Source: Rhodobacteraceae bacterium REDSEA-S34_B6
Lineage (GTDB): Bacteria > Pseudomonadota > Alphaproteobacteria > Rhodobacterales > Rhodobacteraceae
Assembly: GCA_001627925.1 (NCBI GenBank)
Contig: LUQC01000027.1
Span: 1 to 35,715 of the forward strand
Direction of reading: 5' to 3'
DNA: 35,715 nucleotides
A model generated the notes under the pieces. That model did not search any database and was not told the DNA's origin. It saw only the letters and a program-made list of their open reading frames with translations. The translations under genes were made by a program, and so were the position numbers. Of the stretch, positions 1-35,715 are shown one piece after another. Each line of letters starts with the position of its first letter. Within the stretch, counting starts at the first letter, position 1.

Positions 1-480
1 AGTATTCAGAGGTTTGCATTCATCTTGGTGCTCTTGAGGTCTTTTGCCAACCCATTTTTTAACCTCGCCCGACTTAAAGCAAAACTCACTTTTGTGATAC
101 GGGCATAATATTGTAGCTTTTTCGGTTATTTGTCCGATATCTAATGGTAAGTCCATGTGAGGACAAAGATTTTCAATAGCATAAATTTCACCCTCGTTGA
201 TCAAAAGAATTTCTTTTTCCTTAAGTTTAAACTTTTTCTTTTCACCCAAATTCAACTCCTCAATAGGTAAGGTTCGAAACCACTGTTTGCCATCTATATT
301 TCTTTCAACTTCAGTAACATTTAACTCCAATGCACTGCTATTTACATCGCTTACTTCGTACAAAGTAATCAAGTTACTGGTTCCCCGTAGTTTCAATCTG
401 AGATAATTTTTAACTGAGACTTTTTCTTTAACTTGATCATATACCGTTTCAGAAATAAGTAGACGGGTGCCGGCTTCTTT
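1..480 (-). pseudogene. Rieske-domain C-terminal part of Fe-S/cyclase protein, out of frame and cut by window edge
   Basis: Reading the minus strand from about 480 to the left edge gives an uninterrupted frame. It starts with the end of a class III cyclase domain (KEAGTRLLISETVYDQVKEK) and continues through a linker into a Rieske-type 2Fe-2S domain. The ligand motifs CPH and CPYH are separated by 17 residues, as expected for Rieske proteins, and are followed by FCFKSGEV. The frame differs from the upstream part (393-1460), so this segment would be translated only if the break near 480 were absent. It is still open at position 1, so the true C-terminus lies outside the window. The domain content is clear. 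Whether this is a real pseudogene or a sequence error cannot be decided here. Confidence 0.6.
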
Positions 481-1460
481 GTAACTGCGTCGCCAATAAC
501 GGTAACTTTTCTATCCTCACCAATTCCAACAGATCCGGAAATAACCTCTCCGTAATGTACTCCAACTCTTATATCGAAATCTCGTCCGTAAGCTTGTTTT
601 AGGTATGATTTGAACTGATCCATTTCCTTCAACATTTCAACACTAGCACTTACTGCTCGCAAAGATTGTTGCCTCGACTCCTTGAGGCCAAAGATTGCCA
701 AGATAGCGTCGCCAATGTAGTTATTAACTTCGCCTCCGTGGCGTATAATCACCTCCCTCATTATTGAAAAATATCTGTTCAGGATAAATATGACATCGTA
801 TGCGGATAAAGACTCTGAAAAAGGGGTGAAGCCCTTTATGTCACAAAAAAGTATTGTTAGGTTCCGTATGGTTCCCACAGACTCTAATTTTTTTTCGGTT
901 ATTTGATTGTTAAGATCAGCATCTCTTTTGTCTAAAAGCAGCCTGCGAAAGGATACATTGCCGCTCAATTTTGTTTGACATCCCAACCTAATGTTAGGTG
1001 GAAATGAAAGCTTTTGGGCAAGCTTTTCCTCTAGTTCACTTCTTGGATGACAGTTTTCTAGTCCGTCTAAAATTTCAACACGACAAGTAGAGCACTTCCC
1101 TGTACCACCACACGCACTTAGATGGGCTATATTATTTCTTAAAGAAGCCAGAAGAATTGACTCTTCTTCAGTAATGTCAATTTCTCGGTTATCGGGTTGC
1201 ACCAAGGCAGTGAATGTTATCTCGTCCGTTTGCAATCCCAAATGGTTATGGGTCCCGTCGCAGAACGGACTGTTTGAGGTTTTTTTACAGCCGCACAGGT
1301 ATACAGTCTCTGTTTTTTGAGCAGTAAATTTTCTCGGACTGTGTTGAGTACCTTGGTGACTTCCATCACAAAATGGCTGTTGCTTACTCTGACCGCAGCT
1401 GCACCAGAAGTAATCTGAACCCGCTTCTAGCTTAACAGGAAATGGTGTCTTTACGTTCAT
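393..1460 (-). CDS. CDGSH-CDGSH-2Fe-2S-class III nucleotide cyclase fusion, frameshifted near its catalytic Asn/Arg motif
   Basis: The N-terminus has two CDGSH-type iron-sulfur motifs, CSCGQSKQQPFCDGSH (about residues 20-35) and CGCKKTSNSPFCDGTH (about 56-71). Next comes a ferredoxin-like 2Fe-2S domain with CGGTGKCSTC and a fourth Cys in LGCQTKL (about 80-175). A class III adenylate/guanylate cyclase domain follows (about 198-330), with both metal-binding Asp motifs, FCDIKGFT and GDAILAIFG. After VTVIGDAV the family normally continues N-x-A-x-R. Here the frame instead runs into an unrelated tail (TKKPAPVY...) and stops, while the expected continuation resumes in another frame at 480. About 28 bases, including the transition-state Asn/Arg motif, seem to be missing. 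It is probably cytosolic, since no signal peptide or membrane segment is seen. An intact form would be a candidate redox- or Fe-S-responsive cyclase (inference). Confidence 0.75.
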   Translation of the reverse strand: MNVKTPFPVKLEAGSDYFWCSCGQSKQQPFCDGSHQGTQHSPRKFTAQKTETVYLCGCKKTSNSPFCDGTHNHLGLQTDEITFTALVQPDNREIDITEEESILLASLRNNIAHLSACGGTGKCSTCRVEILDGLENCHPRSELEEKLAQKLSFPPNIRLGCQTKLSGNVSFRRLLLDKRDADLNNQITEKKLESVGTIRNLTILFCDIKGFTPFSESLSAYDVIFILNRYFSIMREVIIRHGGEVNNYIGDAILAIFGLKESRQQSLRAVSASVEMLKEMDQFKSYLKQAYGRDFDIRVGVHYGEVISGSVGIGEDRKVTVIGDAVTKKPAPVYLFLKRYMIKLKKKSQLKIISD

Positions 1461-1605
1461 CCAGCTATCCCAAATTATACCTTATACCTCAAAATAATAG
1501 TTCAATCTTTAAAAATAGTAAGTCAAATGAGACCATCAAAATTTATTAGGAGAAATTTGGCAAAAATTGGAGAAAATTACAGATTGAAGTCAGCAAATTA
1601 TTTAA

Positions 1606-4134
1606 TTAGTGAGCCCGAAGAAAGTTAGCTGGTTTTATCTTCAGGGCCTGCGTTGCGAAATAAAGTCCAGCCAAGAGATTTGCAATTAATCCACCCATTA
1701 TAATCACTAAAGCTGTATCCCAAATTATCTTAAATGGGAGCTCGAGAACGAGCGATGTTATACACCATGCTCCACCAATTGCAAAAAATATTGCCACGAA
1801 GCCTGCTGTAGCACCTATTAATGAAAAGCGAATAATATAACTAATTATAAGGTCCTGTCGGGTAGCCCCCAAAGTCTTCAAGATGGCTGCGTCATAGGAC
1901 CTTGCGCTTTGCCCTGATGCTGCTGATCCCAAAAGTACTAAAAAGCCCATTGCTAAGGTTGTCAGCGCACCATATGAACTCGCTGTCGCCATAGAGCTTA
2001 GTAAATTACTCACACGTTCTATTACATTTCTTACTTTTATGAGGGTAATGTTGGAAAATCTACTTGATAAATTATTGAAAACCGCAGTCTCGGCTTCAGT
2101 ACTCGCATAAATTGTCATTATAAAGCTATGGGGAGCTGTTTTGAGCGCACTAGGATTCATGGCTATGACGAAGCCAATTCCAGCGGATGAAAAATCTACA
2201 TTACGAAGACTTGTAATTTCTCCAGTAATTTCTCTTCCCATTATATTCACTGTTACACTATCACCAATTCCAAGTCCTAGCTCTTCGGCCTGTTCAGCAG
2301 CAAAACTTATTTGGGTTGCACCCGAATAGTCCTTGGGCCAAAGCTGACCTTTTGTCAGATTGAATCTTGTGGGTAACTCCTCAAAGTATGTGATGCCTCT
2401 ATCGCCTCTTATAACCCAATGATCACCAGCAACCTCAGATGCCTGCTTGTTATTTATTTTTGTTATAATGCCTCTCAGCATCGGAGCTTCATCAAAAGAA
2501 ATGACCCCTTTATTAGAGTTTAAAATGTCTCGCACTTCCTCAATTTGAGATTTTTGAATATCGATTACGAAATAAGATGGCGCAACTTCAGGCAAATCAT
2601 TATTGATGGATGTCCGCAGATTACCGTCAACCTGACCTATTATGGCAAGCACGGTTAGGCCTAGACCTATTGCAATCAGTGAATTATTGGTTCCTTCTTG
2701 AGTGCCCCCCATTGCAGCAAGCGCCCAACGAGTAGATGGATGGCCATTGATAACCCGACTAAACTTTCTGATGCAGTACATCAAGATACGTGCTGACAAA
2801 AATAAAGTTACCAACGCTACCGTAAATCCCAGCGCAAACCAACTTGTAAGTTCAGGATTCTGATTAAATACGGCGGAAATAATTAAAAGAATAAGTACCA
2901 AGATAAAGCTCAAAACTAAGTATTTCAAACGTGGGAAGCCATCTTTAATTAAATTCATTTCTCGAAATAGTGCTGCAGCTTGTATATTTTCACATCTTGA
3001 TAATGGCCAAAGTGTAAATAACGTCGCAATTATAGTGCCATAAATAGCCGCCTCTACTATTGGCTTGATGGAAAAAACTATGCTTATTGGAATTGGGATT
3101 AAAACTTTTAGCAGGGGTGCGCAAAGATGTGGCACACTCGCGCCAATTACTAAACCTATGGTAATTCCAATGAAGGAGATGATAGCCAGCTGAACGAAGT
3201 AGGTCATAAAAATCTGGGAATTTGTAGCGCCTAAACTCCTCATGACGGCTATCGTTGAAATTTTCCGATTCAGGTAACTTTTAACGGCGGATCCGATTCC
3301 GACACCACCTACTACGAGTCCGGCCAAACCAACCATAATAAAAAAGGCTGATAATCTATTCACAAATTCAGAAATACCCGGTGCACCATTTCTGGCATCC
3401 CTCCAACGCATTCCATTATTTTCAAATTTAATTTTTGCTAGAGTTCTGAGTTCATCCAAGTTTTCAAAAGGCTCAATTAAGAGTCTATATTTTGCTGTAA
3501 AAAGCGTCCCTGGCGCAATTAATCCAGAGTCTAAAAGGTCCTCACTTTTTATAATTGTTCGTGGACCAAAACCAAAATTAGTTCCTGCATCATCTGGTGA
3601 GGATTGAATTATATCTCGTAAAACAAATTGGGTAAGCCCGAGACTGAAGGTTTCGCCTATATTAATTCCTAATCTTGAAGCAAGATCACTCTCCATGACT
3701 GCACTTTTGGGTTGGCGGAACACGTCCTTGAATGATTTTCCACTCGCAAGTTGGACATTTCCAATAAGCGGATATTTATTGTCGACAGCTTTCACCTGAG
3801 TTAGCGCTCTTTCGTTTGCACCTCCCTCGACAAACTTGGCCATCGATCTGAACTCAATAATTCCAGATATATTTTGAGATATAGTTTCCAGCCATTTTAG
3901 TTCTTCTGAGTTTGCTAATCGATAGGTAAATTCTGCTTCTGCATTGCCACCCAGTAATTCAGACCCTTTCTCACTAATCGCAATTTCTATCCCACTCTTC
4001 ACAGTTCCAATGGCTGAAATAGTGCCAACCCCAAGAATTAGGCATGCAAGGAAAATACGGAAACCAGATACACCTGAGCGTAATTCGCGGATTGCCATCA
4101 GTATTGGGAATTTTAATTTTCCAACACTGATCAC
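1606..4134 (-). CDS. ABC transporter permease, FtsX/MacB type (YbbP-like)
   Basis: An 842-residue membrane protein with the layout of YbbP-type permeases. It has an N-terminal membrane segment (about 25-45), a large periplasmic MacB-like core, and a first FtsX block of three segments around 265-380. Further segments at about 400-450 lead to a second periplasmic region and a last FtsX block at about 715-835. The motif SYLNRKISTIAVMRSLGATN and the later YDAAILKTLGATRQD are typical of the two FtsX halves. Its start overlaps the stop of the ATPase gene upstream by 4 bp (ATGA), so the two are translationally coupled. Homologues beside a TesA-like esterase are common in proteobacteria and are thought to export lipophilic or other substrates. 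The substrate here is unknown. Confidence 0.9.
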   Translation of the reverse strand: MISVGKLKFPILMAIRELRSGVSGFRIFLACLILGVGTISAIGTVKSGIEIAISEKGSELLGGNAEAEFTYRLANSEELKWLETISQNISGIIEFRSMAKFVEGGANERALTQVKAVDNKYPLIGNVQLASGKSFKDVFRQPKSAVMESDLASRLGINIGETFSLGLTQFVLRDIIQSSPDDAGTNFGFGPRTIIKSEDLLDSGLIAPGTLFTAKYRLLIEPFENLDELRTLAKIKFENNGMRWRDARNGAPGISEFVNRLSAFFIMVGLAGLVVGGVGIGSAVKSYLNRKISTIAVMRSLGATNSQIFMTYFVQLAIISFIGITIGLVIGASVPHLCAPLLKVLIPIPISIVFSIKPIVEAAIYGTIIATLFTLWPLSRCENIQAAALFREMNLIKDGFPRLKYLVLSFILVLILLIISAVFNQNPELTSWFALGFTVALVTLFLSARILMYCIRKFSRVINGHPSTRWALAAMGGTQEGTNNSLIAIGLGLTVLAIIGQVDGNLRTSINNDLPEVAPSYFVIDIQKSQIEEVRDILNSNKGVISFDEAPMLRGIITKINNKQASEVAGDHWVIRGDRGITYFEELPTRFNLTKGQLWPKDYSGATQISFAAEQAEELGLGIGDSVTVNIMGREITGEITSLRNVDFSSAGIGFVIAMNPSALKTAPHSFIMTIYASTEAETAVFNNLSSRFSNITLIKVRNVIERVSNLLSSMATASSYGALTTLAMGFLVLLGSAASGQSARSYDAAILKTLGATRQDLIISYIIRFSLIGATAGFVAIFFAIGGAWCITSLVLELPFKIIWDTALVIIMGGLIANLLAGLYFATQALKIKPANFLRAH

Positions 4135-4799
4135 TGGAGTTTTCCATCTCTGATTTTTATGATCCTATCACACTTTTTTGCAAGCTCGCGGGAGTGCGTT
4201 ACCAAAAAAAGGGTAGTCTCTTGCTCATCTTTAAGTTCAAAAAGTAAATCTACGATTGCTTTCGTATTTTCTTCATCTAAATTTCCAGTGGGCTCATCTG
4301 CTAAAAGGATTTTAGGGTTTGAAACAAATGCTCTGGCTAATGCCACACGCTGTTGTTCTCCACCAGATAGCTGAGACGGATAATGATCAGCGCGCTTCAA
4401 CAATCCAACCCTATCTAATGCTTTCATAGCGTATTCGGCTGGTTTCTTTGAAGAAGAGATTTCTAACGGTGTTGCAACGTTCTCCAGTGCTGTAAGTGTG
4501 GGTATCAAATGAAAAGATTGAAAAACAACACCGACATTATTTTGCCGAAGCTTAGAAAGCCTGTCTTCAGACAATCCAGTAATCAACTGGTCCAAAATTT
4601 TTATTTCCCCACTTGAAGGTTTTTCTAGTCCGCCAGCGAGCATCAATAACGACGACTTACCAGATCCAGATGGACCTATTAATCCGATACTCTCACCTTT
4701 ATTAATATCTAGAGAAATATTTTTTATAATGTTCACATTGCCTGCGTTGCCTTTAAGCGTCAAAGATACATTTTGTAATGAAATTATCGGTGCTCCCAT
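4131..4799 (-). CDS. ybbA: ABC transporter ATP-binding protein (YbbA/LolD-like)
   Basis: A 222-residue ATPase with Walker A GPSGSGKSS (about 42-50), a Q-loop in VVFQSFHLIP, signature LSGGEQQRVALARA (about 143-156), Walker B ILLADEPTGNLDEEN and the switch His in LVTHSRE. The spacing and LIPTLTALENV segment place it in the LolD/MacB/YbbA group that pairs with FtsX-type permeases, and its partner is the next gene. Its ATG is only 12 bp from the divergent esterase start, with GAGAG upstream as a likely ribosome binding site. The symbol follows the conserved ybbA-ybbP-tesA neighbourhood and is less certain than the family. Confidence 0.9.
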   Translation of the reverse strand: MGAPIISLQNVSLTLKGNAGNVNIIKNISLDINKGESIGLIGPSGSGKSSLLMLAGGLEKPSSGEIKILDQLITGLSEDRLSKLRQNNVGVVFQSFHLIPTLTALENVATPLEISSSKKPAEYAMKALDRVGLLKRADHYPSQLSGGEQQRVALARAFVSNPKILLADEPTGNLDEENTKAIVDLLFELKDEQETTLFLVTHSRELAKKCDRIIKIRDGKLQ

Positions 4800-4811
4800 G
4801 AAAGCTCTCTC

Positions 4812-5489
4812 ATGATTTTACTAAATAGATTAAAATATGGTTTGTTTTTGGTCTTCAACAAGATGATCATTTCACTATTTGTGGTATCCTCATTTGCCAT
4901 TGCAGACAATCAAGTAAAAATTCTTATGCTTGGCGATAGTTTAACCCAAGGTTATGGTTTAGAAGAAAAAAGTGGATTGGTCCCAGTGCTTCAGCGCTGG
5001 CTATCAAGTAATGAAACAGATGTTTTGTTGTTAAATGGTGGGGTTTCCGGCGATACGACCCTGGGTGGACTTGAACGGTTAGATTGGTTGCTTACTCCAG
5101 ATATAGACGGTGTAGTCGTTGCTCTTGGTGGAAATGATCTGTTGCGTGGCTTTAATCCAGTGTTTACAAAAAATAATCTGGAGAAAATTTTTACACAGTT
5201 AAAATCGAAGGGTATCAGTGCTGCGGTCGTTGGAACTATTTCTCCCTTGAATTATGGACCAGAATTTAAAAAAGAATTTGATGATATTTTTCCTGCATTG
5301 GCAAAGGAATATGGTCTTTTTTACGTCGATAGCTTTTTCGTTCCTTTAGTCGACAAACAAACACAGCAAATCTCAATTAACTTACTACAAAATGACGGTA
5401 TTCATCCAAACGATAAGGGAGTTGAGGCGATTGTGGCGTATATTGGTCCGGTAATTAAAGATTTTATAGAGTCATTATCGAAATTATAA
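4812..5489 (+). CDS. tesA: Arylesterase / lysophospholipase L1-like GDSL hydrolase (TesA family)
   Basis: A 225-residue SGNH hydrolase. Block I is MLGDSLTQGYGL (nucleophile Ser in GDSL), block II GGVSGDTT, block III GGNDLLRG, and block V DGIHPNDKG with the catalytic Asp/His. A hydrophobic N-terminus ending in VSSFAIADN points to export to the periplasm. The first ATG (4812) gives a long n-region. An ATG at 4863 would give a shorter, more standard signal peptide and is a reasonable alternative. The gene is divergent from ybbA with only 12 bp between starts, so its promoter must lie inside ybbA. The family hydrolyses esters, thioesters or lysophospholipids. The actual substrate is not evident. 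Confidence 0.88.
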   Translation: MILLNRLKYGLFLVFNKMIISLFVVSSFAIADNQVKILMLGDSLTQGYGLEEKSGLVPVLQRWLSSNETDVLLLNGGVSGDTTLGGLERLDWLLTPDIDGVVVALGGNDLLRGFNPVFTKNNLEKIFTQLKSKGISAAVVGTISPLNYGPEFKKEFDDIFPALAKEYGLFYVDSFFVPLVDKQTQQISINLLQNDGIHPNDKGVEAIVAYIGPVIKDFIESLSKL

Positions 5490-5653
5490 CTAAACAGAAA
5501 TTAGCTAGATTTCACGAAACCGCCTTAGTCTATGCAGTATGAGTTATGGATAAATAAGATGCCAAGATGTCACAACGAGCATCAGCAAAAAAAATGAACT
5601 CTTGAATTTCTGTTGTAAACAATACTAAACACGAACTTATTTTAGGAGATAAA

Positions 5654-5872
5654 ATGGCCAAAGAAGAATTACTCGAGTTTCCAGGGGTTGTAAAAGAGTT
5701 ACTTCCTAACGCTACATTCCGAGTTGAACTTGAAAATGGCCATGAAATTATTGCGCATACGGCTGGTAAAATGAGAAAGAACCGTATCCGTGTTCTTGCA
5801 GGTGACCGCGTTCAGGTTGAAATGACACCGTATGATTTGACAAAGGGGCGTATAAATTTTCGCCATAAATAA
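5654..5872 (+). CDS. infA: Translation initiation factor IF-1
   Basis: A 72-residue protein that matches IF-1 end to end. It has MAKEE at the start, the OB-fold segment [40 protein letters not shown] and the ending [15 protein letters not shown]-1 binds the 30S A site during initiation. AGGAG lies 7 bases before the ATG, a strong ribosome binding site. It is the first gene of an infA-maf-RNase E/G group typical of Alphaproteobacteria, with 3 bp to the next start. The 164 bp upstream of it contain no gene I can see. Confidence 0.98.
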
Positions 5873-5875
5873 CAC

Positions 5876-6454
5876 TTGAAGCTTATACTTGGATCAAGTA
5901 GCCCTCGGCGGCTGGATTTACTTACCCAAATAGGTGTGGTCCCTGATAAAATTCGAGCACCCAACATTGATGAAAATTATCAAAGAGGCGAACTTCCGCG
6001 CCACTATTGCAACAGAATAGTATTAACGAAAATTAATGCACTATCATGTAAGGCAGATGAAGTTACTTTGTGTGGGGACACGACTGTAGCTTTAGGTAGG
6101 CGTATTCTTGGCAAACCGAAAGATGCTGACCAAGCAATGGAGTATTTAACTTCTCTCTCCGGTAGAAGGCATCGCGTTATAACGGCAATAGCCGTGCGAA
6201 ATAGCAAAAAAATTTGGACACAAGATGTTGTCAATACAGTAAAATTTAAGGTTCTCTCAAAAAAAGAAGTTGAAGATTACATTGCAACTGGGGATTGGAT
6301 TGGTAAAGCTGGAGCCTATGGAATCCAAGGCCATGCTAGTAAATTTATTCCTTGGATAGCAGGTTCTTTCTCGGCAATAGTGGGGCTGCCTCTTTTTGAA
6401 ACGAATAACTTGTTGACCAAAGCAGGTTATACCATTCGAAAAGTCTTAGAATGA
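5876..6454 (+). CDS. maf: Maf-family nucleoside triphosphate pyrophosphatase
   Basis: A 192-residue Maf protein that begins with TTG three bases after the infA stop, with ILGSSSPRR directly at the start as in the family. Other signature segments are [36 protein letters not shown] and [30 protein letters not shown] (positions about 144-173). Maf proteins hydrolyse dTTP, UTP or modified NTPs and act in housecleaning or division control. The specificity is not decided here. It overlaps the next gene by 4 bp (ATGA), so the three genes form one coupled unit. The position after infA also supports the TTG start. Confidence 0.92.
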
Positions 6455-7452
6455 AAGGGAAGATAGCTCTACTTGATTACTTTGATGGGAAAGAGGCAGC
6501 TGCATTGCTAATCGATGGTGAATTGCATGATTTTTTTGCAGAACCAGGCCCAAATGCGCCTGGTTCCATCTTTAAGGTGAAAGTTAAACATCAAATAAAA
6601 GGAAGTGGAGGTATTTTCGTCGAAAGTCCAGATGGAGATTTCTTTTTGCATAAAACGAAGGGAATAACTGCTGGAGATGTTATTTTGGTCCAAGTCATTA
6701 GTTATGGTGACAGAGAAAAACTTCCTCGCGTTACAACAAAATTACTTTTTAAAAGTAGATATGTAATCGTAACACCGTTTAATGAGGGCTTAAATATAGC
6801 GAAGAATATTCAAGATGATGAAAGAAGAATTCAGCTAAAGCAATTAGTTGTAGAGGGGCTTAACCATATACCGTATGGTATGATTATGCGATCATCTTGC
6901 GCATCCGCTAATAAGAGTGAAATTATTAGCGACTGTAAAAATACAATAATGACGGCGCAGAATGTATTATCAGCTGAGGATAAACAGATGGGTTTAATAC
7001 ATCGAGCCCCTTCTCCTCATCAATTGGCATGGCGGGAATGGATTGATATACCTGCTTTAGATAAAACAAGTGGTACGTTTGCTTACCATGGCGTTTTAGA
7101 ATTCATCGATGAATTAAAACATTCAAAAGTAATTCTAAATAATGGTAATTATACAAAGGCCTTTGTAGCGATTGACGTTAATACTGCTGGCGATATATCA
7201 TTTGCCGCTGGCCTCAAGGCGAATTTGGCGATGGCTAAAGATTTGCCACGTCAATTGCGTTTGAGAGGGTTGGGTGGGCAAATAGTCGTAGATCCTGCTC
7301 CGATGTTACGGCAAGACCGTAAGATAGTTGAAAACGCTCTTAAGTCTGCGCTGAGGAAGGACACCGTAGAGACTAATTTTGTCGGTTGGACGGCAATGGG
7401 CTTGATCGAATTACAGCGTGCAAGAGTTCGACCTAATTGGTTAATGCGATAA
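6451..7452 (+). CDS. Ribonuclease E/G family protein, short alphaproteobacterial form
   Basis: A 333-residue protein of the RNase E/G family. The N-terminal S1-like/RNase H region contains [19 protein letters not shown]. The catalytic core has [12 protein letters not shown] (metal-binding Asp plus Asn) and [19 protein letters not shown] (second acidic site), then [20 protein letters not shown]. It is much shorter than E. coli RNase E or G and has neither the CPxC Zn-link nor a C-terminal scaffold. Short forms of this kind after maf are a known arrangement in Rhodobacterales. It is probably an endoribonuclease for RNA processing, although the real full-length RNase E is likely elsewhere. A yacG-like zinc-finger gene, often next in this operon, is not present before the convergent leuA. 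Confidence 0.85.
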
Positions 7453-7484
7453 GTTACATTTCTTTAACTATTAATTCTTAGGAT

Positions 7485-8072
7485 TTAAACTGCGGTATCT
7501 TTGTAGTTTATCTCTTTTTTATCCTCTCCAAGCCGACTGCGTCGAATATGGAGTCTATTTAGAGCATTTAAATACGCTTTGGCTGACGCAACTACAGTGT
7601 CAGTATCTGCCGATTGGCCTGTAGAAATATTTCCTTTGTCCTCCATTCGAACAGTCACTGTAGCTTGTGCGTCCGTTCCCTCTGTTACTGCATGAACTTG
7701 ATATAGCTGCAATTTCGCAGTGTGAGGATAAAGCGCTTTAACTGCATTAAAAGTTGCGTCAACTGGTCCATCACCCGTAGCATTAGTCGATACCTCATTA
7801 CCATCAATTGCTAAGATCATTTTGGCACTTTGTGGCCCATGAGTTCCACATATAACCTCTAAAGATTTTAAAACTATGTGATCATTTTCTGTATCTTCTC
7901 CGGCACGCATAAGCGCAATGAGGTCTTCGTCATAAACCTCTTTTTTTCTATCGGCTAATTCTTTGAAACGCACAAACACATCTTTTAATTGATTATCCGC
8001 CAACTGATAACCCAAATCTTCCAATTTAGCTCTCAGAGCTGCCCGCCCTGAGTGTTTTCCTAAGACAAGATT
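7485..8072 (-). CDS. leuA: 2-isopropylmalate synthase, C-terminal part (out of frame with the N-terminal part)
   Basis: The minus-strand frame from 8072 starts NLVLGKHSGRAALRAKLEDLGY and runs through the linker and the LeuA regulatory (allosteric) domain, including GDGPVDATFNAVKAL, LQLYQVHAVTEGTDAQATV and VVASAKAYLNALNRL. It then stops at 7485. The first ATG in the frame is at 8024, but the homology begins earlier at 8072, so this is the rest of leuA rather than a separate gene. In intact LeuA this domain binds leucine for feedback inhibition. The upstream part stops at 8060 in another frame (see that entry). It converges on the RNase E/G gene with 32 bp between the ends. Confidence 0.8.
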   Translation of the reverse strand, partial: NLVLGKHSGRAALRAKLEDLGYQLADNQLKDVFVRFKELADRKKEVYDEDLIALMRAGEDTENDHIVLKSLEVICGTHGPQSAKMILAIDGNEVSTNATGDGPVDATFNAVKALYPHTAKLQLYQVHAVTEGTDAQATVTVRMEDKGNISTGQSADTDTVVASAKAYLNALNRLHIRRSRLGEDKKEINYKDTAV

Positions 8073-9013
8073 GTTTCAGAGTTTTTTAGCATTCCGTCTT
8101 GGTGTATGCCACTTTCATGGGCAAATGCATTTTTGCCAACAATTGCTTTATTAAATTGGACTGGAAAACCTGAAACTGTTGCAACTCTCCTCGAGAGATT
8201 CATTAATTTAGTTGCATCTATTCTTGTGTGGTAAGGCATTATATCGCCTCTCACTTTGAGTGCCATTACAACTTCTTCGAGTGCAGTATTGCCAGCTCGT
8301 TCGCCAAGTCCATTAATTGTGCACTCTATTTGCCTAGCCCCTCCTTCTACCGCTGCAAGAGCATTGGCTGTGGCCATACCTAAATCATTGTGACAGTGAG
8401 TTGCAAACACGACCTCATCTGCCCCTGGGACTCTCTCGATTAGCATACGAATTAAATCAGCGGATTCGACTGGTGCAGTATAGCCTACGGTGTCAGGAAT
8501 GTTTATGGTTGCAGCGCCGGCCTTTATTGCTATTTCTACCACGCGCATCAAGTAATCATGTTCTGTTCGAGTTGCATCCATGGGAGACCATTGAACATTG
8601 TCGCATAAGTTTCGAGCATGTGTAACTGTATCGTGAATTAGCTCAGCCATCTGGTCTTTATCAAGATTTGGAATGGCGCGGTGTAATGGCGACGTTCCAA
8701 TAAACGTGTGTATCCGAGGTGCACTAGAATTTTTCACAGCTTCCCAACACCGGTCAATATCTTTGTAATTAGCACGGGCTAAACCGCATATCGTAGAATT
8801 TTTTGAGCGTCGAGCGATTTCACTGACCGCTTTAAAGTCGCCTTCTGAGGCAATCGGGAACCCAGCCTCTATGATATCCACACCCATTTCATCCAATAGC
8901 TCAGCAATTTCGAGTTTTTCGTCATGGGTCATAGTTGCTCCTGGTGACTGTTCGCCATCACGGAGAGTGGTGTCAAAAATTACTACCCTGTTACTATGGT
9001 TATTATTTTTCAT
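8060..9013 (-). CDS. leuA: 2-isopropylmalate synthase, N-terminal catalytic part (frameshifted)
   Basis: The 317-residue frame contains the LeuA TIM barrel: IFDTTLRDGEQSPGATM (about 12-28), GVDIIEAGFP, THCHNDLGMATANALAA and GAERxxN-like GLGERAGNTALEEV, then FAHESGIHQDGML. LeuA condenses acetyl-CoA with 2-oxoisovalerate in the first committed step of leucine synthesis. After MLKNSET the frame ends ILS-stop, while the family continues for about 15 residues to NLVLGKHSGR. That block resumes in another frame at 8072, so about 43 bases are missing. The ATG at 9013 fits the usual family start. Its own ribosome binding site is weak (AGAGATT), but the start overlaps the stop of an upstream mini-ORF by ATGA. 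Confidence 0.85.
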   Translation of the reverse strand: MKNNNHSNRVVIFDTTLRDGEQSPGATMTHDEKLEIAELLDEMGVDIIEAGFPIASEGDFKAVSEIARRSKNSTICGLARANYKDIDRCWEAVKNSSAPRIHTFIGTSPLHRAIPNLDKDQMAELIHDTVTHARNLCDNVQWSPMDATRTEHDYLMRVVEIAIKAGAATINIPDTVGYTAPVESADLIRMLIERVPGADEVVFATHCHNDLGMATANALAAVEGGARQIECTINGLGERAGNTALEEVVMALKVRGDIMPYHTRIDATKLMNLSRRVATVSGFPVQFNKAIVGKNAFAHESGIHQDGMLKNSETILS

Positions 9014-9060
9014 TTGGAATCTCTATGTTTGGTATTTAAAATTAAGTTCGATGCGGTCAT
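9010..9060 (-). CDS. Mini-ORF translationally coupled to leuA
   Basis: A 16-codon frame, MTASNLILNTKHRDSK, starts at ATG 9060 only 3-5 bases after a strong Shine-Dalgarno sequence (GAGGAGA). It ends in a TGA that overlaps the leuA ATG as ATGA. leuA itself has a poor ribosome binding site, so ribosomes loading here and re-initiating at leuA would be a simple way to translate leuA. The peptide has no recognisable function and its sequence may not matter. I infer a coupling ORF. It could be chance, but the start, ribosome binding site and exact overlap together make chance less likely. Confidence 0.45.
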   Translation of the reverse strand: MTASNLILNTKHRDSK

Positions 9061-9065
9061 TGTCT

Positions 9066-9102
9066 CCTCTGAGCGGACGCACCTTTCTGGCACGCTCAGA
9101 GG
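9066..9102 (-). promoter_or_regulatory. leuA leader hairpin covering a Shine-Dalgarno sequence
   Basis: On the leuA strand, CCTCTGAGCG (9102-9093) pairs perfectly with CGCTCAGAGG (9075-9066), a 10-bp stem with a 17-base loop. The 3' arm ends in AGAGG, which is part of the GAGGAGA Shine-Dalgarno sequence before the mini-ORF at 9060. The hairpin would therefore hide that site. No U-run follows the stem, so it does not look like a Rho-independent terminator. A role in translational control of leuA is inferred from this geometry. Confidence 0.55.
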
Positions 9103-9138
9103 CTGCCTAGTATCAGATTTTGACGTTGATCTATTACC

Positions 9139-9201
9139 TTACAAATTTTGGACATTGAACTCATTTACACCAAGACGTTTCTTGAGGAGGAGTTTATACA
9201 T
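9139..9201 (-). CDS. Putative leucine-rich leader peptide of leuA (LeuL-like)
   Basis: A 20-codon frame upstream of leuA begins MYKLLLKKRLG and ends VQNL. Codons 4-6 are three consecutive CTC leucine codons, with further Leu at 10 and 20. Leader peptides with runs of the regulated amino acid precede leu, ilv, his and trp operons in many proteobacteria, where ribosome stalling on scarce charged tRNA changes the downstream RNA fold. Here the fold is the SD-covering hairpin at 9066-9102. The CTCCTC run is also complementary to GAGGAG of that Shine-Dalgarno sequence. No clear ribosome binding site precedes this ATG, which lowers confidence. Confidence 0.5.
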   Translation of the reverse strand: MYKLLLKKRLGVNEFNVQNL

Positions 9202-9304
9202 GCATTGGTTTAAAAGAAAACAATAAAATAATTTTTGATCGTAAAGTGTGTGCAGTAGACACATAGCGCATCAAGTTATATTTTATATATTGAGTGAGAT
9301 TTTA

Positions 9305-9532
9305 ATGAGGCTAATAGTTTTGAACGAGCAAATGGAAGAAAGAATAGAAAAAATTGAAGCAGTGATATCTAATTTGGTGCGCAATAGCGAAGATTTGTCC
9401 GATATTGTTGCGGCTCAAGATAAAGAAATATCCAGAATTAAGGATAACCTACAGTGGCTTCTGGAGAGAGATTTTGAACGTCAAAATGCTGAAAATACGG
9501 TTACAGATGAAAAACTTCCACCACATTGGTAG
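9305..9532 (+). CDS. slyX: SlyX family protein
   Basis: A 75-residue, highly charged protein that is almost entirely coiled coil (MEERIEKIEAVISNLV... to about 58) and ends DEKLPPHW, which matches the conserved PPPHY-like tail of SlyX. The function of SlyX is not established; it is a small cytosolic protein. The start is a choice between ATG 9305 and ATG 9332. The second gives the more usual SlyX N-terminus (MEERI), and neither has a strong ribosome binding site. It is divergent from the leuA leader, and the space between them holds only that leader and presumed promoters. The MORN-repeat gene follows after 78 bp. Confidence 0.75.
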   Translation: MRLIVLNEQMEERIEKIEAVISNLVRNSEDLSDIVAAQDKEISRIKDNLQWLLERDFERQNAENTVTDEKLPPHW

Positions 9533-9610
9533 ATACGAAAGCAATTGTCATTCTATTGAAGCTAAAGTAGTCTTTACTAAAAAATAAAATAAAGCACAAA
9601 TGGGCGTACT

Positions 9611-11056
9611 ATGAAATTTTTTGTTAAGTTATTTCTATCAGCATTTTTGGTATTTTCAGTTCCCTTTAGTGTTGGTGCTCAAGATGATGTTGTCGTTACA
9701 AAGCAATATGACGATGGCGGTATGTATGAGGGTACCTTTAAAAACGGTCTTCAGCATGGAATAGGAACATATCGTTTGCCGAATGGATATGAGTATAGCG
9801 GCGAATGGGTTGATGGCGAGATTCTAGGAGTTGGTGTGGCAAAATTCCCAAATGGCTCTGTGTATGAAGGGAATTTTATAAAAGGTAAACCAGAGGGCTC
9901 CGGCAAAATAATTTTTGCAGACGGGGGAACTTACGAAGGAACTTGGTTAGATGGAAAAATAACTGGTCAGGGTATAGCTGTTTACGCAAACGGATCTCGG
10001 TTCGAGGGTGGATTTTTGGAAGCAATGCATCACGGGCAAGGTGTCATGACTAACTCAGATGGCTATGTATATGACGGTGATTGGGTAAATGGCGTCAAGG
10101 AAGGTTCAGCGAAAATTACCTACCCCGATGGTTCAGTGTATAGCGGAAGTGTCATTCGTGGAGCTCGAGAAGGTAAAGGGACCCTTGAAATGCCAGAAGG
10201 TTTGGTTTTTGAGGGCTTTTGGAAAAACGGTGAGATTAACGGATTAGGGAAATTAACTCAGCCAAATGGCGATATCTACAAAGGTGAACTTTCTAATGGA
10301 AAAAGAAACGGTAACGGGGTTGTAGAGTATGCAAACGGCGACATATATGATGGAGAATTTAAAGAAGATCAAAGAGCAGGTCAGGGCACTTTCCTAGGTT
10401 CTGATGGCTATAAGTATGTAGGGGAGTGGGCCGAGGGGCAAATTCAAGGTGAGGGTGAAGTTACTTATCCTGATGGTTCATTCTACGCAGGTAATTTTGT
10501 AAATGGATTAGCAAGTGGTACTGGTAAAATTCAATATCCAGATGGCTCTGTGTACGAGGGAGAGTGGAAGGCTGGGGTTATCGAGGGTATAGGCCGCGCT
10601 CAGTATTCAAATGGGGTCGTCTATGAGGGTGGATTTAAAAATGCCCGTAATCATGGTTTTGGAATAATGGATTATGGAAATGGATACATTTACGAAGGTG
10701 ATTGGAAAGATGGTAACCGCCATGGCAAGGGGGTGTCAAAATTTGCTGATGGAATGGTCTATGAAGGTGATTATTTGAACGGCAAACGCCATGGTATAGG
10801 TAAAATCACTCTTGCAGATGGCTTTAGATATGAGGGTGAATGGTTGGCTGGTGAAATAACTGGTAAGGGCATCGCCACTTATTCAAATGGCGATGTTTAT
10901 GAAGGAACTTTCGTTAATGGGCGCCGCCAAGGCCAAGGCACAATCAAATTTGCAAACGGAAGGTCGGCTAAAGGTAATTGGCAAGATGGCGCACTTATTG
11001 ATTCTGAGACTTCAGTAACCGATACGGATATTGAGGCATCTACCGGCAATGAATGA
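9611..11056 (+). CDS. Exported MORN-repeat protein
   Basis: A 481-residue protein with a clear signal peptide (MKFFVKLFLSAFLVFS, cleavage probably after VGAQ, about residue 24). About 18 complete MORN repeats plus one degenerate copy follow, with a period of about 23 residues. Each has the pattern (V/I/T)Y-x-G-x-(W/F)-x-x-G-x-x-x-G-x-G. The array fills nearly the whole mature protein, and a short acidic tail (ETSVTDTDIEASTGNE) follows. MORN repeats form elongated beta-hairpin stacks that bind lipids or proteins. No enzymatic domain is seen, so a periplasmic or envelope scaffold role is the most one can say. The ORF ends 13 bp from the convergent photolyase gene. Confidence 0.85.
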   Translation: MKFFVKLFLSAFLVFSVPFSVGAQDDVVVTKQYDDGGMYEGTFKNGLQHGIGTYRLPNGYEYSGEWVDGEILGVGVAKFPNGSVYEGNFIKGKPEGSGKIIFADGGTYEGTWLDGKITGQGIAVYANGSRFEGGFLEAMHHGQGVMTNSDGYVYDGDWVNGVKEGSAKITYPDGSVYSGSVIRGAREGKGTLEMPEGLVFEGFWKNGEINGLGKLTQPNGDIYKGELSNGKRNGNGVVEYANGDIYDGEFKEDQRAGQGTFLGSDGYKYVGEWAEGQIQGEGEVTYPDGSFYAGNFVNGLASGTGKIQYPDGSVYEGEWKAGVIEGIGRAQYSNGVVYEGGFKNARNHGFGIMDYGNGYIYEGDWKDGNRHGKGVSKFADGMVYEGDYLNGKRHGIGKITLADGFRYEGEWLAGEITGKGIATYSNGDVYEGTFVNGRRQGQGTIKFANGRSAKGNWQDGALIDSETSVTDTDIEASTGNE

Positions 11057-11068
11057 TAGTTACTGCCA

Positions 11069-12601
11069 TTAAATCATACGATTTTTTGAAATATCAGAAA
11101 GAATTTTTTTGGCTTTAGCTAAGGTCGCAGATTTTAGATTTGCGTCCTGTCTTTCCCAATTGCGGTACATTTGTCCCATTCTAGGGTTTGAAGAAAATTT
11201 TTCTTTATGCCTAATAAGGAAATCCCAGTATAGGGCATTAAATGGACAGGCTCGATCGCCCAATTTATCTTTAACGTCGTAATGGCAACTCTTACAATAG
11301 TTTGACATTCTATTTATGTATGCACCGCTACTGATGTACGGTTTTGATGCGACCACCCCTCCATCAGAAAATTGGCTCATCCCCAAAGTATTGGGTGCCT
11401 CAACCCACTCAAAAGCGTCGATGTACACAGAAAGATACCAACGATGAACTTCTTTCGGGTCAATATCTGCTAGAAGAGCAAAGTTGCCAGTGACCATAAG
11501 ACGCTGTATATGGTGAGCATACGAGTACTGCTTAGTTTGTAGAACAGCTTGAGATACGCACTGCATTTTTGTATCGCCACTCCAATAAAAACTAGGGAGT
11601 TTTCCTTTTGCATTCAAATAATTTTGATTGATATAATCCGGACCCTTTAGGAAATAGATTCCTCTAATGTATTCGCGCCACCCAATTATTTGCCGAATGA
11701 AACCTTCCACAGCGTTTAATGGCGCAATACCGGTAATAAAAGCCCTTTCCACCTTTCGGCAGGTTTCTAAGGGATCGAGTAGTCCGGTGTTAAGATACAA
11801 CGAAATAAGGGCGTGATATAGAAACGGTTCGCCAAGCATCATAGCGTCTTGATAGTCCCCAAATAACGGTAGTGAATTTTTTATAAATTTATCAAGAGCG
11901 AGGTTAGCTTCGTCAGGTGTTACTGCGTAATTGAAAGGATATACGTCACCAAAGTGCGAATTGTACCTTGCATTAACAAGAGCCAAAACATCTTCCGTTA
12001 TTTTGTCGTTATTAAATTCAGTAGGTGCTGGACTGATAATTTTTTTAGGTGGTGACTTTCGATTTTCTTGATCAAAGTTCCATTTGTCGCCAATGGGTTT
12101 ATCACCATCCATTAATAAACCGGTCTTTCTTCTCATCTCACGATAAAAAAATTCCATTCTCAATGTTTTTTTGTCATGTGCCCAATTTTCAAATTCTACC
12201 TGTGATGCAATAAAGCGATCATCTTCGATCATTTTAACCTCTAAAGGCGCGTCATTAAGTAGTTCTATTAGACGCCACTCACCCGGTTTTGTAACTATCA
12301 GTTCATTTGCGCCTACTTGGTCGGCGTATCGAAGAATTTCGCCCAAGATGTTTTGAGAATTCTGCGGATCATCGACTTTACTGTATAAAACTTTCCAACC
12401 AGATGCCCTGAGAGTATTTGCAAAATGCCTCATAGCTGAAAAAATAAAAGCGATTTTTTTAGGATGATGATTAACATATTCTGCTTCAGCATCCGCTTCG
12501 GCCATTATTATTACATCCTTTGATTTGTCTGCTTGCCTAATTGCTGCCAAATCCAAAGTTAATTGATCTCCCAAGACGAGGATTAGGTTTGGTTTTACCA
12601 C
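11069..12601 (-). CDS. Cryptochrome/photolyase family protein with 4Fe-4S cluster (FeS-BCP, PhrB-like)
   Basis: A 510-residue protein of the bacterial (6-4) photolyase/cryptochrome group. The N-terminal alpha/beta domain starts LILVLGDQLTLDLAA. The FAD-binding helical domain contains AVEGFIRQIIGWREYIRG and YSYAHHIQRLMVTGNFALL. Four cysteines, C348, C436, C439 and C452 (motif YCKSCHYDVKDKLGDRACPF), match the cluster ligands of PhrB-type enzymes. Those enzymes repair (6-4) photoproducts using light, FAD and an Fe-S cluster. The His pair at 363-364 lies where PhrB has its catalytic His. The gene overlaps the end of the upstream short-chain dehydrogenase by 7 bp, so the two are probably co-transcribed. 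The presence in a sunlit-water bacterium makes sense. Confidence 0.92.
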   Translation of the reverse strand: MVKPNLILVLGDQLTLDLAAIRQADKSKDVIIMAEADAEAEYVNHHPKKIAFIFSAMRHFANTLRASGWKVLYSKVDDPQNSQNILGEILRYADQVGANELIVTKPGEWRLIELLNDAPLEVKMIEDDRFIASQVEFENWAHDKKTLRMEFFYREMRRKTGLLMDGDKPIGDKWNFDQENRKSPPKKIISPAPTEFNNDKITEDVLALVNARYNSHFGDVYPFNYAVTPDEANLALDKFIKNSLPLFGDYQDAMMLGEPFLYHALISLYLNTGLLDPLETCRKVERAFITGIAPLNAVEGFIRQIIGWREYIRGIYFLKGPDYINQNYLNAKGKLPSFYWSGDTKMQCVSQAVLQTKQYSYAHHIQRLMVTGNFALLADIDPKEVHRWYLSVYIDAFEWVEAPNTLGMSQFSDGGVVASKPYISSGAYINRMSNYCKSCHYDVKDKLGDRACPFNALYWDFLIRHKEKFSSNPRMGQMYRNWERQDANLKSATLAKAKKILSDISKNRMI

Positions 12602-13257
12602 GGGATTTCCTTATTAGCCCAATCAAAAAATTTCCCCGTGTGAGATGTGTCCTTATTAAGAGTTACATCTAAAATATTTTGAGCTGCTTCTGCTGGCGTT
12701 TGCTTTGGATAATTACTCGAATATTTATGGGTAAGATTTGTATCAACGGTCCCTGGATGTATAGCAAGCAAACAAGCTTTTGGGTGAGATCTGGATAATT
12801 CAATAGAAAAACTTTTAACAATTTGGTTCACCGCAGCCTTGGCTGCTCGATAAGAATACCATCCTCCCAATTTATTATCTTCAATTGATCCTACTCTGGC
12901 TGATAATACTGAAACTATTGATGATGACTTTTTATCTAAAAGTAATCTTATATGTTTTAAAATTAGAGCTGGGCCGATAGTGTTTGTAACAAAATGATCA
13001 ATCATATTGCTTTTTGAGAGGTGGTTTATTGATTTTTCTGGCGTGCTTTTAATTTCTAAAGCTCCTGTGGCTATTAGGATGTAATTAAATGGGCCTCTCA
13101 CAGAACTTAAAGAAGCCTGCACGCTATCTTCATTTGTGATGTCAAATTGATTTAAAGATCGAGAGAGGCTGGTAACATCCCAGTATTGCTTCTTTAAATT
13201 GTTTGCTACGGCGCTTCCTATTCCACCAGACGCGCCTAATATTAAAGCTTTCTTCAT
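12595..13257 (-). CDS. Short-chain dehydrogenase/reductase (C-factor-like SDR)
   Basis: A 220-residue Rossmann protein. The NAD(P) motif GASGGIG is at about 7-13. It also has a LIATGALE segment, the catalytic YxxxK in YSYRAAKAA (Tyr and Lys), and a PGTVDTNLT cofactor loop. The ATG at 13257 (MKKALILGASGGIG) is preferred over a longer frame from 13281, because SDRs start a few residues before the first beta strand. It lies between the photolyase (7-bp overlap) and the divergent hisS, with about 107 bp for both promoters. Substrate unknown. The link to the photolyase is positional only, though SDRs of this type are often found beside photolyase genes in marine bacteria. Confidence 0.85.
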   Translation of the reverse strand: MKKALILGASGGIGSAVANNLKKQYWDVTSLSRSLNQFDITNEDSVQASLSSVRGPFNYILIATGALEIKSTPEKSINHLSKSNMIDHFVTNTIGPALILKHIRLLLDKKSSSIVSVLSARVGSIEDNKLGGWYSYRAAKAAVNQIVKSFSIELSRSHPKACLLAIHPGTVDTNLTHKYSSNYPKQTPAEAAQNILDVTLNKDTSHTGKFFDWANKEIPW

Positions 13258-13364
13258 TACCTTGGAGATAGATGCCTGCAAGTAACATTCAAGAAGATTT
13301 CTTGCTCATTTGCTTACTCTGTAATAAATCATGCCGAGAAAATATGATTTGGGGTCCATTTCAG

Positions 13365-14840
13365 ATGGTGAAGGACAAAAAACAATCGCGACCAAAGGCC
13401 GAAACTCCTAAAGGTTTTCGTGACTATTTTGATCAAGAAGTTTCTGAAAGAAACGAGATGCTGCAGCAGGTTGCGCGAGTCTACCATCATCACGGCTTTG
13501 ATGCACTGGAAACATCAGCAGTTGAAAACGTTGACGCGCTGGGGAAGTTTTTACCAGATGTCGATCGCCCAAATGACGGAGTATTTGCGTGGCAAGAAGA
13601 TGACAATTCGTGGCTCGCGTTACGTTATGACTTAACTGCTCCTCTTGCTCGTGTTTATGCCCAATACAGAAATGAATTACCCAACCCGTATCGCAGGTAT
13701 TCCATGGGACCTGTTTGGAGGAATGAAAAACCTGGACCGGGGCGTTTTAGACAGTTCTATCAATGTGATGCAGATACAGTTGGGGCTTCAAATGTATCGG
13801 CGGATGCTGAAGTTTGTGCAATGTTGGCAGATGCCTTGGAAGAGGTCGGGATACCCTCTGGCGATTATATAGTCCGGATAAATAATCGAAAAATTCTTAA
13901 TGGTGTCTTGGAAATGATCGGGCTTGAAAATCAGGCAGAGCGCCTTGCAGTGTTAAGGGTCATTGATAAATTTGATAAGGTTGGCGTTCAGGGAGTAGAA
14001 GAACTTTTAGGCTCTGGTAGATTGGATGCTTCAGGGGCATATATTGATGGTGTCGGTCTATCAAAAGATCAAGCTGCGCCTGTTGTTGCATTTCTTACTG
14101 CAAAGGGTGACACAAATGAAAAAACACTTTTGAATTTACGGGATGTGGTTGGGAATTCGAGTACTGGTCTTGAGGGTATATCAGAATTAGATATGATGGC
14201 CGAATTTCTAACTGTAGGTGATTATACCTCTAAACGGGTTCAGCTGGACCCATCTGTTGTAAGAGGTTTGGAGTATTACACGGGCCCGGTATTTGAGGCA
14301 GAGTTAACATTCGAGATATATGACAAAAAGGGAAGAAAAAGACAATTTGGTTCTGTTGCAGGCGGAGGGCGCTACGATGACTTAGTTAAACGCTTCACCG
14401 GGCAAACTATTCCAGCGACTGGCGTCTCAATTGGGGTAGATAGACTTATGGCTGCACTGCGGGATAAAGCAGGATCTCAAATTGATACAATAGGACCAGT
14501 TGTTGTAACGGTCATGGATCGAGAGCGGCTCAATGATTACATAAGTATCGTGTCAGAATTAAGGTCTGCTGGTATTCGTGCAGAAATGTATTTTGGAAAC
14601 CCAAAGAATTTTGGCAACCAATTGAAGTATGCTGACAAACGGCGTTCACCACTGGCCATCATAGAGGGCAGTGAGGAAAGAGATAAGTGCTCTATCCAAA
14701 TTAAAGACTTAATATTGGGCACGCAACTTGCCAAAAGCGCCACCTTGGAGGAATGGAAGGAAAGACCAAGTCAATTTACTGTGCCCAGAAACGAAATGGT
14801 TTCTACGGTGCAAGAGATGCTGAAAGCTTTGAAAAAGTGA
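13365..14840 (+). CDS. hisS: Histidyl-tRNA synthetase
   Basis: A 491-residue class II aminoacyl-tRNA synthetase. Visible elements are PKGFRDYF near the start, motif 2-like [25 protein letters not shown], the histidine loops [18 protein letters not shown] and [13 protein letters not shown], motif 3 ([14 protein letters not shown]), and a C-terminal anticodon-binding domain from about 395. The ATG at 13365 ([22 protein letters not shown]) fits the conserved Rhodobacteraceae start. The frame stays open upstream to 13272 but that extension has no family character. Its TGA overlaps the hisZ GTG, placing hisS in one unit with hisZ and hisG. Confidence 0.97.
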
Positions 14841-15937
14841 ATGAGCAGAAACAGATAGAAATTGAAGCAGACCGGATTTTACGGTTATTTTCGAATTCAG
14901 GAGCAAAAATAGTACAGCCCACTATTTTGCAGCAGGCCGATACTTTGCTGGATTTATATGGTGAGGATATCCGAGCACGTGCTTATGTTACAAGTGATCC
15001 CTTTAATGGTGAGATGATGTTGCGGCCTGATTTTACAGTACCTATTGTGAAAACCCACATGAACGATTTATCAGAGAATGAAACTGCCCGTTATGCTTAC
15101 TGTGGTAAGGTATTTCGACGTCAGGAAAAAAACTCTGATCGAGCGAGTGAATATTTGCAGGTAGGTTATGAGATTTTCGATCGTAAAGACGTGATCCAAT
15201 CTGACGCTGATGCTTTTTGTAAAATAAAAAGTGCTTTGAGCGATTTGTCTCTCAAAGTTGCTACCGGTGATATTGGTATACTAATGGCTGCTGTATCTGG
15301 TTTGAAAACGACTGATAGACGCAAAAAATCTCTGTTGCGCCATATATGGCGTCCTAAAAGATTTAAAACTATTTTAGAAAAATTTACGGATGAAGTGGCT
15401 TTATCAACTAAACGATTTGATAATTTTGACGCAGAAAAAAGTTTTGAGAACCAAGCTAAAAAAATTGGCTTAAGAAGCAAGTCTGAGATAATTGAGCGTA
15501 TTGAAAGTTTACGGCAAGATAGTAAAGCATCTCCAATTTCTAAGACAGAGTTGGGGTTAATAAATTCATTGCTTAATATTGGCGACAAATGCCCTCAAGC
15601 ATTAACTAAGCTTAAAAATCTATTACCTGATATGCCCGCTCTTCAGAGTGCTATCGAAAAATTTGAAAAACGACTGACAGCCCTGGATCATGCTAACGTT
15701 GATCTATCGTCAATTGATTTTGAGGCAAGCTACGGTAGGACTTCTATGGAATATTACGATGGATTTGTTTTTGGCTTTTACTCTGAGAGCTACGCTGATC
15801 TTCCTCCAATAGCTACAGGTGGAAGATACGATGCTCTAACCAAGCATATTGGTAAGGGTCGAGAGATTCCTGCCGTTGGAGGTGTAGTCCGACCGGATTT
15901 AATAGTGAAATCGAAGGGTTTTGAAACGAATGATTAA
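14837..15937 (+). CDS. hisZ: ATP phosphoribosyltransferase regulatory subunit
   Basis: A 366-residue HisS paralogue without an anticodon-binding domain. It keeps the synthetase-like core ([40 protein letters not shown]) and [18 protein letters not shown] and ATGGRYDAL. HisZ pairs with short HisG to form the active, histidine-sensitive hetero-octamer that starts histidine synthesis. I place the start at GTG 14837, which overlaps the hisS stop as GTGA. An in-frame extension to 14753 lies inside hisS and is not family-like. Its own end overlaps hisG by 8 bp. Presence of HisZ fits the short HisG next door. Confidence 0.93.
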
Positions 15938-16622
15938 GCTAGGTGTGCCTTCGAAAGGACGATTGATGGAGGAGACTTTTTCCTGGTTTGACTCGCGTGG
16001 GGTGCATCTGAAGCGTACGGATTCTAAAAGGGAATATGCAGGATACGTTAAAGGTATACAGGGCATTGAACTTTTACTTCTGTCCGCGAGTGAAATTCCC
16101 ACAGAGTTAAATGAGGGTCGAATTCACTTTGGTGTTACTGGATCAGATTTAGTATGTGAAAAAGTACCCAATTGGGGTCAAAATTTAGAAGCCATAAAGT
16201 ATCTGGGCTTTGGCTTTGCAGATCTTGTACTGTCTGTGCCGAAATTCTGGATAGATGTAGATACTCTAGATGATCTTGATTCTGCAGCCGAAGCTTTTCG
16301 AGAGAAACATGGGTTTCGTTTGCGTATCGCCACTAAGTACCATTACCTTGCTCGAGAGTTTTTAAAGTCAGCGGGTGTAGCTGATTATCAACTTGTCGAT
16401 AGCCAGGGAGCCACCGAGGGTACTGTGAAAAATGAGACGGCCGAAGCTATAGCTGACATAACTTCTACTGGAGAAACATTAAAAGCAAACCACTTGAAAA
16501 TTTTAGATGATGGGCTGATTCACAGCTCTGAAGCCACTTTGTTCAAGTCTAAGTCCGCATTTTTTAGTGAAGAACAAACGGCTGCCGCAAGTACATTTTT
16601 GACACTTATTTTAGGTGACTAA
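15930..16622 (+). CDS. hisG: ATP phosphoribosyltransferase, short form catalytic subunit
   Basis: A 230-residue HisG(S) enzyme that condenses ATP and PRPP, the first step of histidine synthesis. It has [14 protein letters not shown] at the start, a HFGVTGSDLVCE segment, and the PRPP loop DSQGATEGTVKNETAEAIADIT. The C-terminal regulatory domain of long HisG is absent, as expected where HisZ is present. ATG 15930 is chosen over TTG 15921 because [11 protein letters not shown] matches the family start. It overlaps hisZ by 8 bp. Its stop overlaps the stop of the convergent DUF1489 gene by 4 bp, leaving no space for a separate terminator hairpin. Confidence 0.95.
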   Translation: MIKLGVPSKGRLMEETFSWFDSRGVHLKRTDSKREYAGYVKGIQGIELLLLSASEIPTELNEGRIHFGVTGSDLVCEKVPNWGQNLEAIKYLGFGFADLVLSVPKFWIDVDTLDDLDSAAEAFREKHGFRLRIATKYHYLAREFLKSAGVADYQLVDSQGATEGTVKNETAEAIADITSTGETLKANHLKILDDGLIHSSEATLFKSKSAFFSEEQTAAASTFLTLILGD

Positions 16623-17050
16623 ATAACACCAATTTTTGCTAACTCACCAGCTAATTCAGGTGGAAGTTCATCGTCCGAGTCACGGTTTATCCCTAAATCA
16701 GGAGGTGCCTTATCTATTTTAAGGTATCTCCATCCTTGGAACGGTTTCTTTACTACTGGGCTTGTTCTGGTGTATTTAGGTTCAAGTACTATTGCACATC
16801 TTCTAATACCATCTTTTCTAACAACTTCATCAAAACGGATAATTTTCTGGCGACATTGAATAACTCCTTTTATAACCCAGTAAATTGATCCGCCTGAAAG
16901 TAATTCTTGTTCGCGCTTGGGCCACATTCTAGTGACATGCCGAGGAAGTCCATCTTTGCCTTGAGCTGCCCTTGTTGATTGCCACTTTTGCAAATCACCG
17001 ATACTGGACGTTCCTACACTCAATTTCACTAGGTGTATAGTTGCGGTCAT
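16619..17050 (-). CDS. DUF1489 family protein
   Basis: A 143-residue conserved alphaproteobacterial protein of unknown function. Family hallmarks are the start MTATIHLVKLSVGTSSIGDLQKWQ, the segment RHVTRMWPKREQELLSGGSIYWVIKG, FDEVVRKDGIRRCAIVLEP and FQGWRYLKIDKAPPDL near the C-terminus. It has no signal peptide or membrane segment. The gene converges on hisG (stop codons overlap) and is divergent from nrdJ across 125 bp. Nothing here suggests a specific function. Confidence 0.9.
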   Translation of the reverse strand: MTATIHLVKLSVGTSSIGDLQKWQSTRAAQGKDGLPRHVTRMWPKREQELLSGGSIYWVIKGVIQCRQKIIRFDEVVRKDGIRRCAIVLEPKYTRTSPVVKKPFQGWRYLKIDKAPPDLGINRDSDDELPPELAGELAKIGVI

Positions 17051-17102
17051 GCTAATGCCTTAATTGTCTTATAAATATCTTTAATTCTGGTGTGTTGACG
17101 CA

Positions 17103-17123
17103 AATCTAGTTAGCAGCTAGATT
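17103..17123. promoter_or_regulatory. Inverted repeat between DUF1489 gene and nrdJ
   Basis: AATCTAG (17103-17109) and CTAGATT (17117-17123) form a perfect 7-bp inverted repeat with a 7-base spacer, about 55 bp before the nrdJ start. The 125-bp gap must hold promoters for two divergent genes, so a dimeric repressor site is possible. I do not recognise it as an NrdR box or a B12-riboswitch element. Confidence 0.35.
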
Positions 17124-17175
17124 GTGTACCTTATTTTTTGTATCTAACAACCTAGTGCTGCATAAAGGATTTTAA

Positions 17176-19443
17176 ATGTCAGATTTTCCGATGGCAATCT
17201 CTCAGCAAATTTGGGATATGAAATATAGATTGAAAGACCAAAATGGAACGTTTCTTGAGCAAACAGTTCAAGACACCTGGCGTCGCATAGCCAAAGCTTT
17301 ATCAGAAGTAGAAACCGAACCCAAAAAATGGGAAACTATTTTTTACAATGCTTTGACCGATTTTAAATTCTTGCCTGCGGGTAGAATAACGGCTGGATCG
17401 GGAACAAAACGCAATGTGACACTATTCAATTGCTTCGTAATGGGAGTGATACCTGATAGCATGAGCGGCATTTTTGATATGCTGAAAGAAGCCGCTTTAA
17501 CTATGCAACAGGGTGGGGGAATAGGATATGATTTCAGTACTATAAGGCCAAAAGGTTCGCTCGTAAAAGGTATTGCCGCTGATGCATCTGGGCCCGTTTC
17601 ATTCATGGATGTTTGGGATTCTATGTGCAGGACTATTATGTCAGCAGGTTCGCGGCGTGGTGCCATGATGGCGACAATGAGGTGTGATCATCCTGATATT
17701 GAAGAATTTATCGCTGCAAAGTCAGATTCACAAAAACTAAGAATGTTTAACTTATCTGTATTAGTAACTGATGCATTTATGGAGGCAGTGAAAAAGGGCG
17801 AAGACTGGAAGCTTATCTATAATAATAAAGTTTATAGTGTTATAAAAGCAGCTGATCTTTGGGATCAAATTATGCGTGCGACTTACAACTTTGCGGAGCC
17901 TGGTGTCATTTTTATTGACCGAATAAATGAGAAAAACAATTTAAGTTATTGTGAAAAGATAACGGCAACAAATCCCTGTGGGGAGCAGCCTCTACCTCCT
18001 TACGGGGCATGTTTACTGGGTTCAATTAACTTGGCCAAACTAGTTGAGCATCCATTTGATAAAAATGCGTATTTGGACGTTTCTCAGTTAGAAGATTTAG
18101 TTTCTACGGCCGTTCGCATGATGGATAATGTTATTGAAGTATCTCAATTTCCGCTTGAAGCACAAAAGTTGGAGGCTAAAAACAAACGTCGTATTGGGTT
18201 GGGCGTGACTGGCCTTGCTGATGCTTTGTTGATGGTTGGTTTGCGTTATGGCTCTGATGAAGCAGTCAAAAACACAGAAAAGTGGATGAAAACGATAGCC
18301 CGTTCAGCCTACAATGCTTCAATAAACTTAGCGGAAGAAAAGGGAGCGTTTCCACTTTTTGATCCTGAGAAGTTCATAGTTTCAGGCAACATGATCCAGA
18401 TGGATGAAGATGTTAAAAAAGCCGTCAATAAATTTGGGATCAGAAATGCCCTTCTAACATCAATTGCACCGACTGGTACCATCTCGTTATATGCTGGGAA
18501 TGTCAGCTCTGGTATAGAACCTGTTTTTGCATACAGTTATACGCGAAAAGTTTTGCAAAACGATGGCTCTCATGTTGAGGAAGAAGTTGTAGACTATGCA
18601 GTTCAATTGTGGAGGGATAAATTTGGTAATGCACCATTCCCAGACTTTTTCGTCAGTGCTCAAAATTTGACCCCCGCAGATCATGTTAAAATGCAGGCTG
18701 CTGCCCAAAAGTGGGTTGATAGCTCAATATCTAAAACTATAAATTGCCCAGAAGATATAAGTTTTGATGACTTTAAAGAGGTGTATATTCAAGCTTATGA
18801 TACCGGTTGCAAAGGTTGTACGACCTACAGGCCTAACGAGGTAACAGGATCAGTGCTATCAGCTGGGTCGGAAGAAAAATTGGCGTCTGATCAAGAGGCA
18901 AATGGAGATATCATCTATATGTCTGAGCCTCTTGATCGGCCTAGCACTTTGGATGGAAATACATACAAGTTAAAGTGGCCAGATAGCGAACATGCAATTT
19001 ACGTTACCATCAATGATATAATTGTTAACGACATGAGGCGTCCATTTGAGGTTTTTATAAACTCTAAAAATATGGAGCATTTTGCTTGGACCGTTGGTTT
19101 AACGCGAATGATTTCTGCAGTGTTTCGAAGGGGAGGTGATGTTTCCTTTGTTGTCGATGAATTAAAGGCAGTATTTGATCCCAGAGGTGGTGCGTGGGTA
19201 GGCGGAAAATACATTCCTTCAATTTTGGCAGCCATTGGCGGAGTTCTGGAAGAACATATGATGAAGATTGGGTTTATTAAAGACACTGATACAAGTCTTT
19301 TTCATAAAAGTAGTGAAGTAACTAAGTTGGAAAATCTCAAAATAAGCCAACAAAAATCCTGTACGTCATGTGGTCAGTTCGATCTTCAGATGATAGAAGG
19401 GTGTATGACTTGTCGGAGCTGTGGTTACTCAAAATGTGGGTAA
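17176..19443 (+). CDS. nrdJ: Adenosylcobalamin-dependent (class II) ribonucleotide reductase
   Basis: A 755-residue class II ribonucleotide reductase that reduces ribonucleotides to deoxyribonucleotides using a B12-derived radical. Redox cysteines are C86 in LFNCFVMG and C279 in YGACLLGSINL. The radical cysteine is C268 with Asn266 and Glu270 in TNPCGEQPL. The segment LTSIAPTGTISLYAGNVSSGIEP is typical of the barrel. The C-terminus has a zinc-finger/redox tail with CxxC pairs (CTSCGQ and CMTCRSCGYSKCG). No class I genes are in the window. The cell therefore needs B12, although no B12 riboswitch is visible in the short upstream gap. An SseB-like gene follows after 29 bp in the same direction. 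Confidence 0.95.
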   Translation: MSDFPMAISQQIWDMKYRLKDQNGTFLEQTVQDTWRRIAKALSEVETEPKKWETIFYNALTDFKFLPAGRITAGSGTKRNVTLFNCFVMGVIPDSMSGIFDMLKEAALTMQQGGGIGYDFSTIRPKGSLVKGIAADASGPVSFMDVWDSMCRTIMSAGSRRGAMMATMRCDHPDIEEFIAAKSDSQKLRMFNLSVLVTDAFMEAVKKGEDWKLIYNNKVYSVIKAADLWDQIMRATYNFAEPGVIFIDRINEKNNLSYCEKITATNPCGEQPLPPYGACLLGSINLAKLVEHPFDKNAYLDVSQLEDLVSTAVRMMDNVIEVSQFPLEAQKLEAKNKRRIGLGVTGLADALLMVGLRYGSDEAVKNTEKWMKTIARSAYNASINLAEEKGAFPLFDPEKFIVSGNMIQMDEDVKKAVNKFGIRNALLTSIAPTGTISLYAGNVSSGIEPVFAYSYTRKVLQNDGSHVEEEVVDYAVQLWRDKFGNAPFPDFFVSAQNLTPADHVKMQAAAQKWVDSSISKTINCPEDISFDDFKEVYIQAYDTGCKGCTTYRPNEVTGSVLSAGSEEKLASDQEANGDIIYMSEPLDRPSTLDGNTYKLKWPDSEHAIYVTINDIIVNDMRRPFEVFINSKNMEHFAWTVGLTRMISAVFRRGGDVSFVVDELKAVFDPRGGAWVGGKYIPSILAAIGGVLEEHMMKIGFIKDTDTSLFHKSSEVTKLENLKISQQKSCTSCGQFDLQMIEGCMTCRSCGYSKCG

Positions 19444-19472
19444 TACCAACAGGGTAGTTAAATGAATTTAGA

Positions 19473-20273
19473 ATGACTGAGAATATTACCAAGCTCGATG
19501 AGCTAAAAGAGTTAGCCGATGGTACGGACAACGATGACAAATCAAGATTTTTATTTTATGAGGCTCTACTTGATACCGAACTATATTTATTACTGGAGAA
19601 AGAGATTGAAGGCGGCATAGCTTGTCCGAATTTAGTTGAAACGCCTGAAGATAAATATGCATTAGTTTTTGATACCATTTCTAGGTTAGTTGACTTTACT
19701 GGAAATAGCTCCCCCTATCTTGCACTAACGGGGCGAATGGTTTTACCAATGTTGAAAGAGCAAAATCTTGGCTTGGGATTAAACTTAAATTTGGCTGTTT
19801 CTTCAGAGATACTGCTCAGCAGTAACGATATTGATTGGTTGCAAAATATTGTCGAGCAATCCCCAAAAAGATTAAGCGATAAAATAACTAAGTTTAGCAA
19901 ACCAAGTATACCATTCGTAGTAAGGAATTCATTAAATAATAAATTGAGTTACTTATCTAAATTTGTTCCCGAGGCATGGATTGTTGAAGTAATCTATAAA
20001 AGTGGTTATAAATCGCAACTTATTGTATTTGTTGATATAAATCAAAAGATGCATGCTGTAATAGCTAGGGCAGTAAATGAAGTAGTTAACTTTACATTGT
20101 ACGATGAAAAACCAATTGATGTCATTTTCCTGAACGTTGACAGCCCAAATTTAAAAAAAATCAGAAAGATTGGTATCTCGTTAAATTTTGAAAAAGATTT
20201 AGAAGAAAAAAATGCTTCATTTGAGCCAGCTGTAGACTTAAAAGAAAATCTTAAACCACCACGGCTCAAGTGA
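19473..20273 (+). CDS. SseB family protein
   Basis: A 266-residue protein resembling the SseB N-terminal-domain family found across Rhodobacteraceae. The best segments are LFYEALLDTELYLLLEKE (about 26-43), DTISRLVDFTGNSSPYLALTGR (about 71-92) and GLGLNLNLAVSSEILLSSNDIDWL. No signal peptide, membrane helix or enzyme motif is evident. Despite the name, which comes from type III secretion work, these proteins are of unknown role in this group. It is probably cotranscribed with nrdJ and converges on the flavoprotein gene ending at 20300. Confidence 0.75.
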   Translation: MTENITKLDELKELADGTDNDDKSRFLFYEALLDTELYLLLEKEIEGGIACPNLVETPEDKYALVFDTISRLVDFTGNSSPYLALTGRMVLPMLKEQNLGLGLNLNLAVSSEILLSSNDIDWLQNIVEQSPKRLSDKITKFSKPSIPFVVRNSLNNKLSYLSKFVPEAWIVEVIYKSGYKSQLIVFVDINQKMHAVIARAVNEVVNFTLYDEKPIDVIFLNVDSPNLKKIRKIGISLNFEKDLEEKNASFEPAVDLKENLKPPRLK

Positions 20274-20299
20274 CTTTTTAAGGGAATAGGCAACTAAAA

Positions 20300-22741
20300 C
20301 TAGGCTTTTGTACGTTTACTGAGTGGGTCGTATAAAGGTTTAAGCGACGCTTTCGCCGCATAAATAGTACCTGCGACATCTATTTCAAATTTTGATGATA
20401 GAAGTTCTTCTGGACTTTCATTTTTACAAGGTACGTATCCCATACCGATTGCTCCACCTAGTTTATGCCCATAATTACCTGAACTGATATAACCTACAAT
20501 TTCGCCATCTCTCATTATTGGTTCGTTGTGATATAATAGAGGCCCAGGGTCTATAAGTTGGAATTGAACCAATCTCTTTTCTAAGCCGCATTCTTTCTTA
20601 TCAATCACAGCTTTTTTGCCTATAAAATCCGGTTTGCCAGTATCCACTGCAAAACCCAACCCGGCTTCAAGCACATGGTCTTCACATGTAATATCATGCC
20701 CAAAATGTCGATAAGCTTTTTCTATCCTACAGCTGTCCATCATGTGCATTCCACATAACTTTAAATTATGTTCTGACCCAGCATCAAATATCGTCTCAAA
20801 AATATGACCGCATTGATCACTACTAATGTATAGCTCCCATCCAAGTTCGCCCACATAAGAAACCCTATGGGCACGGGCTTGTCCCATTCCTATTTCAATC
20901 AATTGTGCGGTGCCAAAAGGGTTCGTTTCATTCTCAAAATTATTTGGAGAAACACTATTTAGTAAAGCTCTTGACGCTGGTCCCATTAATGCAAGAATTC
21001 CTTCTGCGGCAGTAACGTCTGTAATAACTACGCTATAGTCCTTTTGATTCCTCCGCAGCCAAGTTTCATCAGCAAGTCGAGTAGCAGCAGGTGTTACGAT
21101 CAAATACGTGGTCTCACTTAGTCTAGTCACAGTAACGTCTGCTTCTATACCGCCTTTTGAATTCAAAAATTGGGTATATACTATTTTACCTATGTCGACA
21201 GATAAGTTTGCACCGCATAAATAATTTAGAAAACTTTCGGCATCTTTACCCTCTACTCGTATTTTTCCGAAGGTAGACATATCATATAGACCAACATGCT
21301 CCCTCACAGCCATGTGCTCTCTAGCTGAATTTTCAAACCAATTCTGGCGTTTCCAACTGTAACGATATTCATCACTTTGCCCAGTGTTAGAGAACCAATT
21401 TGCACGTTCCCAACCAGCTACCTCTCCGAAGACAGCGCCTTTGGACTTCAGATGCTCATGAAAAGGCGTTCGTCTGACACCTCGGGCACTTTCCTTTTGT
21501 CTAAAAGGGAAGTGATCAGCATACAGCAGACCAAGTGTTTCTTTTGACCGTTCAAATAAATATTTTTTATTTCCCTGAAAAGGTTGCATACGACTTATAT
21601 CAACATCGCCCAAGTCGAATGGTTTTTCTTTATCTTGCATCCATTGTGCGAGTGCCATTCCCGCACCTCCGGCGGATTGTATACCTATTGAATTAAATCC
21701 TGCTGCTACCCAAACATTTTCCATTTCAGGTGAGCGACCAAGGTGGTAAGCATCGTCCGGTGTGAAACTCTCTGGCCCATTAAAAAACGTATGAATTCCA
21801 GCTTTCTCAAGCATAGGAACTCTATTTACAGCCATTTCCAAAATTGGTTCAAAATGTTCGAAATCTTCAGGAAGTTGGTCGAATTCAAAATCTTTGGGTA
21901 TTCCAGACATACCCCAAGGCTTCGCATTAGGTTCAAATGCCCCAAGCAGCATTTTGCCGGCATCTTCCTTGTAATACGCGCATTCATCCGGGACTCTAAG
22001 CACCGGTAGTTGAGTTAATTCTGCTATTGGTTCAGTAACTATATAAAAATGCTCACATGCATGAAGGGGAATATTTGTACCTAACATTTTGCCAACGCTG
22101 TGACCCCACATTCCAGCACAATTTACTATTTCTTCACAGGAGATCCGTCCACTCTCACCATGTCGATTAGTCCATTCAACACCAGTTACTTTATTCTGAT
22201 TTTTAAATATTTTTGTTGCAGTAACTCCTTCGTAAATTTTAGCACCTTCCTGCCGTGCGCCTTTTGCAAGAGCCAAAGCAATATTTGCGGGATCTCCTTG
22301 TCCGTCTTTCCCTAGAAAGACCCCACCCACTATCCTTTCTAGATTAATGTGAGGATATCTATTTTTGATTTCGCGCGGAGAAATTTCTTCCACATCAACC
22401 CCAAAAGCTCTAGCCATAGCTGCAGAGCGTTTCAATTCTTCCATTCTCTCGTTTGTAAGAGCAACACTAATTGAACCCACTCTTTTAAAACCTGTTGACA
22501 CACCTGTTTCTTTTTCAAGATCAAAGTATAATTCTTGTGTGTACTTTGCTAATTTTGTCATATTAGCGCTGGCTCTTAATTGGCCTATCAACCCTGCAGC
22601 ATGCCACGTTGTTCCAGAAGTGAGTTGTTTGCGCTCCAACAAAACTATATCATTCCAGCCTAATTTACTCAAATGGTAGGCTACTGAACATCCAATGACG
22701 CCGCCGCCTATAATAATAACTCTGGCTTTATCCTGTATCAT
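20300..22741 (-). CDS. DMGDH/sarcosine dehydrogenase-like FAD and folate (GcvT) fusion protein
   Basis: An 813-residue two-module enzyme. The N-terminal D-amino-acid-oxidase-type FAD domain has IIGGGVIGCSVAYHLSKLG at about 10-28. The WHAAG motif (His47) is where dimethylglycine dehydrogenase attaches FAD covalently. The C-terminal GcvT aminomethyltransferase-like half (from about 425) has VGLYDMSTFGKIRVEG, YVGELGWELYIS and GHDITCEDHVLEAGL. Such proteins oxidise an N-methyl group and pass it to tetrahydrofolate. The likely substrate is dimethylglycine or sarcosine (inference). It is the last gene of the operon, 15 bp after the homocysteine methyltransferase. It is a paralogue of the flavoprotein at 23653-26100, so the two probably act on successive methyl groups. 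Confidence 0.88.
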   Translation of the reverse strand: MIQDKARVIIIGGGVIGCSVAYHLSKLGWNDIVLLERKQLTSGTTWHAAGLIGQLRASANMTKLAKYTQELYFDLEKETGVSTGFKRVGSISVALTNERMEELKRSAAMARAFGVDVEEISPREIKNRYPHINLERIVGGVFLGKDGQGDPANIALALAKGARQEGAKIYEGVTATKIFKNQNKVTGVEWTNRHGESGRISCEEIVNCAGMWGHSVGKMLGTNIPLHACEHFYIVTEPIAELTQLPVLRVPDECAYYKEDAGKMLLGAFEPNAKPWGMSGIPKDFEFDQLPEDFEHFEPILEMAVNRVPMLEKAGIHTFFNGPESFTPDDAYHLGRSPEMENVWVAAGFNSIGIQSAGGAGMALAQWMQDKEKPFDLGDVDISRMQPFQGNKKYLFERSKETLGLLYADHFPFRQKESARGVRRTPFHEHLKSKGAVFGEVAGWERANWFSNTGQSDEYRYSWKRQNWFENSAREHMAVREHVGLYDMSTFGKIRVEGKDAESFLNYLCGANLSVDIGKIVYTQFLNSKGGIEADVTVTRLSETTYLIVTPAATRLADETWLRRNQKDYSVVITDVTAAEGILALMGPASRALLNSVSPNNFENETNPFGTAQLIEIGMGQARAHRVSYVGELGWELYISSDQCGHIFETIFDAGSEHNLKLCGMHMMDSCRIEKAYRHFGHDITCEDHVLEAGLGFAVDTGKPDFIGKKAVIDKKECGLEKRLVQFQLIDPGPLLYHNEPIMRDGEIVGYISSGNYGHKLGGAIGMGYVPCKNESPEELLSSKFEIDVAGTIYAAKASLKPLYDPLSKRTKA

Positions 22742-22756
22742 CGTATTCTAATGCCC

Positions 22757-23656
22757 TTATATAATTTGAAATCCTAATTCATGGATCTTTTTTGCGATCT
22801 TCGAGATATGAGTGGGGCCAATTTCGCAGCATCCGCCAACGATAGTGGCGCCATTCCTGACCCAATCAATAACAAAATTACTATACTCCTCCGGTCCCAA
22901 GTCTTTACGAGCTGCCAACGCATCAACTGTTGGTCTCTCTTTTAGAAACTCTTTTGATATTTTGGAAAATCCATTCGCATACGCTCCAAAGGGTTTATTC
23001 ATTTTGGAAATGATAGGTAATGCATTATCTACTGCTTCTGGCGGGGAGCAGTTGATGAGAACTGCTTCAATTGAATGATCGTTGATAATAGGCTCTATAT
23101 CTTTTAGGTTTTCGCCTGATCGTAGTTTTGTGCCATCTTGATCGTCTACACTAAAAGATATCCAAACCGGCTTGTTCTCTTTATCTGTCGATGCCAAAAC
23201 CCCTTTGGCTTGTTTTAAAGAAGAGACCGTTTCAACTAATAATATATCTACCTTAGGGGCAATATTTGCAATCTTCTCATCATATATTTTTGATGCTTCA
23301 TCGATTGCAGGGCAGAGGTCAGGTCGGTATGACGCTATTAAAGGGCCAATTGAACCTGCAACTCGACCACTTCCAAAATTATTACGGGCATTGCAGGCGG
23401 CTTCAACTGAAGAGCTCCATAAATTATGTACTTCATGCTCCAGGTTGAAGTGCTTTAAACGGTCTCGAAGTACTGTGTAGCTGTTTGTTGTGGCAATAGT
23501 TGCCCCAGCTTCAAAGTAAGCACTATGGATATTCGATACCATTTCTGGATTTGTTAACATAATTTCTGTTGACCATAACGGTGTTGGTTTTTTATCAAAT
23601 TTTTTAACTAATTCTTGTCCGACTGATCCATCAAGAAGTGTTATCGCTTCTTTCAT
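22757..23656 (-). CDS. Homocysteine S-methyltransferase family protein (BHMT/MmuM-like)
   Basis: A 299-residue TIM-barrel methyltransferase. It begins ITLLDGSVGQEL and keeps the zinc/thiol-binding cysteines C203 (INCSPPEAV), C276 and C277 (VGGCCEIGPTHI). Family members move a methyl group to homocysteine, making methionine, from betaine, S-methylmethionine or similar donors. The donor cannot be read from the sequence. Lying between two DMGDH-like genes makes glycine betaine attractive because its demethylation gives dimethylglycine. Its ATG overlaps the stop of the upstream flavoprotein gene by 4 bp. A donor other than betaine, such as a sulfonium compound, remains possible. Confidence 0.85.
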   Translation of the reverse strand: MKEAITLLDGSVGQELVKKFDKKPTPLWSTEIMLTNPEMVSNIHSAYFEAGATIATTNSYTVLRDRLKHFNLEHEVHNLWSSSVEAACNARNNFGSGRVAGSIGPLIASYRPDLCPAIDEASKIYDEKIANIAPKVDILLVETVSSLKQAKGVLASTDKENKPVWISFSVDDQDGTKLRSGENLKDIEPIINDHSIEAVLINCSPPEAVDNALPIISKMNKPFGAYANGFSKISKEFLKERPTVDALAARKDLGPEEYSNFVIDWVRNGATIVGGCCEIGPTHISKIAKKIHELGFQII

Positions 23657-26100
23657 GCGCGCAATCTTTCGTTCATTGGATCCCAGATTGACCCTTCTGG
23701 TTGGACAATAGCTTTATGACGGTCTCCAAAAATCTCTATTTCAATTTCTGTTCCTGCCGAAGCCAAATCACTCCTTATCATTCCAAGAGCAATTGAAGAA
23801 TTCGTGCGATAGCCCCATGCGCCAGATGTCGTCTCTCCCACAATTTGATTATTTTTCCATAGAGTAGACATATATGGAGCGTCACATTTTCCCGCCTCTA
23901 CTATTAGTGATACAAACTGTTTTTTGCTTCCGTGCTGTCTTTCTATCTCTAAAGCTGCTTTTCCTGGAAAATCCTCTTCTTTATCGAACTTAATAAATCT
24001 CGACAAACCAGCCTCTAACAGGCTGTAATCTGTTGATAAGTCTCCTTTCCAAGCTCGATATCCCTTTTCTATGCGAAGAGAATTTAAAGCCCACATGCCA
24101 AACGGCTTTGCGCCTGCATCACTAATTTCTTTGTAAAGAGTTGAAATATTTTCGACATCAGTGTGAATTTCCCAACCTAATTCTCCCGCAAAACTAACAC
24201 GCATCAAATGACAAGGCTTCCCACATACTTTTGCTTTATGATGGCTTAACCAAGGAAGGTATAGATCTGCGTCAGTACCAATTTTTTCAAGTAGATTACG
24301 AGACTTGGGCCCTGTAACTATCAAAGTGCTAAGTTTCTCAGTTGTGTCTGTTACGGATATATTTAAAGAAGATGCTTTGTTAATTATTTCCCAATCATGC
24401 CATTGAGCAGAAGCGGCTGTTATGAGAGTAAATTTTTCCTCAGAGTGTCGAATGATTGACATTTCAGTTAATATGCGACCTCTTGTATCTGCAAAATATG
24501 CTAAATTAAGACGTCCAATTTTTGGCAATGATCCTGCAATTCTTCCTCGAAGCCATGCTGCAGTTCCTTTTCCTTCAATATCAAAGCGGCTGAAACCAGG
24601 TAGGTCCAAAACACCTACGTCATCTCTTACGGCATAACATTCCTCTTTAATTCGTTGCTCCCACGGGCCATTACGTTCCCATGTTTGCGTTGTCTTTTCG
24701 GAAATATCGTCAGTGCTATTTGCAAACCAGTTTGCACGCTCCCAACCATTGTATGCACCCATTTGACCACCTTTTTTTACTATTTGGTCATGCGCTGGTG
24801 AAAGTTTTTTATTCCTTCCTGCTGGCCATTCATGCCATGGGAAATGCATAGCATATTCATGTCCATAAATTTCCATGCCCTTAGCAACACAATAATCATG
24901 ATCTGTATAATTTGTGTAACGCCGCGGATCACATGACCACATGTCCCATTCTGTTTCGCCCTCAATTAGCCACTCGGATAAAACTTTTCCTGCCCCACCG
25001 GCTTGAGCGATCCCAAAAGTAAATACACATGCTTCAAATGCATTCGGTACGCCAGGCATTGGACCTATCAAAGGAAGTCCATCTGGCGCATATGGGATTG
25101 GTCCATTTATAACTTTGCTAACCCCCGCTTCACCCAACAGAGGCACTCTAGCTAATGCATCTTCTATGTACCATTCCAATCGATCAAGATCATCTGGGTA
25201 CAACTGAAAACTAAAATCTTCCGGCATTGGATCGTCGGGTTGCGCCCAGTGGGCTCTACAAGTTCGCTCATAGGGACCAAGGTTGAAACCAAATTTTTCT
25301 TGGCGAAGATAATAGCTACTATCAACATCACGAAGCAGTGGAAGTTTGTGTTGCATTTCAGTGGACCAATCTTTTACGGCCTCAACTTCCTCAAATAATA
25401 GGTACTGATGGCTCATAACCATCATAGGGACAGTTCTTCCTCCGTATGGAATGAACCATTCTCCAACCCTTTGAGCGTAGTAACCCGCTGCATTAACGAC
25501 ATACTCGCATCGAATATCTCCTTTTGTTGTATGAATAATCCATTCATCATTTTTTCTGCTGACGCCAGTTGCTGAACAAAAGCGAATTATTTCTGAGCCT
25601 AAGTCTCGTGCGCCCTTCGCTAACGCCTGTGTCAACTGCGCTGGATCAATATCCCCATCACTAGGATCGTAGAGAGCTCCTTTCAGATCATGAGTTTCAA
25701 TAAATGGGTATTTATTCTTAATTTCGTCTAAACCAAGGATACTAATATCCATACCTTGATATTGTCCCATTCCTTTTGCACGTTCAAATTCTTGCATGCG
25801 CTCTTTGGAATGACCAAGCCTTATTGATCCGGTCATATGATAATTCATCGGGTAGTCTACTTCTTGCGCCAATCCACTATATAATTCAGTTGAATAACGC
25901 TGCATATTCATTATTGACCAACTTGTGGAAAATGTTGGTACGTTTCCTGCCGCATGCCACGTAGAACCAGCTGTTAGTTCATTTTTTTCAATAAGTATAC
26001 AGTCAGTCCACCCTGCTTTAGCGAGATGAAAAAGTGCTGAGGCTCCCACAGCACCACCGCCTATTATTACCACTCTTGCAGATTTTGGAAATTCAGACAT
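23653..26100 (-). CDS. DMGDH/sarcosine dehydrogenase-like FAD and folate (GcvT) fusion protein
   Basis: An 815-residue enzyme built like the one at 20300-22741. The FAD domain begins VVIIGGGAVGASALFHLAKAG (about 10-30) with the covalent-flavin motif WHAAG (His49). A GcvT-like folate-binding half starts at about 440 and includes VGVLDLPGFSRFDIEG, FAGELGWEIH and YRAWKGDLSTDYSLLEAGL. Sequence differences from its paralogue suggest different substrates, e.g. dimethylglycine versus sarcosine. A strong AAGGAG site lies 6 bases before the ATG. It is 41 bp after the XRE-cupin regulator on the same strand and overlaps the methyltransferase gene. The products should be 5,10-methylene-THF and a demethylated amine (family knowledge). 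Confidence 0.88.
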   Translation of the reverse strand: MSEFPKSARVVIIGGGAVGASALFHLAKAGWTDCILIEKNELTAGSTWHAAGNVPTFSTSWSIMNMQRYSTELYSGLAQEVDYPMNYHMTGSIRLGHSKERMQEFERAKGMGQYQGMDISILGLDEIKNKYPFIETHDLKGALYDPSDGDIDPAQLTQALAKGARDLGSEIIRFCSATGVSRKNDEWIIHTTKGDIRCEYVVNAAGYYAQRVGEWFIPYGGRTVPMMVMSHQYLLFEEVEAVKDWSTEMQHKLPLLRDVDSSYYLRQEKFGFNLGPYERTCRAHWAQPDDPMPEDFSFQLYPDDLDRLEWYIEDALARVPLLGEAGVSKVINGPIPYAPDGLPLIGPMPGVPNAFEACVFTFGIAQAGGAGKVLSEWLIEGETEWDMWSCDPRRYTNYTDHDYCVAKGMEIYGHEYAMHFPWHEWPAGRNKKLSPAHDQIVKKGGQMGAYNGWERANWFANSTDDISEKTTQTWERNGPWEQRIKEECYAVRDDVGVLDLPGFSRFDIEGKGTAAWLRGRIAGSLPKIGRLNLAYFADTRGRILTEMSIIRHSEEKFTLITAASAQWHDWEIINKASSLNISVTDTTEKLSTLIVTGPKSRNLLEKIGTDADLYLPWLSHHKAKVCGKPCHLMRVSFAGELGWEIHTDVENISTLYKEISDAGAKPFGMWALNSLRIEKGYRAWKGDLSTDYSLLEAGLSRFIKFDKEEDFPGKAALEIERQHGSKKQFVSLIVEAGKCDAPYMSTLWKNNQIVGETTSGAWGYRTNSSIALGMIRSDLASAGTEIEIEIFGDRHKAIVQPEGSIWDPMNERLRA

Positions 26101-26141
26101 TTTTATCTCCTTAGAAACTTATTTGAGGTATATTCAATTGT

Positions 26142-26714
26142 TTAATAAATTGGTGGGGCAATCACCCATATTATACTGCACGGTTCTGAAAATGGGTTTG
26201 CCCACCTATGTGCTTCCCCTTTAATTCTAAAACTATCGCCTGCACTAACTGTGAATTCTTTATCGTTTATATTCAAAATAAGACTGCCGCTTATTACATA
26301 TCCAACTTCTTGTGTTTGTCTCTTTTGTCTTTTTGCTAGTTTTGAATTTGGCTCAAACGTTGAATATACTACTTCAAAGTCATCAGTTAGGTCAGGAGAA
26401 AGTAACTCCTCTTTAAGACCAGATGAGTTTGAACCTATGACCCGCCTAGCTGATTTTCTAACAATATACCCCTCTTCCTCTGATCCTGAGCGTGATTGTC
26501 CAAATAATATTGATAGGGGCACGTTAAGAACGCGAGCCAAGTCTTTTAAGTCATCGATGGATGGTTGAGACTTATCTCTTTCTATTTGGCTAATCCATCC
26601 TAATGATTTTTCTGTAGCTGTAGATAATTCCTTAATTGTCATCTTGCGAGATTTACGTAGTGATCGAAGATCAGCACCCAAGGTTGATGATGAATTTGGA
26701 TCAAAATTATGCAT
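26142..26714 (-). CDS. XRE-family regulator with C-terminal cupin domain
   Basis: A 190-residue protein with an N-terminal helix-turn-helix of the XRE type (about 12-68: LRSLRKSRKMTIKELSTATEKSLGWISQIERDKSQPS) and a C-terminal cupin barrel (about 115-185: TQEVGYVISGSLILNINDKEFTVSAGDSFRI...HRWANPF). Regulators of this class sense a small ligand in the cupin and usually control the adjacent catabolic operon, as PuuR does for putrescine. It is the first gene of the minus-strand demethylation operon, so it probably autoregulates the cluster. A candidate operator lies just upstream at 26753-26783. Confidence 0.9.
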   Translation of the reverse strand: MHNFDPNSSSTLGADLRSLRKSRKMTIKELSTATEKSLGWISQIERDKSQPSIDDLKDLARVLNVPLSILFGQSRSGSEEEGYIVRKSARRVIGSNSSGLKEELLSPDLTDDFEVVYSTFEPNSKLAKRQKRQTQEVGYVISGSLILNINDKEFTVSAGDSFRIKGEAHRWANPFSEPCSIIWVIAPPIY

Positions 26715-26752
26715 TACTCACCTATAACTAATTAAAGGTACGGTGTTAGCAG

Positions 26753-26783
26753 TTCATGAAAAAATCAAGTAAAATTTCATGAG
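26753..26783. promoter_or_regulatory. Candidate operator: two TTCATGAR palindromes
   Basis: TTCATGAA (26753-26760, a perfect palindrome) and TTCATGAG (26776-26783) lie with centres 23 bp apart, about two helical turns, in the 110-bp gap between the XRE-cupin gene and rluA. The spacing would put two dimers on the same DNA face. I infer a binding site for the adjacent regulator. No published motif is claimed. Confidence 0.4.
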
Positions 26784-26824
26784 TATAGACTTTTTTTATT
26801 TTATTGTTTAGGCGAAGGATTGAT

Positions 26825-27460
26825 ATGGAATATAACCCACCGACTGAACCATTAGATATTCTTCACGAAGATGCGCATATTTTGGTCGTGAATAAACCAG
26901 CAGGTCTACTTTCTGTTCCTGGCAAGGGTATTGAATTGGCAGATTGCTTGCTGAGTAGATTAAAAATTGCTTTTCCAAATACGCTTTTAGTTCATCGTCT
27001 TGATAGGGATACATCTGGTGTTATGATTTTTGGACAAACAGAGTATGCCCAAAGAGCGCTGTCGATGCAATTTGAAAGGCGTCAAGTAAAGAAGACATAT
27101 GTAGCCCGTGTTTCTGGAGAAGTGAAACAAAAAAGTGGTCTAATTGACTTGCCGTTGGTTGTTGATTGGGCAAATAGACCCCGTCAGATGGTTTGTCATG
27201 AGACTGGAAAGCTGGCACTAACGGAATGGCACAAACTAAGTTCTAATCAAAATGAAAGTAGATTGCGTTTAGTGCCCAAAACCGGACGTTCGCACCAGCT
27301 AAGAGTTCACTGCATGGCGTTTGGCCATCCTATTCTAGGAGACCCTATATATGGAGAGGGTAGTACACACGATAGAATGATGTTACATTCAGAAGAACTC
27401 AGGGTGAAACATCCTGAGAATGGATTTGGTTCTAGATTTAGATCAAAAGCACCTTTTTAG
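26825..27460 (+). CDS. rluA: RluA-family pseudouridine synthase
   Basis: A 211-residue pseudouridine synthase that follows E. coli RluA closely: EYNPPTEPLDILHEDAHILVVNKPAGLLSVPG at the start, the catalytic Asp in VHRLDRDTSG, LVVDWANRPRQMVCHETGK, and TGRSHQLRVHCMAFGHPILGDPIYG. RluA modifies 23S rRNA (U746) and some tRNAs (U32). ATG 26825 has GAAGGA 7 bases upstream and matches the family start better than TTG 26804. Its stop overlaps the stop of the convergent dnaE2 by 4 bp. It ends RSKAPF, near the family end. Confidence 0.92.
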   Translation: MEYNPPTEPLDILHEDAHILVVNKPAGLLSVPGKGIELADCLLSRLKIAFPNTLLVHRLDRDTSGVMIFGQTEYAQRALSMQFERRQVKKTYVARVSGEVKQKSGLIDLPLVVDWANRPRQMVCHETGKLALTEWHKLSSNQNESRLRLVPKTGRSHQLRVHCMAFGHPILGDPIYGEGSTHDRMMLHSEELRVKHPENGFGSRFRSKAPF

Positions 27461-30351
27461 TGATTAATACTTTGATATGGTGGCGTTAAAACATCTCGTA
27501 ATAGAGATAGAGGATGGGCCCTGAGTGAGAATTTTGTAGCAGTGTAATCTTGCACAATAGCCTCTCCGAGGCTCATATTGGGTAATATGGGGAGTGCTTC
27601 TTTTATAATTTCACCATCAATGTCCTGATCAAACAAGGGTAATTTGTTATTACTGAGAATGGCACTTGCTTGCCAAATTGCTTCGCGTTGATTTATTCCA
27701 ATTGATATAAACGCATCCGCTTCGGCTAAGCGATTTAGTGTGGCAGATTTAATGCCAGCACGTCGCCATATATCCTCTATAGTACTATAACCATTTCCAC
27801 GCGCAGCAGTAATCCAAGATGCATCTTCCTTGGTTAATCCAATTATTTGTCTGAAACCCAATCGTAATGCTAATTTTCCATTTTTGTCTGTTTCTAAAGT
27901 ATTATCCCAGTAGCTATTGTTGATACAAATTGGATAAATAGTAACATCATGTGCCTTTGCATCACTAAGTATTTGGGCTGGTGCATAAAAACCCATAGGT
28001 TGAGAATTTAATAGAGCACACGCAAAAACTGCTGGGTGGTGACATTTTATCCAAGCGCTAGCATATACTAATAATGCAAAGCTAGCAGCATGACTTTCAG
28101 GAAAACCATAAGACCCGAAACCTTCAATTTGGGAAAAACATCGTTCGGAAAAATCTTTACCATAGCCGTTTTGGCGCATTCCCCTTAAAAATCGGGTTCT
28201 TAACTCACTCACTGAGCCATGTTTTTTGAAGGTTGCTAAAGCCCTACGCAATTTGTCTGCTTCCTCTGGAGTGAAGCCTGCTCCAACAATGGCAATTTGC
28301 ATAGCTTGCTCTTGGAACAACGGGACGCCCAGTGTCTTACTTAATACACTCCCAAGTGCATCTGACGGGAATTCAACTTGTTCCTCACCATTGCGTCGGC
28401 GAATATAAGGGTGGACCATATCACCTTGAATTGGGCCCGGTCTTACTATTGCCACTTCTATAACCAGATCATAGAAACAGCGTGGCCTCATTCTAGGCAG
28501 AAAGTTCATTTGTGCGCGACTCTCCACTTGAAACACTCCAATACTATCAGCGCGGCACAACATGTCGTAGACTTTAGGGTCTTCAGCAGGAATAGTAGCA
28601 AGATCAAAATTATGACCAAGATGTTGGTGAACCAAATCAAATGATTTACGTAGGCAAGTCAGCATGCCAAGGGATAAAATATCAATTTTTAAAATTCCTA
28701 AGGAATCGATATCATCCTTGTCCCAGCAAATTACAGTTCGCCCTTCCATACTCGCATTTTCAATCGGAACAAGTTCATCTAAACGACCCTCTGTGATTAT
28801 AAAACCGCCTACATGCTGAGAAAGATGGCGAGGGAAACCTATTATTTCGTGGACTAATAATAGTGTTTTTTGCAGATTGCTATCATTTGGATTGAGGCCA
28901 ATTTCTCTTAACCATTTTTCACTAATTTTCCCATTACTAGAAAAACCCCAAAGCTGTGAGGAAAGTGCACTAATAGTGTCTTTGGTTAATCCCATAGCTG
29001 TGCCAACCTCACGTACAGCACGCTTTCCACGGTAGTGAACTACTGTTGCACATAATCCTGCATGGTCGCGCCCGTACTTTTCATATATATGCTGAATTAC
29101 TTCCTCGCGACGCTCATGTTCAAAGTCAACATCTATATCAGGTGGTTCTTTTCTTGCTTCTGAAACAAAACGTTCGAAAACCATTGTACCTATTTCAGGG
29201 CTTACCGATGTTATACCTAAACAATAACATAAGACAGAGTTTGCGGCAGACCCTCTTCCCTGACAAAGAATATTACGTGAACGGGCGAACTGAACTATAT
29301 CATTTACTGTAAGGAAGTATGGTTCGTATTCTAATTTTTTTATAAGCTTTAATTCATGATTTAAAATTTGACTTACACGTTTTGGTGCTCCTTGTGGGTA
29401 GCGCCACTTTATTCCTTTCATCGCTAATTCATTCAGTCGCTCTGATGGAGCTTTGCCACTGCCACTTTCTTTGGGATAATCATATTTTAGTTGATCAAGT
29501 GTAAAGGAACAATTCGAAGAAATTTTATTCGCATTTTTTATGGCAATTGGAAATTTGGCGAACAACTTATTTATTTCTCGAGGACTTCTTAACCGTTGTT
29601 CTGCATTTACCAGAGCATTTTTTCCTAATTGTTCAATCTTTTTACCTTGCTTGATTGCGCACAACACATCTGCCAATCGACGCCGTTTCCCATGGTGCAT
29701 TAAAGGAAAAGAACTTGCTACAACTGGTAGTGAAAAGCTTTTAGCTATTTGGTATAATCTATCAAAACGAGCTCCGTCTAATCCATCATAGTATGGTGAC
29801 ATTACCAAATATAAGCGGTCTTTGTGTTCGCTCACTAAATGTCGTACATTGTTCCACCAAGTAGCATTTTTTCTAGGTAAAGTTTGTGGAACATGTAGCA
29901 ACAATTTTATCCCAGATAAATTTTTAGGCATATCTGATATTTTTAGTTCACACTCACCCTTTTTACTCCGTAAACGACCTTTTGAAATTAACTTGCAAAG
30001 TATTTTCCAACCCTCATGTGTTTGGATAATTGAGGTGGTACTAACACCTTCTTGAAAAATTAAGCGTGCAGCTGGTATTAAACGAGGTATATTTTCAACA
30101 TGTAGCGAACTATATCCTTTTAGGTGCTCTGGGCATGGAGGTCCAAATGGTTCAATCTGTTGGCGTTCTGAAACAGTTTCCTTAATTTTTTGCCCATGTG
30201 TATGTGCGCGTACAATCCCAGCCACAGAATTAACATCTGCAATTGCAATTGCACTTAAGCCTAAAAGCGCTCCGCGTTCCATATATTCCTCAGGGTGAGA
30301 GGCCCCCTGTAGGAAGCTAAAGTTTGATGTAACAGATAGTTCAGAAAACAT
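27457..30351 (-). CDS. dnaE2: Error-prone DNA polymerase DnaE2 (ImuC), C-terminally short
   Basis: A 964-residue family C polymerase. The N-terminal PHP domain begins MFSELSVTSNFSFLQGASHPEEY. The palm has the catalytic Asp pair in PPDIDVDFEHERREE and the third Asp in LKIDILSLGML. Further DnaE2 landmarks are RGSAANSVLCYCLGIT and HASSFALLVYASAW-like HAASFALLVYASAW. DnaE2 with ImuB carries out damage-induced translesion synthesis in Alphaproteobacteria. The sequence stops soon after KFSLRAHPLSLLRD, where most homologues continue into an OB-fold domain of about 100 residues. The start is ATG 30351 or 30357; a longer frame to 30435 is rejected because a LexA-type box lies at 30366-30380. imuA and imuB are not adjacent. 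Confidence 0.92.
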   Translation of the reverse strand: MFSELSVTSNFSFLQGASHPEEYMERGALLGLSAIAIADVNSVAGIVRAHTHGQKIKETVSERQQIEPFGPPCPEHLKGYSSLHVENIPRLIPAARLIFQEGVSTTSIIQTHEGWKILCKLISKGRLRSKKGECELKISDMPKNLSGIKLLLHVPQTLPRKNATWWNNVRHLVSEHKDRLYLVMSPYYDGLDGARFDRLYQIAKSFSLPVVASSFPLMHHGKRRRLADVLCAIKQGKKIEQLGKNALVNAEQRLRSPREINKLFAKFPIAIKNANKISSNCSFTLDQLKYDYPKESGSGKAPSERLNELAMKGIKWRYPQGAPKRVSQILNHELKLIKKLEYEPYFLTVNDIVQFARSRNILCQGRGSAANSVLCYCLGITSVSPEIGTMVFERFVSEARKEPPDIDVDFEHERREEVIQHIYEKYGRDHAGLCATVVHYRGKRAVREVGTAMGLTKDTISALSSQLWGFSSNGKISEKWLREIGLNPNDSNLQKTLLLVHEIIGFPRHLSQHVGGFIITEGRLDELVPIENASMEGRTVICWDKDDIDSLGILKIDILSLGMLTCLRKSFDLVHQHLGHNFDLATIPAEDPKVYDMLCRADSIGVFQVESRAQMNFLPRMRPRCFYDLVIEVAIVRPGPIQGDMVHPYIRRRNGEEQVEFPSDALGSVLSKTLGVPLFQEQAMQIAIVGAGFTPEEADKLRRALATFKKHGSVSELRTRFLRGMRQNGYGKDFSERCFSQIEGFGSYGFPESHAASFALLVYASAWIKCHHPAVFACALLNSQPMGFYAPAQILSDAKAHDVTIYPICINNSYWDNTLETDKNGKLALRLGFRQIIGLTKEDASWITAARGNGYSTIEDIWRRAGIKSATLNRLAEADAFISIGINQREAIWQASAILSNNKLPLFDQDIDGEIIKEALPILPNMSLGEAIVQDYTATKFSLRAHPLSLLRDVLTPPYQSINH

Positions 30352-30365
30352 AGACATATAAATAT

Positions 30366-30380
30366 GTTCTTTGTTTGTTC
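30366..30380 (-). promoter_or_regulatory. LexA (SOS) box upstream of dnaE2
   Basis: On the dnaE2 strand the sequence GAACAAACAAAGAAC is a direct repeat GAAC-N7-GAAC, equal to GTTC-N7-GTTC on the other strand, the LexA box described for Alphaproteobacteria. It ends 8 bases before ATG 30357. About one such match is expected by chance in a window this size, but dnaE2 is a standard SOS gene, so the location is meaningful. Confidence 0.7.
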
Positions 30381-30427
30381 TTTTCCAGTTTAAAAAGAAA
30401 ATATTTGAAAAATTTGTCTGATGGCAA

Positions 30428-30763
30428 CTAATCAACTAGTTTGATTAACTTACGTTCTAGAATTCCTAAAACTGATTTGAGGTCGTGACCACGTTTTAGA
30501 ATTTGTCCATCCATGCCAACAACCGCATATTGACCTTGCCGATTTCGCAATTTCGGTCTTTTTTCAATCCTGTAGATTGGATGTTCTGCTGTTCTTCTAA
30601 AAACCGAGAATACCGCAACCTCTTTTAATGAGGAAATTCCATAATCGCGCCACTCACCAGAAGCCACCATACGACCATACAGTGATAAAATAATAGTCAG
30701 CTCAGGTTTTTGAAAACTAACTACATTGCCATGGAAGTTAGTAATTGGAATGAAACTATTCAT
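30428..30763 (-). CDS. DUF2794 family protein
   Basis: A 111-residue conserved alphaproteobacterial protein. The segment LSLYGRMVASGEWRDYGISSLKEVAVFSVFRRTAEHPIYRIEKRPKLRNRQGQYAVVGMDGQILKRGHDL (residues about 26-96) is nearly a full-length match to the family pattern. No signal peptide or membrane segment is present; the function is unknown. It precedes dnaE2 on the same strand by 76 bp, but dnaE2 has its own SOS-type site in that gap. Upstream lies the terminator of the permease gene. Confidence 0.9.
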   Translation of the reverse strand: MNSFIPITNFHGNVVSFQKPELTIILSLYGRMVASGEWRDYGISSLKEVAVFSVFRRTAEHPIYRIEKRPKLRNRQGQYAVVGMDGQILKRGHDLKSVLGILERKLIKLVD

Positions 30764-30806
30764 GCATTTATGTTACAGTGATTCACGCTGAAATCAATAC
30801 AACAAA

Positions 30807-30832
30807 AAACGCCCCGAAAATTCAGGGCGTTT
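30807..30832 (-). terminator. Rho-independent terminator of the purine permease gene
   Basis: An 8-bp perfect stem, AAACGCCC (30807-30814) with GGGCGTTT (30825-30832), with a 10-base loop. On the minus strand it is followed by a T-rich run (TTTTTTGTTG), as expected for a terminator 20 bp after the permease stop at 30853. It separates the purine operon from the DUF2794 gene. Confidence 0.85.
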
Positions 30833-30852
30833 CAAAAAGTAATAATTTAATT

Positions 30853-32169
30853 TTATTCTTCTGGTATGATTTGGTTTAAAACAATAGCCAAAAATGCTGT
30901 GGGTGCTACAGCTGAGGTAGCTAATGTTTTCCAAATGCCTGGTAGATATTGCACTGCTGAAGGCACCAGATTAAAGCCTAGTCCAATAGACAATGACAAG
31001 GCGATAATAATCATATTTCTGCGAGACATTTTTATTTCGCTTAGTACGTTAAGTCCAGCAGCTGCCACCATACCAAACATTACAATCACGCCACCACCCA
31101 AAACTGGGAGAGGCATAGAAGCAATGATTGCTCCTATTTTTGGTATTAATCCGCACATAACCATAATTGCACCTGCGATTGTAACTACGTGCCTGCTCAT
31201 AATACCGGTCATACCCACGATGCCCACATTCTGACTGAAAGAAGTGTTAGGCAGACCGCCAAAAACTCCTGCGACAGCCGTTCCGAGGCCATCTGCATAT
31301 GTAGCACCAGATATTTCTTCGTCAGTGGCCTCACGACCAGCTCCAGCTTTAGCGGTCGCTGAAGTGTCGCCAATGGTTTCAACCGCTGAAACAATTGAAA
31401 CTATCGTTACGCCTATCACTGCTCCTAGGTTAAACTCAAATCCGTATGGTAGAGTTTGAAGTCCCGTTACCCAACTGGCTTTACCGACAGCTGCAAAATT
31501 AACCATACCAAACATAAAGGCCACTAGATAACCTGCGATTAAGCCCAGCAGTATTGCGGCATTTGATAAAATTCCCTTTGTCATGAACTTAAATCCAAGA
31601 GCAACCACAATGACTGTAAGTGCAACTGTCCAATGCATTAGAGAGCCAAAGCTTTCTGCTGCCATTTGGAAATCTGCTGCTCCACCCGCTGCATACTTAA
31701 TACCGACTGGTACCAAATAAAGGCCGATTGCGAGGATAACTAGCCCCGTGACAAGTGGCGGAAATAAATACCGAATATTTGCAATAACTGAACCCAAGGC
31801 AAAATGAATTAAGCCACCAATAATACAGGAAGTTAAAGCCACACCGAGGCCTTGAGTTGCAGCAATACCTGCTAAAACACCAACAAATGCGAAGCTTGTA
31901 CCTTGCATTATCGGCAACCTGGCTCCTACCGGGCCAAACCCAACGGTTTGAAATAATGTTGCTATGCCAGCGAAAAGCATTGCCATTTGGATTAAATATA
32001 CTTGCTCTGCACCACCAAATTGCAGTCCTGCTGCTCCCGCAACAATTATGGACGGAGTTACGTTTGATGCGAACATGGCCAAGACATGCTGTAATCCCAG
32101 TGGGGCTGCTTGACCCATTGGGGGTGTAATGTTGGGATCACTGTAAGAACCCATAGCATTGTCAGTCAT
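30853..32169 (-). CDS. NCS2 family urate/xanthine permease
   Basis: A 438-residue membrane protein with about 12-14 hydrophobic segments. The NCS2 signature lies in TSFSQNVGIVGMTGIMSRHVV (positions about 300-321), and the substrate-binding acidic residue in the preceding helix is within SAVETIGDTSA. The QNVG pattern is nearer to urate/xanthine carriers than to uracil carriers. The neighbours all degrade urate, so urate or xanthine import is the likely role (inference from context). GGGAG precedes the ATG. It is the last gene of the minus-strand purine operon and is followed by a terminator. Confidence 0.9.
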   Translation of the reverse strand: MTDNAMGSYSDPNITPPMGQAAPLGLQHVLAMFASNVTPSIIVAGAAGLQFGGAEQVYLIQMAMLFAGIATLFQTVGFGPVGARLPIMQGTSFAFVGVLAGIAATQGLGVALTSCIIGGLIHFALGSVIANIRYLFPPLVTGLVILAIGLYLVPVGIKYAAGGAADFQMAAESFGSLMHWTVALTVIVVALGFKFMTKGILSNAAILLGLIAGYLVAFMFGMVNFAAVGKASWVTGLQTLPYGFEFNLGAVIGVTIVSIVSAVETIGDTSATAKAGAGREATDEEISGATYADGLGTAVAGVFGGLPNTSFSQNVGIVGMTGIMSRHVVTIAGAIMVMCGLIPKIGAIIASMPLPVLGGGVIVMFGMVAAAGLNVLSEIKMSRRNMIIIALSLSIGLGFNLVPSAVQYLPGIWKTLATSAVAPTAFLAIVLNQIIPEE

Positions 32170-32203
32170 TTTAGTCTCCCTATTTGACTATTAAACTTAG
32201 CGT

Positions 32204-32224
32204 TCTGCCTGTTTTTAAGGCAGA
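32204..32224 (-). promoter_or_regulatory. Stem-loop between allA and permease genes
   Basis: TCTGCCT (32204-32210) pairs with AGGCAGA (32218-32224) around a 7-base A/T loop in the 59-bp gap between allA and the permease gene. No U-run follows it on the minus strand, so it is more likely a processing or partial attenuation structure than a full terminator. Function is unproven. Confidence 0.4.
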
Positions 32225-32228
32225 CGCC

Positions 32229-32720
32229 TTAGACTGTATCAACTATATATGGTACTTCAAAGAAAAATTCTTCTAGATTTTGAGATTTTCCAATTCTATC
32301 GATTACTGCAAAGAGACCAGGTTCACTTAAGGGAGTTAACACGCCATGCCAGGTCCCTTTAAAAAAGTTTATCGCTTGACCAGGCGCCGATACAAACGCT
32401 TTGGGGGCACCAGGCTTATTGTTTTTATCATTTGCAACTATGACTAAAAATCCATTCGTAGACATAGGAATAAAGGCTTGGCTTCCGTCAGGATGTCGCT
32501 CCATCATTTTAAGGACTAATGGCAATGAGCGTGGTTCTGAGTTGAATAAGCTCAAACCGACTTTTCCATCGGGTCCTACATCTATTTTAGCTCTGTCGTG
32601 ATATCTTTCACATACACCTTGATTAATCAGCATATCTGGATCACCGCCAGTATCGATGACCTCTCCAAAATCCTGAAAATTTGTCTTTGTCAGGGGCTCA
32701 GTTATAATTTTCTGTGCCAT
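32229..32720 (-). CDS. allA: Ureidoglycolate lyase
   Basis: A 163-residue cupin-like enzyme of the AllA family that splits ureidoglycolate into glyoxylate and urea. Recognisable segments are PLTKTNFQDFGEVID at the start, LVLKMMERHPDGSQAFIPMS (about 70-89), and FFKGTWHGVLTPLSEPGLFAVIDR (about 118-141). Its ATG shares one base with the stop of the upstream puuE-uraD gene (TAATG), so the two are coupled. The step just before it, allantoate to ureidoglycolate, has no gene in the window. Confidence 0.92.
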   Translation of the reverse strand: MAQKIITEPLTKTNFQDFGEVIDTGGDPDMLINQGVCERYHDRAKIDVGPDGKVGLSLFNSEPRSLPLVLKMMERHPDGSQAFIPMSTNGFLVIVANDKNNKPGAPKAFVSAPGQAINFFKGTWHGVLTPLSEPGLFAVIDRIGKSQNLEEFFFEVPYIVDTV

Positions 32721-34132
32721 TAAATTATATCCAGCATCCTAATTTCTGCAATCCGTTCCACTTGCGCACATGCTTCATTGAATTCCATTTCTGCTGTATT
32801 CTTAATACGAGAAATAAAATTATCTAAAATTTCTGATTTGCTGTGGTTTTTTACCGCAATAATGAAGGGAAAACCATATTTCTCTTTGTAAGATCTATTT
32901 AGCTCGGCGAATTGTTCGTATTCTTCAGATGTTAAGTTGTCTAAACCTGCACTTGCCTGTTCGTTTTGACTTTCTTTTGTCAGCTGCTCAGTTTTGGAAA
33001 GTTTTACAGCCAATTCTGGATGAGCTTTTAAAACTTTTAAACGAACTTCCTTTTCTTCTGCTCGGAAGATGCGACAGAATGCGCTGTGTAAACCTTGGAT
33101 CGTATCGTGAGCGGGTCCCAATTCAGTATCCCAAGTTTTTTCCGCAATCCAAGGCGATTTTTCGAAAATGCCACCAAACGTTTCAACAAACTTTTTTTGC
33201 GACATCTTTGATGGTTTTTCAAACCTTTTGGGTGGATGGTGTCTTTGCCAATGTTGCGCAATCTCAATTCGTTTTGCGAACCAAACGTCTTTGAATGAAG
33301 TTGTATGTTCAATAAATCGCTTTATGGCAGTAATCCTTCCAGGTCTACCGATTAGTCTGCAATGCAAGCCAATTGACATCATCTTTGGAGATCCTTCCAC
33401 CCCCTCAGAATATAGAGTATCAAAAGTATCTCTTAAATAATCAAAAAACTGCCCAGAAGTTGAAAAACCTTGTGCAGTCGCAAATCTCATATCATTTGTG
33501 TCTAAATTATAAGGGATAATTAATTGATCATGGCCATCAATATCTATCCAATATGGTAAATCATCTGCATAACTGTCAGAAATGTAATCAAATCCACCTT
33601 CATTTGATACCAATCTTACGGTATTCTCTGAACATCTTCCTGTATACCAGCCATATGGCCTTTGACCGGTAATCCTCTGGTGTAATCGTATGGCTTCTTG
33701 TATCTGCGCTCTTTCGACTTTTGCGGGCATATCTTTATGCTCAATCCACTTCAAACCATGGCTGGCTATTTCCCAGTCTGCGTCTTGCATAGCTTGTACT
33801 TGTTCTGGGCTCCTTGCAAGCGCGGATGTAACTCCGTAAACCGTTACTGGTATTTGCATTTTGGTGAATAATCTATGAAGACGCCAGAAACCAGATCTTG
33901 CACCATATTCGTAGATACTTTCCATATTCCAGTGTCTTTGACCTGGCCATGGAGAGGCTCCAATAATTTCAGATAGGAAAGCTTCAGATGCATCATCTCC
34001 ATGTAAAATACAGTTTTCTCCACCTTCTTCATAATTTATGACAAATTGGACAGCAATTTTTGCGTTATTAGGCCATTTAACTTTTGGTATGTTTTGACCA
34101 TAGCCGATCAAATCTCTTTCATAACGATCCAC
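32720..34132 (-). CDS. Bifunctional allantoinase (PuuE) - OHCU decarboxylase (UraD) fusion
   Basis: A 470-residue fusion. Residues 1 to about 305 are a cofactor-independent allantoinase of the polysaccharide-deacetylase fold, with RDLIGYGQNIPKVKWP, FVINYEEGGENC, HGDDASEAF, EIASHGLKWIEH and HCRLIGRPGRI. Residues about 310-470 are OHCU decarboxylase, with KAHPELAVKL (catalytic His), NEQASAGLDNL and YKEKYGFPFIIAVKNHS. UraD converts OHCU to S-allantoin and PuuE opens allantoin to allantoate, so the fusion joins consecutive steps. The start is GTG 34132 with GGAG 6 bases upstream. It is divergent from uraH, with 135 bp of AT-rich DNA between them holding the promoters of both arms. Confidence 0.94.
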   Translation of the reverse strand: MDRYERDLIGYGQNIPKVKWPNNAKIAVQFVINYEEGGENCILHGDDASEAFLSEIIGASPWPGQRHWNMESIYEYGARSGFWRLHRLFTKMQIPVTVYGVTSALARSPEQVQAMQDADWEIASHGLKWIEHKDMPAKVERAQIQEAIRLHQRITGQRPYGWYTGRCSENTVRLVSNEGGFDYISDSYADDLPYWIDIDGHDQLIIPYNLDTNDMRFATAQGFSTSGQFFDYLRDTFDTLYSEGVEGSPKMMSIGLHCRLIGRPGRITAIKRFIEHTTSFKDVWFAKRIEIAQHWQRHHPPKRFEKPSKMSQKKFVETFGGIFEKSPWIAEKTWDTELGPAHDTIQGLHSAFCRIFRAEEKEVRLKVLKAHPELAVKLSKTEQLTKESQNEQASAGLDNLTSEEYEQFAELNRSYKEKYGFPFIIAVKNHSKSEILDNFISRIKNTAEMEFNEACAQVERIAEIRMLDII

Positions 34133-34267
34133 TTAGGACTCCAACTTTATTAATTTTAATGACTTATACTCTAATTTTTATTTTGAAACATACTTTTTAA
34201 TGAATTAGTCTCAACATAGTATTCTTTATGTATTACTTAAAAAATTAATCCCTTTTGGAGCTATAGA

Positions 34268-34621
34268 ATGGTCGGGTTTTTAACAACTCATGCGTTAGAT
34301 ACGAGCCGAGGAACGCCGGCGGCTAATTTAAAAATTGATTTTTTTGAATATTATAACGGCCGCGGCAAAGAAGTGTGTTCTTTAATCACAAATGCGGATG
34401 GACGAACAGACCAGCCTGTCTTGGCAGAAAAAGATTTTAGGTTAGGAACATTTGAGCTAATCTTTCATGTTGGAGATTATTACAGGCAATTGAAACAAGT
34501 TTATAACGAGCCTGTGTTTCTCGATTTGGTTCCTATTCGTTTTGGAATGAGCGAAAATAAGCACTATCACGTTCCACTCCTATTATCTCCCTTCGGGTAT
34601 TCCACATACCGAGGAAGCTAA
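34268..34621 (+). CDS. uraH: 5-hydroxyisourate hydrolase (transthyretin-like)
   Basis: A 117-residue transthyretin-related enzyme that hydrolyses 5-hydroxyisourate to OHCU. It has the N-terminal LTTHALDTSRGTPA (active-site His), IRFG with the conserved Arg, HYHVPLLLSPFGYSTYRGS at the end, and the family-specific YRGS tail that separates it from vertebrate transthyretin. TTGGAG lies 8 bases before the ATG. No signal peptide is seen, so it works in the cytosol. It lies just before puuD, which makes its substrate. The two genes are in the same reading frame, separated by one stop and 45 bases. Confidence 0.96.
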   Translation: MVGFLTTHALDTSRGTPAANLKIDFFEYYNGRGKEVCSLITNADGRTDQPVLAEKDFRLGTFELIFHVGDYYRQLKQVYNEPVFLDLVPIRFGMSENKHYHVPLLLSPFGYSTYRGS

Positions 34622-34666
34622 TCGTCCGTAAAGTGGTTAATATATGATTTTATTAAGGTTAATAAT

Positions 34667-35715
34667 TTGGCGGAAATAGTAGTAGTTTGGGATTGGCTAG
34701 AATTTGCTCTTCGTTGGTTACATGTAATAACAGCAATTGCATGGATAGGATCATCTTTTTATTTTATAGCGTTAGATCTTGGCCTCCAGAAAAATAACAA
34801 GTTACCGCCTGGTGTTCAGGGAGAAGAATGGCAAGTTCATGGTGGTGGATTTTATCATATTCGAAAATATTCAGTCGCACCCAGTGAAGTTCCTGACCAT
34901 TTGACTTGGTTTAAGTGGGAAAGTTACTCGACTTGGTTATCTGGGTTTGCGCTCATGGTGGTTATTTATTGGGTCGGTGGTGAACTTTACCTGATCGATA
35001 GTGCTAAATCAGATCTTGAATTATGGCAGGCGATCATAATATCTGCAGCTTCCCTTGTAATCGGTTGGTTCATTTATGACTTTTTATGTAAGTCGAGGTT
35101 TAGAAATAATCCTTCGTTATTAATGGTAGTTCTATTTTTTATTCTTGTGGTAATGGGATGGTCCTACAATCAAATATTTACCGGCAGAGCAGTTTTTTTG
35201 CATTTGGGAGCGTTCACGGCTACAATAATGACTGCAAATGTCTTTCTGGTTATAATTCCTAACCAAAAAATTGTTGTGGATGATTTATTTGCAAAGCGCA
35301 CTCCCAATTCAGAATTTGGTAAGATCGCAAAGTTAAGGTCAACACATAATAACTACTTAACATTACCAGTAATTTTTTTGATGCTTTCAAACCATTATCC
35401 TCTTGCTTTTGCTTCGGAATGGAATTGGGTAATTGCGGCCCTTGTATTTCTTATGGGCGTCACAATAAGGCATTATTTTAATACAATTCATGCCCGAGCA
35501 GGAAATCCTATATGGACTTGGCCAGTTACAATAATAATTTTTATTTTTATAATGTGGTTATCTATTGCACCCACAATAATTTCAGAAAAGGAAGCGGCAC
35601 GGATAAATGAGAAGCAAGTCGCTTTCGAAAGTGCGGAGGAGTTTTCTGAAACAATCGATATTGTTGTGAGTAGGTGCTCTATGTGTCACGCAAGAGAACC
35701 AGTATCGGAGGGAGT
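34667..35715 (+). CDS. puuD: Urate hydroxylase PuuD, membrane protein with cytochrome c domain (3' end outside window)
   Basis: The frame begins at TTG 34667 (AEIVVVWDWLEFALRWLHVI), with AAGG about 8 bases upstream, and is open to the right edge (349 codons). Several membrane segments follow, with IAWIGSSFYFIALD, EWQVHGGGFYHIRKY and WESYSTWLSGFAL typical of this family. A C-terminal cytochrome c domain begins with the haem motif CSMCH at residue 337. PuuD proteins oxidise urate to 5-hydroxyisourate and pass electrons to the respiratory chain instead of making hydrogen peroxide. ATG is not available in this frame, so TTG is the best start. The last part of the haem domain is cut off. Confidence 0.9.
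   Translation, partial: MAEIVVVWDWLEFALRWLHVITAIAWIGSSFYFIALDLGLQKNNKLPPGVQGEEWQVHGGGFYHIRKYSVAPSEVPDHLTWFKWESYSTWLSGFALMVVIYWVGGELYLIDSAKSDLELWQAIIISAASLVIGWFIYDFLCKSRFRNNPSLLMVVLFFILVVMGWSYNQIFTGRAVFLHLGAFTATIMTANVFLVIIPNQKIVVDDLFAKRTPNSEFGKIAKLRSTHNNYLTLPVIFLMLSNHYPLAFASEWNWVIAALVFLMGVTIRHYFNTIHARAGNPIWTWPVTIIIFIFIMWLSIAPTIISEKEAARINEKQVAFESAEEFSETIDIVVSRCSMCHAREPVSEG

What the first reader, a model, noticed from the sequence alone, without database searches (positions are those of the whole stretch)
9010..9201. leuA leader: Leu-codon peptide, SD-hiding hairpin and a coupled mini-ORF
Upstream of leuA on the minus strand lie, in order: a 20-codon peptide with three consecutive CTC Leu codons; a perfect 10-bp hairpin whose 3' arm includes part of a strong GAGGAGA ribosome binding site; and a 16-codon ORF that starts just after this site and overlaps the leuA ATG by ATGA. 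There is no U-run. This reads as a translational switch rather than the classic terminator-type attenuator. The CTCCTC Leu codons are also complementary to GAGGAG, so a ribosome stalled there might free the site directly.
Basis: partly seen in the sequence, partly recalled or inferred. Interest (0 to 1): 0.8.

Follow-up and report, generated by a model that had tools for sequence, protein, structure and literature searches.

The report
Alphaproteobacterial leuA leader, LEU-element type
In front of the leucine-synthesis gene leuA lies a worn copy of a leader, conserved in many alphaproteobacteria, in which leucine codons of a tiny peptide can pair with the region where the next gene's translation starts; it closely resembles a leader known from Actinobacteria, although the peptide and coupled mini-gene first proposed here are not the conserved parts.

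Summary
The CTC-CTC-CTC ORF starts in a conserved TATAA box; its three CTC codons occur in 1 of 7 aligned sequences (the window's own). The 16-codon mini-ORF is cut short in 4 of 7. The conserved leader peptide uses another frame, MSKICKVIDQRQNLILGSL*, its stop codon lying inside the hairpin. A model of the element matches 286 of 295 genomes of the family; hits elsewhere in the class, where read, nearly all lie before leuA (some before a cupin gene preceding it). The codons just 5' of the hairpin (Leu at -6 and -4 in 173 and 174 of 174 sequences) pair with the region before the next start codon, with covariation (z -13.2 in the family, -8.9 in other alphaproteobacteria); the family also has a pseudoknot (z -9.1). 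No terminator was found. This is the architecture of the actinobacterial LEU element, and the family's model ranks leuA leaders of that type as its ten best hits in 604 kb. Best reading: translational attenuation by leucine codons that themselves mask the initiation region. In the window's subclade the masking stem is undetectable, so this copy is probably relaxed.

The parts
9096..9155 (-). Conserved leader ORF, MSKICKVIDQRQNLILGSL* (an in-frame ATG at 9164 would add MSS); Leu at codons -6 (CTG), -4 (CTA), -1 (CTC); stop TGA 9098-9096
   Evidence: same frame, same stop, Leu at -6 and -4 across the family
9066..9102 (-). Hairpin P1 (CCTCTGAGCG / CGCTCAGAGG) holding the leader stop codon in its 5' arm; inner alternative stem P2 GTGCC / GGTGC
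   Evidence: R1 match G000:C32:9038-9122 at E 2.4e-11
9050..9083 (-). Pseudoknot P3: loop GGTGCG (9083-9078) with CGCATC (9055-9050)
   Evidence: covaries in the family; 6 bp in the window
9102..9119 (-). Leader codons just 5' of P1 (AAT CTG ATA CTA GGC AGC); in other genomes the 5' strand of base stem P0; no significant partner in the window
   Evidence: family and class; window -3.2 kcal/mol, 0.708 of shuffles as good
9016..9027 (-). CATAGAGATTCC, presumed ribosome-binding region of leuA
   Evidence: mean unpaired probability 0.71
8060..9013 (-). leuA, interrupted: frame ends after 317 aa; 43 nt at 8072 are missing compared with L003
9193..9198 (-).
   Evidence: the sigma-70 pattern scan did not list it
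9139..9201 (-).
9010..9060 (-).

Best explanation
The region is a derived copy of a leuA leader conserved across Alphaproteobacteria. In the family as a whole: a short, probably leaderless mRNA start encodes a peptide ending typically GLLLLSRL*; its stop codon sits in hairpin P1; the leucine codons directly before P1 pair with the region before the next gene's start codon (base stem P0), and in this family P1's loop pairs downstream (P3), which would hold both strands together. Inferred mechanism: with enough leucyl-tRNA the ribosome passes the leucine codons, terminates inside P1 and leaves, P0 forms and the next gene is poorly initiated; under leucine shortage the ribosome stalls on the leucine codons, physically holds the 5' strand of P0, and the initiation region stays open. 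Shown by comparison: the peptide, P1, P0, P3, the place before leuA. Inferred: leaderless start, stalling, direction of control, initiation as the controlled step. In the window's subclade (L001, L003-L008) P0 is not detectable and in the window the leucine run has shrunk to CTG-ATA-CTA, so this copy probably regulates weakly or not through P0.
For: R1 matches 286 of 295 family genomes. Leu at codon -6 in 93 of 94 family and 80 of 80 other leaders, at -4 in 94 of 94 and 80 of 80, with varied third bases, above all at -6. Cross-pairing tests: P0 in the family z -13.2 (94 sequences; controls -1.4, -1.8, -1.7), -11.8 after thinning to 83; P0 in other leaders z -8.9 (78 sequences, control -1.7), -7.5 after thinning to 64; P3 in the family -9.1 and -8.0. 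P1 has changes on both sides at 7 of 8 outer pairs in 52 alphaproteobacterial and actinobacterial leaders (alignment fitted to the model). 29 of 30 class-wide R1 hits lie before leuA, and 60 of 63 further R2 hits read. Named examples before leuA: Phaeobacter inhibens (E 1.5e-17), Paracoccus denitrificans (3e-5), Methylobacterium bullatum (1.6e-6). In cupin-leuA operons the leader sits before the cupin and can pair with its initiation region. No Rfam family matched in 29 loci and the window.
Against: No experiment. The permutations do not remove relatedness. In the window itself P0 is absent by the test used, and simulated ribosome positions do not change the accessibility of the leuA site (nested folds only). 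In one search the leader codons also covaried with the downstream stretch outside the last 25 nt (z -6.0), but that stretch overlapped the last 35 nt; without overlap it was z -0.8 in 26 sequences. PMC1262725 (passages) reports that in Streptomyces coelicolor leader-codon mutations did not behave as classical attenuation predicts. In other alphaproteobacteria codon -5 is often Arg CGA (45 of 80), so the peptide is not always leucine-rich, and in 3 of 80 (L335, L340, L342) the stop position reads TGG. In three of five cupin loci where both were computed the leader pairs about as well with the leuA site.
Confidence: 0.72

Rival explanations
1. Regulatory-protein or ligand site: the TGAGCGTGCC...GGYGCG core of the family is recognised by a protein or small molecule and the peptide is secondary (a protein was the proposal of PMC1262725 for Actinobacteria).
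For: 29 of 30 leuA loci found by LeuA similarity have TGAGCGTGCC directly before leuA. The invariance in the 97-row alignment adds little, because every row was chosen for that string. P1 and P3 persist in the window's subclade where P0 does not.
Against: Outside the family the core is mostly not kept, while P0 and the two Leu codons are; G248 and G017 inside the family and Paracoccus denitrificans differ in the core.
Confidence: 0.15
2. Classical transcription attenuator: P1 or an overlapping hairpin terminates transcription and stalling prevents it.
For: Leucine-codon leader before a leucine gene with competing structures.
Against: No terminator-like site in the window (relatives were not scanned); the covarying partner of the leader codons is the region before the start codon. 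Rho-dependent termination is not excluded.
Confidence: 0.07
3. One reading: the CTC ORF senses leucine and P1 hides the GAGGAGA site of a mini-ORF coupled to leuA by ATGA.
For: All parts are present in the window; an ATG or GTG follows the purine-rich end of P1 in 7 of 7 aligned sequences; simulated ribosome positions raise the accessibility of GAGGAGA from 0.40 to 0.41, 0.66 and 0.57.
Against: Three CTC codons in 1 of 7, mini-ORF truncated in 4 of 7; the CTC ORF's ATG lies in a conserved TATAA box.
Confidence: 0.03
4. In the window the leader is a decaying relic, with no regulation; leuA itself is interrupted in this assembly. (Not exclusive of the family-wide mechanism.)
For: P0 not detectable and leucine run eroded, leuA frame broken by a 43-nt absence.
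Against: Peptide frame, P1 and the P3 strands stay in 7 of 7 aligned sequences, and leuA is open over 523-526 codons in L003-L008.
Confidence: 0.3

Closest known systems
LEU element of Actinobacteria (PMC1262725; passages read)
   Same: Before leuA; leader peptide with leucine run; base stem between the leucine codons and the leuA Shine-Dalgarno region; pseudoknot; possible alternative hairpin. Peptide core GLLLLS(R/C) and letters CTYCTTAGCYGCC occur in both groups; R1 ranks leuA leaders of this type first.
   Different: Alphaproteobacterial leuA; stop codon inside P1, whereas in the actinobacterial loci read by eye it follows the 5' arm; pseudoknot detected only in the window's family; other leaders mostly have L-R-L or L-L-L; P0 missing in the window's subclade.
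LeuL1 leader peptide of Streptomyces lividans, MRFGLLLLSCRGEGL* (PMC8079986; passages)
   Same: GLLLLSC core, leuA, no typical terminator; reported as transcribed leaderless, as the TATA box 6-9 nt before the leader start in 58 of 94 sequences suggests here.
   Different: Actinobacterium; no structure given in the passages seen.
Classical leu attenuator (E. coli leuL; recalled)
   Same: Leucine-codon leader peptide, biosynthetic target.
   Different: Terminator with U-run, not found here; different structure.
Translational attenuation of erm genes (recalled; papers seen only in the listing)
   Same: Ribosome stall in a leader frees a masked ribosome-binding site.
   Different: Signal is a drug, not tRNA charging; the sensing codons are not themselves the masking strand (recalled).
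trpL / rnTrpL of Sinorhizobium meliloti (PMC10117765; passages)
   Same: Leaderless leader-peptide mRNA in an alphaproteobacterium.
   Different: Tryptophan attenuator yielding a small RNA.

Membership tests
[quoted passage not shown]
   Family: Leu at -6 in 93 of 94, -4 in 94 of 94, -5 and -7 in 80 of 94 each. Window: Leu at -6, -4, -1; Ile at -5, Asn at -7.
[quoted passage not shown]
   z -13.2 (94 sequences), -11.8 thinned (83). The paired stretch ends at most 12 nt before the leuA ATG in 44 of 94, 13-30 nt in 45, farther in 5, so in about half it is upstream of the usual SD place. Other leaders, last 35 nt before leuA: z -8.9 (78), -7.5 thinned (64).
LEU element | The same base stem in the window's own copy | tested here: not met
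   -3.2 kcal/mol, 0.708 of shuffles as good. So the window copy is called a derived homologue of the family's leader, not a full LEU element.
LEU element | Pseudoknot | tested here: met
   Family: z -9.1, -8.0 thinned; window 6 bp. Not found in the other alphaproteobacterial leaders (loop x downstream z -1.0 and -1.2).
[quoted passage not shown]
   GUGCC/GGYGC can pair in 97 of 97 but varies only G-C to G-U, and the rows were chosen for part of it.
LEU element | Common descent with the actinobacterial element | tested here: inconclusive
   R1's ten best matches in 80 loci are leuA leaders (nine in records titled as actinobacteria, one, L189, titled Bacillus, unverified); best E 2.2e-5, the rest 0.014 to 0.54; 18 of all 26 matches at E up to 5 lie at leuA; many actinobacterial loci gave none. 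Convergence is not excluded.
Classical transcription attenuator | Intrinsic terminator with U-run | tested here: not met
   0 terminator-like sites in 8990-9330.
Any Rfam family | Score above the gathering threshold | tested here: not met
   0 matches in the window and 29 loci.
Translational attenuator (any) | Leucine-dependent change of translation initiation | not testable with these tools
   needs reporters or ribosome profiling

The most novel reading that the evidence does not exclude
A single ancient kind of leucine switch, in which the sensing codons are themselves the strand that masks the ribosome-binding region, is shared by Actinobacteria and Alphaproteobacteria in front of different leuA types, moves with the first gene of the operon (leuA or cupin-leuA), and has evolved with and without a pseudoknot; in the window's lineage it is caught while losing its masking stem.
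Probability: 0.4. Interest if true: 0.75.

Novelty: new variant of a known kind. Interest (0 to 1): 0.58.

Why it matters
The actinobacterial LEU element was described in 2005 without a settled mechanism: codon mutations in one species did not fit attenuation and a binding protein was suggested (PMC1262725, passages). A class-wide set of alphaproteobacterial relatives, including forms without a detectable pseudoknot and a subclade without a detectable base stem, lets the mechanism be tested by comparison and in tractable bacteria such as Phaeobacter inhibens, and suggests a regulator for leuA in a class where the searches made here found none in print.

Tried and rejected
Rejected: the CTC ORF and the ATGA mini-ORF as functional parts; a terminator; single-sequence folding as evidence (z -0.56); a sequestering fold of the leuA site in the window. 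A pseudoknot in the other alphaproteobacterial leaders was sought and not found. A viral-contig scan for actinobacterial leuA found nothing.

Papers. Searches listed no paper that I recognised as describing an alphaproteobacterial leuA leader; some searches listed only 20 of 68, 15 of 817 and 15 of 331 papers. Passages were seen of PMC1262725, PMC4833913, PMC4117421, PMC2965389, PMC10117765, PMC1273637, PMC8079986 and PMC4046766; no paper was read whole. Vitreschak 2004 (10.1016/j.femsle.2004.04.005) is seen only as a citation, so a mention there is not excluded.

Naming. No call names the window's organism. Its LeuA is 84-87% identical to LeuA of Phaeobacter and Paracoccus (Rhodobacterales, Alphaproteobacteria), and relatives of the leader are in these and in Methylobacterium; 'alphaproteobacterial' for the unnamed G genomes rests on this and on the tool's 'same class' label.

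Rows dropped or weak. 11 same-genus rows left out; 86 loci tried, 6 not parsed (L333, L334, L344, L356, L357, L358), 2 of the 80 parsed too short downstream; near relatives were not thinned there, but were; 63 places read, 59 with a LeuA motif, L274 added after one search showed an offset in my script; left are L334 (a leuA-like gene lies next to it), L357, and L358 (a second hit in G973, probably false). L303 repeats L153, which trained R2. Not all 91 hits were read. One search does not tell how many of its 398 genomes lie outside the class. In one search the control counts single codons, the test counts sequences. E-values of R1 and R2 are rough (short calibration).

Full report
Observation. 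On the minus strand the window holds, 5' to 3', the ORF MYKLLLKKRLGVNEFNVQNL* from 9201, the perfect 10-bp inverted repeat 9102-9093/9075-9066, GAGGAGA at 9069-9063, the ORF MTASNLILNTKHRDSK* from 9060, and leuA from 9013. There is no terminator-like site in 8990-9330, and no Rfam family matches the window.

Close relatives. leuA was sought by protein similarity in 61 genomes (54 had a match of some kind, and the 30 best leuA loci were brought in). Three CTC codons occur in 1 of 7; the mini-ORF is cut short in 4 of 7. What is conserved instead is another frame, MSKICKVIDQRQNLILGSL* in the window, whose TGA is in the 5' arm of the hairpin.

The family. In 29 of these 30 leuA loci the string TGAGCGTGCC and a peptide ending at that TGA lie directly before leuA; in the last one (G017) the element lies before a cupin gene that precedes leuA. 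The pattern CYTCTGAGCGTGCCN{2,14}GGYGCG occurs in 213 of 295 genomes of the family. Eighty of these places were fetched; over all 118 loci then examined (some of them duplicates) 112 had the string and a LeuA motif within 420 nt, five of the six others have a cupin gene between leader and leuA, and the sixth is G017. A covariance model R1 built from 97 aligned cores matches 286 of 295 family genomes. The window's LeuA is 84-87% identical to that of Phaeobacter inhibens and Paracoccus species, and R1 finds the leader before leuA in both; the gene table of the Phaeobacter record lists no feature there, but such tables are incomplete.

Structure. P1 is the hairpin. Its loop contains GGYGCG, which can pair back inside the hairpin (P2, GUGCC/GGYGC) or with CGCRCC downstream (P3, a pseudoknot). 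The codons just before P1 can pair with the region before the next start codon (P0). I tested P0 and P3 by computing the pairing energy of each sequence's own two strands and of strands exchanged between genomes (94 sequences after dropping 11 same-genus rows). P0: own -13.38, exchanged -10.03 kcal/mol, z -13.2. P3: own -16.1, exchanged -14.17, z -9.1. Three control pairings gave z -1.4, -1.8 and -1.7. After thinning near relatives to 83 sequences P0 is z -11.8 and P3 z -8.0. Relatedness is not fully removed by this test, but the controls carry it too. The paired stretch ends at most 12 nt before the leuA ATG in 44 of 94, 13-30 nt before it in 45 and farther in 5.

The peptide. Over 94 family leaders Leu stands at codon -6 in 93, at -4 in 94, at -5 and -7 in 80 each; at -6 the codons are CTT 39, CTG 35, CTC 9, CTA 8 and others, so the amino acid is kept while the third base varies. 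A TATANN box ends 6-9 nt before an in-frame start in 58 of 94 (any distance up to 20 nt: 62 of 94; out-of-frame ATG/GTG codons: 11 of 145), which suggests a leaderless mRNA; this is inference.

Beyond the family. R1 matched 30 of 385 genomes of the class, 25 of them outside the family; 29 of the 30 places lie before leuA, two of these with a gene in between. A second model R2 from 52 leaders matched 91 of 385 genomes. Of 63 further places read, 60 have a LeuA motif downstream. A phylum-wide sample gave 63 of 398 genomes, every listed match being of the same class or family. In these other leaders the stop codon is again inside P1 in 77 of 80 (TGA 65, TAG 8, TAA 4), the other three reading TGG there. 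Over the 52 leaders of A2, P1 shows changes on both sides at 7 of 8 outer pairs (alignment fitted to the model). Leu is at -6 and -4 in 80 of 80, and Arg CGA at -5 in 45. P0 covaries with the last 35 nt before leuA (78 sequences, z -8.9, control -1.7; thinned to 64, z -7.5, control -0.9). The first run also gave z -6.0 with the rest of the downstream stretch, which overlapped that window; without overlap it is z -0.8 in 26 sequences. P3 was not found there (z -1.0 and -1.2).

A natural displacement. In cupin-leuA operons (L066, L068, L088, L104, L105, L124, L128, and G017) the leader lies before the cupin. In six of the seven computed the leader codons can pair with the 35 nt before the cupin at -10.5 to -15.4 kcal/mol (in L104 my script chose a wrong start codon). 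The contrast with leuA of the same operon is clear in L124 and L128 (-5.4, -4.5) and not in L066, L088 and L105 (-12.5, -11.5, -12.2).

Actinobacteria. PMC1262725 (passages) describes the LEU element before actinobacterial leuA: leader peptide with a leucine run, pseudoknot, and a base stem between the leucine run and the Shine-Dalgarno box. Loci of named species show such leaders by eye. R1, built from the window's family only, searched over 80 loci (604,023 bases), has as its ten best matches leuA leaders on the right strand, nine in records titled as actinobacteria and one titled Bacillus (unverified); the best is in Micromonospora at E 2.2e-5, the others are weak (0.014 to 0.54). Of all 26 matches at E up to 5, 18 lie at leuA; many actinobacterial loci gave none. 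Streptomyces lividans has the leaderless peptide MRFGLLLLSCRGEGL* there (PMC8079986, passages).

The window's copy. In L001 and L003-L007 the P0 energy is -2.6 to -5.0 kcal/mol, no better than shuffled leader codons (0.26 to 0.73 of shuffles as good), in L008 -6.0 (0.24), while the sister subclade L009-L015 has -10.7 to -11.1 (0.002 to 0.038). Predicted accessibility of the leuA site is 0.71 and is not changed by simulated ribosome positions (nested folds only). So the mechanism is proposed for the family and only in weakened form, if at all, for the window.

Verdict. The element works like, and in its family-wide form meets the main tested features of, the LEU element; the window's copy fails one defining feature and is filed as a derived homologue. 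The searches showed no alphaproteobacterial leuA leader in print, with the reservations that long lists were seen only in part and that one likely paper (Vitreschak 2004) was not seen.

Noticed in passing
window 8072 (-): leuA is interrupted: 43 nt present in L003 are absent, and the frame ends after 317 aa; a further ORF (7485-8024) follows in another frame. Assembly error or true loss not decided.
   Followed up: partly
L066, L068, L088, L104, L105, L124, L128, L359: A small gene that looks like a cupin (by eye, no family search) stands between the leader and leuA in part of the family, apparently as first gene of the operon.
   Followed up: partly
L129-L153, L301-L357: Other alphaproteobacterial leaders often end L-R-L-x-x-P-stop with the codons CTT/CTG CGA CTT; why the Arg CGA codon is kept (45 of 80) is unexplained.
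   Followed up: no
L157, L164, L174: Rhizobium and Hoeflea leuA of the other type also have a leucine-run ORF (...SLLLLGLT...) upstream, followed by a different sequence.
   Followed up: no
window 9611-11056 (+): A 481-aa ORF made of repeated YEGxW/F motifs that look like MORN repeats (motif recalled, no family search made).
   Followed up: no
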